The position numbers were made by a program, and so were the translations under genes. Source: Bacteroidales bacterium (lineage in GTDB: Bacteria; Bacteroidota; Bacteroidia; Bacteroidales; UBA7960). From it: a DNA stretch of 64,000 bases. Every line of letters begins with the position of its first letter. Position 1 is the stretch's first letter. Location of the stretch: the NCBI GenBank assembly GCA_012521995.1, contig JAAYLH010000113.1, positions 1 to 64,000 on the forward strand. The letters are read 5' to 3'. This document shows, one piece after another, positions 1-64,000 of this stretch. Under the pieces are notes generated by a model. It saw only the letters and a program-made list of their open reading frames with translations, made no database searches and was not told the origin of the DNA.

Positions 1-36
1 ATAAAAGGATTTAAAATGGTTAAAGATCTAGGGTGA

Positions 37-1074
37 TTATCTTGGCTGGGCCTCTACCTGGATGTTGACCTCAATCTGGCCCTGGGGATTCGTCCCGGGC
101 GAAATGGCCTGGTCCGTGATGTGGGGGTTAAAAGGCACGGCTCCTTCCTTGTAAGGTACGCTGCTGCCGTACAAGCCAATATCGAAGCCGTCGCTGCCCC
201 CTTCAACACCCGCCGAAGTGGGTTTTAAATGATAATCATGATCATAACTAAAGGAATTACCCGTTTGGTTTATGAATATGTCTGCTTGCGAAATGCCTGT
301 GATGTTTTCCGCCCCAAAAGATCCGCCGGGAATGGCAAAACTGTTTACAAACAGATTGTTGTAAAAACCAAGGCCGTAAGAATTCGTTCCTACCAGATAA
401 TTCGCCGCCAGGAAAATATTATTGTAAAATGTTGTCGCCATGACATTGGTTATCAGGGGAGCATAGGAAGGACCATTGTAAAGAAAAATGTTGTTGCTGA
501 AATTCGCATTCTGATTGAAATGAGCAATGGTGATTCCTACCAGGTTTTTATTGATCAGGACATGTTGTGCATATCCTCAGGAAATGCCTCCGCGGATGAC
601 ATTCTCAGAAATGCTGATCATGGTGGCTGACGTCTCTGAATAGCCATTATAGCTGAGATACAGGTCATTGAAACTGCAGCGCGAGATATTGATAAAGTGC
701 ACTTCCTGGTTTTCGCCTGTGGAACCCAGCCGTATATCGCCCGTCAGGTAAAATCCCTGAAGCATGGTGGAATCAGCCCCTGACACCAGGTAAACGGAGC
801 CCGAAAGATAGGTAATCCCCGTGGCTGCCGTGTGTGAAGGGTAATGTCCGGCTCCTACAATGCTTATTTTTTTGTTGATGATCACATTGCCAATGTTAAA
901 AGTACCACCTGGCAAATACATCACATCGCCCTGCTGGGCTGCGGCCAGGGCTTCGGTAAAACTGGAAAAGAACTGGGCCTGTTCACCCCTTTGAAGGGTA
1001 ACGGCCGACTGGCTAAACAATACGGCAGGGAAAAATAGCATCCCCGTGACGATGAAAATAAACCTGGCTTTCAT
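37..1074 (-). pseudogene. Right-handed beta-helix surface protein, interrupted by an in-frame TGA
   Basis: The reading frame starts at the ATG at 1074 with a signal peptide (MKARFIFIVTG, then a hydrophobic stretch ending near LFSQ) and runs to TAA at 37-39. It is broken by TGA at 579-577. Codons on both sides of the stop are in the same frame and read as one protein: the upstream part ends ISENVIRGGIS and the downstream part resumes GYAQHVLINKN. Repeated asparagine-rich short strands (NNIFLAANY, NNLFVNSF) fit a parallel beta-helix, pectate-lyase-like fold. The signal peptide suggests export. No C-terminal sorting domain is visible. TGA ends several clearly functional genes here (for example the ExbD-type gene), so recoding is unlikely; a nonsense mutation or sequencing error is more likely. 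The substrate is unknown. Confidence 0.65.
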
Positions 1075-1125
1075 AGGATGAATCATTAAGGTTGGTGGAC
1101 GAAAAACACGGTTCAATAGTACAAT

Positions 1126-1160
1126 CAAAAATAGAATTATTTTTAAGTGTTTTACTCAAA
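1126..1160 (-). promoter_or_regulatory. Candidate promoter of the beta-helix gene
   Basis: On the minus strand TATTTTTG (1133-1126) matches the -7 element TAnnTTTG, and a TTTG lies at 1160-1157, 23 bases upstream. The spacing is longer than the usual 19-20, so the -33 assignment is weak. A start here would give a leader of about 45 bases. Confidence 0.35.
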
Positions 1161-1363
1161 CAGAAAGTTTTTTTTACTTGAATCCTGGTTCATTTTCCGG
1201 GGTTTAAGGATTCAAATGCCATCATTTTTTTCTTTTCCTGTGTTCTTTTTTTTTTGATTTCAAAAATGTTGATCCGTATGTTTTTCAAACATTAAAACGG
1301 TTTGAAAAAGGATTCATTCCTGGTGTTTACCCTATGTCAAGCCGGGACCAGGGTCGTACCTCG

Positions 1364-1423
1364 GCCCTACCATGGTCGTAGTTTATACGGTTTAAACCGT
1401 ATAAACTACGACCATGGTAGGGC
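1364..1423. repeat. Perfect 60-bp palindrome without loop
   Basis: Two 30-base arms are exact reverse complements meeting between 1393 and 1394 with no spacer; pairing fails at 1363/1424. The centre reads GGTTTAAACC and each arm carries CCATGG. There is no T-tract, so it is not a typical terminator. It lies just past the gap terminator in a stretch where nothing else is coded. Confidence 0.95.
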
Positions 1424-1541
1424 AATGGAAGGTGATTCGTGCCGGGAAGAATGGAAAAGCTAAGGAATGTTCCCTGCCCCGGGTTGTTTCAGAAAATGCC
1501 TATCCTGAAAGAAGGGATGAGGGGACAACGGAGGGGCAGGC

Positions 1542-1580
1542 AAAAAAAAGAAGCTGCCCCATAAGTTGGAGCAGCTTCCT
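1542..1580 (-). terminator. Rho-independent terminator of gap
   Basis: On the minus strand AAGCTGCTCC and GGGGCAGCTT form a stem around a short AT-rich loop, followed directly by a run of T, a few tens of bases after the gap stop codon. Confidence 0.85.
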
Positions 1581-1602
1581 GAAAGAAATGATAAAGGAAT
1601 GC

Positions 1603-2909
<1,307 letters not shown>

Positions 2910-3620
2910 ATGTTTAGCCACCTATTACTGCAGGTTCAGATGGGCAATACTGCCCAGGTTGTTGACACCCTGGCGCAAGCTCCCGCGCAAACCTTTGAAA
3001 CCATGACCTTATGGAGCCTGATGCTGAAAGGTGGGATTGTGATGATCCCGCTGGCCATTCTCTCTATCTGGGCCATTTATATTTTTATCGAACGTTACCT
3101 GGCCATCAGCCATGCCTCGAAAGAGGAGAACAACTTCATGAACAACATCCGGGATTTCATTCACGACGGTCGCATTGATTCAGCCAAGTCGCTCTGCAAG
3201 AACAACCAGTCGCCCATTGCCCGTATGATTGCCAAGGGTATTGTTCGGATAGGGCGCCCGCTTCCCGACATCAATGCCGCCATTGAAAACGTGGGTAAGC
3301 TTGAGATATCGAAACTGGAGAAGAATATCGCCGTGCTGGCAACGGTGGCCGGTGCTGCGCCCATGCTGGGCTTTTTGGGCACGGTTATTGGTATGATCAG
3401 GGCGTTCTACAATATGTCAATGGCAGGAAACAACATCGATATCAGTTTGCTGGCAGGGGGTATCTACGAAGCCATGGTGACCACCGTCACTGGTCTTGCC
3501 GTGGGTATTCTGGCATACATCTGTTATAATATCCTGGTGGCCCGCATCGAGAAGGTGGTCTTCATCCTCGAGGCCCGTGCCACCGAATTTATGGACCTTT
3601 TGCACGAACCCGCCTCCTAA
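2910..3620 (+). CDS. exbB: MotA/TolQ/ExbB family proton channel protein
   Basis: Inner-membrane subunit of an ExbB-ExbD proton channel that uses the proton gradient to energise TonB-dependent outer-membrane transport (or the related Tol function). 236 residues. Three membrane segments are visible: about 38-62, about 140-165 with the family motif GAAPMLGFLGTVIGMI, and about 185-210 (VTGLAVGILAYICYNIL). The charged cytoplasmic loop lies between segments 1 and 2. The gene is followed after 12 bases by the ExbD partner and then a TonB-like gene, so an ExbB role is preferred over MotA or TolQ. Confidence 0.9.
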   Translation: MFSHLLLQVQMGNTAQVVDTLAQAPAQTFETMTLWSLMLKGGIVMIPLAILSIWAIYIFIERYLAISHASKEENNFMNNIRDFIHDGRIDSAKSLCKNNQSPIARMIAKGIVRIGRPLPDINAAIENVGKLEISKLEKNIAVLATVAGAAPMLGFLGTVIGMIRAFYNMSMAGNNIDISLLAGGIYEAMVTTVTGLAVGILAYICYNILVARIEKVVFILEARATEFMDLLHEPAS

Positions 3621-3632
3621 TCCCGATCTGCT

Positions 3633-4046
3633 ATGGCCATTCAAATGCGCAATAAACGCAACGTCTCGTTCAACACGGCTTCGATGTCGGACCTGGTGTT
3701 CCTGTTGCTGATCTTTTTTATGCTGACCTCGACCCTCGTTGCGCCCAACGCCATCAAGCTTCTGTTGCCTTCCAGCGAAAGCCGCACCATGGCAAAACAG
3801 ACGGTTACCGTTTATCTCAACGAAGATTACCAGATGTTCCTGGAAGAGACCCCTGTAACTACAGAGGAATTGCACAGCGGGCTGCTGCAAATGCTGGCCA
3901 TAGAGGAAGAGGGCTCCGTGGTGCTCAGGGCCGATCAGACGGTGCCCGTACAATACATCGTGAATGTTATTGATGTGGTAAACAGCATCAATAACGCCAA
4001 CCAGACGCGGCATAAAGTAATTCTTGCCACGCAACCTGCTCAGTGA
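3633..4046 (+). CDS. exbD: ExbD/TolR family transport protein
   Basis: Partner of the ExbB-type channel. 137 residues: a short basic cytoplasmic N-terminus, one membrane helix at about 19-36 carrying the conserved proton-accepting aspartate (D20, in MSDLVFLLLIFFMLTSTL), then a periplasmic domain. The length fits ExbD/TolR. The TGA stop is one base before the ATG of the next gene, which suggests translational coupling. Confidence 0.92.
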   Translation: MAIQMRNKRNVSFNTASMSDLVFLLLIFFMLTSTLVAPNAIKLLLPSSESRTMAKQTVTVYLNEDYQMFLEETPVTTEELHSGLLQMLAIEEEGSVVLRADQTVPVQYIVNVIDVVNSINNANQTRHKVILATQPAQ

Positions 4047-4047
4047 A

Positions 4048-4827
4048 ATGGAAGAACTTGAAAGGAAAGATAACCAGTATGCCATTATAGGCACCATCGC
4101 ATTTCATGTGGTGCTGCTGGTGCTGTTTTTCTTTTTGGGATTGCGCACGCCTTTGCCATTGCCTGAGGAGCAGGGGGTGTTGGTGGCCCTTGGTTATTCC
4201 GATCAGGGGATGGGTGACCTGATCCCCTTGTCGAGTTCACCGCCCATGCCTGTCCCTGCCCAGCCCAACCCTGTGCAGGAGGAGGTTGCCACGCAGAACA
4301 CCGAGGAATCGGTTCCGATCCCGCAAACTACCACCCGTCCGCGGCCTCAGCAACCCAACCAGACTCAGCAGCAGCCTGCTGAGCAGACGCCTGCCCAGGA
4401 GCCCCAGCCACAGGTGGACCCCAGGGCTTTGTTTCCCGGCGCTGATCAACGCAGCACCAGCAGCCAGTCGCAAGGCACTACCGGCCAGCAGGGTGCCCAG
4501 GGCAGCCCTACAGGGGCTCCAGGAGGAGAAGGCGATGGCGTAGGCCAGGGCGGGGTGAGTTATTCCCTTACAGGCCGCAGGCCTAATGTGCTTCCAAAAC
4601 CCAGCTATAACATCCAGGAGGCCGGCAAGGTGGTGGTTTCCATCACCGTCGATCGCGAGGGCAGGGTGGTTAGGGCTACAGCAGGGGCCAGGGGTACCAC
4701 AACCACCAATCGCATCCTGTGGCAGCTGGCAGAGGATGCTGCCCGCCAAGCTCGCTTCGACAGGAACCTCAATGCCCCCGAAGAACAAACGGGCACCATC
4801 ACCTACAATTTCGTTATCCAGAATTAA
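4048..4827 (+). CDS. TonB-like energy transducer, Pro/Gln-rich
   Basis: Probable TonB-type protein linking the ExbBD motor to outer-membrane transporters. The ATG at 4048, one base after the exbD stop, is preferred over an upstream TTG at 4024 that overlaps exbD. 259 residues: a cytoplasmic stub, one membrane anchor at about 11-31, a long periplasmic linker rich in P, Q and T (about 60-165, with GQQGAQGSPTGAPGGEGDG), and a C-terminal domain with TonB-like features (VVSITVDREGRVVRATA) ending in ITYNFVIQN. The C-terminal domain also resembles TonB-like repeats of other Bacteroidota envelope proteins, so the exact partner is inferred from position. Confidence 0.8.
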   Translation: MEELERKDNQYAIIGTIAFHVVLLVLFFFLGLRTPLPLPEEQGVLVALGYSDQGMGDLIPLSSSPPMPVPAQPNPVQEEVATQNTEESVPIPQTTTRPRPQQPNQTQQQPAEQTPAQEPQPQVDPRALFPGADQRSTSSQSQGTTGQQGAQGSPTGAPGGEGDGVGQGGVSYSLTGRRPNVLPKPSYNIQEAGKVVVSITVDREGRVVRATAGARGTTTTNRILWQLAEDAARQARFDRNLNAPEEQTGTITYNFVIQN

Positions 4828-6126
4828 ATGAACTACAAGGAAACCCTGGGGTATCTGTTCAATCAGTTGCCCATGTTTCACCGTATAGGCCCGGCGGCTT
4901 ATAAAGCAAACCTTGATAATACCCTGGCCCTGAGCAGACACCTGGGCGAACCCGAAAAGAAATTCAGGAGTATCCATATTGCGGGCACCAACGGCAAGGG
5001 TTCGGTAGCCAATATGCTGGCATCGGTGCTGCAGCAGCAGGGGTACAAGACCGGCCTGGCTACTTCTCCCCACTTAAAGGATTTCAGGGAGAGGATACGG
5101 ATCAACGGGGAAATGATCTCCAAAACCGCAGTAAGTGAATTCATTCAAAAGCACAGGGGCTTTTTTGAGCAACTCAACCCCTCGTTCTTTGAGATCACCA
5201 TAGCCCTGACCTTCGAATTTTTTGCCCGCGAGCAGGTGGATATTGCAGTTATTGAAACCGGTCTTGGAGGAAGGCTTGATTCGACCAATATCCTTACCCC
5301 CGAAATCTCCATAATCACCAACATCGGGATGGACCACATGAACCTGCTGGGTGACACGCTTGAAAAGATAGCAGCAGAAAAGGCAGGCATCATAAAGGAG
5401 GGAATTCCCATTGTTGTTGGCAAGCATCAGCCGGGGGTGCAGGAAGTGTTTGAAGCCGTTGCACGTGAAAAGAATGCCCCGCTTCATATGGCAAGCGACA
5501 GCTATGCTTTTTTCAGCGCGGATACCAAAGACCCGGGAGGGCATCTTGTCCAGGAGATTATCTTTAAGGGCCCGGGTGGAGCATTGAACACTTATGCGAC
5601 GGATTTGCTGGGTGTATATCAGCGGGAAAATCTTGCGACGGTTCTTGCTGCCCTTGACCTTCTCCAGCAGCAGGGGCTGTTCCGGGTCACAGAACAGGCC
5701 CTGCGCCAAGGCTTGTTGCAGGTGAAAGAGAATACGGGCTTTAAAGGGCGCTGGTATCAGATGGGCAAAAGGCCAAGGATCATTTGCGACACAGGGCACA
5801 ACAGCGATGGGATTAAAATGGTCACCAGTCAACTGTCAAGCCTTGGCTATGCCAAGCTCAGAATCGTGTTGGGTATGGTGGATGACAAGGATGTCAAGGG
5901 GGTGTTGTCTCTTTTTCCCCAGGATGCCACATATTATTTCTGCAAGCCCGGGGTTCCCCGAGGGCTGGACCCGCAAAAGCTGGCCGCTGCTGCAGCTTTG
6001 GAAGGCTTGAGAGGGGAGGTGTTCACTTCGGTGGAAGCAGCCTTGAGGGCCGCTAAAAAGGATGCCTCGCGTAACGACCTCATCTTTGTGGGAGGCAGCA
6101 CCTTTGTCGTAGCCGAAGTGGTATAA
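4828..6126 (+). CDS. folC: Bifunctional folylpolyglutamate synthase / dihydrofolate synthase
   Basis: Adds glutamate to dihydropteroate and to folates in an ATP-dependent Mur-ligase-type reaction; cytosolic. 432 residues, normal for FolC. The P-loop GTNGKGSVANML is at about 53-64, followed by the SPHL..FRERIRING block and by IETGLGGRLDSTN and the GMDHMNLLG region. The C-terminal domain has CDTGHNSDGI. The ATG directly abuts the stop of the TonB-like gene, so it is the last gene of the exbB operon. The linkage between folate synthesis and TonB energisation is probably only positional. Confidence 0.95.
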   Translation: MNYKETLGYLFNQLPMFHRIGPAAYKANLDNTLALSRHLGEPEKKFRSIHIAGTNGKGSVANMLASVLQQQGYKTGLATSPHLKDFRERIRINGEMISKTAVSEFIQKHRGFFEQLNPSFFEITIALTFEFFAREQVDIAVIETGLGGRLDSTNILTPEISIITNIGMDHMNLLGDTLEKIAAEKAGIIKEGIPIVVGKHQPGVQEVFEAVAREKNAPLHMASDSYAFFSADTKDPGGHLVQEIIFKGPGGALNTYATDLLGVYQRENLATVLAALDLLQQQGLFRVTEQALRQGLLQVKENTGFKGRWYQMGKRPRIICDTGHNSDGIKMVTSQLSSLGYAKLRIVLGMVDDKDVKGVLSLFPQDATYYFCKPGVPRGLDPQKLAAAAALEGLRGEVFTSVEAALRAAKKDASRNDLIFVGGSTFVVAEVV

Positions 6127-6152
6127 AAAAACCGGGCAGCGCCCGGTTTGAA
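6127..6152. terminator. Terminator between convergent folC and the DUF4168 gene
   Basis: CCGGGC and GCCCGG form a tight stem around AGC. On the minus strand the hairpin is followed by a run of seven T, so it is a strong terminator for the DUF4168 gene. On the plus strand the following T-tract is weak, so folC termination here is only possible. Confidence 0.85.
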
Positions 6153-6155
6153 TGA

Positions 6156-6722
6156 TTATTGTTTGTTCTGTTCTTCCAGTTCTCTTTCGCGTTGCCTTGC
6201 CTCACGTGCGGCCTGACGAGCCCGCTCGCGCAAGAGCTCACGGACATGATTCTGAAGGTCAGCATCGCTGCGGAACTCGGACATGATTTCCTGGTAATAG
6301 TCAGTGGTCAGGCCCTTTTCCATAAGGGTGGCCTGAAGGATCCCCTGCATGTCACGCTGGATGGCGGTGATTTCAGGAGCCACTTGATTGAAGGACTCGA
6401 CTTCTTCATCCAAATACATGCCGCCTTGCAAAGCGCCAATCTCGGCTGCACGGGCGATCTGGTTGAAACGATCCATGCTGAGGCCCTTGGCTTCAACGGC
6501 AGCGACGATCTTCTCGTTGGTTTCTTTCTGGAGTACGCTTAACTCCTGGTTCACGTCATAAAAGTTTAAAAGGTCCTGATCCGCAAAGCGGAATTCCTTT
6601 TTCGGTTCTTCAGTTTCCTGGCCGTAAGAGCGGGCAGGGGCAGCAAACAGGACGGTTACCAAAAGGATCGCTGCGAAGAAAGTCTTGAAAACAGACTGGG
6701 TAGTGATACGGGATTCGCTCAT
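6156..6722 (-). CDS. DUF4168 domain-containing secreted protein
   Basis: A 188-residue protein with an N-terminal signal sequence (hydrophobic AAILLVTVLFAAPARSYGQ, about 18-35). The following region has the DUF4168 pattern: FADQDLLNFYDVNQELSVLQ, then MDRFNQIARAAEIG, repeated as helical pairs to about residue 165. The tail is highly charged (REARQRERELEEQNKQ) and predicted helical. DUF4168 proteins are secreted helical proteins of unknown function. It is transcribed alone, with a good terminator after it. Confidence 0.8.
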   Translation of the reverse strand: MSESRITTQSVFKTFFAAILLVTVLFAAPARSYGQETEEPKKEFRFADQDLLNFYDVNQELSVLQKETNEKIVAAVEAKGLSMDRFNQIARAAEIGALQGGMYLDEEVESFNQVAPEITAIQRDMQGILQATLMEKGLTTDYYQEIMSEFRSDADLQNHVRELLRERARQAAREARQRERELEEQNKQ

Positions 6723-6753
6723 AAGTAATTTGATTAATGGTTAAAAAAGCAGA

Positions 6754-6761
6754 CAAATGTA
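6754..6761 (-). promoter_or_regulatory. -7 element of the DUF4168 gene
   Basis: TACATTTG on the minus strand matches TAnnTTTG and lies about 32 bases before the start codon. No clear TTTG was found at the expected distance upstream. Confidence 0.4.
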
Positions 6762-6922
6762 AAAATATTATGAAAAAACAAGGGAATATTTTTACTTTAA
6801 TTACTTATTAACAAAACTCAGGCCAAAATCATTAAATTTTTTTTTAAAAGGAGCATAAGTTTTAGAATTCAATATATTACAATTTATATTTAATAACAAA
6901 AACCCCTTAAAAAGCCCGGTGA

Positions 6923-8650
6923 TTAGCTTGTTTCCAGGGGGGTAATGGAAAGGATAGCGTAGCTTAAAGGAGCTATTTCCAATGGGATTCCGTTTTCTTC
7001 GGCTTGTTTTATTGAAACCCTTATCGGATTGGCTGTGGTTCCATAAATGGGCTTAATTCGCAACCCTTTAGGAAGGTCCTGATCTGAACCTTCAAAGAAA
7101 TCCAGGGGGATCCTGATGCTTGTTGTGATCGAATCGTTTTGTCCGAAGCAGCAAACCACAAGCCAGGATTCTACCGGTGACCAGCGCAGGAAAGCATAGA
7201 GGTGACGGTCGTCAAAACCGTCTTTTCCCTGGTTGACCCACATCAGGTCGTAGAAATTTCCACGGGTAATGATTGGGTTGGCGGCCAGTTCAATCAGGGT
7301 TTTGTATTCCTTCCGAAGGCTGATTTGGTCGGGGCTCAGGAGTTGTTCGTTGCATTTGCCCTCGTTGAACCAATTTTGGAAAGCAGGCACATGGTAATAA
7401 TCGAAGATTGTGGTACGTCCGTCATCTCCGCTGAAGCCTGTTGTTCCTATGGCATCTTCCCCTATTTCCTGTCCGAAATAAATCATCAGGGGGCCCTTGT
7501 GCATCAATGCGGCCGCGGCCATGGCGGGGATCCCGGGGCGTGCATCCCCTGCAAATTGCGGGGAGGCGATGCGTTGTTCGTCGTGGTTTTCAAGGAACCT
7601 GAGCATTGAGGGGTCCCTTCCATCCAGTTGCTGCCATGCCTTTGTCAGGCCCGAGGCCGGTTGATTGCCGCCAAGGACTTCACGGAGGGTGTCGTACATT
7701 CCGTTCTTATCGTACAGGTAATCGAAGCCCCCTTCCTCCTGGTATGGGCGGTAAGCAGCGGGGTTGTATATCTCAGCGATGAACAGGACTTCGGGGTAGG
7801 CTTCCCTGACTTCTCTGATGGCCCATTTCCAGAACGCTACGGGCACCATTTCGGCCATATCGCAGCGGAAGCCCCTGATGCCCTTTCCTGCCCAGAAAAG
7901 CAGAATATCCAGCATTTTTTTCCAGGTGGAGGGGAGCGGATCAAAGTATTTTTTTCCTCCACTCTGGTAATCCACCCCATAATTCAGCTTAATGGTTTCG
8001 TACCAGTCGTTGATGCCCGGCGAGGCCGTGAACTGATCGTTGCCGGTTACCTTTGCAGGGTTTTCAGCAAATGGTTTCAATGCCTTCTCCCTGGTATATG
8101 GAAGCTGTTGAACTTCTTCGGGAAGTCTTAGTTCCTGCCCCGGGATATAATAGAAATTGTTCTGCGGATGAAAGGACAGTGCAGCCCGGTCGTGCTCGCC
8201 CAAGTCTGAAACCCTTTCCGGTTTGTTTATTGAATGGTATTCCCTGGCCACGTGGTTGGGTACAAAATCGATGATGGGATCAAGGCCCGCTGACTTACAA
8301 CGGCCGATGAGGGCTTCAAATTCCTGCATACGCATTGGGACCTCCACGGCCAGGTCGGGATCCACATCATAATAGTCGCGTATGGCATAGGGCGAGCCGG
8401 CCCTGCCCTTCACCACCAGGGGATGATTTGCAGGCAAGCCAAAGCCGGAGTAGTCGGTGCAGGTGGCATGCGAGATCACCCCCGTAAGCCAGATGTGTGT
8501 GGCCCCCAATGCCCGTATCTCCGACAGGAAATGCTGACTGAGGTCATCGAACTTCCCGCAGCCGTTCTCTTCAATGGTTCCAAAGGGCTTTCCCGTGCTG
8601 TTGCGGTTCCCTGCCAGTCTGACCAATAGTTGATAGATGATGGGCTTCAT
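6923..8650 (-). CDS. Alpha-amylase family (GH13) glycoside hydrolase, cytosolic
   Basis: Retaining alpha-glucan hydrolase or transferase. 575 residues with a GH13 barrel. Conserved regions are seen in order: DFVPNH at about 128-133, GFRCDMAEMVP with nucleophile D264, LFIAEIY with acid/base E293, and ENHDEQR with transition-state stabiliser D357. The C-terminal ~130 residues look like the usual beta-sandwich domain. There is no signal peptide, so it probably acts on intracellular glycogen or maltodextrin. It follows the helicase gene by about 60 bases on the same strand. The exact specificity cannot be read from the sequence. Confidence 0.9.
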   Translation of the reverse strand: MKPIIYQLLVRLAGNRNSTGKPFGTIEENGCGKFDDLSQHFLSEIRALGATHIWLTGVISHATCTDYSGFGLPANHPLVVKGRAGSPYAIRDYYDVDPDLAVEVPMRMQEFEALIGRCKSAGLDPIIDFVPNHVAREYHSINKPERVSDLGEHDRAALSFHPQNNFYYIPGQELRLPEEVQQLPYTREKALKPFAENPAKVTGNDQFTASPGINDWYETIKLNYGVDYQSGGKKYFDPLPSTWKKMLDILLFWAGKGIRGFRCDMAEMVPVAFWKWAIREVREAYPEVLFIAEIYNPAAYRPYQEEGGFDYLYDKNGMYDTLREVLGGNQPASGLTKAWQQLDGRDPSMLRFLENHDEQRIASPQFAGDARPGIPAMAAAALMHKGPLMIYFGQEIGEDAIGTTGFSGDDGRTTIFDYYHVPAFQNWFNEGKCNEQLLSPDQISLRKEYKTLIELAANPIITRGNFYDLMWVNQGKDGFDDRHLYAFLRWSPVESWLVVCCFGQNDSITTSIRIPLDFFEGSDQDLPKGLRIKPIYGTTANPIRVSIKQAEENGIPLEIAPLSYAILSITPLETS

Positions 8651-8711
8651 GGGTGAAATTATTATTTCATACTTTTTTATCTCCCTTTAATGGACGGGCT
8701 AATACAGGCTT

Positions 8712-10142
8712 CTACTGAAAGAAAGGCTCCGTAAAATTGAGCAGGAACAATTTGTCGGTTGCCCTTGTAAGGGCAGTGTAGAGCCATCGCAGATATTCGG
8801 TGTCAGGTTCCTTGTTGGGGATGTATCCCATTTCGACAAAAACATTGGCCCATTGCCCGCCCTGGGCTTTATGGCAGGTGAGGGCATAGGCAAATTTCAC
8901 TTGCAAGGCATTGAAATGGGGGTTGTTTCTGATCTGGTTGAGGCGGGTACTTTTGTTGGAGATATGTGCATAGTCGGCAGCCACCTCCTCGTAAAGACGG
9001 CGCCCTTCGGATGCTGACAGTGAAGGGCCATCGGCATTCAGGGTGTCGAGCAGGATCTTTACCTCCAGGTCGGATTCATCGGGGTAGTCGAGCAAGCGCA
9101 CGGTAACATCTGCAAATCGGAAGCCGTAAATTTCTTCAATGCGCCTGAGGCGTTTCAATTCCATGATGTCGCCATTGGCAATAAAGCCTGCCTGGCTTGA
9201 CTCGGGCAGCCAGAAATAATTGTTCTTAACCACCATCAGCAAATCGCCTGCGCTGATTTCATCCTCCCTGAACAATACCCCTTTGCGGATGTGCTGGTTG
9301 AAGAGGTTTGCCCTTTTGTTGGTGCGGCAGACGATGAGCGACTGTTCCATATTGGAACTCATATAAGCATTGTTGACTTCATCGGCGGCGTCTGGACCTT
9401 CCAGACGGTGGATGTCGCTGAACCCGCTGAGTTGCATCTTTGGGTATCCTTCCTCCCTGGCTCCCAGCATATGGCGGATCATGGTGGCATTATGGAGGAT
9501 GCCGCTATCTCTGGCCTGGCGTACCACCTCCCTGAGCTCAAAACTCCAGATCTTCAGGTGAAACCTTTGCCTTAGATATTGTTCGCTCAGGGCGGGGCTC
9601 TCTATTGTCATCACGGGAGGAAGCTGGGCGGTATCGCCAATCAGGATCAGCCTGCAATTCTCCCCTTCACTGACATACTGCAGCAGGTCGTCGAGCAGGT
9701 TGGTTCCCCCGAATAATTCCGTTTGCTCGCTTCTGTTTCCCCCGATCATGGAGGCTTCATCCACAATAAAGAAGGTGTTCCTGTGCTTGTTCTGCTGAAG
9801 GGATACCCGAACCGAACCATCGGCCGCAGGCATCAGGCGATAAATTTTTTTGTGGATTGTAAAGGCTTTGCGGCCTGAATACCCTGCAAGCACCTTGGCA
9901 GCCCGTCCCGTAGGGGCAAGGAGGACGCTTTGGGCCTGCAGGGAGGGCAGGATACGGACGAGGCTGCTGACAATTGTGGTTTTTCCTGTTCCTGCATAGC
10001 CCTTCAGTACGAAGACAGAGGCGCGTTCGCTTTCGCGAATGTATTCGGCAAGCAGGCCGATCAGTTTGTCCTGATCCTCCGTGGGCGAGTAAGGAAACTC
10101 CTTCAGGATGGCTTGCTTTATGTTATTGGGAGTCATAGGCAT
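8712..10142 (-). CDS. RecD-like ATP-dependent DNA helicase (superfamily 1)
   Basis: A 476-residue SF1B-type helicase. Walker A is GYAGTGKTT at about 48-56, a PTGRAAKVL block follows at about 77-85, and Walker B is DEAS at 128-131. The C-terminal motif YALTCHKAQGGQWANVFVE followed by YTALTRATD is typical of the UvrD_C_2 region of RecD and TraA relatives. It is shorter than RecD2 and lacks its N-terminal extension. The start lies three bases after the tamL stop, so the two are likely co-transcribed. A second ATG two codons downstream is equally possible. It likely acts in DNA repair or recombination. Confidence 0.85.
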   Translation of the reverse strand: MPMTPNNIKQAILKEFPYSPTEDQDKLIGLLAEYIRESERASVFVLKGYAGTGKTTIVSSLVRILPSLQAQSVLLAPTGRAAKVLAGYSGRKAFTIHKKIYRLMPAADGSVRVSLQQNKHRNTFFIVDEASMIGGNRSEQTELFGGTNLLDDLLQYVSEGENCRLILIGDTAQLPPVMTIESPALSEQYLRQRFHLKIWSFELREVVRQARDSGILHNATMIRHMLGAREEGYPKMQLSGFSDIHRLEGPDAADEVNNAYMSSNMEQSLIVCRTNKRANLFNQHIRKGVLFREDEISAGDLLMVVKNNYFWLPESSQAGFIANGDIMELKRLRRIEEIYGFRFADVTVRLLDYPDESDLEVKILLDTLNADGPSLSASEGRRLYEEVAADYAHISNKSTRLNQIRNNPHFNALQVKFAYALTCHKAQGGQWANVFVEMGYIPNKEPDTEYLRWLYTALTRATDKLFLLNFTEPFFQ

Positions 10143-10145
10143 ACA

Positions 10146-12533
10146 TCAGAAGGGATAGCCAATCCCCAGGTTAAAGTTCCACTCCTTCAGGCCCGGCCAG
10201 GCTGAAATCCAACGGTTGCCCGGGTCAAGCGAGGGATTGTGGACCGGAAAGGCGGCGTCGACCCTTACCACGAAAAAGTCGAAGTCGAGCCTGAGGCCCG
10301 CGCCTGCACCAATTGCAATTTCCTTGTAAAAGTCATCGACCGAGAACTCCCCTCCAGGGAACTGCGGGTTTTCGTTTATAAACCAAACGTTGCCAGCATC
10401 AGCAAAAAAGGCAGCATGCCAGAAGCGGTAAATGGCAAAACGGTGTTCAATATTGGCCTCCAGCTTAATGTCACCGTAACGGTCAAACCGCACGCCCAGG
10501 GTGTCGCGGTAAGAACCGGGCCCCAGGGTGTATATCCTCCAGGCCCTGACGCTGTTGGCACCACCACCATAAAAACTTCTTACAAAGGGCATCACGGTTG
10601 AGTTGCCATAAGGAATACCAGCACCAGCCATCAAACGGAAGGCCAGTCTGCTTCTGTGGTTGAACACTTTGTAAAAGCGCCAGTCGGCATCGCCTTTCAG
10701 GTATTGCGCAAAGGGAATGTTGAATATCGTGTAGTTGCCGTCTTCATTGATCCCTGCATCGAAAATACTGCTGGCCAGTTGCATCAGGTTTCCTGCCGAT
10801 TCGAAGTTCCCGCGGAAGTACATAAAGTCGGCATCTCTTCCCAGTTGCTGTGAGCTGAAGACATAGGAATACTTGATGCCGGCGGTTAAGTGGTCTTTGT
10901 AACGGCTCAGGATCAGCGGGTTGCCCTCCGGAATCCTCGACTGAAGGATGGAGTCGTTAAACACCTTGATAGAGCTGATCTCGATGGGGTAGAGGTAGTG
11001 GCGTTTTCTGATGTTTTCACTCCATTCAAATCCATAGCTCACATTGAAGATGTACCGTGTATAATCAGGACGCTGACGATAGTTAATCCCCGTCAGCAAG
11101 GTGCTGCGGGGCCTGGCGTTCTTAGAAAGACGTTCCATGGGGATGGGCGCCAGTAATTTCGGGAAGTCGATGCTGACTTCCGCACCCAGCTCCAGGGTGT
11201 TAAACGGAAGGCGGTTGATCACTTCTTGGCTGGCCGACTCACCGGTCACTTCAAGGGCTCCCTTCAGCCTGATGTTGAGCCGCTCGGCACCCCCAAAGAT
11301 ATTTCGGTTAGTGAACATGACGTTGCCTGCCACCCCGAGATTGCCCGAGGAGTTCAGCCCTTCGGCCTCCACTGTGAAAGCATTGGAGGGGGAGCGGGCG
11401 AGTTGGATACGGGCATCCAGGAAGCCCAGGGTGTCAGAAGGCATGCCTTGGTGGGGGTTGAGGTTCTCGGAGAACTGGATGTTGATGAACCTGAAATTGC
11501 GCAATCCGCTCAGGTAATTATAGGTTAGCTCTACATCTCTTCCCCTGAAGAAACGCCCCGGCTCGATCAGAATGTTATGTGCCACGGCCCGGGGCCTGAT
11601 GCTCATCGGGTCGTTGTGAAGAAACTGATACACAGGGCCTCTTCCCAGTTTGGAAGGGGCGAAGAAGGTGGTATCGTAGGGGATGGTGCCACTGTAGAAA
11701 GGGGAGAAGTCAGGGTAAACAAAGACCTGGTCAACCATATAACGCTTATGTATTGCGCCCGGAATACTGTCTGTGCCCTGGGGTCTCATGACCCCGGGCT
11801 GGCTGATATGCAGTTCGATGTCCACCTGGTGGTCTCCAACCATGCTGTCGACATGGAAAAAGATAAAATCTTTCGAGAAGTTGAAGAACCCTTGGTTTCG
11901 CAATTGCCTGGTGATGCGTTCGCGTTCATTTTCAAGAAGGTCGGCGTCGTACTGCTCCTGTGGGTGAAGCAGGGCATTCAGGGTGTCGTTCAGGATGAAT
12001 GAGGCCAGGTGCGCATCGGGGATGTTGTAGTTGAAATCCCTGACCCTGTAAGTAGTGTTGCCTTTGATATGGTAGGTGACATTTGCTTTCCTGTCCCTGG
12101 TGTTGACCTCAGCTTCAATTTCTGCATTGAAATAACCCTTCCCCTGCATAAACAGCTCGAACTGCCGCTGGCTGCTTTGCATCAGCACGGGGTCAAAAAC
12201 AACAGGGGGCTCTCCAATGGCGTTTTTTATCCAGCGCTTAAAGCCGTTTTCAGGACCCCGGTCTGCCAACTGGTAGACCTGCAAGTGAAAGCGGTATAGT
12301 CCAAGGATCCTGCGGTTGGGCTGCTGCCTGATAAAGGGTTTTAAGGCCTCATTCTTAACCTCAGCCTCCTTTACCTTGATCCTGTTGCGGTTCAGGAGAT
12401 ATTGATCCGACGGAATGTTGCGGGCAGGATTGCACCCTGTAAACAACAGGATTACAAAGCCTAAATACAACAGGAATCTATTGGGGTTTTTAAACACGTA
12501 CTTATCCGTTAAACAGAAAACAAATTTAGCCAT
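10146..12533 (-). CDS. tamL: TamL-type outer-membrane lipoprotein of the BamA/TamA family
   Basis: A 795-residue Omp85-family protein. A lipobox LLFTGC places the lipidated cysteine at about residue 34, a feature of the TamL variant found in Bacteroidota. The N-terminal half contains POTRA-like segments (YHIKGNTTYRVRDFNYNIPD). The C-terminal half is a beta-barrel ending in an aromatic residue (WNFNLGIGYPF), with the conserved ...RAWRIYTLGPG.. and D15-like GGANSVRAW signature. It is expected to insert or assemble outer-membrane proteins together with TamB. No tamB is next to it in this window. Confidence 0.9.
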   Translation of the reverse strand: MAKFVFCLTDKYVFKNPNRFLLYLGFVILLFTGCNPARNIPSDQYLLNRNRIKVKEAEVKNEALKPFIRQQPNRRILGLYRFHLQVYQLADRGPENGFKRWIKNAIGEPPVVFDPVLMQSSQRQFELFMQGKGYFNAEIEAEVNTRDRKANVTYHIKGNTTYRVRDFNYNIPDAHLASFILNDTLNALLHPQEQYDADLLENERERITRQLRNQGFFNFSKDFIFFHVDSMVGDHQVDIELHISQPGVMRPQGTDSIPGAIHKRYMVDQVFVYPDFSPFYSGTIPYDTTFFAPSKLGRGPVYQFLHNDPMSIRPRAVAHNILIEPGRFFRGRDVELTYNYLSGLRNFRFINIQFSENLNPHQGMPSDTLGFLDARIQLARSPSNAFTVEAEGLNSSGNLGVAGNVMFTNRNIFGGAERLNIRLKGALEVTGESASQEVINRLPFNTLELGAEVSIDFPKLLAPIPMERLSKNARPRSTLLTGINYRQRPDYTRYIFNVSYGFEWSENIRKRHYLYPIEISSIKVFNDSILQSRIPEGNPLILSRYKDHLTAGIKYSYVFSSQQLGRDADFMYFRGNFESAGNLMQLASSIFDAGINEDGNYTIFNIPFAQYLKGDADWRFYKVFNHRSRLAFRLMAGAGIPYGNSTVMPFVRSFYGGGANSVRAWRIYTLGPGSYRDTLGVRFDRYGDIKLEANIEHRFAIYRFWHAAFFADAGNVWFINENPQFPGGEFSVDDFYKEIAIGAGAGLRLDFDFFVVRVDAAFPVHNPSLDPGNRWISAWPGLKEWNFNLGIGYPF

Positions 12534-12773
12534 TCTGTAAACATAATAAAGAAGTATTCTTTCAGATTATTATTATAGTAAATTCTGAAAAAAATCTTTT
12601 CCTGGAGTCAATTATAATTATTTTAGGATAAAAAAAATAGTTTTGATATAAAATTTAACTTTACTAAATTTGATAGGTTAAAAAACAGAGTACAAGGGCA
12701 TGTGGTTCAGCATCTAAAGATTTTTTTTAAAATAAAGTACAATCTCAGGGTGCTGCCAGTGGTTTTCAAATAT

Positions 12774-12781
12774 TATCTTTG
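12774..12781 (+). promoter_or_regulatory. -7 element of glmM
   Basis: TATCTTTG matches TAnnTTTG and lies 22 bases before the glmM ATG, giving a short leader. No TTTG was found at the expected -33 position. Confidence 0.5.
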
Positions 12782-12803
12782 CACGTTTTAACACAGAAGG
12801 ATA

Positions 12804-14204
12804 ATGACGCTCATTCAATCCATTTCAGGAATCAGGGGGACAATAGGAGGGAAACCCGGCGAGGGTTTGTCTCCCGTGGAGGTATTAAGGTTCTCTGGTT
12901 CTTTTGGCATGTGGCTCAGGAGCCGCTTTCCTGAAGAACGCCTCAGGGTGGTTGTGGGTCGCGACGCCCGCATCTCGGGCCCCGTTATCAATAAGATTGT
13001 GACGGCTACCCTGCAATCCATGGGGATAGATATTGTCGACGGGGGCTTGTCGACCACCCCGACCATCGCCATGGCAGTTGAGTTTTTCCAGGCCCATGCA
13101 GGGATCATAATCACTGCCAGCCACAACCCCAAGAACTGGAATGCCCTCAAACTCCTCAATGAGCATGGGGAGTTCCTCACTGTTGCCCAGGCCGGGGAAA
13201 TGGAAGGCTTTATGGATTGGGATGCCTTTGATTTCGTCCCCGTTGAAAAGTTTGGACATAATATTAGGGAAGAGGGCATGATCGAAATGCACATCGAAAA
13301 AATTCTGGGGCTGCCCCTGGTGGATGTGGAGGCAATTCGTGAAGCCAATTTCAGGGTGGTGGTTGATGGGGTCAATTCCAGTGGAGGCCTTGCCGTGCCG
13401 CTCTTGTTGGAGGCCCTGGGCGTGAAAACCGTCCACGAGATCTATTGTGAGCCCAATGGCATTTTCCCGCATAACCCTGAGCCCCTGCCCGAGAACCTGA
13501 TCGAACTCTCGTCAGAAGTCGTCAAGAAGAATGCCCATATCGGGATTGCGGTTGACCCTGATGTAGACCGCCTGGCGCTTGTATGCGAAGACGGCGAAAT
13601 GTTTGGCGAGGAATATACCCTGGTGGCCGTGGCCGATTATGTGCTGTCGAATACGCCCGGAAATACTGTCAGTAATCTATCCTCCACACAGGCATTGGCC
13701 GAGGTGACCCACGCGTACAGGCAGGAATATTTCCCCAGCGCCGTTGGTGAAGTGAATGTGGTGGAAGCCATGAAGAAACACAATGCCATCATCGGCGGGG
13801 AAGGAAACGGAGGCGTGATTTATCCTGCGCTCCACTACGGCCGCGATGCACTGGTGGGGATTGCCCTTTTCCTGACCCACCTGGCAAAGTTCGGGAAAAG
13901 CTGCACCGCCCTGAAAAAGAAATATCCCGAGTACTATATCTCAAAGAACAAGATTGAACTCCCCGCCGAGGTCAACCTCGACATGATCTTCAGCCAGATC
14001 ATAAAAAAATATGCCAAGCATCCCATCGACCAGACCGATGGGGCCAAGATCCTTTTTGACAAGGAATGGGTGCACCTGAGGCGTTCAAATACCGAGCCCA
14101 TCATCCGCATCTATTGCGAAAGTGACAGCCTTGTCAAGGCTGAGAACCTGGGTAAGAAGATGATCATGGACATCAGTGAACTGCTGAGAGGAGAAGAAGA
14201 TTAG
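12804..14204 (+). CDS. glmM: Phosphoglucosamine mutase
   Basis: Interconverts glucosamine-6-phosphate and glucosamine-1-phosphate on the way to UDP-GlcNAc, the precursor of peptidoglycan and lipopolysaccharide. 466 residues in four phosphohexomutase domains. The phosphoserine is S106 in TASHNPKNWN. The metal site is DPDVDRLAL (about 253-261), the sugar-binding loop is GEGNGGVIYP, and the C-terminal phosphate loop is RRSNTEPIIRIY. The family also includes phosphomannomutases, but the start and GEGNGG loop fit the GlmM form common in Bacteroidota. Its TAG stop overlaps the mfd stop codon on the other strand. Confidence 0.85.
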   Translation: MTLIQSISGIRGTIGGKPGEGLSPVEVLRFSGSFGMWLRSRFPEERLRVVVGRDARISGPVINKIVTATLQSMGIDIVDGGLSTTPTIAMAVEFFQAHAGIIITASHNPKNWNALKLLNEHGEFLTVAQAGEMEGFMDWDAFDFVPVEKFGHNIREEGMIEMHIEKILGLPLVDVEAIREANFRVVVDGVNSSGGLAVPLLLEALGVKTVHEIYCEPNGIFPHNPEPLPENLIELSSEVVKKNAHIGIAVDPDVDRLALVCEDGEMFGEEYTLVAVADYVLSNTPGNTVSNLSSTQALAEVTHAYRQEYFPSAVGEVNVVEAMKKHNAIIGGEGNGGVIYPALHYGRDALVGIALFLTHLAKFGKSCTALKKKYPEYYISKNKIELPAEVNLDMIFSQIIKKYAKHPIDQTDGAKILFDKEWVHLRRSNTEPIIRIYCESDSLVKAENLGKKMIMDISELLRGEED

Positions 14205-17200
14205 ACTGTTTCCATCTTTAGGATATCGCAGGCAATTTCAAGTGCCTGGTCTATGTCGTTCACTGGCTTGATGGTGATGCTTAAGCGTTCGTTGCTTTCC
14301 TTCACCTGGCACTTCCTGAAGTTCTCCTGGGCAAAATGAAGCACCCTTTTGAAGGCCTCGCTTTCGTAATAAGGGGAGTCTTGCCGGCTGACAAAATACC
14401 CGATCATAAGGCCGCTTTTCAAAATAACTTTCTCAAAACCGATCTCCCTTCCTGCCCAACGTAATCTGAGGGCTTTCATCAGGCCTATTGTGGCCTTTGG
14501 TAGTGGCCCAAAACGGTCAACAAGCTGGGAGGCAAAGGCTTCGAGGTCCTGCTCGTTCTCGAGCCCGTCAAGCTCCTTGTAGAGGCTCAGACGCTCCTCA
14601 GTATTGCTGACATATTGGCTGGGGATCATAAGTTCAAAATCCGTCTCCAGCTGGCAGTCACCCACCTGGTACTTTCGTTGGTTGACCCCCTGGGCAAAAA
14701 GCTCTATAAATTCCTGCTCCTTCAGCTCGGTGATTGCCTCATCGAGGATCTTCTGATAAGTCTCAAATCCTATCTCAGCAATAAATCCGCTTTGCTCGGC
14801 TCCCAGCAGGTTGCCTGCCCCGCGGATATCGAGGTCGCGCATGGCAATGTTGAAACCGCTGCCCAGCTCTGAGAATTCTTCAATGGCGCGCAGGCGTTTT
14901 CGTGCCTCATCGGTAAGGGTGCTCAGGGGCGGAGTCAGCAAGTAACAAAAGGCTTTCTTGTTGGTTCGCCCCACGCGGCCCCGCATCTGGTGCAGGTCGC
15001 TCAGCCCGAAGTGGTGCGCGTTGTTGATGATGATGGTGTTGGCGTTGGGAATATCCAGACCCGATTCAACAATGGTAGTGGACACCAGCACATCGTAATC
15101 GCCATTGATGAAATCCACCATGATCTGTTCCAGCCTGGCACCCTCCATTTGCCCGTGGCCCACAGCAACGCGGACATCGGGACAGAGGCGCTGCACCATG
15201 CCTGCCACCTCCAGAATGGTCTGCACACGGTTGTGGATAAAAAACACCTGCCCACCCCGGGTCACTTCGTTCATCACCGCATCTCTGATCAGCTCCTGCC
15301 CGAAGACGTGAAGCTCGGTGACGATGGGATAGCGGTTGGGTGGGGGCGTATTGATGCGCGACAAGTCGCGCGCACCCATCATTGAGAACTGCAAGGTGCG
15401 CGGAATGGGGGTGGCTGTTAAGGTCAGCGTATCCACATTCACCCGCATCTGCTTCAACCTTTCCTTGGCAGCAACGCCGAACTTCTGTTCCTCATCAATG
15501 ATCAGCAAGCCCAGATCCTTGAATTTTATGTCCTTGCTGATGATGCGGTGCGTCCCGATGAGGATGTCGATCTTCCCTGCCTTCAGCTCTTCCAGCACCG
15601 TTTTCTTTTCCTTTGGGGTGCGAAACCTGCTGATATAATCTACCCTGCAGGGCAGTTCTTTCAAACGGTCGCGGAAGGTGTAATAATGCTGTAAGGCCAG
15701 GATGGTGGTAGGCACCAGCACAGCCACCTGCTTTGAATCGGCCACAGCCTTAAAAGCAGCCCGTATGGCCACCTCGGTTTTGCCGAAGCCTACATCCCCG
15801 CATATCAGGCGGTCCATGGGATAAGGTGATTCCATGTCTTTTTTGACGTCGAGGGTAGCAGTCTCCTGGTCAGGGGTGTCTTCATAAATAAACGAGGCCT
15901 CCAGTTCGTTCTGCAGGTATGTGTCGGGAGCAAAGGGATAGCCCTGCTGGGCGCGCCTTCGGGCATACAGCTTGATCAGGTCCTTGGCAATGTCCTTAAC
16001 CTTGTTCTTGGTTTTGTTCTTCAGGTTAGACCAGGTATTGCTGCCCAGCCGGTGCAGGGTGGGTGCCGTGCCTTCCTTGCCGCTGTAGCGCGAGATGCGG
16101 TGCAAGGAATGAATGCTGATATACAAAACATCATTGTCCTTGTATATCAGCCGGATGGCCTCCTGCAGCTTCCCGTTCACCTCAATCTTTTCCAGCCCGC
16201 TGAAGATGCCAATGCCGTGGTCAATATGGGTGATATAATCGCCGGGCTTAAGGTTCTGAAACTCCTTGATGGTCATAGCCTGTTTGCCCGGGAACTTATC
16301 GCGCACCTTGAAACGGTGATAGCGTTCAAAGATCTGATGATCGGTATAGCAAGCAATTTTGTTCTGACGGTCAATAAAACCTTCATGCAGGCTAAGCAAA
16401 AGCGCGTCGTAGGCAAAGCGCATCTCCTTCTCGGCGTTTTTGTGGATCGTCTCAAAGATCGACTCTATGCGTTCTATCTGACGGGGATTGTCCGACAGGA
16501 TCACGTTGGTGATGTCGCCCGCCGAGTTCTCTTCCAGGCTTTTGATCAGCAGGTCGAAGTTCTTGTTAAACGAAGGCTGGGGAGCAAAGTCGAAGCTTAA
16601 CTTCCCGGAGGCATCCTTTGCCAGATATGACTTGTGAAACTCCACCAGCCTTACTTCCCTGAGTCTGTCAATAAAAGTTTCAGGATCCACAAACATTTCC
16701 CCGGGTCTGAGGTGCTTCAGGTCAGGGTGAAGCGTATGATAAATGTTGGCGGCTTTTTCAAGACCTGCCTTCATTTTTTCCTCTGCCAGACGGGTGTCCT
16801 CACACCATACCAGAGTGTTGGCAGGCATCGAATCCAGCAGGAATTCCCTGCCCCCGGCCTTAACCTCCATCTGGCCGATATCGGGCAGGATGCTGATCTT
16901 CTCCTGCACCTTTACCGAGAGCTGGGTGGAGGGATCAAAGGAACGCAGGCTCTCCACCTGCTCGCCCATGATCTCTATACGGAAGGGGTAGTCGTTGGAA
17001 AAGGAATAGACGTCGATGATGCCGCCCCTGAGGGAGAATTGCCCGGGCTCAACCACAAATTCGACCCGCTCAAAGCCATATTCAAGCAACATATCCAGCA
17101 GGAAATCGACAGAAAGCGGCTCCCCACGTACGATCTGTATCACATTCTTTTTCAGCAGTTTTCGCGATACCACCTTTTCGCTGATGGCCTCGGGAAAGCT

Positions 17201-17590
17201 GACGATAATGGTTTTATTGCCCTGTGAGGCCAGGCGGTTGACCACTTCCGAGCGCAGCAATACATTGGCGTTATCCGTCTCGTTGACCTCATAAGGCTTT
17301 TTGTAGGATGCAGGAAAAAGGAAGATGTTCCTGTTCTCGTAGCTCAGGTCACGCTCACCCAGCAGGTTTTCAAGGTCGTTGAAGAAATAGGCTGCCGACT
17401 CCCTTTCTGAAAGGATGAACAGAAAAGATTTGCGTGACTGCCTGATCACCGCTGCCGCCAGCACAGCAGGTGCTGAGCCCGCCAGCCCTTGCAGGGCAAT
17501 GGCTCCCGGTCCGCTTTCATTGGCAAAGGCAGACAAGTGACCAAGGTATTCCCCTTTGGAAAAATGCTGAATGAATTGTTCAGGCTTCAA
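14201..17590 (-). CDS. mfd: Transcription-repair coupling factor
   Basis: Removes RNA polymerase stalled at DNA damage and recruits the UvrABC excision machinery. 1129 residues, the usual Mfd length. Domains in order: UvrB-like N-terminal region, a CarD-like RNA polymerase interaction domain near residues 445-530 (GDYITHIDHGIGIFSG), SF2 translocase with Walker A GDVGFGKTE near 598 and DEEQ near 700, GRVGRTNKKAFCYLL, and a C-terminal TRCF domain. The start is a TTG at 17590; no in-frame ATG lies nearby, and an exact promoter 25 bases upstream supports this start. The stop overlaps that of the convergent glmM. Confidence 0.97.
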   Translation of the reverse strand: MKPEQFIQHFSKGEYLGHLSAFANESGPGAIALQGLAGSAPAVLAAAVIRQSRKSFLFILSERESAAYFFNDLENLLGERDLSYENRNIFLFPASYKKPYEVNETDNANVLLRSEVVNRLASQGNKTIIVSFPEAISEKVVSRKLLKKNVIQIVRGEPLSVDFLLDMLLEYGFERVEFVVEPGQFSLRGGIIDVYSFSNDYPFRIEIMGEQVESLRSFDPSTQLSVKVQEKISILPDIGQMEVKAGGREFLLDSMPANTLVWCEDTRLAEEKMKAGLEKAANIYHTLHPDLKHLRPGEMFVDPETFIDRLREVRLVEFHKSYLAKDASGKLSFDFAPQPSFNKNFDLLIKSLEENSAGDITNVILSDNPRQIERIESIFETIHKNAEKEMRFAYDALLLSLHEGFIDRQNKIACYTDHQIFERYHRFKVRDKFPGKQAMTIKEFQNLKPGDYITHIDHGIGIFSGLEKIEVNGKLQEAIRLIYKDNDVLYISIHSLHRISRYSGKEGTAPTLHRLGSNTWSNLKNKTKNKVKDIAKDLIKLYARRRAQQGYPFAPDTYLQNELEASFIYEDTPDQETATLDVKKDMESPYPMDRLICGDVGFGKTEVAIRAAFKAVADSKQVAVLVPTTILALQHYYTFRDRLKELPCRVDYISRFRTPKEKKTVLEELKAGKIDILIGTHRIISKDIKFKDLGLLIIDEEQKFGVAAKERLKQMRVNVDTLTLTATPIPRTLQFSMMGARDLSRINTPPPNRYPIVTELHVFGQELIRDAVMNEVTRGGQVFFIHNRVQTILEVAGMVQRLCPDVRVAVGHGQMEGARLEQIMVDFINGDYDVLVSTTIVESGLDIPNANTIIINNAHHFGLSDLHQMRGRVGRTNKKAFCYLLTPPLSTLTDEARKRLRAIEEFSELGSGFNIAMRDLDIRGAGNLLGAEQSGFIAEIGFETYQKILDEAITELKEQEFIELFAQGVNQRKYQVGDCQLETDFELMIPSQYVSNTEERLSLYKELDGLENEQDLEAFASQLVDRFGPLPKATIGLMKALRLRWAGREIGFEKVILKSGLMIGYFVSRQDSPYYESEAFKRVLHFAQENFRKCQVKESNERLSITIKPVNDIDQALEIACDILKMETV

Positions 17591-17614
17591 AAACAGTTTG
17601 GAGTTTTAGAGCTG

Positions 17615-17645
17615 CAAAGTTATTGAAACCCTTTGCCAATTCAAA
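17615..17645 (-). promoter_or_regulatory. Consensus promoter of mfd
   Basis: On the minus strand TTTG (17645-17642), exactly 19 bases, then TAACTTTG (17622-17615). This is a perfect match to the Bacteroidota -33/-7 consensus. The expected transcript start leaves about 20 bases of leader before the TTG codon. Confidence 0.85.
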
Positions 17646-17875
17646 AACCAAAATCAATACCCTTGTATTATTTAGAAAAAGCCAAGTCCGGAGGCATCAA
17701 TTCATTGAACCTCGATAAACCAATTTCAATATGAAGTTAATCCCGGGAAATTGTAACTGGCAAAAGAAAAAATAAAAATGAACACAAATCCCCATTCCTT
17801 TTCCCGAAAACGCGCCTGCTTCTTTCAGAGGTTTCAAGTCTCTATCGCCACTGAAGCCCCTAAAGTCAATTCTTC

Positions 17876-18928
17876 CTATCCCTCTTCTTCCACCAAAGGG
17901 GTGTCTTTCACTTCAGGGGAATGGATCCGCATAAGCTCCTCCACTTTTTCCACCATCTTTTTAGGACCTGTGAACAGGGGCGCCCGTTGGTGAAGGGTTT
18001 TGGGCTGGATTTCCAGGATGCGTTCGAAGCCGTTGCTGGCCTTGCCCCCTGCCTGCTCAGCGAGGAAGGCAATGGGGTTGCACTCATACAGCATGCGTAA
18101 TTTGCCATTGGGGGCTTTTCGTGTTGCAGGATACAGGAATATCCCGCCACGGATAAGGTTCCTGTGGAAATCGGCCACCAGTGATCCAATATACCTCGAG
18201 GTATAGGGCCTGCGCGTACAGGGGTCCTCTTCCTGGAGGTATTTTATATATCTCTTGACCCCTTCCGGGAAATATACGTGATAGCCTTCGTTGACCGAAT
18301 AGATGTTGCCATTGTCGGGAAACTTCATGTTGGGGTGGGAGAGGCAGAAAATCCCTACCGAAGGATCCAGGGTAAAGCCGTTTACGCCCTTACCCGTAGT
18401 GTATACAAGCATTGTGGAAGAGCCATAGATCACATAACCTGCAGCTACCTGGTTTACCCCAGGCTGTAAAAGGTCCTCATGGGTGCCGGGCCCCATTTCA
18501 CTCTGGCGGCGGTAAATGGAGAAAATGGTTCCGATAGAAACATTCGATTCTATGTTGCTGCTCCCGTCCAAAGGATCAATGGCAACTACGTATTTCCCCA
18601 ATTCGGCAATATTGTTCTGGAAAGAAATCACCTTTTCATTTTCTTCCGAAGCAATGGCACAACACTCACCCCCTCCCCGAAGGGTTGTGATAAAGGTGTC
18701 GTTGGCATAAACATCAAGCTTCTTCTGGGTCTCGCCCTGAACATTGGTCGAGCCCACCGTACCCAGGATATCCACCAGGCCTGCAGCATTGATTTCACGG
18801 TTGACAATTTTGGCAGCCGTCCCGATATCGTTCAGCAAACGGGTCAGCGCGCCCTTGGCATGCGGGTATTCCGACTGGTTTTCAATGACGAATTCGGTCA
18901 GGGTTTTGATTTTATAACGAGTTACCAT
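17876..18928 (-). CDS. fbp: Fructose-1,6-bisphosphatase, class I
   Basis: Hydrolyses fructose-1,6-bisphosphate to fructose-6-phosphate in gluconeogenesis; cytosolic, magnesium dependent. The ATG at 18928 ([10 protein letters not shown]) is chosen over an upstream TTG at 18952, giving 350 residues. The metal site [24 protein letters not shown] is intact, as are the substrate region [14 protein letters not shown] and [25 protein letters not shown] typical of class I. The C-terminus is an acidic tail. It stands alone with its own promoter. Confidence 0.96.
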
Positions 18929-18976
18929 GGCGTGTGAGTTTTGATGCTGCAAGTAAACAAATTTTTTTATCTATTC

Positions 18977-19008
18977 CAAAGTTATTCTTAAGATAAATAT
19001 TAAACAAA
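18977..19008 (-). promoter_or_regulatory. Promoter of fbp
   Basis: On the minus strand TTTG (19008-19005), 20 bases, then TAACTTTG (18984-18977). The predicted leader to the fbp ATG is about 45 bases. Confidence 0.75.
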
Positions 19009-19180
19009 CAATGGTTTTTTATGCCCATTGGATGGTGTTGGTTAATCTCTTAAAAAGCATAGTCAAATTCTAAGTTAACCCCGACTTAAATTAAATTATG
19101 AAGGGTGTTTGATTCCTTCGAAAAGAGGCAGCAAAAGTGAATGAGACAGGGAGCTGATAAGGCTTTGGACCGATTTGGGG

Positions 19181-20422
19181 CTAAAGTTGGGTAATTAATT
19201 CCCTGAGCAGAGCCAGTGCGGCGAGGGTTGCCCGGGTAATGTTTCGGTCGCGTTGGTCGCCCAGGTGCAAAAGTTTACTGGTAACCTGTTCGCGGAATGC
19301 GACGGCGATCCAGACGGTGCCCACGGGTTTTTCGGGGGAGCCGCCTGAGGGGCCTGCAATGCCGCTTGTAGCTATGCAAAAGTCGCTGCTCATCACCTGG
19401 CAGCCGTGCAAGGCCATGATTTCCACCACTTCACGGCTTACGGTTCCGTGTTTCTCCAGGATCTTTTCATCCACCCACAGGAAACGTCTCTTGAGTTCGT
19501 TGGCATAGGCTATGATGCTGCCTTTGAAATAGGCGCTGCTGCCGGGCACGCTGGTGATCTTATGGGCCAGGAAGCCCCCGGTGCAGCTTTCGGCGGTGGA
19601 GAGGCTCAGGCCTTTATCGGTGAGCAGGCGGCCCACCACTTCTTCCAGGGTGTCGCGGTCGTAGCCCCAGATGTATTGCGGGATCAGGCTCCTTAACTTT
19701 TGTTCTTCCTCTTCCAGGGCTTCTTTCAGGGCGGCTTCATCAGGTCCTTTGGCGCTCATCCTCAGGCGAACCACTCCCGGGGAGGGGAGATAGGCCAGGC
19801 TGATAAAAGGGGGGAGCCGGTCTTCCCAGCCGGAGATGATTTCCGAAAGGAAGGATTCGCCCAGGCCCTGGGTGAGGACGGTGCGGTGGAGGATGTACTG
19901 GTCTTTCCTTCTGCGCTTCAGCTCGGGAATGATCTGGTCATCGACCATTGCCTTCATTTCAAAAGGCACGCCCGGCATGGCAATGCAGATATGGCCATCC
20001 TGCTCGAACCAGAGGCCCGGGGCTGTGCCATTGGGGTTACGGATGACGGTGGCATTGGCAGGCACCATGGCCTGCTGTTGGTTCAAATGGGTCAGGGGGT
20101 AATTGCGCCGGGAAAAAAGGGCCCTGACATCTTCGAGGACCTCCTCGTTGAGCACCATTCCGGTTTGAAAATAGTGACACAGGGCCAGCTTGGTCACGTC
20201 GTCGCGGGTGGGGCCCAGCCCGCCAGTCATCAGGATCAGGCCCGATCGCCCAAAGGCATCGGCGAGGATGCGGCTTATCTCAGCTTCCGTGTCGCTGACT
20301 ACAGAAATTTGTTTTACAGCAATGCCTGCCTCATTGAGCCTTTCGGCCATCCAGGCGGCATTGGTGTTGATGACCTGGCCTATCAGGAGCTCGTCTCCTA
20401 TGGTGATGATCTCTGCGTCCAT
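19181..20422 (-). CDS. cinA: CinA family protein (competence/damage-inducible, nicotinamide-nucleotide amidase)
   Basis: A 413-residue two-domain protein. The N-terminal MoaB/MogA-like domain (about 1-170) has IGDELLIGQVINTNAAWMA and MTGGLGPTRDDVTK and is associated with ADP-ribose pyrophosphatase activity in some members. The C-terminal CinA domain (about 255-413) has the nucleophile motif STAESCTGG and SGIAGPSGGSPEKPVGTVW and is linked to NMN deamidation in pyridine nucleotide recycling. Both domains look complete. It is transcribed alone, and divergent from the nucleoside phosphorylase gene. Confidence 0.93.
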   Translation of the reverse strand: MDAEIITIGDELLIGQVINTNAAWMAERLNEAGIAVKQISVVSDTEAEISRILADAFGRSGLILMTGGLGPTRDDVTKLALCHYFQTGMVLNEEVLEDVRALFSRRNYPLTHLNQQQAMVPANATVIRNPNGTAPGLWFEQDGHICIAMPGVPFEMKAMVDDQIIPELKRRRKDQYILHRTVLTQGLGESFLSEIISGWEDRLPPFISLAYLPSPGVVRLRMSAKGPDEAALKEALEEEEQKLRSLIPQYIWGYDRDTLEEVVGRLLTDKGLSLSTAESCTGGFLAHKITSVPGSSAYFKGSIIAYANELKRRFLWVDEKILEKHGTVSREVVEIMALHGCQVMSSDFCIATSGIAGPSGGSPEKPVGTVWIAVAFREQVTSKLLHLGDQRDRNITRATLAALALLRELITQL

Positions 20423-20532
20423 CTCCCTATGATTTTTTGATTGCGCGAAGTTAGCAATAATAGGTATTTACCCGATTTATTCATAAATTTGTTCTTTATT
20501 GGAACTTTGTTTTTTTCCAAAAAATTCATCTT

Positions 20533-21405
20533 ATGAAAAATTTCCAGGAATCAGAACTTATCCTCAATCCCGACGGGAGCCTTTACCACATAAAACTTAA
20601 GCCCGAAGATGTTGCAGAAACGGTGATCCTTGTTGGCGACCAGCAACGGGTGGCTGTGATCTCCAAGTATTTTGACAAGATTGATTCCAGGAAGGACAAC
20701 CGGGAATTCACCACCCATACGGGTTGGCTGAACGGGAAGCGAATCACGGTGATCTCAACGGGGATCGGGACGGACAACATCGACATCGTTGTCAATGAGC
20801 TGGATGCCGCCGTCAACTTTGACCTTGAGAAAAGGAAGATTAAGGAAAAACATACCGCCCTCGACATCATCAGGCTGGGCACTACCGGCGGCTTGCAGCC
20901 CGAACTGGAGGTAGACACCTTTGTGGCTTCAGCTTATGGACTTGGCTTCGATGGCTTGCTGAACTTCTATGATTATGACGAGAAAATCCTGGAAACAGAG
21001 ATCATAGATGCCTTTATCAGGCATACGGGCTGGAACGAACGCCTGCCTTATCCCTACATCGTTAAGTCGTCAGAACGGTTGTTGAAGCAACTGGCTTATG
21101 ATTTACCTGCAGGCATCACAGCCACCGCCAACGGCTTTTATGGCCCCCAGGGAAGGCGGCTGCGCATTCCCCTTGCTTTTCCTGAACTGAACGAAAGAAT
21201 TGAAGGGTTTCGCTTTGGCGAATACAAGATTTCCAATTTTGAGATGGAGACCTCGGCGCTCTTCGGGCTCGGGAAATCCCTTGGACATAACACCCTGACC
21301 ATTTGTACGATAATTGCCAACCGCCTGACCAAGCAATTCAGCGAGGACTACAAAGTGTCGGTGGACAAGATGATACGGCTAGTGCTTGAAAGGCTCACCT
21401 CATAA
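20533..21405 (+). CDS. Nucleoside phosphorylase (uridine/purine phosphorylase family)
   Basis: Phosphorolysis of a nucleoside to base plus ribose-1-phosphate in salvage. 290 residues. Family features: DVAETVILVGDQQRVAVIS near residues 25-43, STGIGTDNIDIVVNEL (phosphate and ribose binding) near 75-90, RLGTTGGLQPELEVDTFV near 113-130, and FEMETSALFGLG near 238-250, where the glutamate contacts ribose. The fold is the PNP/UDP superfamily. The base specificity is not clear. The next gene starts 11 bases downstream, so the two are probably an operon. Confidence 0.88.
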   Translation: MKNFQESELILNPDGSLYHIKLKPEDVAETVILVGDQQRVAVISKYFDKIDSRKDNREFTTHTGWLNGKRITVISTGIGTDNIDIVVNELDAAVNFDLEKRKIKEKHTALDIIRLGTTGGLQPELEVDTFVASAYGLGFDGLLNFYDYDEKILETEIIDAFIRHTGWNERLPYPYIVKSSERLLKQLAYDLPAGITATANGFYGPQGRRLRIPLAFPELNERIEGFRFGEYKISNFEMETSALFGLGKSLGHNTLTICTIIANRLTKQFSEDYKVSVDKMIRLVLERLTS

Positions 21406-21416
21406 AGCGCAAGGCC

Positions 21417-22337
21417 ATGGAAGGCGAAACCAAAATCCGCGAGATGCAAGCCTTGGTCAGCCTGGTGGATGACCCCGACATTGACGTTTTTCGTGAGGTA
21501 TCGGAAAAGATCCATGGCTTTGGCCCCGACGCCATTCCCTACCTTCAGGATGCCTGGGACAATTGCTTTGACCCTCTTGTGCAAAGCAGGATTGAGACGC
21601 TGATGCACCAGATTCACCTGGACCACATCATCGGGGACCTGAAAAAGGCTTTTGAGAAAGACTGCAAAAACATCTTGCCGGCCTGGATTACTCTTTCAAG
21701 GTATGCGCATCCCGATCTGAGTGACGAAGACATTCAGTTTGGACTCAACCAGATCCGCAAGGACATCTGGCTGGAGCTAAATGACAACCTGACCGCCCTC
21801 GAGCAGGTCAAGGTGTTCAACCACGTGTTTTTTGACATCCACGGGTTTTCGGGAAACATCGACAATTATCATGCGGCAGGCAACACCTATGTCAACCAGG
21901 TGTTGAAAAGCCGCAAGGGCAACCCCCTTTCGCTGAGTGTGATATATATGCTTGTGGCGCAGAGTCTTGACCTGCCTGTGTATGGGGTGAACCTCCCTGA
22001 GCATTTTATCCTTGCCTTTACGGGGAAAGCCTTTGACACCCAGACCATGCGCATGGAGGACAATAAGGTGTTGTTTTATATAAATCCTTTCAGCCGTGGC
22101 ATGGTGTTTTCGTCGGTGGAGGTGGAAAAGTTCATCGAGCGCCTTAATCTGGACCCTGTGCCATCCTATTTTGAGCCCTGCAGCAATTGCGACATTATCC
22201 TGCGGATGATTAACAACCTTATCAATGCTTATGAGACCGATGGGCTGAAAGAAAAGCAGAGGGAAATGGAGCATCTCAGGGCCGTGCTGGGGAAGATCAG
22301 GGGGCAAAACAAAGAACACAAAAAAGGGGACCATTAG
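21417..22337 (+). CDS. SirB1/transglutaminase-like family protein
   Basis: A 306-residue protein. The central block NTYVNQVLKSRKGNPLSLSVIYMLVAQ, followed by LPVYGVNLPEHFIL, matches the SirB1/Transglut_core2 family. The GNP motif stands where true transglutaminases keep a catalytic cysteine, so enzymatic activity is doubtful; no cysteine is seen there. The N-terminal helical part and the lysine-rich tail are less conserved. A strong terminator overlaps its stop codon. Function is unknown. Confidence 0.75.
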   Translation: MEGETKIREMQALVSLVDDPDIDVFREVSEKIHGFGPDAIPYLQDAWDNCFDPLVQSRIETLMHQIHLDHIIGDLKKAFEKDCKNILPAWITLSRYAHPDLSDEDIQFGLNQIRKDIWLELNDNLTALEQVKVFNHVFFDIHGFSGNIDNYHAAGNTYVNQVLKSRKGNPLSLSVIYMLVAQSLDLPVYGVNLPEHFILAFTGKAFDTQTMRMEDNKVLFYINPFSRGMVFSSVEVEKFIERLNLDPVPSYFEPCSNCDIILRMINNLINAYETDGLKEKQREMEHLRAVLGKIRGQNKEHKKGDH

Positions 22338-22351
22338 TCCCCTTTTTTGTT
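22314..22351. terminator. Bidirectional terminator after the SirB1-like gene
   Basis: AAAAAAGGGGAC and GTCCCCTTTTTT form an A/T-flanked stem with a short loop containing the TAG stop codon. T-tracts on both strands fit termination of both the rightward gene and the leftward oxidoreductase operon. Confidence 0.88.
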
Positions 22352-22387
22352 GATTTACAGTTTTTTGCCGGTTTCCGGAAAAAAGTC

Positions 22388-23656
22388 CTATGCAACCAGG
22401 GCTTCCTTGATTTTTGCCACAGGCAGTTTTTCGCTCAGGCCTTCTTCTTCAATGGTCTTGAAGAGGGATTCGGTGCTGATGATTCCTGTTTTCAGGGCCA
22501 AAAAGAAGACAGAGAAAATGGAAGCGTTGCGGGCACCCATTCCACGGAAGTCGTGGCAGATGACTTCTGCTCCGGTGGGAGGCACTTCGAGGCTTTCGTC
22601 GATAAAGAGGAAGCCCCCCTGCATTTTTGCAATTCTCTGCTTGTTGTGTGCCAGGCCATCGGCCGAGGTGACGACTACCATGTCGGGCACAGCGATGCCA
22701 TGGAAGTGGATCTCCCTGGGCGAAAGGTTGACCTCAGCGGTGGAGAAGCCAACGCCAACGGTCACGGGATAGCTTCCCTTCTGGGTAATGGAAAGGCCCG
22801 AACGCATGGCTGCCTTGCAAAGGACGTTGGCTGCCAACTGCACGCCTTCCCCTGCTGACCCGCTCAGGATGATCGAAGTGGTTTTCTTCAGGTAGCTTTT
22901 GAACTTGGGGGCAATAGGATCGACTTTCTCCAACAGGTTTTCTGACTTCCGTCCCTGTTGGGGGCTGAAGGGAGGCCTTTGGTTGAGCCATTCGCCCATT
23001 TCCTTGCCTGAGCTCTCGGCAATTTCGCTGAGTTTGCGTCTGGGGTTCAGCTTCATCCCATAGCTTGGGCAAATCTCCAGGACTTCCACCAGGGAGAATC
23101 CTTTGGTGGAGAATGCCACTGCGAGTTTGTCGGAGATGTCACCAATACCCATTACCCTGCTGATATAGCTGGCTCCTGCGGTATGGGCCAAGGCGCAGAT
23201 GTCGTAGCCGAAGAAGGGGTTGCCGTCGCGTGAGGTGGTGGTGTTAAAGCCATGGGGGGTGAGGCCGCTTGTTTGTCCGCCCGTCATCCCGTAAAGGAAG
23301 TTGTCGTGGACCACCACGGTCATGTTGAGGTTCAGGCGCGATGCTTCCATGAGGTGCTGGAGGCCGATTGTGGAGCCGCCATCGCCAATAAAGACGATCA
23401 CCTTTTTGCCCGGTTCTTCCATTCCGAAAGTGATGCCTGCGCCAAGAGCAGACGAACGGCCGTGCAAGCCGTGGACGGTGTGGGTATTGAGGCATTTGTC
23501 GATGATTCCGTGGCAGCCAATGTCGGTGACCATGATCACATCCAGTGGGTTGAAGCCCAGTTTCTCGAGGGCCCTGGTCGTGTTTTTGGCTATCAGGTCG
23601 TGGCCGCAGCCCTTGCAGAACGGAAGGGCGTCAGTTTTCAGAAAGGGAATGTTCAT
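22388..23656 (-). CDS. 2-oxoacid:ferredoxin oxidoreductase, beta and gamma domains fused
   Basis: A 422-residue fusion. The beta (thiamine diphosphate) domain covers about 1-240, with GDGGSTIG at 91-98 and the four cysteines C14, C17, C48 and C196 expected for the proximal 4Fe-4S cluster (CKGCGH, DIGCHG, EICPSYG). The gamma domain covers about 258-422 and begins IILSGSAGEGVQLAANVLC. In KorA-type enzymes gamma is normally at the N-terminus of alpha, so this order is unusual. The enzyme decarboxylates a 2-oxoacid to acyl-CoA and reduces ferredoxin. The ATG overlaps the alpha-subunit stop by four bases. The substrate is not known. Confidence 0.85.
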   Translation of the reverse strand: MNIPFLKTDALPFCKGCGHDLIAKNTTRALEKLGFNPLDVIMVTDIGCHGIIDKCLNTHTVHGLHGRSSALGAGITFGMEEPGKKVIVFIGDGGSTIGLQHLMEASRLNLNMTVVVHDNFLYGMTGGQTSGLTPHGFNTTTSRDGNPFFGYDICALAHTAGASYISRVMGIGDISDKLAVAFSTKGFSLVEVLEICPSYGMKLNPRRKLSEIAESSGKEMGEWLNQRPPFSPQQGRKSENLLEKVDPIAPKFKSYLKKTTSIILSGSAGEGVQLAANVLCKAAMRSGLSITQKGSYPVTVGVGFSTAEVNLSPREIHFHGIAVPDMVVVTSADGLAHNKQRIAKMQGGFLFIDESLEVPPTGAEVICHDFRGMGARNASIFSVFFLALKTGIISTESLFKTIEEEGLSEKLPVAKIKEALVA

Positions 23657-24771
23657 GCTGTGACCTCCTTCATAATTTCCTCCGGGCTGATCATTTTGCC
23701 CAGGCTGCCAACGAAGGCAACGTTAGCGGGAGTGTTCTCCCCAAAGAGGAGTTTCCCGAATTGATGATTGATGTTTTCTTCGGCGATGACCACCCGCTCA
23801 TGTTTCATCATCAGTTCCCTGTAGAATGCGGGGGTTGGGATGAGGGTCCTGGGGATAAGCAGGGAAACTTTATCCCCGTTGTTTCTTAGCATTTCGGTGG
23901 CATCGAGGGCTGCCGAGGAGGTGATGCCATAGGCAACAATGAGCTTCTTGGCCCCTTTTTGTTCGTCGAGTGAGTAGTAATAATGTGATTTCATTCTCTG
24001 GATCACCTTTTCTTCGAGTCTGCGGGTGTTGGCCATGGATTCTTCATTGGAATGCTGAAGGATGCCTGTCTGATCGTGGGTAGAAGCATTCAGCCTCACC
24101 TGGTGTTTGTTCTGGGTGACCGGCAGGAAATCAGGCACGAAGTCGGTAGGCTTGTAGGATTTATATTCGCACTCCAGGTCATAATGCTTACGTTCTACCG
24201 GAATGACTTTCGCCAGGGTGCCCATGTCAAAGCTTTTCTGGGTCATGACCTCTTCCTTGGAGGTAAGCAGCACTACCGGGGTTCTGAGGTTAATGGCGAC
24301 TTCGGCAGCTTTTGCTGCAAGGTCCCAGCAGTCGTTGAAGTCGGCGGTGGCCAACACGGGTATTGGGTGTGCGCCGGAGATCATTCCCCTGAGCAGGAGC
24401 AGGTCGCCCTGGGCGCCGCAGGTGGCAGTGCCCGTTGCAGGCCCGAGGCGCTGAACGAGGATGATCACCATAGGCAGTTCCATCATATAAGCCATATTGA
24501 TGGACTCGAGCATCAGGGCAAATCCAGGGAAAGAAGTGGCCGTGACCGGCAGTTGTCCCGTTGCCGAGAGGCCACTCATCCATTGCAGGGTGGTGATCTC
24601 GTCGGGGGCGGGGAGCATGAGTTTCAAGCGCTGACTGCCATACTGGTACAGCAGGTTGGCGGGCGTGATTGGATATCCTATAAAGGCATCAGCCCCTGCG
24701 CGGGCCAGGGCCTCGATCATCAGACGCGAGCCATCGATGAGGACCCTGTTCCCTTTAGTCTTTTCTTGCAT
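23653..24771 (-). CDS. 2-oxoacid:ferredoxin oxidoreductase, alpha subunit
   Basis: Alpha subunit (pyrimidine-binding and domain II) of the oxidoreductase. 372 residues; it starts directly with GSRLMIEALARAGADAFIGYPITPANLL and lacks an N-terminal gamma domain. The loop MVIILVQRLGPATGTATCGAQGD fits KorA-like enzymes. A domain-II core (KKLIVAYGITSSAALDATEML) and a C-terminal region (RVVIAEENINHQFGKLL) are present. It overlaps the upstream CoA-transferase gene by 17 bases and the downstream beta-gamma gene by four, so the three are translated together. Confidence 0.88.
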   Translation of the reverse strand: MQEKTKGNRVLIDGSRLMIEALARAGADAFIGYPITPANLLYQYGSQRLKLMLPAPDEITTLQWMSGLSATGQLPVTATSFPGFALMLESINMAYMMELPMVIILVQRLGPATGTATCGAQGDLLLLRGMISGAHPIPVLATADFNDCWDLAAKAAEVAINLRTPVVLLTSKEEVMTQKSFDMGTLAKVIPVERKHYDLECEYKSYKPTDFVPDFLPVTQNKHQVRLNASTHDQTGILQHSNEESMANTRRLEEKVIQRMKSHYYYSLDEQKGAKKLIVAYGITSSAALDATEMLRNNGDKVSLLIPRTLIPTPAFYRELMMKHERVVIAEENINHQFGKLLFGENTPANVAFVGSLGKMISPEEIMKEVTA

Positions 24772-25975
24772 AAACTACTCCTTTATTGATTAAGTTGTCA
24801 ATTTGGGTTTCCGCAAAGCCCAGCAGCTCCCTCAGGATCTGCCTTGTGTGCTGGCCATAATGTGGAGGGGGTGAGAGCTGTTCGACGGTCATGGGGTCAT
24901 TTGTGCTGAAAGCCACCGAGCGCACCCCCTTGATGGCCATCCCAGAAGGGTATTGCCCCTTTAAGATCATCCCTTCCGATTCAGGAGCTTCGAAAACTTC
25001 TTTCATATTGAACACGCCCCCTGCGGGGATACGCTTCTCCTCCAGGATTTGGAGGATTTCTTCGCGCTTGTATTTGCCGATGCAATCCTGGATGATGCCG
25101 TTGATTTCGGCCTTGTGTACCACCCGATCCTGGTTGCGGGCAAACCTGGGGTCTTCGGCCAGTTCAGGTCTGCCCAGTGCTTTTACCAGTTCGCGGTATT
25201 GTTTGTCGGTGCCTGCGGCCACTACAATTCCTTTTTGATCTGCGGTATGGAAAATGGTGCCATAGGGGACGATGTTGGGGTGGTCGGAGCCCATGCGCTG
25301 TGGGATGGTTTGTCCAACCAGCCAGTTGGAAGCCTGGTTTGCCAGGGAGGAAATGCCGGCCCTGAAGAGGGAAGCCTCAATGAATTGACCTTTTCCGGTT
25401 CGTTCGCGATGGATCAGAGCCAGGAGGATGGCTTCCTTTACCTGGTGGGCAGCGAGGAGGTCCATCAGGGCCACGGGCATTTTTATGGGAGGGCCGCCTT
25501 GTTCGCCGTTCATATAGGTAAATCCGCTTTCAGCCTGGATAATGGCATCGAAGCCTGCCCTGCGGTTTTTCAGGCCGTAACCGGTGATGTGCGAGTAGAT
25601 CAGCTTTTCGTTAAATTTTTTCAGGGTAGGGTAGTCGACCTTAAGCTTTTCGGCATCGCCGGGTTTGTAGTTAACCAAAACGATGTCGCAATGCCCGGCC
25701 AGATTATAAATCAACTGCAGGCCTTCGGGCTTGCAGAGGTCGGCTGCGAAGGAGGCCTTGCCCCAGTTGACGCAGGAGAAGTAGCCTGAGATATCTGTAT
25801 CTGCGGTTTCTTTGGGGAGTTTCCAGTTGCGGGTGACGTCGCCCTGGGTGGTGACGTTCTCGACCTTAATGACCTTGGCGCCCAGTTCCGCAAAGAACAT
25901 TCCCACGCTGGGCCCCGCCAGTACCGCGGCCAGCTCCAATACTTTTATTCCCGATAAGGGCAAATCATTTTGCAT
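24755..25975 (-). CDS. CaiB/BaiF family CoA-transferase
   Basis: Class III CoA-transferase that moves CoA between carboxylic acids. 406 residues. The N-terminal block LPLSGIKVLELAAVLAGPSVGMFFAELGAKVIKVE is characteristic. The catalytic aspartate is D172 in MPVALMDLLAAHQVKEAILLALIHRE, followed by RTGKGQFIEASLF. Formyl-CoA, carnitine and aryl-lactate transferases belong to this family; the sequence alone does not fix the substrate. Its position between a symporter and a 2-oxoacid oxidoreductase suggests it handles the same carboxylate. Confidence 0.88.
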   Translation of the reverse strand: MQNDLPLSGIKVLELAAVLAGPSVGMFFAELGAKVIKVENVTTQGDVTRNWKLPKETADTDISGYFSCVNWGKASFAADLCKPEGLQLIYNLAGHCDIVLVNYKPGDAEKLKVDYPTLKKFNEKLIYSHITGYGLKNRRAGFDAIIQAESGFTYMNGEQGGPPIKMPVALMDLLAAHQVKEAILLALIHRERTGKGQFIEASLFRAGISSLANQASNWLVGQTIPQRMGSDHPNIVPYGTIFHTADQKGIVVAAGTDKQYRELVKALGRPELAEDPRFARNQDRVVHKAEINGIIQDCIGKYKREEILQILEEKRIPAGGVFNMKEVFEAPESEGMILKGQYPSGMAIKGVRSVAFSTNDPMTVEQLSPPPHYGQHTRQILRELLGFAETQIDNLINKGVVYARKD

Positions 25976-25979
25976 ATTT

Positions 25980-27470
25980 CTATAGTTCAGTTTTTGGGTC
26001 TTCCGAACGTGAATTCAGGTTTTTAGGTTTACTTTTCCCTATGAAGTTGCCGATGATGATGAACAGAACGGCAGCGGCAATGGCCACATAGGTGTCTTCA
26101 ATGTTGAGGATTTCGAATCGCCGCAGGATAATGTTGGCAAACACTGCAAGGGTGCCCCCGATGAATGCCAGCCTGACGCCTTCGATTGTAATCCAACCCC
26201 GGCTGTATATGCCCATAACTATTACGATGGCCCCAATGGCACGGATGCCATAGGAAATATAGGCTGTATCGAGGATGGCCCCTGAGCCGTAATAGGCGAG
26301 AGGAATTGTAAAAAGGTTGACCAGGATTACGAGTTTACGGGCTGTGGAGATGAGCTTTTGGTCGGGAGCGGTTTTGTTGATCAGGCCGTGATAAATATCC
26401 TTGGTGGCGATGGTGACCACTGCAAAGTTGACCGGTCCTACCGTTGAGAGTATTGCAGCGAGGATTCCTGCAAGGGCAATGCCGCCCAGGACAGGATGGA
26501 TGAATTCAGGGGTGACCATCAGGGTGGGTAACACCATTTTTGGGTTGATCACCTGGTGGGCGGGATCCCATAAGGGGCTTGCAGGGCCTTGAAGGCTGAA
26601 GAAATTACCAGTTTTGGCAACGAGGCCAAGAATTGCCACGAGGATTCCAAAGGGGGCGATGATGAAAGCGGAGAGGACGGCCGATTTTCGGGCAATGGAA
26701 GCATTGCGGGCGGCAAAGATGGGCTGGATGCTGGCCTGTCCTGCCATGCCACCGAGCACACCACCCAGGATAAGGCTCCAGGCGTAGCTTAAGCCCCCGC
26801 TAAAGGGGTTGTACAGGTTGGTAGGCGAGCCCTGGGCAATCATGGCATCCTTGAGGGCGCCAAGGCCTCCCACTTCGTGCACACCCAGAAAGGTCGCAAG
26901 CCCGATGCCGAAGAACATTACCAAAACATGAATGATTCCGGTGATTGCCAGGGCGTGCATTCCGCCAATATAAGTGTAGATGGTGATGACCACGGAAGAG
27001 ATGATGACCGATTGGAGCCAGGGGGTTCCAAACATGGCTGAGATGACGCTGGAGGCGGTTTGCAGCTGGACAAAAGCCAGGATGATGTATGCAAAAAGGA
27101 AGGCAATGGCAGAAATGGCACGGGCGCGTTTGCCGAACAGGTTCTCCAGCATCTCGCTAACCGTATGCACGTTGTTTTCGCGGTAGTGACGGGCTACGGT
27201 AAAGCCTATGATGATCATCCCTACGGCAGTGGAGATGTTATAAAGGATGGGTTGCAGGGTTCCCGAGGTAAAGGCTTTTTCACTTACCCCGATGGTGCTC
27301 ATTCCGCCGAGCCATTCGGAAGCCACTACCACAGCACAGGCAACAATGCCCAGGTTGCGTCCTGCAACGAGATAATCGGCAGCGGAACGGCTGGCCACTT
27401 TTTTGGTTAACAGGGAAATCAGGGTGATCAGGACAAAATAGGCAACAACAATCAGCAAATAGGTGTTCAT
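25980..27470 (-). CDS. Sodium/solute symporter (SSS family)
   Basis: A polytopic inner-membrane protein of 496 residues with hydrophobic segments throughout, in the range of 13-helix SSS transporters. Family features are AADYLVAGRNLGIVACAVVVASEWLGG near the N-terminus, EMLENLFGKRARAISAIAFL, and LAAILSTVGPVNFAVVTIATKDIYHGL. The short C-terminal tail is charged. It is the first gene of the operon, four bases before the CoA-transferase. It probably imports a carboxylate with sodium; the substrate is inferred from the neighbours only. Confidence 0.85.
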   Translation of the reverse strand: MNTYLLIVVAYFVLITLISLLTKKVASRSAADYLVAGRNLGIVACAVVVASEWLGGMSTIGVSEKAFTSGTLQPILYNISTAVGMIIIGFTVARHYRENNVHTVSEMLENLFGKRARAISAIAFLFAYIILAFVQLQTASSVISAMFGTPWLQSVIISSVVITIYTYIGGMHALAITGIIHVLVMFFGIGLATFLGVHEVGGLGALKDAMIAQGSPTNLYNPFSGGLSYAWSLILGGVLGGMAGQASIQPIFAARNASIARKSAVLSAFIIAPFGILVAILGLVAKTGNFFSLQGPASPLWDPAHQVINPKMVLPTLMVTPEFIHPVLGGIALAGILAAILSTVGPVNFAVVTIATKDIYHGLINKTAPDQKLISTARKLVILVNLFTIPLAYYGSGAILDTAYISYGIRAIGAIVIVMGIYSRGWITIEGVRLAFIGGTLAVFANIILRRFEILNIEDTYVAIAAAVLFIIIGNFIGKSKPKNLNSRSEDPKTEL

Positions 27471-27611
27471 GGAAAGAGGTTTGATGGTTTAAGAGAAGTG
27501 AATTGGATGGAGAGGGGCTGATTGATATTATCCGCTGTTGAGAAACATTGCCTAAAAAGGATTTAGGTTAGCAACTAATGTTGAAAAAGGTCCAATGGCT
27601 GGTTGTGGCGG

Positions 27612-27641
27612 CAAAAATAAAGAAATAAAAGCACAAGCAAA
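27612..27641 (-). promoter_or_regulatory. Promoter of the symporter/CoA-transferase/oxidoreductase operon
   Basis: On the minus strand TTTG (27641-27638), 18 bases, then TATTTTTG (27619-27612). The leader to the symporter ATG would be about 135 bases; no regulator site was recognised in it. Confidence 0.6.
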
Positions 27642-27727
27642 AGTTTTCGTGCAGGCATTTTAGGACACCAAATCTTTTTGCTGAAAGAAAGCTCAGCCCG
27701 GGCAAAAATCCGTCAGGGATGTTGCTT

Positions 27728-29053
27728 TTATAAAACATCGAGGACCTTTTCCATCCTGATGCCGCGTGAGCCTTTCACCAGGATATTGTAATCCTGAAGG
27801 GGGTTTGCCTTCAGCCATAGGCTGGCCTGCTGAACATCGTCAAAAATCATCACAGGGTCTGATGGTTTTGCCACTGCCTTAAACTCCGACCCTACCAGGA
27901 TGATCAACCGGAAAGGTTTGTTCAAAAGCAGGTTAATTATTTCCCGGTGTTCCTGCCGGCTTTGGTCACCCATTTCGAGCATATCGCCCAGGATCACTGC
28001 TTTGGGTGGTTTCCCGAAAGCTAAAAAGTTCCCGATGGCTGCCGCCATGCTGGTTGGGTTAGCGTTATAGGCGTCGAGGAGGATGCGGTTGCGGCCGTTG
28101 TTGATCAGTTGAGAGCGGCTATTGGAGGGTGAATAGTTTTCTATGGCGCGGGTTGCATCTTCAGGAGTGACCCCAAAATACAAGCCTATCGTAAGTGCCG
28201 CCATGACGTTCTCGAAGTTATAGGCACCCACCAAACGGGTATGGATTTGTCCGGCGAGGCCTTTTTGGGCTTTCCCGAAAGGAAGGTTTACCCGGAAGGA
28301 AATGCTGAGGAAAGGGTTTTCGCCGATGATCAGGCCAGAACAGAGGTTTGAAGGTTTACGGCCATACAGGATGCTTTTGGCAAGGCCTGCTTCATGCATA
28401 AGCAGCTCGTTGTCTCCGTTTACAAATAGTTTTCCGTTTCGGCTCTGAACGCTGCTATATAACTCAGTTTTTGTTTTTACGATGTTTTCTAGACTGCCGA
28501 AGCCTTCCAGATGAGCTTTGCCGATGTTTGTGATGATTCCGAAATCGGGCAAAGCCAGGGCAGAGAGTTCACCGATCTCCCCTATATGGTTGGCTCCCAT
28601 TTCGATGATGGCCAGCTGGTGTTCGGGTTTAAGCCCCAGCAAGGTCAGGGGTACACCTATGTGGTTGTTGAGGTTCCCTTTTGTCGCCAGGGTTTTGCAG
28701 GTTGTAGCCAGCACTGCATGGACCAGTTCCTTGGTGGTTGTTTTTCCGTTGGAACCGGTGATGCCTATAACGGGAAGCGTAAATTGCTTTCGATGGAATA
28801 AGCTAAGCTGTTGAAGGGTATGCAGGACATCGGTGGTTTCAATAATGCGCTCATCCTGCAGGGGGACCTTTTCATCGACGACTGCAGCAACACAACCTTT
28901 TTCCAGGGCTTGCAGGGCAAATTGATTGCCGTTGAAGGAAGCCCCTTTTAGTGCAAAAAAGATGGCGCCTTGTTCCACCTGCCGGCTGTCGGTGCAAATG
29001 GGATGTCCTTTGGAAACGAGGAGTTCGAGATTCTCAAGCAATTGCCTGTTCAT
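27728..29053 (-). CDS. murF: UDP-N-acetylmuramoyl-tripeptide--D-alanyl-D-alanine ligase
   Basis: Adds D-Ala-D-Ala to UDP-MurNAc-tripeptide, the last cytoplasmic step of the peptidoglycan precursor. 441 residues in three Mur-ligase domains. The P-loop GITGSNGKTTTKELV lies near residue 100, the IIEMGANHIGEI block near 145, and the central ENVMAALTIG block plus the C-terminal LLDAYNANPTSM and GSRGIRMEKVL are present. It lies downstream of gldJ on the same strand but a strong terminator separates them, so it probably has its own promoter. Confidence 0.95.
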   Translation of the reverse strand: MNRQLLENLELLVSKGHPICTDSRQVEQGAIFFALKGASFNGNQFALQALEKGCVAAVVDEKVPLQDERIIETTDVLHTLQQLSLFHRKQFTLPVIGITGSNGKTTTKELVHAVLATTCKTLATKGNLNNHIGVPLTLLGLKPEHQLAIIEMGANHIGEIGELSALALPDFGIITNIGKAHLEGFGSLENIVKTKTELYSSVQSRNGKLFVNGDNELLMHEAGLAKSILYGRKPSNLCSGLIIGENPFLSISFRVNLPFGKAQKGLAGQIHTRLVGAYNFENVMAALTIGLYFGVTPEDATRAIENYSPSNSRSQLINNGRNRILLDAYNANPTSMAAAIGNFLAFGKPPKAVILGDMLEMGDQSRQEHREIINLLLNKPFRLIILVGSEFKAVAKPSDPVMIFDDVQQASLWLKANPLQDYNILVKGSRGIRMEKVLDVL

Positions 29054-29061
29054 GGGCGCTA

Positions 29062-29102
29062 AATTAAATAAAAAACCCCATCCGCTGTGTCGGATGGGGT
29101 GG
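29062..29102 (-). terminator. Terminator of the porP-gldJ operon
   Basis: CCCCATCCG and CGGATGGGG form a nine-pair stem around a six-base loop. On the minus strand it is followed by GTTTTTTATTT, directly after the gldJ stop codon. Confidence 0.9.
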
Positions 29103-29122
29103 TAAATGAGCAGAATCCCTTA

Positions 29123-30589
29123 TTAGTATCCAACAGGGCTTCCCACGCGAATCATTGCGCAGCGGAAGCCAATGTCGTTGGTAGCTTCGTTTTGGTCGAG
29201 GAAGCGGCGGTTGCCGGGGACGATCCAGTATACGCGGTCTTTCCAGCTGCCGCCCTTGTAAACACGGGCTTCGTCGTTGATGAGGCTGGAGATGCTGTAT
29301 TCGTACATAATTTTTTCAGGATCTTCGCCATCTTCATCGGCGAAATAGATGCTTGACATCAGGTCGCCATCGCGGTAGCCGATGTTGTCGGCGTAGCGGT
29401 AGTTGCGGCGGGTAACATTTTCTTCCGTGGTAACATCTCGGGAAATAAGTCTTCCGAATTCATCCTTTGGGACGGGGTTGCCTTCCGCATCAAGTTCCAG
29501 GGTTTGAAAAACGTTACCACGGTAGGGCCGGAAATCGGAGACGTCTTCATGAGAAAGAGGTCTATACACATCCAACACCCATTCGCTGACGTTGCCGGCC
29601 ATGTTATAAAGTCCATAGTCGTTAGGCCAGTAGGCATAAACGGGCACGGTAGCTTCACCTCCATCGTTCAGGTTGCCTGCAACGCCCATATAGTCACCGC
29701 GACCGCGCTGAATATTGGCGAGGAAAATGCCCATGGTTTTTCTTTCGCTGCTGCGCACGTTGTGCCCGCTCCAGGGGTAGAGGCGGCGTTCAACAACGCG
29801 TTCGTAAACGGTGTTGCCGATCAAGCCGAGGGCGGCAAATTCCCATTCAGCCTCGCTTGGCAGGCGGTAGGAGGGGAGCAGGATCCCATCGGTCCAGCGG
29901 ACCTGGCGTTCGCCGGTTCCCCTGGGGTCAAGGTCGCGCATACCTTTCCTTACCATGCCTTCGTATTGCCCTGCAAGATAAGCCTCGGTATTAAAGTTGT
30001 TTTCATTTCTTTGATCAGGATCCCAGTCGAGGATGCCTTCACGGATCAGGATCATTTCGTTGACCCTGTCGGTACGCCAGGAGGCATATTCGGAAGCCTG
30101 AACCCAGCTTACCCCGACGACTGGGTAGTCATTGTAAGCAGGGTGGCGCAGGTAGTTTTGAACGAAGGGTTCGTTGTAGGCAAGGGGGTCGCGCCAAACC
30201 AGGGTGTCGGGCAAGGCCTTACGGTATACTTCGGGATAGGTCTCTCCGAAAACCCGATCGATCCAATACAGATATTCCAGGTAGTCGAGGTTTCGAACCT
30301 CGGTTTCGTCCATATAAAAGGAAGAGACAGTAACCCTGCGGGGGATGTTGTTCCAGTCGAACATGACATCCTGCTCGGTACGTCCCATCACGAAGGTACC
30401 CCCTTCAATAAAGACGAGACCAGGTCCGGTTTCCTGTTCTTGAGTGCTGGCAACTTCGAAGCCGCCTGTTTTAGAATCGTTATAAAGCCATCCAGTTGTG
30501 GGGGAGGACTGCTTTTTACAGGAGAAAAGGAATGCAGATGCCAAAATGGCCACAGAAACTGCAATCAGACTTTTGGGATTCCTTGACAT
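29123..30589 (-). CDS. gldJ: Gliding motility lipoprotein GldJ
   Basis: An outer-membrane-associated lipoprotein needed for gliding and type IX secretion stability in Bacteroidota. 488 residues: a lipobox LFSC with the cysteine at about residue 24, then a formylglycine-generating-enzyme-like (SUMF1) domain without evidence of enzymatic use. Blocks visible are FIEGGTFVMGRTEQD, RVTVSSFYMDETEVRN, YPVVGVSWVQASEYASWR, LPSEAEWEFAA, NVSEWVLDVYRP and RVYKGGSWKDR. The final GFRCAMIR is the usual end of this domain. It follows the PorP/SprF gene by about 30 bases and likely shares its transcript. Confidence 0.92.
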   Translation of the reverse strand: MSRNPKSLIAVSVAILASAFLFSCKKQSSPTTGWLYNDSKTGGFEVASTQEQETGPGLVFIEGGTFVMGRTEQDVMFDWNNIPRRVTVSSFYMDETEVRNLDYLEYLYWIDRVFGETYPEVYRKALPDTLVWRDPLAYNEPFVQNYLRHPAYNDYPVVGVSWVQASEYASWRTDRVNEMILIREGILDWDPDQRNENNFNTEAYLAGQYEGMVRKGMRDLDPRGTGERQVRWTDGILLPSYRLPSEAEWEFAALGLIGNTVYERVVERRLYPWSGHNVRSSERKTMGIFLANIQRGRGDYMGVAGNLNDGGEATVPVYAYWPNDYGLYNMAGNVSEWVLDVYRPLSHEDVSDFRPYRGNVFQTLELDAEGNPVPKDEFGRLISRDVTTEENVTRRNYRYADNIGYRDGDLMSSIYFADEDGEDPEKIMYEYSISSLINDEARVYKGGSWKDRVYWIVPGNRRFLDQNEATNDIGFRCAMIRVGSPVGY

Positions 30590-30620
30590 AGAGGTGTTTT
30601 TTGAATGTGTACAAAAATAA

Positions 30621-31607
30621 CTAAAAACTCGGACAGTTTAGTATGCGATAGCGCAGGTTTTTGGACTTGCAGTGCAAATTCAGTAAAACACTTATTTCGT
30701 GTGCTCCGTGGAAAATGCCTGAAAAACCCGATAGTGAATGATCATAGCTGTAGGCTACCCGGTATTTCCCCTGGTTGAGCCCCAACATAAAAATCAGGGT
30801 TTCTGGGAGGCGGAAATCCTGGCGCAGCCATACCCCTGCAATTATTTTAGAGACTCCGGCATACAAGCCATAATTAATACGATTGAACGGAGCCTGGTGC
30901 TGAAATATTATGTTTGGTGAAAAAAAGAAACTTTCTTCACGTTGATATGCCGGGCCGTGTTGCCCCAAAGGGATGTGAAATCCGAGGTGTGCAGTAAACT
31001 TTATGGGGAGGGGGTGTTCGCCAAAAAGGCTTTCTTCGGGTCTTGTGAGGTGGTGGATGGCCGCTCCGCCATAAAAGCGTTCATTATATAACAGTATACC
31101 GGCAGCAAAGTCGGCTGCATGTCTCCAGGTTTGCCCGGGAGGGGTTTCCGTAATGGGCAGGGTTTCTCCGGTGGCTGGGTCGAATTGGTCGGGAAAGACC
31201 AGGTTGTTCCAGTTCAGGTCTTTTCTCAGGTATCCTGCCTGGGCTCCAAAATTGAGATGCAGGTCACGGGTGATCCGGAGGTGGAGGCTGTAGATTGCAC
31301 TGATGTGGTTGCGCATGATCAGCCCGCCCTGGTGATCGCTGGTGGCCAGAATGCCCAGGCCACCCATCAGGGCTTCCACAGGCTGATCGTAGGAGAAGTT
31401 AAAGGTGGAAAAGGTCCCAAAGTCAGGATAGGGCTGGTTACGGTAATTGAACACCAGGCGTGTGCATTCGTAGGTGCCTGCAAAAGCCGGGTTTAAATAA
31501 GTAGGGGTGGAGAAATGCTGGGAGAAAATGGCATCCTGCCCTGTGGCTTTAAAAGCACAGGTCAGGGTAACAAAAATAAATACGAACCGAATATTTGCCT
31601 TTTCCAT
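30621..31607 (-). CDS. PorP/SprF family type IX secretion outer-membrane protein
   Basis: A 328-residue outer-membrane protein with an N-terminal signal peptide (FVFIFVTLTCAFKATGQ). The family start QDAIFSQHFSTPTYLNPAFAGTYECTRLVFNYRNQ is clear. Repeated amphipathic strands (LHLRITRDLHLNFGAQAGYLR, WNNLVFPDQFD) and the C-terminal RVAYSYDHSLSGFS motif fit the 14-strand barrel family. PorP/SprF proteins anchor type IX secreted adhesins or take part in secretion. It is immediately upstream of gldJ and divergent from porU. Confidence 0.9.
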   Translation of the reverse strand: MEKANIRFVFIFVTLTCAFKATGQDAIFSQHFSTPTYLNPAFAGTYECTRLVFNYRNQPYPDFGTFSTFNFSYDQPVEALMGGLGILATSDHQGGLIMRNHISAIYSLHLRITRDLHLNFGAQAGYLRKDLNWNNLVFPDQFDPATGETLPITETPPGQTWRHAADFAAGILLYNERFYGGAAIHHLTRPEESLFGEHPLPIKFTAHLGFHIPLGQHGPAYQREESFFFSPNIIFQHQAPFNRINYGLYAGVSKIIAGVWLRQDFRLPETLIFMLGLNQGKYRVAYSYDHSLSGFSGIFHGAHEISVLLNLHCKSKNLRYRILNCPSF

Positions 31608-31759
31608 TAAAGGGTGATTGCTTTATTCGCTAATACTTTAACGTCAAAATCGGGCAATTGTTACGATGTGAGGGAAAATCATCGATGTACCACACTGCAG
31701 GTAATGTTTAGCGTATGGATTTTGGAATATTTTTTGAAAAGGGGTTTGAAAAATATTGA

Positions 31760-31791
31760 TTTAAAAAAAACGTTCTAAACAAGTACCTTTG
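31760..31791 (+). promoter_or_regulatory. Candidate promoter of porU
   Basis: TACCTTTG at 31784-31791 matches TAnnTTTG. TTTA at 31760-31763, 20 bases upstream, differs from TTTG by one base. It implies a leader of about 90 bases containing inverted repeats. Confidence 0.55.
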
Positions 31792-31808
31792 CTTCCTGTT
31801 ATATTTCG

Positions 31809-31868
31809 GGGCTCAATAAATTAAAGTGTACTGCTCACGGTTGGCCGCGAGCTATAGGGGCTGAGCCC
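31809..31868 (+). other. Structured leader upstream of porU
   Basis: GGGCTCA (31809-31815) pairs with TGAGCCC (31862-31868), and within it GCTC (31833-31836) pairs with GAGC (31849-31852). No poly-T follows, so it is not a terminator. It lies in the predicted 5' leader, 17 bases before the porU ATG. No known riboswitch class was recognised. Confidence 0.45.
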
Positions 31869-31885
31869 AGAAATCTATTATAGAA

Positions 31886-34800
31886 ATGAAGAAAAAGAGC
31901 TTTTCCCTTCTGTTTTTACTGGTGTTTCCGATCCTGCTATTGGCTCAGGAGAAAGGGCGTTCGATCAGCTTAAGCTGGCAAGCACCAGAAAGGATTACTC
32001 CTGCCCAGGATTATCACATAGACCTCATGAAGTTCTCTGGCGCTGTTTATGGGGACTCGCTTGAGCATATTCCTATGTTTACCTACCGGGTGAAAAATAC
32101 GGTGCCGCATTTTAAATCGGTATTCAGCTTGGGTAATGAAGTGTTTGTGCCTGTAAGCATGGAAGAACAGCGCATCCTTGAGGAGGCCGGCTTCGTGGAC
32201 ACGGAGATTATCCTGTACCAGGGGCAAAATTTGGTTCGGAAGGAAGCTTATTCCGTGGTATCTTTCTTTCCCATCCGCAGGAAGCCTTCTTCAGGGGCTT
32301 ATGAAAAACTGGTTTCATTCGAATTATTGGAGGAGACTGTTTATGATGCCACCATCACTTATGAACCCATACAGGAGTATGTCTCGAATTCAGTGCTTTC
32401 AAGTGGTAGCTGGTATAAAATTTGTGTGGATGAAACAGGGATTTACCAACTGACGCATGCTGACCTGAATGATTTAGGGGTTAATACTGGAGGGCTGCAA
32501 AAGAATAATATCAGGGTCTTTGGACACCGGGGAGGGATGCTTCCGGAAGACAGCAGCGCCCCTCGCATCGATGACCTGGAAGAGGTGCCTCTTTTGGTTT
32601 CGGGAAGCCAGAGCGGAAGTTTCAACCAGAATGATTTTGTCCTTTTCTACGGGGAATCACCAAACCAATGGATCTTTGACCCCTCCACGAAAGTGTTCAA
32701 TCATCAGTTGCACCTTTATGCCACGGAAACCTGTTATTTTCTGACCACCGACAATGGCCCCGGAAAAAGAATCACTGCCCAGGAAAATCTTTCCGTAACT
32801 CCAAGCCATACTGTTACCACGTTTCAGGATTATGCCTTTCACGACCGTGAGCTTCAGAACCTGATAGGCAGTGGGCGGATCTGGTTTGGAGAAGTTTTTG
32901 ACGCCACCCTGAACCGGGAGTTTGTGTTCAGTTTTCCTGACCTGGTGTTGAATGAGCCTGCAAGGCTAAAGTCATATGTGGCAGCCCGTTCCACAGAAAA
33001 CAGCACATTTTCGGTTACGGCAGGGAATGGGCAGATGGTGCAGTCGGTTAACAGGATATTCATTTCCAACTACAATGGTCCGCATGCCAACATCTCGGTG
33101 GATTCCTTATGGTTTAACCCAACAGAGCCGAACCAAGTGAAGGTTGGCCTGACCTATAACAGGCAAGTGGCCGGATCGAGGGGATGGCTGAATTATTTAG
33201 CCTTGAACGTGACCAGACAACTTCGCTTCAACGGGCCCCAGATGGCTTTCCGCAATGTTCATGTAAACGGGGAAGGCAATATTGCTCAATACAACCTGGG
33301 CAATGCCACCAGCCAACTGCGGGTGTGGGATGTCACTGATCCGTTTGCTGTCAGGGAGCAGCAAACCAGTATCAGCGGGAATGTCCTGTTGTTCAGGCAG
33401 ACTTCAGATATGATGCGTGAGTTTGTTGTTTTTGATGGCAGCTCTTATAAAAGACCCAGGAAGGCAGGGCAGGTGGAGCATCAGAATCTGCATGCCATGC
33501 AAACTTCGGATATGATCATCGTAGTGCCTGATTTTATGAAAGCAGAGGCCCAGCGTTTGGCGGACTTCCGTTCGCAGCACGATGGCTTGAGTGTTTCGCT
33601 GGTGACTACAGCACAGGTTTATAATGAATTTTCATCAGGCGCTCCTGATATTGCCGCCATCAGGAATTTCATGAAAATGTTTTATGATCGGGCGGATACG
33701 GAGGCACAAGTGCCCCGTTATCTGCTGTTGTTTGGGAATGGAACCATCGACAACCGCGACCTGCTGGGTTTTGGGGGCAACCCCATCCCTACTTTCCAGA
33801 GCCTGAACTCACTGCAACCGGACCGTTCTTATATGACTGATGACTTTTTTGGGCTACTTGACGATGGAGAAGGACAGGACGCAAACGGGAACCTGGACAT
33901 CGGAATCGGACGCCTGCCTGTCAGGACCCTTGAAGAGGCCATGTCGGTAGTAGATAAGATCATCAGGTATGATCAGCGCATTCCCGGGTTGAATCCCCTG
34001 GAGGAAAACATGCAGAACATTGGGGTCATTTCGAATTATGCTGACTGGAGGAACCTGGTGGTATTGATTGCCGATGACCAGGATAACAACACCCATATAA
34101 AGGATTCAGAAACCCTGGCAGGGATTATGGACTCACAGTTTCCACGGTTTAATGTGGATAAGATTTACCTTGACGCCTATCAGCAGATAACCCTTGCAGG
34201 TGGCGCCCGTTATCCTGATGTAAATCAGGCCATCAATGACCGGGTTAATCAGGGGGCTTTGCTGATTAATTATATCGGGCACGGGGGGATTATGGGCCTT
34301 GCTCACGAGCGTATCGTTACATTTGATGATATTGCCACCTGGAACAATTTTTATAATATGCCTGTATTTATGACGGCAACCTGTGAGTTTTCCAGTTTTG
34401 ATCACCCCAATCCGGATGATGTCACTGCAGGGGTGAGGATTTTTATGAAGCCTGACGGAGGGGCCGCCGCCTTGTTCACCACCACCCGCTTGGCCTGGTC
34501 GGGTCCTAACCTGACCCTGAACAGGAACTTTATGAATGTGGCCTTTGAGCGTGATGAGCAGGGGCAGTATTACCGTTTGGGTGACCTGATCAGGCTCTCT
34601 AAGGTGAACAGCACAGGGCAGCTTGAGCACTGGCGTATACGGAACTTTGTATTGCTTGGCGACCCCTCTATGCAAATGGCATATCCGCAATACCAGGTAA
34701 TTACAGAAAACGTTACAGATACCATTAGGGCTTTCCAGGAAGTTACCATTAGCGGGTTTATTGCCGATGAGGCAGGAAACCCTGTCCCGGGATACAAGGG

Positions 34801-35743
34801 AGTTGTCTTTCCGAGTGTGTATGACAAGAAAATGAATTACACCACTCTTGGACAAGATGCAGACAGCCAGCCATTGGATTTCACCCTAAGGAATTCACTG
34901 CTTTATAAAGGAAAGGCAAGCGTTACAGATGGCCGGTTTAGTTTCTCCTTTATTGTTCCAAGGGATATTGCCTATAATTTTGGACAGGGTAAGATTACCT
35001 ATTATCTTGATAATGGTGTTTCTGATGGCAATGGCTATTTTGATGACTTTATCATTGGAGGAAGCCTGGCCAATTACGATCCTGATAATGAAGGGCCCGA
35101 AATCATGCTATACCTGAATGACACTTCGTTTGTTTCAGGGGAGACCACCAATCCGAATCCGGTTTTGCTCGGCTTGTTGTTTGATGAAAGTGGCATTAAT
35201 ATTACCGGGAGGATTGGACACGACATTGTGGCTATCCTCGACAACGAGACTTCCCATCCCTTGGTACTAAATAATTTTTTTGAAGCTGACCTGGATGATT
35301 TTCAAAGGGGACAGGTGGTCTATCCCTTCTTTGGGTTGTCTGAAGGGCGTCATACCCTGTCACTCAGGGCCTGGGATATTCACAATAATCCATCCACTGC
35401 CACCATTGAATTTATCGTCAGCCGAACGGCTGCCCTTGCCCTGGAGAATCTGATGAATTATCCCAATCCGTTCCAGAATATCACGCATTTTAAATTCACG
35501 CATAACCAGCCCTTCTCAGAGCTGGATGTGAAGATTGAAATATTCGACCTCAGTGGACGCCTGATGCAAACCCTTGAAACTACGGTGAACTCGCCCGGTT
35601 ATCAGTCGCCTCCCATTCCCTGGGATGGAAAGGATAGTGAAGGAAAGACCATTGGCAACGGGATTTACCTTTACCGGCTGATTTTGCAATCACCCGACGG
35701 GAATGTTTCAACCCTTACTCAAAAGCTTGTCGTATTGCGTTAA
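31886..35743 (+). CDS. porU: Type IX secretion system sortase PorU
   Basis: A cell-surface protease of family C25 that removes the C-terminal signal of type IX cargo and attaches cargo to lipopolysaccharide. 1285 residues with a signal peptide (LLFLLVFPILLLAQ). The catalytic histidine is H799 in LINYIGHGG and the catalytic cysteine C833 in FMTATCEF. The region after about 950 contains beta-sandwich domains, and the C-terminal ~90 residues form a sorting-domain-like segment (NYPNPFQNITHFKF, then WDGKDSEGKTIGNGIYLYRL). Its length fits PorU. It is followed by porV, its partner in the attachment complex. Confidence 0.95.
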   Translation: MKKKSFSLLFLLVFPILLLAQEKGRSISLSWQAPERITPAQDYHIDLMKFSGAVYGDSLEHIPMFTYRVKNTVPHFKSVFSLGNEVFVPVSMEEQRILEEAGFVDTEIILYQGQNLVRKEAYSVVSFFPIRRKPSSGAYEKLVSFELLEETVYDATITYEPIQEYVSNSVLSSGSWYKICVDETGIYQLTHADLNDLGVNTGGLQKNNIRVFGHRGGMLPEDSSAPRIDDLEEVPLLVSGSQSGSFNQNDFVLFYGESPNQWIFDPSTKVFNHQLHLYATETCYFLTTDNGPGKRITAQENLSVTPSHTVTTFQDYAFHDRELQNLIGSGRIWFGEVFDATLNREFVFSFPDLVLNEPARLKSYVAARSTENSTFSVTAGNGQMVQSVNRIFISNYNGPHANISVDSLWFNPTEPNQVKVGLTYNRQVAGSRGWLNYLALNVTRQLRFNGPQMAFRNVHVNGEGNIAQYNLGNATSQLRVWDVTDPFAVREQQTSISGNVLLFRQTSDMMREFVVFDGSSYKRPRKAGQVEHQNLHAMQTSDMIIVVPDFMKAEAQRLADFRSQHDGLSVSLVTTAQVYNEFSSGAPDIAAIRNFMKMFYDRADTEAQVPRYLLLFGNGTIDNRDLLGFGGNPIPTFQSLNSLQPDRSYMTDDFFGLLDDGEGQDANGNLDIGIGRLPVRTLEEAMSVVDKIIRYDQRIPGLNPLEENMQNIGVISNYADWRNLVVLIADDQDNNTHIKDSETLAGIMDSQFPRFNVDKIYLDAYQQITLAGGARYPDVNQAINDRVNQGALLINYIGHGGIMGLAHERIVTFDDIATWNNFYNMPVFMTATCEFSSFDHPNPDDVTAGVRIFMKPDGGAAALFTTTRLAWSGPNLTLNRNFMNVAFERDEQGQYYRLGDLIRLSKVNSTGQLEHWRIRNFVLLGDPSMQMAYPQYQVITENVTDTIRAFQEVTISGFIADEAGNPVPGYKGVVFPSVYDKKMNYTTLGQDADSQPLDFTLRNSLLYKGKASVTDGRFSFSFIVPRDIAYNFGQGKITYYLDNGVSDGNGYFDDFIIGGSLANYDPDNEGPEIMLYLNDTSFVSGETTNPNPVLLGLLFDESGINITGRIGHDIVAILDNETSHPLVLNNFFEADLDDFQRGQVVYPFFGLSEGRHTLSLRAWDIHNNPSTATIEFIVSRTAALALENLMNYPNPFQNITHFKFTHNQPFSELDVKIEIFDLSGRLMQTLETTVNSPGYQSPPIPWDGKDSEGKTIGNGIYLYRLILQSPDGNVSTLTQKLVVLR

Positions 35744-35817
35744 GATGAATAAATAGCCTGCTGATAACAAAAGGATGGGATATTCGTTTAACTACAATAT
35801 GGAAGGCTTTTATTCGT

Positions 35818-35825
35818 TATATTTG
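35818..35825 (+). promoter_or_regulatory. -7 element of porV
   Basis: TATATTTG matches TAnnTTTG. It lies about 160 bases before the chosen porV ATG, so porV can be expressed apart from porU. No TTTG was found at the expected distance. Confidence 0.4.
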
Positions 35826-35984
35826 CATCCCGAAAAAAGGGGCTCATTTTTTGGTTTATGAAATTAACTAACATGTCATTTCTTGAGCAACCCGCAAGGG
35901 TATTTATTAACAGTGAAAATTAATTTAGCATTGAAGAACAATTACTCGAGAAATCGCATAAAAAGTATTTTTAATAAAATTCAC

Positions 35985-37193
35985 ATGAAGGATAAGATTA
36001 ACAAGGTTTTGCTTGTTTTGGTGATGTTGGTTTTGCCTTTTGGGCTTTTTGCACAGGATTATACCGATGTATTGGGTCAGCGGTTGAACACCATTACAAC
36101 TGCGGTGCCATTTTTAATGATTGCACCGGATTCGCGTGCAGGTGCTATGGGAGATGCTGGAGTTTCCTCATCGCCCGATGCCAATTCCATGCACTGGAAC
36201 CCTGCCAAATATGCATTTATTGAGCAGGATATGGGTTTTGCCATGAACTATACCCCCTGGCTGCGGGCCCTGGTCCCCGACATTAACCTCTCCTACCTGA
36301 GTGGGTTTAAGCGCCTGGATGACCTGCAAACCCTCGCGTTCTCGCTAACTTATTTCTCTCTTGGAGAAATCAACTTTACAGATGCTGCCGGGGAATTTCT
36401 CTTTCCCGTGAAACCCAATGAGTTTTCGGTAGATGTGGCCTATGCCCGTAAACTGGGTGAACACATCTCAGGTGCCATTACCACCCGTTTCATATACAGC
36501 AACCTGACTCAGGGGCAATTTGTCGGCAGTGTTGAAACCAAGCCAGGCATGGCGCTTGCAGCTGATGTTTCTGCATTTTATACCCGAGAAATGGATATTG
36601 GAAGGACTCCCTCCATTTTCTCAGCCGGGGTAAATATCTCCAATATTGGGAACAAGATTTCCTATTCAGATGAGATCAATGCCAACTTCATTCCCATCAA
36701 CCTCCGTCTGGGACCCTCGCTTACATTCATCCTGGATGATTACAACCAGTTGAGCTTTATGGTTGATATTAATAAGTTGCTGGTACCAACGCCACCGATT
36801 TATGCCCGTGATGACTTAGGACAGCTCATTATTGGTGATGACGGGGAATATGTGATTGATTCGGGGAAAGACCCGAACCGCTCGGTGGTAGCGGGCATCT
36901 TTGGTTCCTTTTCGGATGCCCCCGGCGGATTCAGGGAGGAATTGAATGAATTGACCTATTCGGTGGGTGCTGAATACTGGTACGATAAGCAATTTGCCAT
37001 CCGTGCAGGTTATTTCCACGAACATAAGACCAAGGGGGACCGTAAATACGTCACCCTGGGCATTGGCTTGAAATATAATGTATTTGGGCTGGATTTTGCC
37101 TACCTGGTGCCCCTGGCCCAGCGCAGTCCCCTGGAAAACGTTTTGCGTTTTACCCTGCACTTTGACTTTGATGCCCTTCAGCGCGAACAATAG
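35985..37193 (+). CDS. porV: Type IX secretion outer-membrane protein PorV (LptO)
   Basis: A FadL-like outer-membrane barrel that shuttles cargo between the translocon and PorU. The ATG at 35985 is chosen because it begins a clean signal peptide (MKDKINKVLLVLVMLVLPFGLFAQ); an upstream TTG at 35883 would add 34 poorly plausible residues. The protein then has 402 residues. The motif DSRAGAMGDAGVSSSPDANSMHWNPAKYAF is the PorV hallmark. The C-terminus ends in barrel strands. A terminator follows directly. Confidence 0.93.
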   Translation: MKDKINKVLLVLVMLVLPFGLFAQDYTDVLGQRLNTITTAVPFLMIAPDSRAGAMGDAGVSSSPDANSMHWNPAKYAFIEQDMGFAMNYTPWLRALVPDINLSYLSGFKRLDDLQTLAFSLTYFSLGEINFTDAAGEFLFPVKPNEFSVDVAYARKLGEHISGAITTRFIYSNLTQGQFVGSVETKPGMALAADVSAFYTREMDIGRTPSIFSAGVNISNIGNKISYSDEINANFIPINLRLGPSLTFILDDYNQLSFMVDINKLLVPTPPIYARDDLGQLIIGDDGEYVIDSGKDPNRSVVAGIFGSFSDAPGGFREELNELTYSVGAEYWYDKQFAIRAGYFHEHKTKGDRKYVTLGIGLKYNVFGLDFAYLVPLAQRSPLENVLRFTLHFDFDALQREQ

Positions 37194-37221
37194 GACTGAA
37201 GACAAGGGTTTGTAATTTTTT

Positions 37222-37272
37222 GGGCCATTGTACCTGGAAGTACAGGAAAATCAATGGCCCTTATTTATTTTT
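37222..37272 (+). terminator. Terminator of porV
   Basis: GGGCCATTG (37222-37230) and CAATGGCCC (37252-37260) form a nine-pair stem, followed by TTATTTATTTTT. The tail also contains the ispF -7-like element. Confidence 0.75.
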
Positions 37273-37276
37273 GCCT

Positions 37277-37753
37277 ATGGACTTTCGTATTGGATTTGGT
37301 TATGATGTGCACCGCCTCGAAAACGGGCGTTTGCTGGTGATTGGCGGGCTTGCCATTCCGCATCCTAAGGGTGGTCAGGGCCATTCGGACGCTGATGTGC
37401 TCATTCATGCCCTGATAGATGCTTTGCTGGGTGCTGCTGGATTAAGGGATATTGGATATCAGTTTCCCAATACAGATCCCTCCCTGAAAAATATGGACAG
37501 TAAAATCCTACTTCAAAAAACCATGGAGTTAATCAAAGGAGAGGGTTTTTCTGTTGGCAATGCAGATATGACCATTTGCATTGAGCAGCCAAAAATAGCC
37601 CCTCATATTCCCGAGATGCAAAAAGTGCTATCGGATATCCTGGGCGTTGAAACCGGGTTGGTTTCCATAAAAGCCACCACCGAAGAGGGTGTTGGCTTCA
37701 CTGGCAGGCAGGAAGGCATGAAAGCCTATGCCGTAGTACTTCTAAAGAAGTAA
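37277..37753 (+). CDS. ispF: 2-C-methyl-D-erythritol 2,4-cyclodiphosphate synthase
   Basis: Cyclises 4-diphosphocytidyl-methylerythritol 2-phosphate in the non-mevalonate isoprenoid pathway; cytosolic homotrimer with zinc. The ATG at 37277 (MDFRIGFGYDVH) is chosen over a longer frame from 37220 that would run through the porV terminator. 158 residues, as usual. Zinc ligands D10 and H12 in GYDVHRL and the later HSDADVLIHALIDALLG are intact, as is the C-terminal TTEEGVGFTGR. A TAnnTTTG element ends three bases before the ATG (see findings). Confidence 0.95.
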   Translation: MDFRIGFGYDVHRLENGRLLVIGGLAIPHPKGGQGHSDADVLIHALIDALLGAAGLRDIGYQFPNTDPSLKNMDSKILLQKTMELIKGEGFSVGNADMTICIEQPKIAPHIPEMQKVLSDILGVETGLVSIKATTEEGVGFTGRQEGMKAYAVVLLKK

Positions 37754-37768
37754 TTCTTATCAGAAAAT

Positions 37769-38494
37769 TTATCTCCTTAGCTGGAAGTTAGCACCCAGAT
37801 ACACCTTTCTGACTTCTTCATCCATGGCAAGTTCTTCGGAAGTCCCTGCCTTAAGGATGGAGCCTTCAAACAAAAGATATGCTCTGTCGGTAATGGAGAG
37901 GGTTTCGTGCACATTGTGGTCGGTGATAAGGACCCCAATATTCTTTTCCTTGAGCTTTGAGACAATATCCTGGATGTCCTCCACGGCAATGGGGTCAACG
38001 CCTGCAAAGGGCTCATCGAGGAGGATGAACTTCGGATCTACTGCCAGTGAGCGGGCAATTTCGGTGCGGCGGCGTTCACCACCCGAGAGGGTGATTCCCT
38101 TGCTTTTTCGGATGTTCTGCAGGCCAAACTCTTCAAGCAAACTTTCCAGCCGCACTTTCTGGTCGGCTTTCGACATTTTGGTGAATTCCAGTACGGCTTT
38201 TATGTTGTCTTCAACACTCAGGTTGCGAAAAACACTGGCTTCCTGTGCAAGGTATCCGATGCCTTTCTGGGCTCTGCGGTACATGGGTTCTGAGGTAATT
38301 TCGGTGTCGTCCAGAAATATCCGCCCTTCGTTGGGTTTGATGAGGCCGACAATCATATAAAAGGTGGTGGTCTTTCCCGCCCCGTTTGGTCCCAGCAACC
38401 CTACTATTTCACCCCGGCTGACTTCAACTGAGACGTGATTCACGACCACCCGTTTTTTATATTTTTTAACCAGATTATCGGTGTAAAGCCTCAT
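37769..38494 (-). CDS. lptB: LPS export ABC transporter ATP-binding protein
   Basis: ATPase of the LptB2FG complex that extracts lipopolysaccharide from the inner membrane. 241 residues. Walker A is GPNGAGKTT near residue 35, the Q-loop is [17 protein letters not shown], the signature is [16 protein letters not shown], and Walker B is [13 protein letters not shown]. The start [15 protein letters not shown] and the [11 protein letters not shown] block distinguish LptB from other ABC ATPases. It is followed upstream by the CMD-family gene and kdsD, fitting a lipopolysaccharide theme. Confidence 0.93.
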
Positions 38495-38540
38495 AAGTAA
38501 ATTTTTTTGAAAGGGATTCTTTAAACAGGTAAGTTTTTCT

Positions 38541-38885
38541 TTATTCTTTCTGAAGGGCTTCCCAGTATTCCACGGCCCGGCGGAGATGGGGAATTACGAT
38601 AGTGCCGCCAATGATGTTGGCAATGGCGAAAACTTCGAAAACTTCTTCTTTTGTAAGGCCCAATTCGTGACATTTCTCCAAATGGTATTGCACGCAGTCA
38701 TCGCAGCGCAACACCATAGAGGCAGCCAGCCCGATCATCTCTTTGGTTTTGGCAGGAATTGCCCCATCAGTATAGGTGTTGGAATCAAGGTTAAACAGCC
38801 TTTTCAATACCAGGTTGTCGGCCTCCAAGATCTTTTCGTTCATTTGCTGACGGTAGTCGTTGAAATTCTTAACCAGGCCATTCAT
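38541..38885 (-). CDS. Carboxymuconolactone decarboxylase (CMD/AhpD-like) family protein
   Basis: A 114-residue all-alpha protein. The start at 38885 ([14 protein letters not shown]) fits family length; the open frame continues upstream to 39362 but there it is a shadow of kdsD. The AhpD-type redox pair is CDDC at 61-64 in [19 protein letters not shown], with the conserved histidine after it. The role is probably peroxide or thiol related; CMD activity on muconolactone is not implied. It begins ten bases after the kdsD stop, so the two are co-transcribed. Confidence 0.85.
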
Positions 38886-38895
38886 GGATTTTGAA

Positions 38896-39861
38896 TTAGA
38901 TGATTCCTTCATTGAGAATATCGTGTAAATGTACAACACCCTTGTAGTTGTTATCATCAACGACAAGCAACTGGGTAATATTATGCTTGCGCATGAGTTG
39001 GAGGGCATCCACCGCCAGGGTTTCGCCACTGATGGTCTTAGGGTTGGGTGACATGATGTCGGAAGCTTTAACATTGCCCAGGTCGGTATTTCGCTGGAGC
39101 ATTCGCCGCAGATCGCCATCGGTAATGATGCCCACCAGGTTTTTGCCATCAAGGACGGCGGTTGTTCCCAGCAGTTTTCCTGAGATCTCAATAATGACTT
39201 CACGCAGAGGGGTATCCTTTTGTACCTGTGGTTTTTCATTGGAGGGGTAAAGGTGGTTGACCCTGATATAGAGTTGCTTTCCAAGGGATCCTCCAGGGTG
39301 GTAGCGTGCAAAGTCGCTGGTGGAGAACCCCCTGCATTGCAACAAGGCCACCGCCATTGCATCGCCCATCACCAGTTGTGCCGTGGTGCTGGAAGTGGGA
39401 GCAGGGTTTCCCGGTGTGGCTTCCATTTCAACAGCGGTGTTGATGATCAGGTCGGCCTGGCGTGCTAGGTATGAATGGACGTTGCCTACCATCCCGATCA
39501 GTAAGGCACCCAAAGACTTGAGCATGGGGGTAAGCACCTTGATTTCGGGAGTGTTTCCGGAGTTGCTGATGCAAATCACGATGTCATCGGGCTGAACGAT
39601 ACCCAAGTCACCGTGGATAGCATCGGCAGCATGCATGAAAATGGCAGGCGTCCCTGTGGAGTTAAAAGTTGCTACGATCTTCTGGGCAATGATAGCGCTC
39701 TTGCCAATCCCCGTAATTACCACCCGGCCTTTGCAATGGAGAATACTTTCAATACAGCGTGCAAAATCATTATCAATATAACCTTTAAGGTTGTTTATCG
39801 CAACTAATTCCGTTTCGATGGTTTGTAAGGCAATTGCCTGGATTTCTTCTGATGATTTCAC
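38896..39861 (-). CDS. kdsD: D-arabinose-5-phosphate isomerase
   Basis: Converts ribulose-5-phosphate to arabinose-5-phosphate, first step towards Kdo in lipopolysaccharide. 321 residues: an N-terminal SIS domain (GRVVITGIGKSAIIAQKIVATFNSTGTPAIFMHAADAIHGDLG, about 45-88) and two C-terminal CBS domains. The KpsF/GutQ family core ICISNSGNTPEIKVL is present. The start is a GTG at 39861, since no ATG with good context lies nearby. Its proximity to lptB agrees with a lipopolysaccharide role. Confidence 0.92.
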   Translation of the reverse strand: MKSSEEIQAIALQTIETELVAINNLKGYIDNDFARCIESILHCKGRVVITGIGKSAIIAQKIVATFNSTGTPAIFMHAADAIHGDLGIVQPDDIVICISNSGNTPEIKVLTPMLKSLGALLIGMVGNVHSYLARQADLIINTAVEMEATPGNPAPTSSTTAQLVMGDAMAVALLQCRGFSTSDFARYHPGGSLGKQLYIRVNHLYPSNEKPQVQKDTPLREVIIEISGKLLGTTAVLDGKNLVGIITDGDLRRMLQRNTDLGNVKASDIMSPNPKTISGETLAVDALQLMRKHNITQLLVVDDNNYKGVVHLHDILNEGII

Positions 39862-40039
39862 GGTAAAGCTTTGGGAAAATAATTTTGTACTGATCGTTAT
39901 AAGTGCTAAATTTACTCTACAAACCTACATGATTTTTTGCAAACCTTGTAGTGGCTGTGAAAATAAGTGGGGTTGTTCTACGTAACCCGGGGTTTTTGTA
40001 TTTGTTGTTTTAATCATTCTATTTTTAGTTTTTGGCATA

Positions 40040-42238
40040 ATGGAAGTCAAAAGTGAAGTGTCGTTAAAGAAGTTGCTGAAGGAAATCTTCGGATACGATA
40101 CTTTTAAAGGCGATCAGGAAGAAATTATCCAGCATTTGCTTGCAGGCGGGGATTCCTTTGTAATCATGCCCACAGGAGGAGGCAAGTCGATGTGTTACCA
40201 GTTACCTGCCCTTATCAGCAAAGGAACTGCCATTATTGTTTCTCCTCTTATTGCCCTGATGAAGAACCAGGTAGATGCCATAAGGAATTTTGCATCCTAT
40301 AATGGCATTGCCCATGTGCTCAATTCGTCCTTAACACGTGCTGAGACCCAACAGGTAAAGAAAGACCTCCTGGATGGGCTGACAAAATTGCTGTATGTCG
40401 CACCCGAATCCCTCACCAAGGACGAGAATGTTGAATTCTTTAAGGAAATTGATATTTCTTTTTTTGCCGTTGATGAGGCGCACTGTATTTCAGAGTGGGG
40501 GCATGACTTCAGACCAGAGTACAGGCGGCTCCGCCCCATTATCCAGGAGCTGGATAAGCGTGTTCCTGTCATTGCCTTAACGGCAACCGCTACTCCAAAG
40601 GTGCAACAGGACATTCAGAAAAACCTGAACATGGTCGATGCCAGGGTGTTTAAATCTTCATTCAACAGGTCAAACCTGTATTATGAGATCAGGCCAAAAA
40701 CAGAAAGCTCTGTAAAAGATATCATCCGTTATGTAAAGGCCCAGGAAGGCAAGTCAGGGATAATCTATTGCCTGAGCCGAAAGAAGGTTGAGGAACTGGC
40801 TGAGACCCTGCAAGTCAATGGTATCCGTGCACTTCCCTACCATGCAGGTCTTGATTCAGCGGTAAGGGTAACCAACCAGGATAAATTTCTGATGGAGGAT
40901 GCCGAAGTAATTGTTGCCACCATTGCCTTTGGCATGGGAATTGATAAACCTGATGTACGCTATGTGATCCACTACGACATGCCAAAGAGTCTGGAAGCCT
41001 ATTACCAGGAGACCGGGCGTTCGGGAAGGGATGAAGGCGAGGGAAACTGTATTGCATTTTATGCTTATGAGGACATTCAAAAACTTGAAAAATTCCTTAA
41101 AGGCAAGCCTGTTGCAGAACAGGAGGTTGGGATGCAACTGCTTATGGAAACGGTTTCTTATGCTGAATCCTCCATTTGTCGCAGGAAAACTTTACTGAAC
41201 TACTTTGGTGAGATCTACAAGGAGGAAAATTGCGGGTCCTGCGATAATTGTTTAAATCCTAAAGAGAAATTTGAAGGAAAAGAATATATTTGCCTGTTGA
41301 TAGAAGCCGTTTTGGCCGTTAAGCAGCTATTTAAACCAAAACATGTAATAAACGTTCTGATGGGAAAAAACACCACAACCATAAAGAACTGTAAACACCA
41401 CCAATTGGAGGTGTTTGGCAAGGGAGCCGACAAGGATGAGAAGTTCTGGAATGCCGTTATGAGGCAGAGCCTTGTGGAGCGTCTGCTTGAAAAAGATATT
41501 GAAGATTATGGCACCCTGAAGGTGACCAAAGCAGGGAAAGGGTTTCTGGATAAGCCCCGTTCGGTGAAAATGAGCAAGGATCACGATTATGAAAATCCTT
41601 CAGAAGGAGAAGGCTTGACAGGTATGGGGCAGAAGACCAGTGCCACCGATAAGGTTCTTTTCGCCCTGTTGAAAGACTTGCGCAAGGAAATTGCAAGGAA
41701 AAACAACCTTCCTCCCTTTGTGATCTTCCAGGACCCCTCATTGGAAGATATGGCAATTCAATATCCTGTCAAGCTTGATGAGATGAAGCAGATTACAGGG
41801 GTGGGCTCGGGAAAGGCAGAACGTTTTGGCCAGCCTTTTGTGGAACTCATTGCCCGTTATGTTGAAGAGAATGAGATTGAACGCCCCATGGATATGGTTG
41901 TCAAATCAGTTGTTAATAAGTCGGGCCTAAAGGTTTACATCATCCAGAACATCGACAGGAAAGTTTCCCTTGAAGACATCTCCATAGCCAAGGGTATTGA
42001 ATTTGATGAATTGCTTCATGAAATTGAAAGCATAGTGGCCTCCGGTACTAAAATTGATATCCGTTATTATATCAACCAGGTGATCGATGTTGACAAACAG
42101 GAAGAAATCTTTGATTATTTCAAGACAGCTGAAACGGATTCTTATGTTCTTGCCCTTCAGGATCTTGGTGAAGATGATTATACTGAGGAGGAAATCAGGC
42201 TGATGCGCATCAGGTTTATGTCTGAAATGGGCAATTAA
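40040..42238 (+). CDS. recQ: ATP-dependent DNA helicase RecQ
   Basis: A 3'-5' SF2 helicase in recombination and repair. 732 residues, longer than E. coli RecQ because of a C-terminal extension. Walker A PTGGGKSMCYQLP at about 46-58, DEAH box VDEAHCISEWGHDFRPEYRRL near 143-163, and motif VI QETGRSGRD are present. A zinc-binding cluster ends in CGSCDNC near 395-401, then a winged-helix region and an HRDC domain near 535-612. The remaining ~115 residues are a helical extension common in Bacteroidota. It is transcribed alone. Confidence 0.95.
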   Translation: MEVKSEVSLKKLLKEIFGYDTFKGDQEEIIQHLLAGGDSFVIMPTGGGKSMCYQLPALISKGTAIIVSPLIALMKNQVDAIRNFASYNGIAHVLNSSLTRAETQQVKKDLLDGLTKLLYVAPESLTKDENVEFFKEIDISFFAVDEAHCISEWGHDFRPEYRRLRPIIQELDKRVPVIALTATATPKVQQDIQKNLNMVDARVFKSSFNRSNLYYEIRPKTESSVKDIIRYVKAQEGKSGIIYCLSRKKVEELAETLQVNGIRALPYHAGLDSAVRVTNQDKFLMEDAEVIVATIAFGMGIDKPDVRYVIHYDMPKSLEAYYQETGRSGRDEGEGNCIAFYAYEDIQKLEKFLKGKPVAEQEVGMQLLMETVSYAESSICRRKTLLNYFGEIYKEENCGSCDNCLNPKEKFEGKEYICLLIEAVLAVKQLFKPKHVINVLMGKNTTTIKNCKHHQLEVFGKGADKDEKFWNAVMRQSLVERLLEKDIEDYGTLKVTKAGKGFLDKPRSVKMSKDHDYENPSEGEGLTGMGQKTSATDKVLFALLKDLRKEIARKNNLPPFVIFQDPSLEDMAIQYPVKLDEMKQITGVGSGKAERFGQPFVELIARYVEENEIERPMDMVVKSVVNKSGLKVYIIQNIDRKVSLEDISIAKGIEFDELLHEIESIVASGTKIDIRYYINQVIDVDKQEEIFDYFKTAETDSYVLALQDLGEDDYTEEEIRLMRIRFMSEMGN

Positions 42239-42267
42239 TAAATCGTAATTTATTGATAATTAATTTT

Positions 42268-42305
42268 CAGGCCTGTGAGGAACCTTCAAACAGGCCATTA
42301 TAATT
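42268..42305 (+). terminator. Possible terminator of recQ
   Basis: GGCCTGT (42270-42276) and ACAGGCC (42290-42296) form a seven-pair stem with a 13-base loop. The following sequence is only moderately T-rich, so efficiency may be low. Confidence 0.5.
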
Positions 42306-42318
42306 TAAAAAAGTAAAT

Positions 42319-43002
42319 ATGACAACAGAAGATCAAAACATGAGTCAGGAAGAAATCCTCCATTCAGAAGTGAAGCCAGCAGGGCGAAAAATTGGTTTTT
42401 CCACATGGATTAACCTGGTGCTCTTTTTAGGGCTGATAGTTCTTTATGCCCTTTATTTTACAGGGATACGGGGTAAAGAAGCCAGGGAAGAGGTCGCTGG
42501 TCTTGAGGCCGAGATTGAGGCAGGTACTGCCCAAATTGCCTATATAAGCTCAGACAGCCTAATGGCTCACTATGAACTGGCCAAAAAAATGCGCGATGAT
42601 TTTGATGCAGAACAAACGAAACTTGAAAATGACCTGAGCAGGCGTCAGCGTAACTTCCAGTCAGAAGTTGAAAAATTCCAGCGGGATATCCAGGCAGGCA
42701 GCATCAGCATGGAGCTCGCCCAAGCGAAAGAACAAGAGCTGATGCAGGTTCAGCAGGAAATTTATCAGCTGAATGAATCCTTTTCATCCCGGCTTATGGA
42801 AAAGGAGATGGAGATGAACAAAGAACTCCTTGACAAGATCACAGAATTCCTGTCCCGTTATAATGAAGATCAAGGTTATGATTACATTCTCGGGTTTTCC
42901 AGAGGCGGTGGAATTCTTTACGCCAAGGAAAAGTATGATATTACCAACGATGTTTTGCAAAAGCTCAATCAGGAGTATTCTGAGAGCCTTGATGTTAAAT
43001 AA
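42319..43002 (+). CDS. OmpH/Skp-like protein with N-terminal membrane anchor
   Basis: A 227-residue protein with a cytoplasmic stub, one membrane segment at about 31-48 (WINLVLFLGLIVLYALYF), and a periplasmic OmpH-like part. The OmpH start IAYISSDSLMAHYELAKKM is followed by a long helical coiled-coil (about 90-175, rich in E, K, Q) and the YDYILGFSRGGGILYAKEKYDIT beta segment that ends the family. Unlike Skp it is anchored rather than secreted free. A chaperone role for outer-membrane proteins is plausible. The asparaginase gene follows after 12 bases. Confidence 0.8.
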   Translation: MTTEDQNMSQEEILHSEVKPAGRKIGFSTWINLVLFLGLIVLYALYFTGIRGKEAREEVAGLEAEIEAGTAQIAYISSDSLMAHYELAKKMRDDFDAEQTKLENDLSRRQRNFQSEVEKFQRDIQAGSISMELAQAKEQELMQVQQEIYQLNESFSSRLMEKEMEMNKELLDKITEFLSRYNEDQGYDYILGFSRGGGILYAKEKYDITNDVLQKLNQEYSESLDVK

Positions 43003-43014
43003 ATTATCCCGGAA

Positions 43015-44007
43015 ATGAGAAAACTGTTTACTGTTTTTGTTTTTGCCTTTATTACACTGATTTCCTTTCACGGGGGCGCCCAAGGCCGATATTCCCTGGT
43101 GATTCATGGTGGCTCGGGAAATATATCCCGGGAACGAATGAGCCTTGAGCAGGAAGCAGTATACCTTGAAAAATTGAATGAAGCCTTACAGGCTGGTGAG
43201 GCCATACTGAAAGAGGGTGGAAGTAGTCTTGATGCAATTGTTTCTGCCATTAAGGTGCTTGAGGACTCTCCTTTATTCAATGCAGGGAAGGGTGCGGTTT
43301 TCAATTATGAAGGACGCAATGAACTGGATGCCTCCATCATGGATGGAAGTACGCTTCAGGCAGGGGCAGTGGCAGGTATAACCAATGTAAAAAACCCAAT
43401 AACCGCTGCCAGAAAAGTGATGGAACAATCGTCCCATGTGATGCTTACTGGCCGCGGAGCTGAACAGTTTGCATTTGAGCAGGGACTTGAGATCGTTGAC
43501 CCGTCCTATTTCTTTGACCAGAGGCGCTGGGATCAGTACAGGGAATATCTCAGAAACAGCACCCAATTGAGGGGCGTTGCAGACCCTGACAATAAGATGG
43601 GCACTGTTGGAGCAGTGGCGCTTGACATGCATGGAAACCTTGCAGCAGGTACTTCAACCGGAGGAATGACCGGTAAGCGTTTTGGGCGTATTGGGGACAG
43701 CCCCATCATCGGAGCAGGCAATTACGCCAACAACCAGAGTTGTGCTGTTTCAGCAACAGGTCACGGGGAGTATTTTATCCGTAATGTGGTTGCATATGAT
43801 ATCTCGGCCCAAATGATCTACCTTGGTAAGTCACTCGAAGAGGCTGGCAATGCAGTTGTGATGGAAAAGCTGAAAGAGCAGGGCGGAGATGGTGGAATCA
43901 TTGCTGTTGACAAGGATGGCAATGTGGCCATGCCTTTCAATACGACAGGGATGTTCAGGGGATACATAAAATCAACAGGAGAAACGAAGGTCAGTATTTT
44001 TGAGTAA
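43015..44007 (+). CDS. Isoaspartyl peptidase / L-asparaginase (Ntn hydrolase)
   Basis: A self-processing N-terminal nucleophile hydrolase that cleaves isoaspartyl dipeptides and asparagine. 330 residues with a signal peptide (VFVFAFITLISFHGGAQG), so probably periplasmic. The alpha part starts YSLVIHGGSGNISRE. Autocleavage is expected before T197 in DNKMGTVGAVALD. The substrate loop STGGMTGKRFGRIGDSPIIGAGNYA and SATGHGEYFIR are intact. The stop faces the convergent dCMP deaminase with one base between the reading frames. Confidence 0.93.
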   Translation: MRKLFTVFVFAFITLISFHGGAQGRYSLVIHGGSGNISRERMSLEQEAVYLEKLNEALQAGEAILKEGGSSLDAIVSAIKVLEDSPLFNAGKGAVFNYEGRNELDASIMDGSTLQAGAVAGITNVKNPITAARKVMEQSSHVMLTGRGAEQFAFEQGLEIVDPSYFFDQRRWDQYREYLRNSTQLRGVADPDNKMGTVGAVALDMHGNLAAGTSTGGMTGKRFGRIGDSPIIGAGNYANNQSCAVSATGHGEYFIRNVVAYDISAQMIYLGKSLEEAGNAVVMEKLKEQGGDGGIIAVDKDGNVAMPFNTTGMFRGYIKSTGETKVSIFE

Positions 44008-44008
44008 A

Positions 44009-44512
44009 CTATTGGTTTTGGTATTTTAGTATCTCATCTGTGAAATAAGAAATCTCCACGCCTGCCTCAGCGAACATTTGTTCTGACTCTAGGCCGGCGT
44101 GGTATTTTTTTTCGCAAACCACCCTTTTTATCCCACAGTTGATGATCAGCATAGCGCAAACCCTGCAGGGTGTCATTCTGCAATAAAGGGTTGCTCCCTC
44201 AATGCTAATGCCCAGCCTGGCTGCCTGGCAAATGGCATTTTGTTCTGCATGAACTGTTCTTACGCAATGCATGGTTACGTGCCCATCCTCATGAAGCATT
44301 TTTTTCATTTGATGCCCAACATCGTCGCAATGGGGCAATCCTTTGGGTGATCCAACATAACCAGTCACCAGGATTTGGCGGTCGCGTGCAATGACGCATC
44401 CGCTGCGGCCCCTGTCGCAGGTAGCTCTTTTGCTTACAGTATGGGCAATCTCCATGAAGTACTCATCCCAACTGGGACGAATATATTTATTCATTTCAGC
44501 CTGATTTGCCAT
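44009..44512 (-). CDS. Deoxycytidylate deaminase
   Basis: Deaminates dCMP to dUMP, feeding thymidylate synthesis. 167 residues, normal length. The zinc site is HAEQNAICQAA with the later PCRVC. The dCMP-specific surroundings (SKRATCDRGRSGCVIARDRQILVTGYVGSPKGLPHCDD) are clear and also bind an extra zinc in this family. A second ATG six codons downstream is possible. It starts four bases after the kinase gene, so the two form an operon. Confidence 0.93.
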   Translation of the reverse strand: MANQAEMNKYIRPSWDEYFMEIAHTVSKRATCDRGRSGCVIARDRQILVTGYVGSPKGLPHCDDVGHQMKKMLHEDGHVTMHCVRTVHAEQNAICQAARLGISIEGATLYCRMTPCRVCAMLIINCGIKRVVCEKKYHAGLESEQMFAEAGVEISYFTDEILKYQNQ

Positions 44513-44516
44513 GGCA

Positions 44517-45083
44517 TCAATGGTTTCTGTGTTTGATGAATTTTAGAAAGTCTGCAGTTTTCTCGTGCAATTCTTCCAGGCTTCCGTTGTTTTCTATTAC
44601 ATAATCGGCCTGTCTGATGCATTCAGCAAGGTTTTGCTTGTTTGGGTCATTTGAATGCATTTCCCGCTGCTCGTTATTAATGAAGGTAGTAAAGGAGACT
44701 TTGTCTGTCTCTGAGTTGCGTTTTCTTACCCTGTTGAACCGAATGCGGGGGTCTGCATCTACAGCCAAAAGGAAAAACGCTGGATTGCTACGCAGGGCCT
44801 CGATCTCACCAGGGGTGCGTATGCTTTCAATAATGCAGTTTTTATCTTGCTGTGCGGCTTCAATGAACAACTCCTCGATAATATAGGATGGGCTGTTCTT
44901 GGCACGCATCTCATTGGCAAGTGCTGTCAGGGTGTCCCTGTTTACAGGTATTCCTCGGTGCTCCAGCTCCCTTGAAATAAAAGCCCTGACTGAAAAATGA
45001 ACGAAGCCATAATACCTTGTCAGGAATTCAACCACTGTGCCTTTCCCTGCCCCCAGGGTACCTGTTATGCCAATAATAATCAT
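44517..45083 (-). CDS. P-loop nucleotide kinase-like protein
   Basis: A 188-residue P-loop protein. Walker A is GITGTLGAGKGT at about 5-16. A lid-like region with arginines (IRFNRVRKRNSETDKVSF) and a substrate-side region (HFSVRAFISRELEHRG) resemble dephospho-CoA kinase and deoxynucleoside monophosphate kinases. Immediately downstream lies dCMP deaminase, which suggests a deoxynucleotide substrate. Genuine coaE signatures are not evident. The exact substrate is open. Confidence 0.75.
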   Translation of the reverse strand: MIIIGITGTLGAGKGTVVEFLTRYYGFVHFSVRAFISRELEHRGIPVNRDTLTALANEMRAKNSPSYIIEELFIEAAQQDKNCIIESIRTPGEIEALRSNPAFFLLAVDADPRIRFNRVRKRNSETDKVSFTTFINNEQREMHSNDPNKQNLAECIRQADYVIENNGSLEELHEKTADFLKFIKHRNH

Positions 45084-45154
45084 TTGTTGTGTTTTGCCAA
45101 ATATAAGGTTTTTTTATGATTGTTCTTCCGGCAAAAATCATACCCGGGGGCTTC

Positions 45155-45820
45155 TTAATTCCTGCTGCCAAAAATGGCACTGCCCACACGAATTATGCTG
45201 CTCCCTTCTTCTATGGCGATAAGGTAATCGTCAGACATCCCCATTGAAACCTCTTTGAATTTTGGGTCTTCAGCAAAATATTCTTTCTTGAGTTGATCAA
45301 AGATCTGTATTAAATGCCTGAATTCCCTGTGCACCTTTTCTTTGTTGTCGGTAAAGGTAGCCATGCCCATCACTCCCCTTATTTTTATGTTTTTTAAGTT
45401 TCTGAAGGCCTCCGAGCCGAGGATGTCATGGGCTTCCTCCAAGCTGAACCCATATTTTGTTTCTTCTTCTGCAATGTGAAACTGCAGCAGACAGGGAATG
45501 ACCCGCTCATTCTTTCCTGCTTCCTTGTTGATGGTTTTCATTAGTTTCAGGCTATCAACCGAATGGATCATCCCCACAAAAGGCGCAATATATTTTACCT
45601 TATTGGTCTGCAAGTGCCCAATCATATGCCATTCGATGTCCTTAGGAAGGGCTTCATATTTGGGAACCAGTTCCTGGGCCTTATTCTCCCCAAACAAACG
45701 TTGTCCTGCCTGATAAACCTCAAGGATTTCATCCTCAGCCTTGGTCTTGCTGACCGCAACCAGTTGGACGTGCTCGGGCAAAATTTTTTTAAAGGCAATG
45801 AATTTTTCAGCAGAGGTCAT
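45155..45820 (-). CDS. YggS family pyridoxal phosphate homeostasis protein
   Basis: A single-domain fold-III PLP-binding protein that takes part in vitamin B6 and amino acid homeostasis. 221 residues. The PLP lysine is K25 in VAVSKTK. Other blocks: FGENKAQELVPKYEAL, WHMIGHLQTNKVKYI, HSVDSLKL, and the final MGMSDDYLIAIEEGSSIIRVGSAIFGSR for phosphate binding. It is divergent from guaA across about 105 bases. Confidence 0.94.
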   Translation of the reverse strand: MTSAEKFIAFKKILPEHVQLVAVSKTKAEDEILEVYQAGQRLFGENKAQELVPKYEALPKDIEWHMIGHLQTNKVKYIAPFVGMIHSVDSLKLMKTINKEAGKNERVIPCLLQFHIAEEETKYGFSLEEAHDILGSEAFRNLKNIKIRGVMGMATFTDNKEKVHREFRHLIQIFDQLKKEYFAEDPKFKEVSMGMSDDYLIAIEEGSSIIRVGSAIFGSRN

Positions 45821-45844
45821 AGCGGTTTTAGATTTGAATTATGG

Positions 45845-45852
45845 CAAAATTA
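45845..45852 (-). promoter_or_regulatory. -7 element of the yggS-like gene
   Basis: TAATTTTG on the minus strand matches TAnnTTTG and lies 24 bases before the start codon. No TTTG was found at -33. Confidence 0.4.
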
Positions 45853-45914
45853 GTAAATGCAGTGAATTAACGCATATTATGAAATTTTCGAGTCGCAGAT
45901 TTACTTCAGTTGAC

Positions 45915-45922
45915 TATCTTTG
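45915..45922 (+). promoter_or_regulatory. -7 element of guaA, directly before the start codon
   Basis: TATCTTTG matches TAnnTTTG and ends three bases before the ATG at 45926, so a transcript starting at the usual distance would have practically no leader. The -33 element is not clear. Confidence 0.45.
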
Positions 45923-45925
45923 CAT

Positions 45926-47455
45926 ATGCAGCAAAAAATCCTGATCCTCGATTTTGGCTCTCAGTATACTCAGCTGATTGCCAGGCGCGTAAGAGAGCTG
46001 AATGTCTATTGTGAAATTCATCCTTACCACCACCTACCCAAAAACCTAGCGGATGTAAAGGGCGTAATTCTTAGTGGCAGCCCTTACAGCGTCCGCGATG
46101 CAGGGTCTCCACGCATTGAAGTGGCCCGTTTTGATGGTAAGGTCCCCTTGCTGGGGGTGTGCTATGGCGCACAGTTGCTCGTTCAGGAAAATGGGGGAGA
46201 GGTGGAAGCTTCTTCAACCAGGGAATATGGGCGTGCAAATCTTTCTTTTGTCGAACGGGATGAACCTCTTCTGCATGGCATTGAACTGCAGTCGCAGGTT
46301 TGGATGTCGCATGCCGACACCATTACACGTCTGCCCGAAAAGTTCAGCATCATCGCTCGTACAAATGATATTGGTATTGCTGCCTATAAAGTTGCCGACA
46401 GACCTACTTTTGGCTTGCAGTTTCACCCAGAGGTCTACCACTCCACCCAGGGTATGGAGCTGCTCTACAACTTCATCGTGGACATTTGCGGCTGCACCCA
46501 GAACTGGACACCCGAATCCTTTATCCATAGTACCGTAAATGGCCTTATGGAAAAGCTTGGTAACGATAAGGTGGTCCTTGGTTTGTCGGGTGGCGTCGAT
46601 TCAAGCGTTGCTGGAGTGCTGTTGCATAAAGCCATAGATAAGCAGTTGCATTGCATCTTCGTTGACAACGGGCTGCTGCGTAAAAATGAGTTTGAGCAGG
46701 TGCTCGATTCCTACCGCGATATGGGCCTCAATGTGAAAGGCGTAAGGGCTGGCGATCGTTTTCTGCAAGCCTTAAAGGGAAAATCAGATCCCGAAGAAAA
46801 ACGTAAAACAATTGGGCGGGTTTTTATTGAGGTCTTTGACGAAGAAGCGCATAAAATACAGGATGTCAAATGGTTGGCCCAAGGTACTATTTATCCTGAT
46901 GTCATTGAATCGGTATCGGTTAAGGGACCCTCCGCAACCATCAAATCACACCATAACGTAGGGGGATTGCCCGAATTCATGAAGCTTAAGGTGGTTGAGC
47001 CTTTAAATGCGCTCTTTAAAGATGAGGTGCGTCGCGTGGGTACTACCCTGGGGATTCCCCCTGCGCTGCTTCAGCGTCATCCTTTTCCCGGCCCTGGCTT
47101 GGGAATTCGTATCCTTGGGGAGGTCACTGCCGAAAAAGTTTGGGTGCTTCAAGAAGTGGACTACATCTTCATTAAGGCTTTGCGTGACAATGGATTATAC
47201 AATAAGGTTTGGCAGGCCCTGGCAGTATTGCTCCCCGTACATTCGGTGGGCGTTATGGGCGATGAACGAACATATGAAAACGTCGTTGCATTGCGGGCTG
47301 TTGAATCTACTGACGGTATGACCGCCGACTGGGTTCACCTGCCCTTTGAGTTCCTGGCCAAAGTATCCAATGATATCATCAACAAGGTGAAAGGAGTGAA
47401 CCGCGTCGTTTACGACATCAGCTCTAAACCTCCTGCCACCATTGAATGGGAATGA
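45926..47455 (+). CDS. guaA: GMP synthase (glutamine-hydrolysing)
   Basis: Aminates XMP to GMP using glutamine and ATP. The ATG at 45926 ([24 protein letters not shown]) is chosen over a TTG two codons upstream, giving 509 residues. The N-terminal class I amidotransferase has its cysteine near residue 79 ([11 protein letters not shown]) and histidine and glutamate in [12 protein letters not shown]. The ATP pyrophosphatase P-loop [11 protein letters not shown] lies near 215. The C-terminal dimerisation domain includes [13 protein letters not shown] and ends KPPATIEWE. All domains are complete. Confidence 0.97.
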
Positions 47456-47517
47456 TCCCTTGCCAGGGAAACAGGCATTCCCCTATTTGAAATGATTATG
47501 AACCTAAACTTTGGGTT

Positions 47518-49584
47518 GTGAAAAAAAACAGAATTATTTTCCTTTCTTTTTTTCTGTGGCTTGGAATACCTGTGGCTCTTGCACAGTTTGAGCCTGCCCC
47601 CGTGACATTGTCCTCAGTCACCGAAACCCTTGATGGCAAAACCTATTATATCCATACAATTGAGCCGGATCAGACTTTGTTCAGTATCGCCAGGGCTTAC
47701 CAGGTAACGCCCCGTGCCATTTCAGATGCCAATCCTGAATACCCTGACTTGCTTGAAGTGGTGCGTAGCGGGCAAAAGATCCGTATCCCCGTCAGTGCCG
47801 GGGTCTCCGCTCCATCCCCTCTAACGACGACAATCCCTGCCCCGGCGGCTCAACCGCCTTCCGGGAGGCCACAGGTGATGCATGCCAATTTGGAGTTTAC
47901 CGAGTTCATTGAACACCAGGTAGCCCGCAGGGAAACTCTTTATGGCATTTCCCGACAGTATGGAATAAGCCAGGAGGAAATCCTGAAAAACAACCCTGAA
48001 GCCCGAAGCGGCCTGCGTTTCAGACAAGTGCTGAGAATCCCCCGTACAGTCTCACGCCCTGTTGAATTCTTCCTGTATACAGTGAAAGCAGGAGATACTA
48101 AATTCGGCCTGGCACAAAAATTTATGATTCCCCAGGAAAATCTTGAAATGCTGAATCCAGAAATCGTAGAACTGGGACTTGTTGCCGGACAGAGTATTCG
48201 TATCCCTGCTGAGGCCCTGCCCGAACCAGACATCTTACCGCCCCCCGAAGCAGGGCTTGTTTTCGTCCCGGACACCATTCCGGGTGAAACCACTGTTTAC
48301 GACGATTACTGCCTCGATCCGGAACTCAAAACCGGTTACAATGTTGCCCTTCTCATCCCGCTTTTTCTCAACCAGTTTGAAGGCAATACTCATTCAATGC
48401 CTGCCGACCATATCTCCTTCACTTTTATCCAATTTTATCAGGGCATAATGATTGCCCTCGACTCCATTCAAAAGCTGGGATATCACCTTGCTTTGCAGGT
48501 ACACGATGTGGGGCGCGATCAGGAACCTCTCAAGGAACTTCTCCGCGAACCCGGCTTCAGCAATCTCGACCTGATCATCGGACCTTTTTATCCCGAAAAT
48601 GTTGACTTGGTGGCCCGCTTTGGACTTCAGCACGGCATCCCTGTCGTATCACCCCTTCTCAATAATTCTGCCCAGCTGAAAGGCTTCCCAAACCTCTTCC
48701 AGGTAAGTCCTTCCATGGAAACACAGCTCAGTGCCTTGGCTGGTTACCTCGCCAAAGCCTACCCCGATGAAAACATCATCCTGGTTCATAACGACCAGCC
48801 CCAGGCAAAAGAACTGATCAGTGTTTTCAGGGATGCCCTCAGAATTGAGTTTTCTGATATGAGTAGGCCCGTTGACACCCTCTCCCTGTCAAGGGTCGAT
48901 GGGTACTACTTCAGCGAGACTTTTGTCGGAAAGCGCAGAACCAATGTACTTGTGATGAACGACAGCCTTTTCCTCCAGAACCAGACCCGCCTCAGGCGCA
49001 GCCAGACTCCCCCCCGTGAATTCAAGGAGATCATCTACAACAGGGATCACCTGCAAGGCCTGATCAGGTCCTTTGACAAGGAAAAAAAGAACATAGTGAT
49101 TACACTGATTGGGGGCGAAGCCTTCCTTTCCAATTACCTGCGTGAGCTCAATCAGTTAACCAATCAGTATGATCTCACCCTTTTTGGAACCCCTCAGTGG
49201 ACTGATTATCAAACCATCGATCCACAATACCTTCAAAACCTGAAGGTCCACATCTTTACCCCTGATTTCGTCGAATACCGCGATCAGCACATTCGCGATT
49301 TTGTTTACAGGTACCGACAGATATTCCGCACCGAACCCACAGTGGATGCCTTCAAAGGCGTACAAACCGGGTTTTTCTTCTTTAACGCCCTGCTGCATTA
49401 TGGGAAGCAGTTTCCCAGGTGCATCCCCCATATAAACCGGTATAATCCCCAGTGCCCCTTTGTATTCGAGCGGCTGCAATCAGAAAATGATGGCTGGGAA
49501 AACCTGAAATTTACTCTTTACCGTCACCGTGAATTCAGACGGGAAGACGTAACCCGTCCTTTCAGCGACCAACCAGAATACTAA
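47518..49584 (+). CDS. LysM repeats fused to a type 1 periplasmic-binding fold
   Basis: A 688-residue exported protein starting at GTG 47518, with a signal peptide (IIFLSFFLWLGIPVALAQ). Three LysM-like repeats are at about 42-91 (HTIEPDQTLFSIARAYQVTPRAI), 130-175 (HQVARRETLYGISRQYGIS) and 185-230 (YTVKAGDTKFGLAQKF), separated by a proline/alanine linker. From about 270 a periplasmic-binding-protein type 1 fold follows (YNVALLIPLFLNQF, LDLIIGPFYPENVDLVARF). The ligand is unknown. It may sit on peptidoglycan and sense or bind a small ligand. The end overlaps the convergent lolA by four bases. Confidence 0.8.
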   Translation: MKKNRIIFLSFFLWLGIPVALAQFEPAPVTLSSVTETLDGKTYYIHTIEPDQTLFSIARAYQVTPRAISDANPEYPDLLEVVRSGQKIRIPVSAGVSAPSPLTTTIPAPAAQPPSGRPQVMHANLEFTEFIEHQVARRETLYGISRQYGISQEEILKNNPEARSGLRFRQVLRIPRTVSRPVEFFLYTVKAGDTKFGLAQKFMIPQENLEMLNPEIVELGLVAGQSIRIPAEALPEPDILPPPEAGLVFVPDTIPGETTVYDDYCLDPELKTGYNVALLIPLFLNQFEGNTHSMPADHISFTFIQFYQGIMIALDSIQKLGYHLALQVHDVGRDQEPLKELLREPGFSNLDLIIGPFYPENVDLVARFGLQHGIPVVSPLLNNSAQLKGFPNLFQVSPSMETQLSALAGYLAKAYPDENIILVHNDQPQAKELISVFRDALRIEFSDMSRPVDTLSLSRVDGYYFSETFVGKRRTNVLVMNDSLFLQNQTRLRRSQTPPREFKEIIYNRDHLQGLIRSFDKEKKNIVITLIGGEAFLSNYLRELNQLTNQYDLTLFGTPQWTDYQTIDPQYLQNLKVHIFTPDFVEYRDQHIRDFVYRYRQIFRTEPTVDAFKGVQTGFFFFNALLHYGKQFPRCIPHINRYNPQCPFVFERLQSENDGWENLKFTLYRHREFRREDVTRPFSDQPEY

Positions 49585-50237
49585 CGCAGGTCAATCACTT
49601 CAACATCCGGAAAAGCTGAGGTGTTGAAAGAAAAGATCCCGCCGGCCACTGTCGGATTGGCTTCAAAGCGGTCAATACGGTAGGTGTAGCTCCCACCCTC
49701 GCGGTCATAAGCCGTGGTGTATACCAGCATGTTGGTGGAAGCATCCAATGCCACCCTGAATTTATAAAAGGCTTGGGGGGTTTTGGGTACCAAGTCAATG
49801 ATCTCCACTCTCTTCCCCTGGTAAGTCTCCTGGCGGATATGCTTGGCCCTGAATTGGCTTTCAAAATTATTCAGGATGGAAGTGGGGGTGAGGCCTCCTT
49901 CATTGTGCTCCAGCAGGTTCACATAAACCTCGTCCATTTCTTCAAGGTATGACCAGGTGTTGATGCCATCCGAAATGAATAGGTTGCCATCCACCTCCAT
50001 ATGATACTTGTCATCCTGCGATACCAGCTCGCCTTTCATGCTTTCTACGACCTGCTCTGCCTGACCAAGTTCATAGGTGAACTGCACCTTCATACTGCGG
50101 TACGATCTCAACTTCTCGCCAGCCTGCTTCATCAAGGCTGTGCCTTTGCTTTCAGCTGCGCGGTCCTGCTCACTTTGCGCCATTGCAGAGACTAAAAATA
50201 ATACGGACAGGATGCCTGCAAAAAGGTATTTTTTCAT
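49581..50237 (-). CDS. lolA: Outer-membrane lipoprotein carrier protein LolA-like
   Basis: Periplasmic chaperone carrying lipoproteins from the LolCDE machinery to the outer membrane. 218 residues with a cleavable signal peptide (LFAGILSVLFLVSAMAQ) and no lipobox. Features: YRSMKVQFTYELGQ, GELVSQDDKYHMEVDGNLFISDGINTWSYLEEMDEVYVN, and IDLVPKTPQAFYKFRVALDAS. The C-terminal part ends GGIFSFNTSAFPDVEVIDLR. It lies 16 bases after ftsK on the same strand, the common Bacteroidota order. Confidence 0.9.
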   Translation of the reverse strand: MKKYLFAGILSVLFLVSAMAQSEQDRAAESKGTALMKQAGEKLRSYRSMKVQFTYELGQAEQVVESMKGELVSQDDKYHMEVDGNLFISDGINTWSYLEEMDEVYVNLLEHNEGGLTPTSILNNFESQFRAKHIRQETYQGKRVEIIDLVPKTPQAFYKFRVALDASTNMLVYTTAYDREGGSYTYRIDRFEANPTVAGGIFSFNTSAFPDVEVIDLR

Positions 50238-50253
50238 GATTTCCTTCGGTTTA

Positions 50254-52731
50254 TTATTCTCCCCGCAAAATCTGTTCCAAAACCACCGAATCTTTTATTT
50301 TAACTTCCCTGGCTTTGCTGCCTTCAAACGGGCCAACGATTCCTGCGGCTTCCAGCTGGTCGATGATGCGCCCCGCTCGGTTGTATCCTAGCTTTAGCTT
50401 GCGCTGAAGCAGGGAGGTGGACCCTTGCTGGGTGGCTACGATGATGCGGGCGGCGTCCTCAAACAGCTCGTCACGCTCTGAGGGGTCTATGGGTTCTGCC
50501 TCACCCCCATCTTCGTCATAGTATTCGGGGAGGTGGAAAGCATCAGGATAAGCCCGCTGCGAGCCAATGAATTCGGTGATGCGGTCTATCTCTGGTGTGT
50601 CGATAAAGGCACATTGCAAACGGATCAGGTCACTGCCCGTCGACAACAACATGTCGCCCCGCCCTATGAGCTGATCGGCACCACCTGTGTCAAGAATGGT
50701 GCGTGAGTCAATCTTTGAGGCTACCCTGAAGGCAATCCTTGCAGGGAAGTTGGCCTTAATGGTGCCCGTGATGATGTTTACTGAAGGCCTTTGAGTGGCA
50801 ATGATCAGGTGAAGCCCTACCGCCCTCGATAACTGCGCAAGGCGCGCAATGGGCAGTTCGATCTCCTTGCCTGCCGTCATGATCAGGTCGGCAAACTCGT
50901 CAATGAACAGCACGATGTAAGGCAGGAAACGGTGACCGTGATTGGGGTTCAGCTTGCGCTCCACGAATTTGGCGTTGTATTCCTTGATGTTCCTCACCTG
51001 GGCATCCTTCAACAGGTCATAACGGTTGTCCATCTCTATGGTCAAAGAGTTCAGCGTGCGGATCACCTGGCGGGTGTCGTTCACAATGGCATCCTCCGCA
51101 TCGGGAAGCTTGGCCAGGTAGTGGCGCTCAATCTTTGAGAACAGAGTTAGCTCCACTTTTTTGGGATCGATCAGCACCAGCTTCACATAGGCAGGGTGCT
51201 TCTTGTAAAGGATGGAAGCCAGAATGGCGTTTAGCCCCACCGACTTGCCCTGTCCCGTCGCCCCCGCCATCAGCAGGTGGGGCATCTTAGTAAGGTCGGC
51301 AATGAAGGTCTCGTTGGCAATGGTCTTGCCCAGTCCAATAGGAAGCTCAAAGGTGGAGTTCTGGAACTTCTCGCTGGCAAGTATCGAACGCATCGAGACG
51401 ATCTCAGGATTGCTGTTGGGTACCTCAATGCCGATGGTCCCCCTTCCGGGAATGGGGGCGATGATGCGGATACCCAATGCCGAGAGGCTCAGGGCGATGT
51501 CGTCTTCCAGGTTGCGGATGCGTGAGATGCGCACACCCGGCGCCGGGATGATCTCATAAAGGGTCACCGTCGGACCTACCGTGGCCTTGATACGCTCAAT
51601 TTGGATAGAGTAGTTGTTGAGCGTCTCGATGATCTTGTTCTTGTTGGCCTCCAGCTCCTGCTTGTTCACGTGGATGGAGCTGCTGCCGCGGTCATCCAAC
51701 AGGCTCAGATCGGGGATCTGGTATTTGGGCAGATCCAATGTCGGGTCGTATTGCCCAAGATGCGACAAGTCGGGCATATCGCTGTCGTCCCCAAGCTGGT
51801 TGGGGTCGTCAATGGCCTGGTAATTATGCCCCGTGATCTTCCCGTCACCCTCAACAATTTCCAGGGGAAGGCCCCGATCTTCTGATACAGGATCCCTGGC
51901 AATGGCTTCAACAGGCACCATGGGCTCGTTTTCCCCCGTGGCAATTTCAATCGGGAAATCATCCACTTGCTCGGGCTCTTCTTCATTGGCAAAGGGGTCA
52001 GGGGTGATCTCTTCTGTGTCATCCCCGGACGTGGCGATTTCCATCTCGGGTTCCTTTGCCTTGCCCGAAAACAGATTGCGAATAAACTGACCAACTGCTA
52101 CGAAATTGGGGTCAAAAGCAAGGATCAGAAAGGTTCCCAGTGAGAACAGCAGGAACAGGGCAGTGCCAAAGCCGCCTATGACTCCTTTGAGCCAAACATT
52201 GGCCTGGAAGCCAAAGGTGCCACCCAAAATTAGCCACGGGCCTTTGTGAATGATGGCACCGAAAAACAAGGATGTCCATATGAGGAAAAAACTCGAGTAA
52301 CGCAGCGTCTTCCAGGCGGGTAGCAACCCATGGCCGAAAAGCAGTTTGAACCCCGCAATAAAGAACATCAGCACAAACAGGAAGGAAGAGATGCCAAACC
52401 ACTTCTTGATGAACAGGTGGGCTGTAATGGCTCCCAGGCGCCCCATCAGGTTATCGGCCACTATGCTGGCGTCCTTCAGCAAATCCCAGTTGAACACCCG
52501 ACCGTTGAGCAAGTCGTCATCGGCTTTCCAGCTGAACAGGTAGGAGATGAACGACAGAAGCAAAAACAGCGACAGCAGGATGAAGAATAGGCCGATGATC
52601 TTGCGCAGGCGCTTGTTCTGCATAAACTCCTTAATGGACCCCAGCGACAATTCGTTGCCTTCGAGGTCGGTTTTTTTATCCTTCTTTGCCCTGTAAGCGT
52701 TCTTCTTGAGGTTCCTGGGTTTATTTCGCAT
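50254..52731 (-). CDS. ftsK: DNA translocase FtsK
   Basis: A septal DNA pump that clears chromosome dimers and trapped DNA during division. 825 residues: four membrane segments in the first ~230 residues, an acidic linker (about 230-340, rich in D, E, P), then the motor. Walker A is GATGQGKSVGLNAI near 490, the DEFADLIM Walker B follows, and the C-terminal winged-helix gamma domain (LLQRKLKLGYNRAGRIIDQLEAAGIVGP) is present. The linker is short compared with E. coli FtsK. Confidence 0.95.
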   Translation of the reverse strand: MRNKPRNLKKNAYRAKKDKKTDLEGNELSLGSIKEFMQNKRLRKIIGLFFILLSLFLLLSFISYLFSWKADDDLLNGRVFNWDLLKDASIVADNLMGRLGAITAHLFIKKWFGISSFLFVLMFFIAGFKLLFGHGLLPAWKTLRYSSFFLIWTSLFFGAIIHKGPWLILGGTFGFQANVWLKGVIGGFGTALFLLFSLGTFLILAFDPNFVAVGQFIRNLFSGKAKEPEMEIATSGDDTEEITPDPFANEEEPEQVDDFPIEIATGENEPMVPVEAIARDPVSEDRGLPLEIVEGDGKITGHNYQAIDDPNQLGDDSDMPDLSHLGQYDPTLDLPKYQIPDLSLLDDRGSSSIHVNKQELEANKNKIIETLNNYSIQIERIKATVGPTVTLYEIIPAPGVRISRIRNLEDDIALSLSALGIRIIAPIPGRGTIGIEVPNSNPEIVSMRSILASEKFQNSTFELPIGLGKTIANETFIADLTKMPHLLMAGATGQGKSVGLNAILASILYKKHPAYVKLVLIDPKKVELTLFSKIERHYLAKLPDAEDAIVNDTRQVIRTLNSLTIEMDNRYDLLKDAQVRNIKEYNAKFVERKLNPNHGHRFLPYIVLFIDEFADLIMTAGKEIELPIARLAQLSRAVGLHLIIATQRPSVNIITGTIKANFPARIAFRVASKIDSRTILDTGGADQLIGRGDMLLSTGSDLIRLQCAFIDTPEIDRITEFIGSQRAYPDAFHLPEYYDEDGGEAEPIDPSERDELFEDAARIIVATQQGSTSLLQRKLKLGYNRAGRIIDQLEAAGIVGPFEGSKAREVKIKDSVVLEQILRGE

Positions 52732-52759
52732 CCGTAGGGGGGAATGTTTTTTTGACTTG

Positions 52760-52767
52760 CAAAATTA
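52760..52767 (-). promoter_or_regulatory. -7 element of the ftsK-lolA operon
   Basis: TAATTTTG on the minus strand matches TAnnTTTG, 28 bases before the ftsK start codon. No -33 TTTG was found at the usual distance. Confidence 0.45.
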
Positions 52768-52976
52768 ACAAAAGTATTGTAAAGACGGAAATATCATCAG
52801 TCCACCTTCGCTATTATTCATAACGTTAAAGAAGGGCTGAACTTATAATGGCAAGGGAGTAATTCTTTCCCGTGGCTCCCCGGGGGCAAGAACAACCCCA
52901 TCCTGCCTCTTAATGGAATGGTCAACGTTCTCCAATAAGAAATCCCCCCGCAAGCAGAATTGTAAAAATAAAAGGA

Positions 52977-54374
52977 TCAGAACCCCAGCGTCTTGAGCAT
53001 CGACTTATAGCTTTGCTCCTTGGCAAACAACTTAGTGTTGTATTCTCCCTCTTCGTCGCGGTCGATGATCACCAGTTTGGGGGCAGGGATCAGGCAGTGC
53101 TGTATGCCACCGAAGCCTCCAAGGCTCTCCTGGTAAGCGCCTGTATGGAACATCCCGATGTATTGGCTCACCCCCTCACGGATCTTGGGAAGGAAGATGG
53201 CGTTCGAGTGCAGCTCGGCATTGTAGTAATCCTGGCTGTCGCAGGTCAGCCCGCCCAGGTTTACCCTTTGGTACTCGCTGTCCCAGTTGTTGACGGCCAG
53301 CAAAATGAAACGCTGCTTGGCAGCCCAGATGTCGGGCAGGGTGGTCATAAAGCTGCTGTCGATCATGTTCCAGTGCTCGCGGTCGTTCTGCTGTTTCTGG
53401 TCAAGGATGCTGAACAGCGTGGCACCGCTTTCTCCTACGGTGAAAGCCCCGAACTCTGTGAAGATGTGTGGCTCCTGCACTCCGTTCTGATTGCAGATGT
53501 TCTTGATCTGCGCCACAATCTCTTCGGTCATGTATTCGTAGTCATACTCAAAGGCCAGCGAGTTCTTTATGGGGAAGCCGCCCCCTATGTTCAGGCTGTC
53601 CAGCTCAGGGCATATCTTCTTCAGGTCGCAGTAAACGTTCACACACTTCGAAAGCTCGTTCCAGTAATAGGCGTTATCCTTGATGCCCGTATTGATGAAA
53701 AAGTGAAGCATCTTCAGGCTGAAACGCGGGTCCTTTTCAATGTTTGCCTTGTAATAAGGCACAATGTCGTTATAACGAATACCCAGGCGGGAAGTGTAGA
53801 ATTCAAACATGGGCTCCTCTTCCGAGGCAATGCGAATGCCCAGCTGAACCCGCTTGTCCTTTTCAATCAGCTCGGAGTAGGCCTTGATCTCATTCTTGTT
53901 GTCAATCACAGGGATGGTGTTCTCAAAACCGTTGTTAATCAGCTCACTGATCTTCTGGGTATAAAGCTGCCTTTTGAAGCCGTTGCAAACGATGAATTTA
54001 TTGCGGTCTATCAGACCCAGGTTGTACAGCTCCTCCACAATGTAAATGTCGAAAGCCGAAGAAGTCTCGATGTGGATATCGTTCTTCAGCGCCTCCTCCA
54101 GCACGAAGCTGAAGTGCGAACTCTTGGTACAGTAACAGTAGTTGTACTCACCCTTATAGTCCACCCTGGCCATCGCCACGTTAAACATACGCTTGGCTTT
54201 CTGTATCTGCTGGCTGACCTTGGGCAGGTAACTGATCTTAAGCGGGGTGCCGTATTGCTTGATGATATCCATCAGCGCGATATCGTGAAAATACAGCTCG
54301 TTGTCAATCACCTTAAACTCTTCCTGCGGAAACTCGAAGGTTTGTTCTATCAGGTCGATGTATTTGTTCTTCAT
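52977..54374 (-). CDS. speA: Arginine decarboxylase, short fold-III type
   Basis: PLP-dependent decarboxylase giving agmatine for polyamine synthesis. 465 residues, the short form seen in Bacteroidota rather than the ~630-residue E. coli SpeA. The PLP lysine is about K84 in YCYCTKSSHFSFVLEEAL. The phosphate-binding glycine loop is NIGGGFPIKNS, and the C-terminal active-site region is FHTGAYQESLGGFGGIQHC. The family includes related carboxy-lyases, so arginine specificity is by homology. A fully open antisense frame exists but is a shadow. Confidence 0.85.
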   Translation of the reverse strand: MKNKYIDLIEQTFEFPQEEFKVIDNELYFHDIALMDIIKQYGTPLKISYLPKVSQQIQKAKRMFNVAMARVDYKGEYNYCYCTKSSHFSFVLEEALKNDIHIETSSAFDIYIVEELYNLGLIDRNKFIVCNGFKRQLYTQKISELINNGFENTIPVIDNKNEIKAYSELIEKDKRVQLGIRIASEEEPMFEFYTSRLGIRYNDIVPYYKANIEKDPRFSLKMLHFFINTGIKDNAYYWNELSKCVNVYCDLKKICPELDSLNIGGGFPIKNSLAFEYDYEYMTEEIVAQIKNICNQNGVQEPHIFTEFGAFTVGESGATLFSILDQKQQNDREHWNMIDSSFMTTLPDIWAAKQRFILLAVNNWDSEYQRVNLGGLTCDSQDYYNAELHSNAIFLPKIREGVSQYIGMFHTGAYQESLGGFGGIQHCLIPAPKLVIIDRDEEGEYNTKLFAKEQSYKSMLKTLGF

Positions 54375-54864
54375 TCCCTGTTAAACCGGTTTTTAATGAA
54401 ACGAATAAAGTAAGTGAGTTACTTTTAAAAAGAAAGGCAAATCCAGGTGATTTACTTTTTCATTGAACCCACAAATATAAGAAAATAGATTCTTTATGGA
54501 ATCAAAAAAATCGGGGTGTTTTTTTAAAATCAAACCCGAATGAAGATTTTTGATTCAGGCATTCAATTAAAAACCCTTGCTGGGCAGTAGGGGGAGGTGT
54601 TCAGGCAAAAGGTATGGAAAAGGAATTATTCATACCGCATAGAGGTGTCATAGCGATCGATAGCCATTCCCCCCTCGCCAACCTGCACCCTGTACGAGTG
54701 CTTCAGATAGGTTGAGCCATCCTGTTTTTTTTGGGTTGATGACAGGGTAATATGCAACGTCTGGCAATATGGCATGAGGCGGAATGCGGGTATCGTCATT
54801 GTCTACCGTTACAAAACTTGTTGCGGGGCAGAAGGCTTCGAATAGCCACGAAAACCGCCTTTTT
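54375..54864. other. Intergenic region between speA and the hydrolase cassette
   Basis: Holds the speA promoter region and an apparent host-composition fragment. A leftward open frame 54648-54890 (80 residues, containing ILPDVAYYPVINPKKTG) has no recognised family and overlaps the hydrolase end in another frame. It may be a remnant of a disrupted gene. One GTTGTGTGC boundary motif lies just to the right at 54875. Confidence 0.4.
54472..54506 (-). promoter_or_regulatory. Candidate promoter of speA
   Basis: TATATTTG on the minus strand (54479-54472) matches TAnnTTTG. A TTTG lies at 54506-54503, 23 bases upstream, a wider spacing than usual. The leader would be about 95 bases. Confidence 0.45.
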
Positions 54865-55725
54865 CTAAATTGCATGTTGTGTGCTGGCATTACATTGTTC
54901 TATAAATTCTATTATCATTTCTATTGTCTCACTTGCGTCTTTTCCAATCCAAAATAAATGCCCCCATTCATTATCTAATCCAACAAGTTTTGATTCCTTT
55001 ATCATTCTATTTGCATGTTCAGCGTGTTCAAACGGAACACTGTTATCATTTCGACTATGGATTATCAGCGTTGTACATTGAATTTCTGAAATTAGTCCGG
55101 TTTCAACATCATGTTCAATATCACTCATAAATCCAGATTTTGAATTGAAGTGTTTAAAGGTAGACAACAATTCTTTTATGTCAGATTCTTCTAATTTATG
55201 AGGTTTGTTTTTTGAAAACTGAGAATAAAAATTATTAGCAATCATCTTGGGAAAGATGCCAGAAATAAACCGAATCATCCCCCATACAATTCTTTCTGTT
55301 TTTTGATTAAATAGTTTCTTTGCTGTCTTGTATACCTTACCATTCTTATCCAACCACTTTTTACTCACTGCAGAAGCTAAGATTAGTTTCTCAATTCTTT
55401 CAGGATGACTTGCAGCCAATTCGATTGAAGTTAATCCACCTGCGGATATCGCATATAATATTACTTTATCAATTTTCAGATAGTCCAATAATGCAATTAC
55501 AAGATCAGCTGTCTTTTTTGGGGTATACTTATCGTCGAGTGGAGTTTTTCCATATCCAGGACGTGAAGGCGTTATAAGCTGAAATTTATTTGTGTCAAAC
55601 CCTTTATGAAATAGGGTCTCTTTGCAATTGGAGTGTCCTCCATGCAGGAATAAAACAGGTGTTCCTTTACCGACAATTGAATATTCAACCAGCCCTTTAG
55701 CTGTATGTACAACTTTTATTTCCAT
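54865..55725 (-). CDS. Alpha/beta hydrolase, probable horizontally acquired gene
   Basis: A 286-residue alpha/beta hydrolase. The ATG at 55725 (MEIKVVHTAKGLVEYSIVGKG) is preferred over a TTG at 55773. The oxyanion-side motif is LFLHGGHSNC, the nucleophile elbow is YAISAGGLTS, the acid is probably the aspartate in SRNDNSVPFEHAEH, and the histidine is in NEWGHLFWIG. The substrate is unknown. Its base composition is clearly AT-richer than the surrounding genes, and A/T-ending codons are common. GTTGTGTGC motifs in inverted orientation lie close to both ends, suggesting arrival as a cassette. Confidence 0.85.
   Translation of the reverse strand: MEIKVVHTAKGLVEYSIVGKGTPVLFLHGGHSNCKETLFHKGFDTNKFQLITPSRPGYGKTPLDDKYTPKKTADLVIALLDYLKIDKVILYAISAGGLTSIELAASHPERIEKLILASAVSKKWLDKNGKVYKTAKKLFNQKTERIVWGMIRFISGIFPKMIANNFYSQFSKNKPHKLEESDIKELLSTFKHFNSKSGFMSDIEHDVETGLISEIQCTTLIIHSRNDNSVPFEHAEHANRMIKESKLVGLDNEWGHLFWIGKDASETIEMIIEFIEQCNASTQHAI
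54873..54888 (+). repeat. Left boundary motif of the hydrolase cassette
   Basis: The core GTTGTGTGC (54875-54883) followed by TGGC. It is nearly identical to the inverted copy at the other end, and overlaps the last codons of the hydrolase. Confidence 0.55.
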
Positions 55726-55762
55726 TCTAGATTTTAATGATGTAGTGTGGTCGTTCTTTTTG

Positions 55763-55777
55763 CTTGCACACAACGTG
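55763..55777 (-). repeat. Right boundary motif of the hydrolase cassette
   Basis: Read on the minus strand it is ACGTTGTGTGCAAGC, matching the left motif ATGTTGTGTGCTGGC at 12 of 15 positions. It lies about 40 bases before the hydrolase ATG. Confidence 0.55.
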
Positions 55778-55946
55778 TTATTTACGCAATAAATTTAAAA
55801 CTTTCGTAAATACAAGACTTATAACTTTCGGGTATAGACATCTATAGGTCATCTTTAACTACATTAACTTATTGATTGTAAGTTTAATATATTTTTTTTG
55901 ATTTTTGTTATTTGTGCAAAAACGAATGTTTTTTAAACCGAAGGCG

Positions 55947-56030
55947 ATGAAAACCGACGATTTGATCAATGAATTTGAACGGCAGATGATCATTCAAAGA
56001 TTGGATCAAGTCTATTCTTCTTTTATATAA
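55947..56030 (+). CDS. Possible small protein of 27 residues
   Basis: ATG at 55947 to TAA, encoding MKTDDLINEFERQM and 13 more residues. The start resembles the N-terminus of some tyrosine recombinases (LINEFERQMI), so it could be the remnant of an integrase, but the match is too short to be reliable. There is no clear promoter. Confidence 0.2.
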   Translation: MKTDDLINEFERQMIIQRLDQVYSSFI

Positions 56031-56056
56031 AAAAACCATCCCTTTTGGGTGGAGAT
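56028..56056 (-). terminator. Possible terminator facing leftward
   Basis: On the minus strand CCACCC and GGGATGG form a stem around AAAA, followed by TTTTTTTATA. It would end transcripts coming from the 9-bp array to the right. Confidence 0.55.
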
Positions 56057-56153
56057 CCGGGCATTTTTCCAGGGGGGAGAGGGCCTGCCTTGTCCATGCA
56101 GTTTATCCAACCAAACCCGGGAATCAATAGACTCATCGTTAATGCTGGCTTTA

Positions 56154-56266
56154 CCTTTACGCAGCTTACGCAACTTCCGCAACTTACGCAGCTTCCCCAA
56201 ATTGCGCATTTGCACAGTTTACGCAACTTCCGCAACTTACGCAGCTTCCCCAAATTGTGCAATCCT
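56154..56266 (-). repeat. Array A of the 9-bp repeat, minus orientation
   Basis: Units such as GCAACTTCC, GCAACTTAC and GCAGCTTCC follow each other in register. A 35-base segment is repeated exactly at 56170-56204 and 56223-56257, a period of 53 bases. Read on the minus strand the units spell AAGTTGCGG and AAGCTGCGT. Because 53 is not a multiple of three the two copies are in different frames. Confidence 0.9.
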
Positions 56267-56732
56267 TTCTTTTGGCAAAAGTTCATTCAATTGGCAGGTG
56301 TTGGTTTTCCTGATCATTTTTTCAAAATATTCAAACCCTCCCTTTTCTCCCTTTCCTTTATCGACCAATGTATGTGGCCCTTGTTCATCATTGTCCGAAG
56401 CATCTTTCCGCTTGCAGTTCCTGCCTGGCGGCAACCATGGGAAGGGCGTTTCTTGCTAAATATAACATATCTATGTATCAATATATATTTATATAATATT
56501 ATAAGTAAACTAATCGTAAGGACGGGGCGTCACTTTTTTCTTGCAACTGATCCTTCATCTGCAAGGAGTCCTCCAACCAGGCCAGATCCTGTTTCTTTTG
56601 GGTGACCATTTGTTGAAAGCCTTAAAACAATGGAGGGAACAGCTTCCTGTTGGAAAGCAGATTGTTAAAGCATTTTTTTGATCAATCCTTTAATTTATTA
56701 CGTTAAGGAAGAGGTTTAAAGATCAATGCATT

Positions 56733-56873
56733 ATGGAAGATATCCGCAATAATTCAAAAAAATTAAAGCTGCGGAAGTTGCGCAAATTTGGGAAGCTGCG
56801 TAAGCTGCGTAAGCTGCGTAAGCTGCGGAAGTTGCGGAAGTTGCGTAAACCTCGCCAGTGCGCAACTGCGTAA
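56733..56873 (+). CDS. Possible small basic Lys-Leu-Arg repeat protein
   Basis: ATG at 56733 to TAA at 56871-56873, 46 residues. After MEDIRNNSKKL the protein is nearly all Lys-Leu-Arg triplets from the 9-bp array, broken by one Lys-Phe-Gly, and ends KPRQCATA. It would be strongly cationic and amphipathic. The other array is not kept in one frame, so expression as protein is doubtful. Confidence 0.25.
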   Translation: MEDIRNNSKKLKLRKLRKFGKLRKLRKLRKLRKLRKLRKPRQCATA

Positions 56874-56885
56874 ACTGCGTAAAGT
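56766..56885 (+). repeat. Array B of the 9-bp repeat, plus orientation
   Basis: Nine consecutive 9-base units from 56766 to 56846 (AAGCTGCGG, AAGTTGCGC, AAATTTGGG, AAGCTGCGT three times, AAGCTGCGG, AAGTTGCGG, AAGTTGCGT), then degenerate copies to about 56885. The AAATTTGGG unit also has its counterpart in array A. The array is inverted relative to A, about 500 bases away. Confidence 0.92.
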
Positions 56886-57089
56886 AGAAAGTGAGAAAGC
56901 TGGGATTCCAGTCAAAAAAAAGCAGTTAAAAAACCAGGATCGATCATATAAATAACTGTCAATCAATTTAGTGTGGTTAGGTTGGGGGGAAGCAAGGAGC
57001 AGTTGGTCTCTTCAACCAAAACCAAATAGTATGCTCATCCTAAAAATTTTATTTTTCATTTTTAAATTTTCATTATTCATTTAACCATG

Positions 57090-57133
57090 CTCGTACCATG
57101 CTCGTGTAATCCTCGTACAAGGCTCGTATGGGG
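57090..57133. repeat. Four tandem 11-bp CTCGT repeats
   Basis: CTCGTACCATG, CTCGTGTAATC, CTCGTACAAGG and CTCGTATGGGG follow without gaps. Similar TCGTACC and CCATGGTCGTA words lie in and beside the 60-bp palindrome at 1350-1423. Confidence 0.8.
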
Positions 57134-57192
57134 CCTTGCTGCACCCGACCCGGGTAGGTCGATGAAAGGGCATGGGGCTTGGCTTTGAAACT

Positions 57193-57221
57193 GTTGATAA
57201 GTTGAAGAGTTGATAAGTTGA
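57193..57221. repeat. Two copies of a 13-bp direct repeat
   Basis: GTTGATAAGTTGA occurs at 57193-57205 and 57209-57221, separated by three bases. It is followed by short AAACTC-type near-repeats that run up to the lepB stop codon. Confidence 0.8.
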
Positions 57222-57256
57222 GGAAAACCCCAGACTTCAAACTCTAAACTCCAAAC

Positions 57257-58750
57257 TTATCTTATCACCCGGAACGTCTTATTAAACCTGATATTCCCGG
57301 GGAATGGCTTTTCCTTGTCGAGGGAGAGCCAGACGAACATAGCGCTGCCTACGATGTGGTCTTCGGGAACGAAGCCCCAGAAGCGCGAGTCGGCCGAGTT
57401 GTGGCGGTTGTCGCCCATCATCCAGTAATAGTCGAGCTTGAATGTGTAGGAGGTGGCGGGGCTGCCGTTGATGAGGATCTGGTCGCCCCTGATTTCCAGG
57501 TCGTTGCCTTCATAGACGTCGATGATGCGCTCATAGAGATCGATGTTGGCAAGGCTGATGGCGATGGTGGCGCCTTTTTTGGGGATGTAAATGGGACCGA
57601 AGTTGTCTTCATTCCAGGCAAAACCGGGCTTGTGGGGGAAGATGTAAGGCTCGTAGCGTCCGGCAGGGCGTTTGAGCTGCTCGACGCTGGCCACGCTGGC
57701 AATGGTTTTAATCTGTTCTGCCGCCTCACGTGTCATCTCGAGGATATATATCCCCGCTGACATCATCCCCCAGTTGGTGATGTTCAGGCGTTCGAGCACC
57801 CTGGGGTTGATGGGCGAACCATCGGTGGTCACCTGAAAGTTGTGCTGTACGCCTTCGGGGTCGGGCAGCAGGCTGCCATTCACCAGGATGGCGCCGTCGA
57901 CGATCTGGAGGGTGTCGCCGGGGATGCCCACACATCGTTTGATGTAGTTCTCGCGCTTGTCGACGGGCCGGGCCACGACGTCGTAATTTTGCCAAACCTG
58001 TTCACGCCCCATGTTGCGTACCAGGGCGTAATAGCTTTCGTTCTGTCTTTGCAGGGCCACCGTATCGCCATCGGGATAGTTGAACACCACCACGTCGTTG
58101 TTTTTAATGCTGCGCAAGCCCGGGAATCGGTAATAATCGAGCTTTATCCACTCGAGGTACGACTTGGTGAACTTGGTCAGGGGCAGGGTATGGTGGGCAA
58201 AGGGGAATGCGATGGGGGTGTTAGGGATCTTGGGGCCAAAGGTCACCTTGTTCACGAAGAGGTAGTCGCCCACCAGCAGCGATTTTTCCATCGAGGGGGT
58301 AGGGATTGTATAGGCCTCGATCATAAACATACGGATGAGGGTGGCGGCCACCACGGCGAAGATGATGGCATCGGCCCATTCGCGCCAGCCCGATTTTTTA
58401 ATCTCGGGCAATTGTGAAGGGTGTACGTATTTCTCCCTGGGGGCGAAGCCCAGGTAAGGCAGGTAGGCAAAGGGGAAGATCACCCCCAGGGCCTGCTGAC
58501 CCAGTCCGTGTTTGTTGAAACACTTCAGGGTCTCGACCACCATCAGCAGTAAGGTGAAGACGTTGATGAAGGGCACCAGCACGAAGATAAACCACCACAG
58601 GGGCTTGTCGATGATTTTGAGCCAGTGGTAAATGTTGAGGAAGGGCACGATGGCATACCAGCCGGGCTTGCCCGCTTTTTCGAATATCTTCCACAGGCCT
58701 GCTGCCGAGGCCAGGAAAAACAGTATGGTCAAAATCATATAAATGCTCAT
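57257..58750 (-). CDS. lepB: Signal peptidase I
   Basis: Removes signal peptides from exported proteins; inner membrane with the active site outside. 497 residues, the large Bacteroidota form. The first ~105 residues are an extra membrane domain (WKIFEKAGKPGWYAIVPFLNIYHWLKI). The catalytic serine is S153 in TIPTPSMEKSLLVGD and the general-base lysine K271 in ENYIKRCVGIPGD. The final box is YYWMMGDNRHNSADSRFWGFVPEDHIVG. A large insertion lies between boxes D and E. It is the last gene of the parA operon. Confidence 0.95.
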   Translation of the reverse strand: MSIYMILTILFFLASAAGLWKIFEKAGKPGWYAIVPFLNIYHWLKIIDKPLWWFIFVLVPFINVFTLLLMVVETLKCFNKHGLGQQALGVIFPFAYLPYLGFAPREKYVHPSQLPEIKKSGWREWADAIIFAVVAATLIRMFMIEAYTIPTPSMEKSLLVGDYLFVNKVTFGPKIPNTPIAFPFAHHTLPLTKFTKSYLEWIKLDYYRFPGLRSIKNNDVVVFNYPDGDTVALQRQNESYYALVRNMGREQVWQNYDVVARPVDKRENYIKRCVGIPGDTLQIVDGAILVNGSLLPDPEGVQHNFQVTTDGSPINPRVLERLNITNWGMMSAGIYILEMTREAAEQIKTIASVASVEQLKRPAGRYEPYIFPHKPGFAWNEDNFGPIYIPKKGATIAISLANIDLYERIIDVYEGNDLEIRGDQILINGSPATSYTFKLDYYWMMGDNRHNSADSRFWGFVPEDHIVGSAMFVWLSLDKEKPFPGNIRFNKTFRVIR

Positions 58751-58760
58751 GGCGGTAGGT

Positions 58761-59483
58761 TTATAGGTTGAGTAAATCTTTCATTGTAAAAACGCCTTTT
58801 TTCTTGCACACCCACTGGGCGGCCAGGAGGGCGCCCCGGGCGAAACCGGTCCGGTTGTGGGCGGTATGCCTGATTTCGAGGGTGTCTTCGGGGCCTTTCC
58901 ATTCTACCCGATGGGTGCCCGGCACTTTGTCGATGCGCAGGGCTTCTATGGGGATCTCGGTAGGACTTTGGGTTTCATCCCTGAGTTTCCAGGTGTTGAA
59001 ACGCTGATTGTGGTCTATGATGCCGTGGGCCAGGACGATGGCTGTGCCGCTGGGGGCGTCGAGTTTTTGGACGTGGTGTGTTTCGCTGATGAAGGGCTGA
59101 TAATGGGGGAAGCCGTTGAGCAGCTCTGCCAGGCGGCGGTTGATTTCGAACAGGATGTTGACGCCGGGGCTGAAGTTGGAGGCATAAAACAGGGTTTGGT
59201 TGTTGGCCAGGCAAATCATGCTCACTTCGGGAAGGCGGCTGTGCCAGCCCGTGGTGCCGCATACTACGGGGACGCCGGCATCGAAGCAACGGAAGATGTT
59301 GTTGACGGCCGTGTCGGGAGTGGTGAACTCGATGGCCACATCGGCACCCGAGGGAAAGCAGTTCCAGTCGTTTTCATTATCGACTTTACAGGCAATTTGA
59401 TGGCCTGCTGCCAGGGCTTGCATTTCTATTTCATGCCCCATCTTGCCGTAACCGATAATTGCTATTTTAAGTGGTTTTTCCAT
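58761..59483 (-). CDS. dapB: 4-Hydroxy-tetrahydrodipicolinate reductase
   Basis: NAD(P)H-dependent reductase in the diaminopimelate and lysine pathway. 240 residues, typical. The dinucleotide motif is IIGYGKMGHEI at about 9-19. The active-site block SETHHVQKLDAPSGTA carries the catalytic histidine and lysine. CGTTGW of the N-terminal domain is present. Ten bases separate its stop from the lepB ATG, and two bases separate its start from the previous stop. Confidence 0.95.
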   Translation of the reverse strand: MEKPLKIAIIGYGKMGHEIEMQALAAGHQIACKVDNENDWNCFPSGADVAIEFTTPDTAVNNIFRCFDAGVPVVCGTTGWHSRLPEVSMICLANNQTLFYASNFSPGVNILFEINRRLAELLNGFPHYQPFISETHHVQKLDAPSGTAIVLAHGIIDHNQRFNTWKLRDETQSPTEIPIEALRIDKVPGTHRVEWKGPEDTLEIRHTAHNRTGFARGALLAAQWVCKKKGVFTMKDLLNL

Positions 59484-59485
59484 GA

Positions 59486-60082
59486 TCAGAACCGAAAAGT
59501 AAGGGTTAGTGAGGGCAGGTGACTGACAGGGCCTGCGAAGGCAGAGCGGGGGCCTGTTGAGGGCGTGATGCTCATGCTGAGGTCTTCGCTTACGTCGAAG
59601 TCCATCAGGTGGGCCTGTACGTTGGCATCGAGGATGTTGAGCAGGTAAAGGGCAGCCCCCAGGATATAGGATAGTTCGAGGTTGCGACGGTAATATTCCA
59701 TGGCCCTTTTCAGGGAGGCGTCGGTGTAAAAGGGGTATTCGTCAGGGGTATTGGGGTTGCCATCCACCTTTGCCAGGTAGGCCCTGCGCATCTCCTGGTA
59801 GTTGTCGTTGTTGAAGTTGACGGCATAGGCCACCGCGCCAAATCCTGCATAAATGATGGGGATTTTCCAGTAGGCGCGGTTATAGGCCTGGCCCAGACCG
59901 GGCAGGGTAGCCGACAACATGGCGGCACGCCCCGGTGAGGGCAGGCGGGGAGAAGCTGTCAGGGTATCAAGGGGCAGTGCCTCGGGCGAATGCTGCGGTT
60001 GGCTGGGCAGGGGCGTCTGGCCCCATGCGGGAGTTGTAAAAACCAACAGGACAAGAAAGAGCCCGCTTAGTCGCCGGGCCAT
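59486..60082 (-). CDS. DUF5683 domain-containing protein
   Basis: The ATG at 60082 (MARRLSGLFLVLLVFTTPAWGQ) starts a signal peptide and is preferred over an upstream GTG at 60151, giving 198 residues. The core SPGRAAMLSATLPGLGQAYNRAYWKIPIIYAGFGAVAYAVNFNNDNYQ is the DUF5683 signature, with two hydrophobic segments. A low-complexity P/S/Q stretch follows the signal peptide. Function is unknown. It sits between parB and dapB, a common order in Bacteroidales. Confidence 0.85.
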   Translation of the reverse strand: MARRLSGLFLVLLVFTTPAWGQTPLPSQPQHSPEALPLDTLTASPRLPSPGRAAMLSATLPGLGQAYNRAYWKIPIIYAGFGAVAYAVNFNNDNYQEMRRAYLAKVDGNPNTPDEYPFYTDASLKRAMEYYRRNLELSYILGAALYLLNILDANVQAHLMDFDVSEDLSMSITPSTGPRSAFAGPVSHLPSLTLTFRF

Positions 60083-60163
60083 ACGCGGGCAGGATGCCGG
60101 ACCTTTTGGGGTGCAGCAATGTTGCGACGGGTATTCGGGCAGGGCTGACACTGGGTGCGGGCT

Positions 60164-61069
60164 TTAGTGCTGGATCAGGTTCAGGATGCGTTCAAGGTCT
60201 TCATCGGAAGAGAAGTTGATCACAATAGAACCTTTTCCCCCGCTGCGACCCTTGACCTGAACCTTGGAGCCATAGAAGCCTGACAGCTTCTTCTGCAGCC
60301 CCAGGTATTTCTCCTTCATTTCGGGCGAGACGGCTGGTTTCGGAGCCGGTGGTTCGGGCTTTTCTTCTTCGCCCAGGCCTTTGACGATCTCTTCCACCTC
60401 GCGCACCGAGAGGCCTTGTGCCAGGATGTCCTGGTAGAGGTCGAGCTGTGTTTGGATGTCGTCGACGGAGACAAGGGCGCGGGCGTGGCCCATGCTGATG
60501 TGGTCATTGCGCAGGCCGATCTGGATCTCGCCGGGCAGGTTGAGCAGGCGCAGGTAATTGGCGATGGACGAACGGCTCTTGCCGAGGCGCTCGCTGAGCA
60601 TTTCCTGTGTGAGGTCGTACTGGTCGATGAGTTGCTTATAGGCGAGCGAGATCTCGATGGGGTTAAGGTTCTCGCGCTGGATGTTTTCGACGATGGCCAT
60701 TTCGAGCATGGCGTTGTCGGTGGCGATGATGATGTAGGCAGGAATTTCTGTGAGCCCTGCCATACGGGCTGCCTTGCAGCGGCGCTCGCCGGAGATGAGC
60801 TGGAATTTGCCGTCTTGGCCCCTGCGAACGGTGACGGGCTGGATCACCCCCTGTTCCTTGATGGAAGCGGCCAGGTCCTGCAGGGCTTCTTCATCGAAGT
60901 CGGTGCGGGGCTGGTAGGGGTTACTCTCGATGCTCTCGAGCAGAACCTTGCCCACGGTGCCCACAGGCAGCAGATCCTTTTCAATGTCGTAAATGGGTTG
61001 GGGCTCAATGCCCGACTGGTCGAGTAAAGCGCTTAATCCTTTTCCTAATGCTCGTTTTTTGGCATTCAT
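60164..61069 (-). CDS. parB: Chromosome partitioning protein ParB
   Basis: Binds parS and spreads on DNA as a CTP-dependent clamp in chromosome segregation. 301 residues. The start MNAKKRALGKGLSALLDQS is typical of chromosomal ParB. The N-terminal CTPase domain has NPYQPRTDFDEEALQDLAASIKEQGVIQP and SGERRCKAARMAGL; the helix-turn-helix has MLSERLGKSRSSIANYLRLLNLP and ISMGHARAL. The C-terminal dimer domain follows a P/E linker. It overlaps parA by four bases. Confidence 0.96.
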   Translation of the reverse strand: MNAKKRALGKGLSALLDQSGIEPQPIYDIEKDLLPVGTVGKVLLESIESNPYQPRTDFDEEALQDLAASIKEQGVIQPVTVRRGQDGKFQLISGERRCKAARMAGLTEIPAYIIIATDNAMLEMAIVENIQRENLNPIEISLAYKQLIDQYDLTQEMLSERLGKSRSSIANYLRLLNLPGEIQIGLRNDHISMGHARALVSVDDIQTQLDLYQDILAQGLSVREVEEIVKGLGEEEKPEPPAPKPAVSPEMKEKYLGLQKKLSGFYGSKVQVKGRSGGKGSIVINFSSDEDLERILNLIQH

Positions 61070-61875
61070 TCTTCTACTTCTATGTTTTTCTCGGATTGAG
61101 TGATTTTTGTCAATTCGTTTTTCTGCAGGATCTCACGGCCCAGGTTGAGGTAGTTGATGGCGCCACGGCTCTGCACGTCGTGCATGATGATGGTCTCGCC
61201 AAAACTTGGGGCCTCGCCCAGCTTGGTGTTGCGCTGGATGATGGTGTCGAACACAAGGTCCTGGAAGTGGGTGCGCACCTCTTCCACCACTTGGTTTGAC
61301 AGGCGCAGACGGTTGTCGTACATGGTCAGCAGTATGCCTTCAATCTCCAGCTTGGTGTTGAGACGCGACTGAACGATCTTGATGGTGTTGAGCAATTTGC
61401 CCAGCCCTTCGAGGGCAAAGTATTCGCACTGTACTGGGATGATCACCGAGTCAGCGGCGGTAAGGGCGTTGACGGTGATGAGTCCCAGGGAGGGCGAGCA
61501 GTCGATAATCACGAACTCGTAATTATCCTTCACCTTATCGATGACCTTACGCATCATCAACTCGCGGTTGGGCAGGTTGATCATCTCGATTTCGGCGCCT
61601 ACCAGGTCGATATGGGCCGGAATAAGGTCGAGGTTGGGGGTGGTGGTGTTGAGCAAGATGTTGCGGGGCTCCACCTCATCGATGATGCATTCGTAGATGC
61701 TGGTCTTGACGACCTTGGGGTCGAATCCCACCCCGGAGGTGGCGTTGGCCTGGGGGTCGGCATCGATGAGCAGGGTCTTGTGCTCGAGGACGGCCAGGCT
61801 GGCTGACAGGTTGATGGCGGTGGTGGTTTTTCCTACCCCTCCTTTTTGGTTTGCAATGGCAATAACTTTACTCAT
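61066..61875 (-). CDS. parA: Chromosome partitioning ATPase ParA
   Basis: A deviant-Walker ATPase driving segregation with ParB. The ATG at 61875 (MSKVIAIANQKGGVGKTTTAINL) is chosen over an upstream one at 61914 that would add 13 residues overlapping the inverted repeat. 269 residues. KGGVGKTT is the deviant Walker A, IIDCSPSLG the switch region, and PVQCEYFALEGL follows. First gene of parA-parB-DUF5683-dapB-lepB, which are spaced by overlaps or at most a dozen bases. Confidence 0.96.
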   Translation of the reverse strand: MSKVIAIANQKGGVGKTTTAINLSASLAVLEHKTLLIDADPQANATSGVGFDPKVVKTSIYECIIDEVEPRNILLNTTTPNLDLIPAHIDLVGAEIEMINLPNRELMMRKVIDKVKDNYEFVIIDCSPSLGLITVNALTAADSVIIPVQCEYFALEGLGKLLNTIKIVQSRLNTKLEIEGILLTMYDNRLRLSNQVVEEVRTHFQDLVFDTIIQRNTKLGEAPSFGETIIMHDVQSRGAINYLNLGREILQKNELTKITQSEKNIEVEE

Positions 61876-61894
61876 ATTCCTTTCATAAAAAATG

Positions 61895-61931
61895 CTGGTT
61901 TCACTCAAAGACATTGATCAAGTGAAACCAG
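61895..61931. promoter_or_regulatory. Inverted repeat upstream of parA (split parS-like)
   Basis: TGGTTTCACT (61896-61905) and AGTGAAACCA (61921-61930) are exact reverse complements, extended by one more pair, with a 15-base spacer. GTTTCAC and GTGAAAC are the half-sites of canonical parS, here separated. It lies 20 bases upstream of the parA ATG. Confidence 0.6.
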
Positions 61932-62078
61932 GCAAGGAGGCATTGTGTTATGGGCAATAAGCCGGTTGATGGTTTTGTTCCTTAATTTTTATGTCTGTAA
62001 GGCTGTTCTGCTTCCTGCTCTGCTCTCAGCAAAGGAAAAGACAAAGGCTTACGGGCTGAAGCTGTTTTTACTCCGATG

Positions 62079-62086
62079 CAAATTTA
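62079..62086 (-). promoter_or_regulatory. -7 element of the parA operon
   Basis: TAAATTTG on the minus strand matches TAnnTTTG. It lies about 200 bases before the parA ATG, so the inverted repeat at 61895-61931 would be in the leader. Confidence 0.4.
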
Positions 62087-62163
62087 CAACTTTAGGATGC
62101 TTGGGAGCCTTTTTTTTGTTAAAAATTACAAACAGCAGGGATACCCGAAGAAGTGGCGGCTGT

Positions 62164-62544
62164 TTATTCTTCGCTGTCCTCCTTCTTGTTGGAATACTCA
62201 GCAGGGTCTTCTGCTGCTTTACTGCCGTAATTGCTCTCTTCGTTTTGGTTGCGGTAGGTGCGGAACATATGGGGAGGTTCGGGCTGGGCTTCCTTTATGG
62301 CGCTGAAAGCCTCGCTCAGGGCATCCCTGAACTTCTCAAAATCTTCACGATACAGGAAGATTTTGTGCTTCTCATAAAAGACTTTGCCACTGGGCTGTTC
62401 TATGCGTTTCTTGCTTTCGGTGATGGTGAGGTAGAATTCTTCGTTACGCGTAGCTTTTACATCAAAGAAATACGTTCTTTTTCCTGCCCTTACGGCTTTT
62501 GAATAAACATCTTCTCTTGTGTTTTGACTGCCAAAATTGTCCAT
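62164..62544 (-). CDS. DUF3276 family (PUR-like) nucleic-acid-binding protein
   Basis: A 126-residue protein. The block VYSKAVRAGKRTYFFDVKATRNEEFYLTITESKKR matches the DUF3276/PUR-alpha-like family, which binds single-stranded nucleic acid in characterised relatives. The second half (KIFLYREDFEKFRDALSEAFSAI) completes one PUR repeat. The tail is rich in E, S and N. It is a single gene upstream of the parA operon. Confidence 0.85.
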   Translation of the reverse strand: MDNFGSQNTREDVYSKAVRAGKRTYFFDVKATRNEEFYLTITESKKRIEQPSGKVFYEKHKIFLYREDFEKFRDALSEAFSAIKEAQPEPPHMFRTYRNQNEESNYGSKAAEDPAEYSNKKEDSEE

Positions 62545-62867
62545 ATACCTTCCTTTTCGTTAAAAGAACTGTGGGGTTGCCAAAAACATTATCCCCTGCA
62601 AAAATTATGCCCTGGCTTTGCATTTGTCAGGTTTTTTTAATGGCCCGGCAATTAATGAATTTCTTATTAAGAAACGTTTTTTCTTATGAAGAGGGTTCAT
62701 CCCAAAAACGATCTTAAGCAAGAAAAATTGCACTCGATGTGTGAGCCGGTAATTTTTGGCAGGTGACAAGCAAATTTCCATTACTTTTGCAGAGTTTTCC
62801 GTAAGGCTTTTTTTGAGCGTTTTTCGGTGAATTGTTATTGTTCCTTGTAACTTTGAATTTTTAAAAT
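62545..62867. other. Divergent intergenic region before nusB
   Basis: About 320 bases with AT-rich sequence and one clear -7 element for nusB. No RNA gene or small protein was recognised. Confidence 0.5.
62755..62789 (+). promoter_or_regulatory. Candidate promoter of nusB
   Basis: TACTTTTG at 62782-62789 matches TAnnTTTG. TTTG at 62755-62758 lies 23 bases upstream, a wider spacing than usual. The leader to the nusB ATG is about 75 bases. Confidence 0.5.
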
Positions 62868-63812
62868 ATGCTGAACCGAAGGCATTTGCGCGTCAAAGTG
62901 CTCCAGAGCCTTTATGCTTTTTTCCAGTCGGGCAATACCGATCTGGGTGCCGGCGAAAAAGAGCTCCTTTTTGGTATCGAAAAGATCTACGACCTTTATC
63001 TTTATCAGCTGGCCCTTTTGGCCGAATTGCATCGCCAGGAGGAGCGCATCCTGGCCGATAATCGCAACAAACACCTGCTCAGTGCGGAGGACCTGAATCC
63101 AAACACTCGTTTTGTCGAAAACCAGGCCCTGAAGATCATTGCAGGGCACGAAGCCCTGGCGTCAAAATGCAAGCAACGCAAGATTGGTTGGGATAACGAC
63201 CTGGACATTGTGCGCAAATTGCTGGCACATATCAAGCAGCAGCATTATTATTTCACCTATATGACTCAGGAGGAGACAGGCTTCGACCAGGACAGGGATT
63301 TTGTAGTTCGCCTGGTGAAGAAGGACATTGTAAATTTTGAGCTGTTGCATTCGTTCTATGAGGAAAACAGCATTTACTGGATCGACGACTGGGAGCTTGT
63401 TAACGTGATGCTTATGAAGAACATCAAAGGTATGGATCTGGCGAAAGGCCGCGGACTGCTGTTGATGGACCTTTTTAAGGAGGATGAAGACAGGGTTTTT
63501 GCCCGGGAGTTGTTTAAGCGCACCATCCTCAACCGCTATGAATTGGACAGCATCATTTCGTCCAAGGCCCAAAACTGGGACCTGGAGCGCATTGCCCTGA
63601 TGGATATCATCATCATGAAGATGGCCCTTACCGAGATTCTGAAGTTTAGTGAGATTCCTTTAAAGGTTAGCTTTAATGAATACATTGAGCTTTCAAAGAT
63701 GTACAGCACGCCCAAAAGCAAGGGGTTTGTCAACGGGGTGCTGGATAAACTGGTTGAGGAGTTTGTGCGCGACAATAAGATCAATAAGCACGTAAAAGGT
63801 CTTTCGGGCTGA
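62868..63812 (+). CDS. nusB: Transcription antitermination protein NusB, long form
   Basis: Part of the antitermination complex on rRNA operons. 314 residues, the long Bacteroidota form; E. coli NusB has about 140. The N-terminal ~190 residues start MLNRRHLRVKVLQSLYAFFQSG and contain a helical extension. The canonical NusB core is C-terminal: WDLERIALMDIIIMKMALTEILKFSEIPLKVSFNEYIELSKMYSTPKSKGFVNGVLDKL. Confidence 0.94.
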   Translation: MLNRRHLRVKVLQSLYAFFQSGNTDLGAGEKELLFGIEKIYDLYLYQLALLAELHRQEERILADNRNKHLLSAEDLNPNTRFVENQALKIIAGHEALASKCKQRKIGWDNDLDIVRKLLAHIKQQHYYFTYMTQEETGFDQDRDFVVRLVKKDIVNFELLHSFYEENSIYWIDDWELVNVMLMKNIKGMDLAKGRGLLLMDLFKEDEDRVFARELFKRTILNRYELDSIISSKAQNWDLERIALMDIIIMKMALTEILKFSEIPLKVSFNEYIELSKMYSTPKSKGFVNGVLDKLVEEFVRDNKINKHVKGLSG

Positions 63813-63830
63813 TACCCGCTGCCATTTTTA

Positions 63831-63838
63831 TATCTTTG
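63831..63838 (+). promoter_or_regulatory. -7 element of the lipoprotein gene after nusB
   Basis: TATCTTTG matches TAnnTTTG, 20 bases before the ATG at 63859. The -33 element is not clear. Confidence 0.45.
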
Positions 63839-63858
63839 TCCTGCAACTGGATATAGCA

Positions 63859-64000
63859 ATGAAAATACTGACTCAAAATAACAATCCGGTGCTCCTGCTT
63901 TTTGCAGTGATGCTGGCCTTTTTCGTCGTTTCATGTAATGGCGGGGGAACCTCTGGGGGTGCCCCCGAAAATGCCGCTACAGAGGGGAATTCAGAAAGCC
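63859..64000 (+). CDS. Lipoprotein, partial at window edge
   Basis: ATG at 63859 opens a frame without a stop to the window end (47 codons). It begins MKILTQNNNPVLLLFAVMLA and has a lipobox-like VVSC with the cysteine near residue 26, then a G/T/S/A-rich stretch. In Bacteroidota, nusB is often followed by a DUF1573 lipoprotein and yajC; this gene may be the DUF1573 protein, but that domain is outside the window. Confidence 0.65.
   Translation, partial: MKILTQNNNPVLLLFAVMLAFFVVSCNGGGTSGGAPENAATEGNSES

Follow-up and report, generated by a model that had tools for sequence, protein, structure and literature searches.

The window analysed here, a stretch of 64,000 nucleotides from a Bacteroidales genome, contains four open reading frames on the minus strand that encode a sodium:solute symporter (SSS family), a class III CoA-transferase, and the alpha and beta-gamma proteins of a 2-oxoacid:ferredoxin oxidoreductase (OFOR). 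The operon and its predicted signals are, in order of transcription:

27612..27641, minus strand: predicted promoter TTTG-N18-TATTTTTG, Bacteroidota -33/-7 type (pattern scan)
25980..27470, minus strand: sodium:solute symporter (SSS family), 496 aa, first gene of the conserved set (PF00474)
24755..25975, minus strand: class III CoA-transferase, 406 aa (PF02515; Asp172 alignment)
23653..24771, minus strand: OFOR alpha subunit, domains I and II, 372 aa (POR_N, 116 bits, and PFOR_II, over the cut-off)
22388..23656, minus strand: OFOR beta-gamma fusion, 422 aa (PF02775 and PF01558, both over the cut-off)
22318..22350, minus strand: intrinsic-terminator-like stem-loop of 15 pairs, after the last gene

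The coordinates confirm the tight packing reported in a preliminary description of this DNA: a 4-bp gap between the symporter and CoA-transferase genes, a 17-bp overlap between the CoA-transferase and OFOR alpha genes, and a 4-bp overlap between the alpha and beta-gamma genes. That description also placed all four genes behind one promoter, with which our predictions agree. The predicted promoter lies 142–171 nt upstream of the symporter start codon, and the terminator-like stem overlaps the end of a convergent gene (21417–22337). Among 24 loci, 7 have a motif of the TTTG-N18-TATTTTTG type upstream of the symporter gene, whereas shuffles gave an expectation of 0.13. The upstream motif and downstream stem are evidence for a single transcription unit. 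No Rfam element was found near the operon.

A conserved four-gene unit

A gene-neighbourhood search for the four-gene set, as proposed in the preliminary description, found it recurring in varied surroundings. The flanking genes, judged by eye to include MurF, CinA, signal peptidase, anhydro-MurNAc kinase and an amidohydrolase, vary from locus to locus and gave no clue to the substrate in the loci that we read. The set is also present in the cultured species Perlabentimonas gracilis (L035). The CoA-transferase and alpha genes overlap in 25/25 measurable loci, and the alpha and beta-gamma genes abut or overlap in the same proportion (25/25). As this overlap recurs at all measurable loci in differing contexts, the arrangement is a conserved four-gene unit and not a product of chance; the constant overlap of the CoA-transferase and OFOR genes also makes a shared acyl-CoA most likely. 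Oxidoreductase homologues regularly found apart from the symporter and CoA-transferase had been named as grounds for rejecting the unit; they occur only among the more distant L086–L103 and in two near relatives, L033 and L039. A molybdoenzyme gene adjoins the OFOR in L039; a search for a connection between it and an aromatic pathway gave nothing decisive. The plasmid-borne relatives that we examined were KGOR-type clusters or unannotated.

The symporter scored 131 bits against PF00474 (SSF; cut-off 22.8) and 157 bits against the narrower TIGR00813, under the cut-off of 184. The CoA-transferase matched PF02515 (CoA_transf_3) with 331 bits, over the cut-off, and SUGCT 9br6 with 233 bits; its catalytic Asp172 aligns with an Asp of 9br6 and is invariant in nine sequences. 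The top curated model was succinate--glutarate CoA-transferase NF052585 (290 bits; next model, 198), but the score falls far short of the equivalog cut-off of 750 bits, so this is not a proven glutarate enzyme. The superfamily also includes mesaconate, oxalate and formyl-CoA enzymes. Relatives of this CoA-transferase elsewhere are mostly solitary and adjoin a fumarase-like gene in one family.

A separate oxidoreductase lineage

The alpha subunit carries the YPITP motif, Arg108 and Thr113. The preliminary description of a two-gene oxidoreductase stands for the alpha and beta parts, and we correct the 422-aa gene to a beta-gamma fusion, with a beta domain from residue 1 to about 215 (TPP_enzyme_C, 93 bits) and a gamma domain at about 260–422 (POR/gamma, 36 bits). 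In the beta part, GDG 91–93, Asn119 and Cys14, Cys17, Cys48 and Cys196 ([4Fe-4S]) are invariant. With the YPITP Thr and carboxylate-binding Arg, the GDG...N motif, four Cys and a gamma domain, the enzyme is a member of the OFOR superfamily. The operon contains no gene for a delta/ferredoxin subunit.

Within this superfamily the enzyme represents a lineage separate from KGOR, VOR, IOR and PFOR. The alpha tree sets its clade apart from KGORs and does not group it with IOR or VOR. None of the specific models reached its cut-off: scores were 195 bits for the KGOR model PRK08659 (cut-off 411), 148 for the KGOR model PRK09628 (364), 130 for the VOR model PRK07119 (399; the paralogue L003 from the same genome scored 554) and 36 for the beta part against the IOR model TIGR03336 (651), with no alpha-beta fusion. 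HMM scores were closer to KorA/OorB than to VorB. The host genome also carries one enzyme each of the KGOR, VOR, IOR and PFOR types, its separate KorAB (L002) having a basic residue at the Lys49 position.

At this position the beta part has Ile throughout the window clade (motif GCHGI), whereas the compared KGORs have Arg (GCSSR or GCSGR). The Sulfolobus OFOR needs the basic Lys49 for 2-oxoglutarate, and K49I abolishes this activity; however, H. thermophilus KorAB lacks the Lys49 region and still acts on 2-oxoglutarate (PMC5020499), which makes the residue no more than an indication. With Ile here, a distal carboxylate would need to be bound by other residues. All operon-type and neighbouring OFORs, L086–L089 among them, have alpha Arg48 and Arg226 (19/19), which are rare elsewhere; Arg226 sits 4 residues ahead of the equivalent of Asp468a, a residue lining the pocket for the substrate side chain in the Sulfolobus enzyme (PMC5020499). 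The uncharged Ile and the beta motif DIGC/GMTGGQ resemble IOR.

Homologues linked to 2-oxoadipate genes

In three genomes (G368, G093 and G391), a homologous OFOR lies near a homoaconitase gene and a homoisocitrate-dehydrogenase-like gene. The homoaconitases of G368 and G093 scored 867 and 883 bits against TIGR00139 (cut-off 530), and in G093 the three genes share a strand and are separated by about 50 and 10 bp. Distinct large aconitase and LeuC-like genes are present in these genomes as well. A LysW-type (aminoadipate-LysW) lysine cluster occurs in G368 and G093; in G368 it includes a homocitrate-synthase-like gene, LysX (352 bits; cut-off 276) and LysZ (254 bits; cut-off 223). The homoaconitase-side genes are thus not enzymes of the TCA cycle or leucine synthesis, and the substrate of the linked OFORs should be 2-oxoadipate.

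These OFORs (L086–L088) bracket the operon type in a concatenated tree: L087 and L088 fall outside, and L086 falls inside with L057 and L058 (support 99/98); a tree with the operon type as one clade without L086 had a p-AU of 0.028. The lineage is linked by gene context to 2-oxoadipate enzymes, although the neighbours of a homologue of about 50% identity are no proof of substrate. A glutaryl-CoA-dehydrogenase (GCDH)-like gene adjoins the OFOR in G368, and the operon-bearing genomes G010, G051 and that of L036 have genes 70–72% identical to it. In the window genome the best GCDH match was 36%, not a close one, and no aconitase-family gene was found, so neither glutaryl-CoA oxidation nor a homocitrate route is evident there.

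Candidate function and known systems

We tentatively propose that the operon encodes proteins that import a C6/C5 dicarboxylate and turn it over via glutaryl-CoA in a ferredoxin-linked manner. The symporter would import the acid, 2-oxoadipate or glutarate, with Na+; the OFOR would oxidize 2-oxoadipate with CoA to glutaryl-CoA and CO2, reducing free ferredoxin; and the CoA-transferase would swap CoA between glutaryl-CoA and succinate (or acetate), releasing glutarate and retaining the thioester as succinyl-CoA or acetyl-CoA for ATP synthesis. To our knowledge, 2-oxoadipate is not a common extracellular compound, which counts against the proposal. The gene identities and general logic of the preliminary description (carboxylate import, CoA exchange and ferredoxin-linked 2-oxoacid chemistry) hold.

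Its likeness to aromatic or branched-chain Stickland fermentation is not supported. Such a unit would convert an aryl- or branched-chain 2-oxoacid to its acyl-CoA, or activate and carboxylate an imported acid toward an amino acid, as the IOR-like Ile and beta motif might suggest. The window genome also lacks the IlvC, LeuC/aconitase and PheA families, so Leu, Ile, Val and Phe must be obtained in another way. However, the OFOR groups with neither IOR nor VOR, the genome has separate enzymes of both types, and no aromatic pathway gene was recognized next to the operon in the loci read. Presence of the IlvC, aconitase/LeuC and PheA families, scored in 60 genomes, was unrelated to the operon within the family: in family f1, IlvC occurs in 5/24 operon-bearing and 2/12 operon-free genomes, and operon-bearing congeners G002 and G003 possess PheA. 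We accordingly rejected branched-chain or phenylalanine assimilation as a candidate and regard the broader aromatic or branched-chain reading as improbable.

It is also unlikely that succinate or a different C4 acid enters through the symporter, that the CoA-transferase forms succinyl-CoA and that the OFOR interconverts this with 2-oxoglutarate, supplying glutamate in a genome that lacks aconitase. The missing aconitase family, the HMM scores nearer KorA/OorB and the fumarase-like neighbour of CoA-transferase relatives would fit; against it stand KGOR scores far under the cut-offs, the GCHGI motif, the position of the clade in the alpha tree and the presence of L002. The clear assignment to 2-oxoglutarate metabolism that would have contradicted the preliminary description was thus not obtained. 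Some other pair of 2-oxoacid and acid (2-oxobutyrate/propionyl-CoA, C5 branched dicarboxylates and so on), with the homoaconitase linkage of the outgroup pointing to another substrate in that group, is similarly unlikely. The range of the CoA-transferase superfamily and the existence of broad OFORs (PMC5020499) allow for it, but Arg48 and Arg226 are common to the homoaconitase-linked OFORs, and the retained YPITP Thr argues against the oxalate YPIRP type. Least probable is a supply of glutaryl-CoA to a BioZ-type synthase for biotin, a task that CaiB performs in Agrobacterium. Agrobacterium becomes auxotrophic for biotin on losing CaiB, and the same paper tests bioZ of an atypical Bacteroides strain (PMC7645780), but no biotin gene was recognized next to the operon in the loci read, and a dedicated sodium symporter exceeds the needs of a trace cofactor.

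The substrates of OFORs are hard to predict, and Bacteroidota hold several annotated merely as 2-oxoacid or 2-oxoglutarate enzymes; a distinct lineage now has a concrete candidate substrate. We found no ferredoxin enzyme described for the conversion of 2-oxoadipate to glutaryl-CoA. More tentatively still, the clade could represent the first 2-oxoadipate:ferredoxin oxidoreductase, with the operon encoding an anaerobic 2-oxoadipate/glutarate fermentation yielding glutaryl-CoA, reduced ferredoxin and ATP, with Na+-driven uptake. If so, 2-oxoadipate and glutaryl-CoA would be connected by a ferredoxin-coupled route that needs no oxygen, anaerobic lysine-type breakdown would be tied to glutarate, and the operon would be its marker in Bacteroidales.

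Among known systems, KorAB/OorDABC (for example, 6n2n and 8ys5) share the OFOR architecture and are closest by HMM score; the operon enzyme differs in its beta-gamma fusion, its lack of Lys or Arg at the Lys49 position, its separate clade and a Ser rather than Leu at the Asp468 position. Agrobacterium CaiB is likewise a class III CoA-transferase, a succinyl-CoA:glutarate enzyme of biotin and lysine metabolism that is reversible and also accepts acetyl-CoA, and its reaction is that of the best curated model of the operon enzyme; the available text describes no OFOR or symporter partner for CaiB (PMC7645780), whereas the operon enzyme has both. In tyrosine oxidation by Clostridium scatologenes (HpdDEFG, HpdJ and HpdK), an OFOR oxidizes a 2-oxoacid to a product that serves energy conservation, as proposed here, but the next enzymes are an acyl phosphotransferase and a kinase (PMC13285125) in place of a class III CoA-transferase and symporter. 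Mammalian lysine breakdown by DHTKD1 (2-oxoadipate dehydrogenase), SUGCT and GCDH resembles the operon in its predicted metabolites and CoA-transferase family, and some operon-bearing genomes have a GCDH-like gene, although the window genome has no close one. DHTKD1 belongs to an NAD-linked lipoyl complex, whereas the operon combines a ferredoxin OFOR, and hence a low-potential carrier, with a symporter. Judging from sequence, the operon would best be explained as the equivalent, in an anaerobic and ferredoxin-dependent form, of the DHTKD1 and SUGCT pair.

A conserved operon for a symporter, a CoA-transferase and an oxidoreductase

Four minus-strand open reading frames were confirmed at the coordinates of the preliminary description, as was their spacing (a 4-bp gap, then 17-bp and 4-bp overlaps). 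The gene identities were upheld by Pfam matches (SSF, CoA_transf_3, POR_N/PFOR_II and TPP_enzyme_C with POR, each above cut-off), with the correction that the last gene fuses the beta and gamma parts of the 2-oxoacid:ferredoxin oxidoreductase (OFOR).

27641-27612, minus strand: predicted promoter, TTTG-N18-TATTTTTG (pattern match)
25980-27470, minus strand: SSS symporter
24755-25975, minus strand: CoA-transferase
23653-24771, minus strand: OFOR alpha
22388-23656, minus strand: OFOR beta-gamma
22350-22318, minus strand: terminator-like stem of 15 pairs at the operon 3' end

The promoter has the form that we take to be the Bacteroidota consensus, and in 7 of 24 loci a form of this kind precedes the symporter gene, versus 0.13 expected. 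No ferredoxin subunit is found among the operon genes; we therefore infer that free ferredoxin must accept the electrons. Just upstream (29126-37190), GldK-like, PorP/SprF-like and PorV-like genes of type IX secretion or gliding were recognized by eye.

The beta-gamma protein was matched in 25 of 59 related genomes (E below 1e-40), and eight loci, including that of Perlabentimonas gracilis, were drawn from named records. The CoA-transferase, alpha and beta-gamma genes stand side by side in nearly every locus, the symporter is present too wherever the contig extends far enough, and an overlap of 14-38 bp between the CoA-transferase and alpha genes recurs in each of the 25 loci measured. As this order is kept while the flanking genes vary from lineage to lineage, the four-gene unit is probably maintained by selection. 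The operon is genuine and conserved. The exceptions are L033 and L039, in which the OFOR occurs without a CoA-transferase or symporter within the stretch read. In L039 (4018-7203), genes for a DMSO-reductase-family molybdoenzyme and for a ferredoxin-like subunit come after the OFOR of the operon clade; a CoA-transferase is absent.

Class of the oxidoreductase and competing substrates

The window genome encodes four OFORs besides the operon enzyme:

L002: KorAB with the 2-oxoglutarate-type basic residue
L003: VorB-type (554 bits, cut-off 399)
L004: PFOR (by eye)
L005: IorAB-like pair (by eye)

The operon enzyme scores under the cut-off of every curated OFOR model. In the alpha tree, it forms a clade with its fused relatives (SH-aLRT 98) that is separate from the KGOR, VOR, POR and IOR types, although long outgroup branches leave the deeper branching order unsure. 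In the gamma domain (residues about 290-305 of P0001, and relatives), VGVG or QGSG replaces the RGG of the genome's other OFORs.

A role with 2-oxoglutarate as substrate or product is disfavoured by these model scores, by the separate KorAB and by unsuited residues. A study of the Sulfolobus OFOR states that 2-oxoglutarate use requires beta Lys49 and alpha Asp468, and that activity is lost in K49I and D468A (PMC5020499); the corresponding positions are Ile throughout the operon OFOR clade and Ser in the operon OFOR. The residue argument is indicative rather than proof, because the same study describes an H. thermophilus KorAB that lacks the Lys49 region, yet is 2-oxoglutarate-specific (PMC5020499). 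A resemblance to aromatic or branched-chain acid fermentation had also been suggested, and supply of branched-chain or aromatic amino acids was examined through the presence of protein families. Searches of the window genome (97.8% complete) for IlvC (PF01450), aconitase/LeuC (PF00330) and prephenate dehydratase (PF00800) found nothing, and this genome is predicted to need Leu, Ile, Val and Phe, or the corresponding carboxylic acids, from outside; within the operon's family, however, losses of IlvC, aconitase/LeuC and PheA do not follow the operon. Elsewhere in this genome (L161, G000:C89:10000-25000), a cluster of acyl-CoA dehydrogenase, biotin-carboxylase-type subunit, enoyl-CoA hydratase and carboxyltransferase-type subunit resembles, by eye, a leucine/isovalerate breakdown set.

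Homoaconitase-linked relatives

Scanning 395 genomes of the phylum revealed the fused OFOR type in 18 genomes beyond the window genome. In G093 and G391, alpha, beta-gamma, a homoisocitrate-dehydrogenase-like gene and homoaconitase follow on one strand (gaps in the OFOR-dehydrogenase-homoaconitase run of about 50 and 10 bp in G093); in G368, a glutaryl-CoA-dehydrogenase-like gene, a homoisocitrate-dehydrogenase-like gene and homoaconitase are divergent from the OFOR. Homoaconitase scores are 867 bits (G368) and 883 bits (G093) against a cut-off of 530; the top model for the neighbouring dehydrogenase is homoisocitrate dehydrogenase, under its cut-off. These homoaconitase-linked genomes encode a large aconitase and a LeuC-like gene separately, and a cluster in G368, G282 and G093 holds a homocitrate-synthase-like gene, LysX, an ArgC/LysY-type reductase, LysZ and a LysJ-like transaminase (in G368, LysX 352 bits, cut-off 276; LysZ 254 bits, cut-off 223). 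We therefore assign the homo-enzymes adjoining the OFOR to the aminoadipate lysine pathway; the metabolite common to them and an OFOR is 2-oxoadipate. In G368 and G093, the homoaconitase and homoisocitrate-dehydrogenase-like genes lie apart from the lysine cluster, adjoining the fused OFOR. The aminoadipate LysW-type lysine cluster (L156, L157 and L158) belongs to another class of the phylum. In other families the fused OFOR stands in tandem with VOR-type or pyruvate-type sets (L094, L099, L095 and L098).

In a concatenated alpha and beta-gamma tree, the homoaconitase-linked OFORs L087/L088 fall outside the operon-type OFORs and L086, also homoaconitase-linked, falls inside, with L057/L058 (support 99/98). 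Two hypotheses were rejected: operon-type OFORs (with L033 and L039) as one group without L086 (p-AU 0.028), and the three homoaconitase-linked OFORs as one group (p-AU 1.8e-6). Homoaconitase linkage thus brackets the window clade, to be read with caution as the test was named after the tree was seen. Two alpha residues, Arg48 and Arg226, show no variation among 19 operon-type or neighbouring sequences, including L086-L089, and are rare elsewhere. Arg226 lies four residues off the Asp468 position, making it a candidate contact that may contribute to distal carboxylate binding.

CoA-transferase and proposed reaction

No second member of the CoA-transferase family was found in the window genome. 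Among curated models the operon enzyme scores best with succinate--glutarate CoA-transferase (290 bits; runner-up 198), though far under the cut-off of 750, and human SUGCT is among the nearest solved structures (233 bits), slightly behind structures named formyl-CoA transferase and CaiB/BaiF protein. Agrobacterium CaiB catalyses reversible succinyl-CoA:glutarate transfer and accepts succinyl-CoA or acetyl-CoA (PMC7645780). Related enzymes from a different family of the phylum are encoded next to a fumarase-like gene, so a dicarboxylate partner is likely; glutarate specifically is not proven. In L123, L126 and L132, of one family, the fumarase-like gene directly precedes or abuts the class III CoA-transferase.

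We propose that the OFOR would oxidize 2-oxoadipate to glutaryl-CoA, the acyl-CoA common to both enzymes, and that the CoA-transferase would swap the CoA and let glutarate go. No use is evident for running the reaction backwards, with glutarate converted to 2-oxoadipate, in the window genome, which lacks an aconitase-family gene and has, within the window, a DapB-like gene (58764-59483, by eye) consistent with a diaminopimelate route to lysine. Glutaryl-CoA-dehydrogenase-like genes 70-72% identical to that of G368 occur in the operon-bearing genomes G010, G051 and that of L036; the window genome has none at this identity.

In the open-licence literature, 2-oxoadipate, glutaryl-CoA and a ferredoxin oxidoreductase were found together only in docking work. 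Open-licence titles and abstracts on anaerobic 2-oxoadipate or lysine breakdown named no ferredoxin-dependent 2-oxoadipate enzyme, which is weak evidence of absence. Compared with the systems in the open-licence literature searched, the operon is undescribed, and its substrate prediction is specific and testable.
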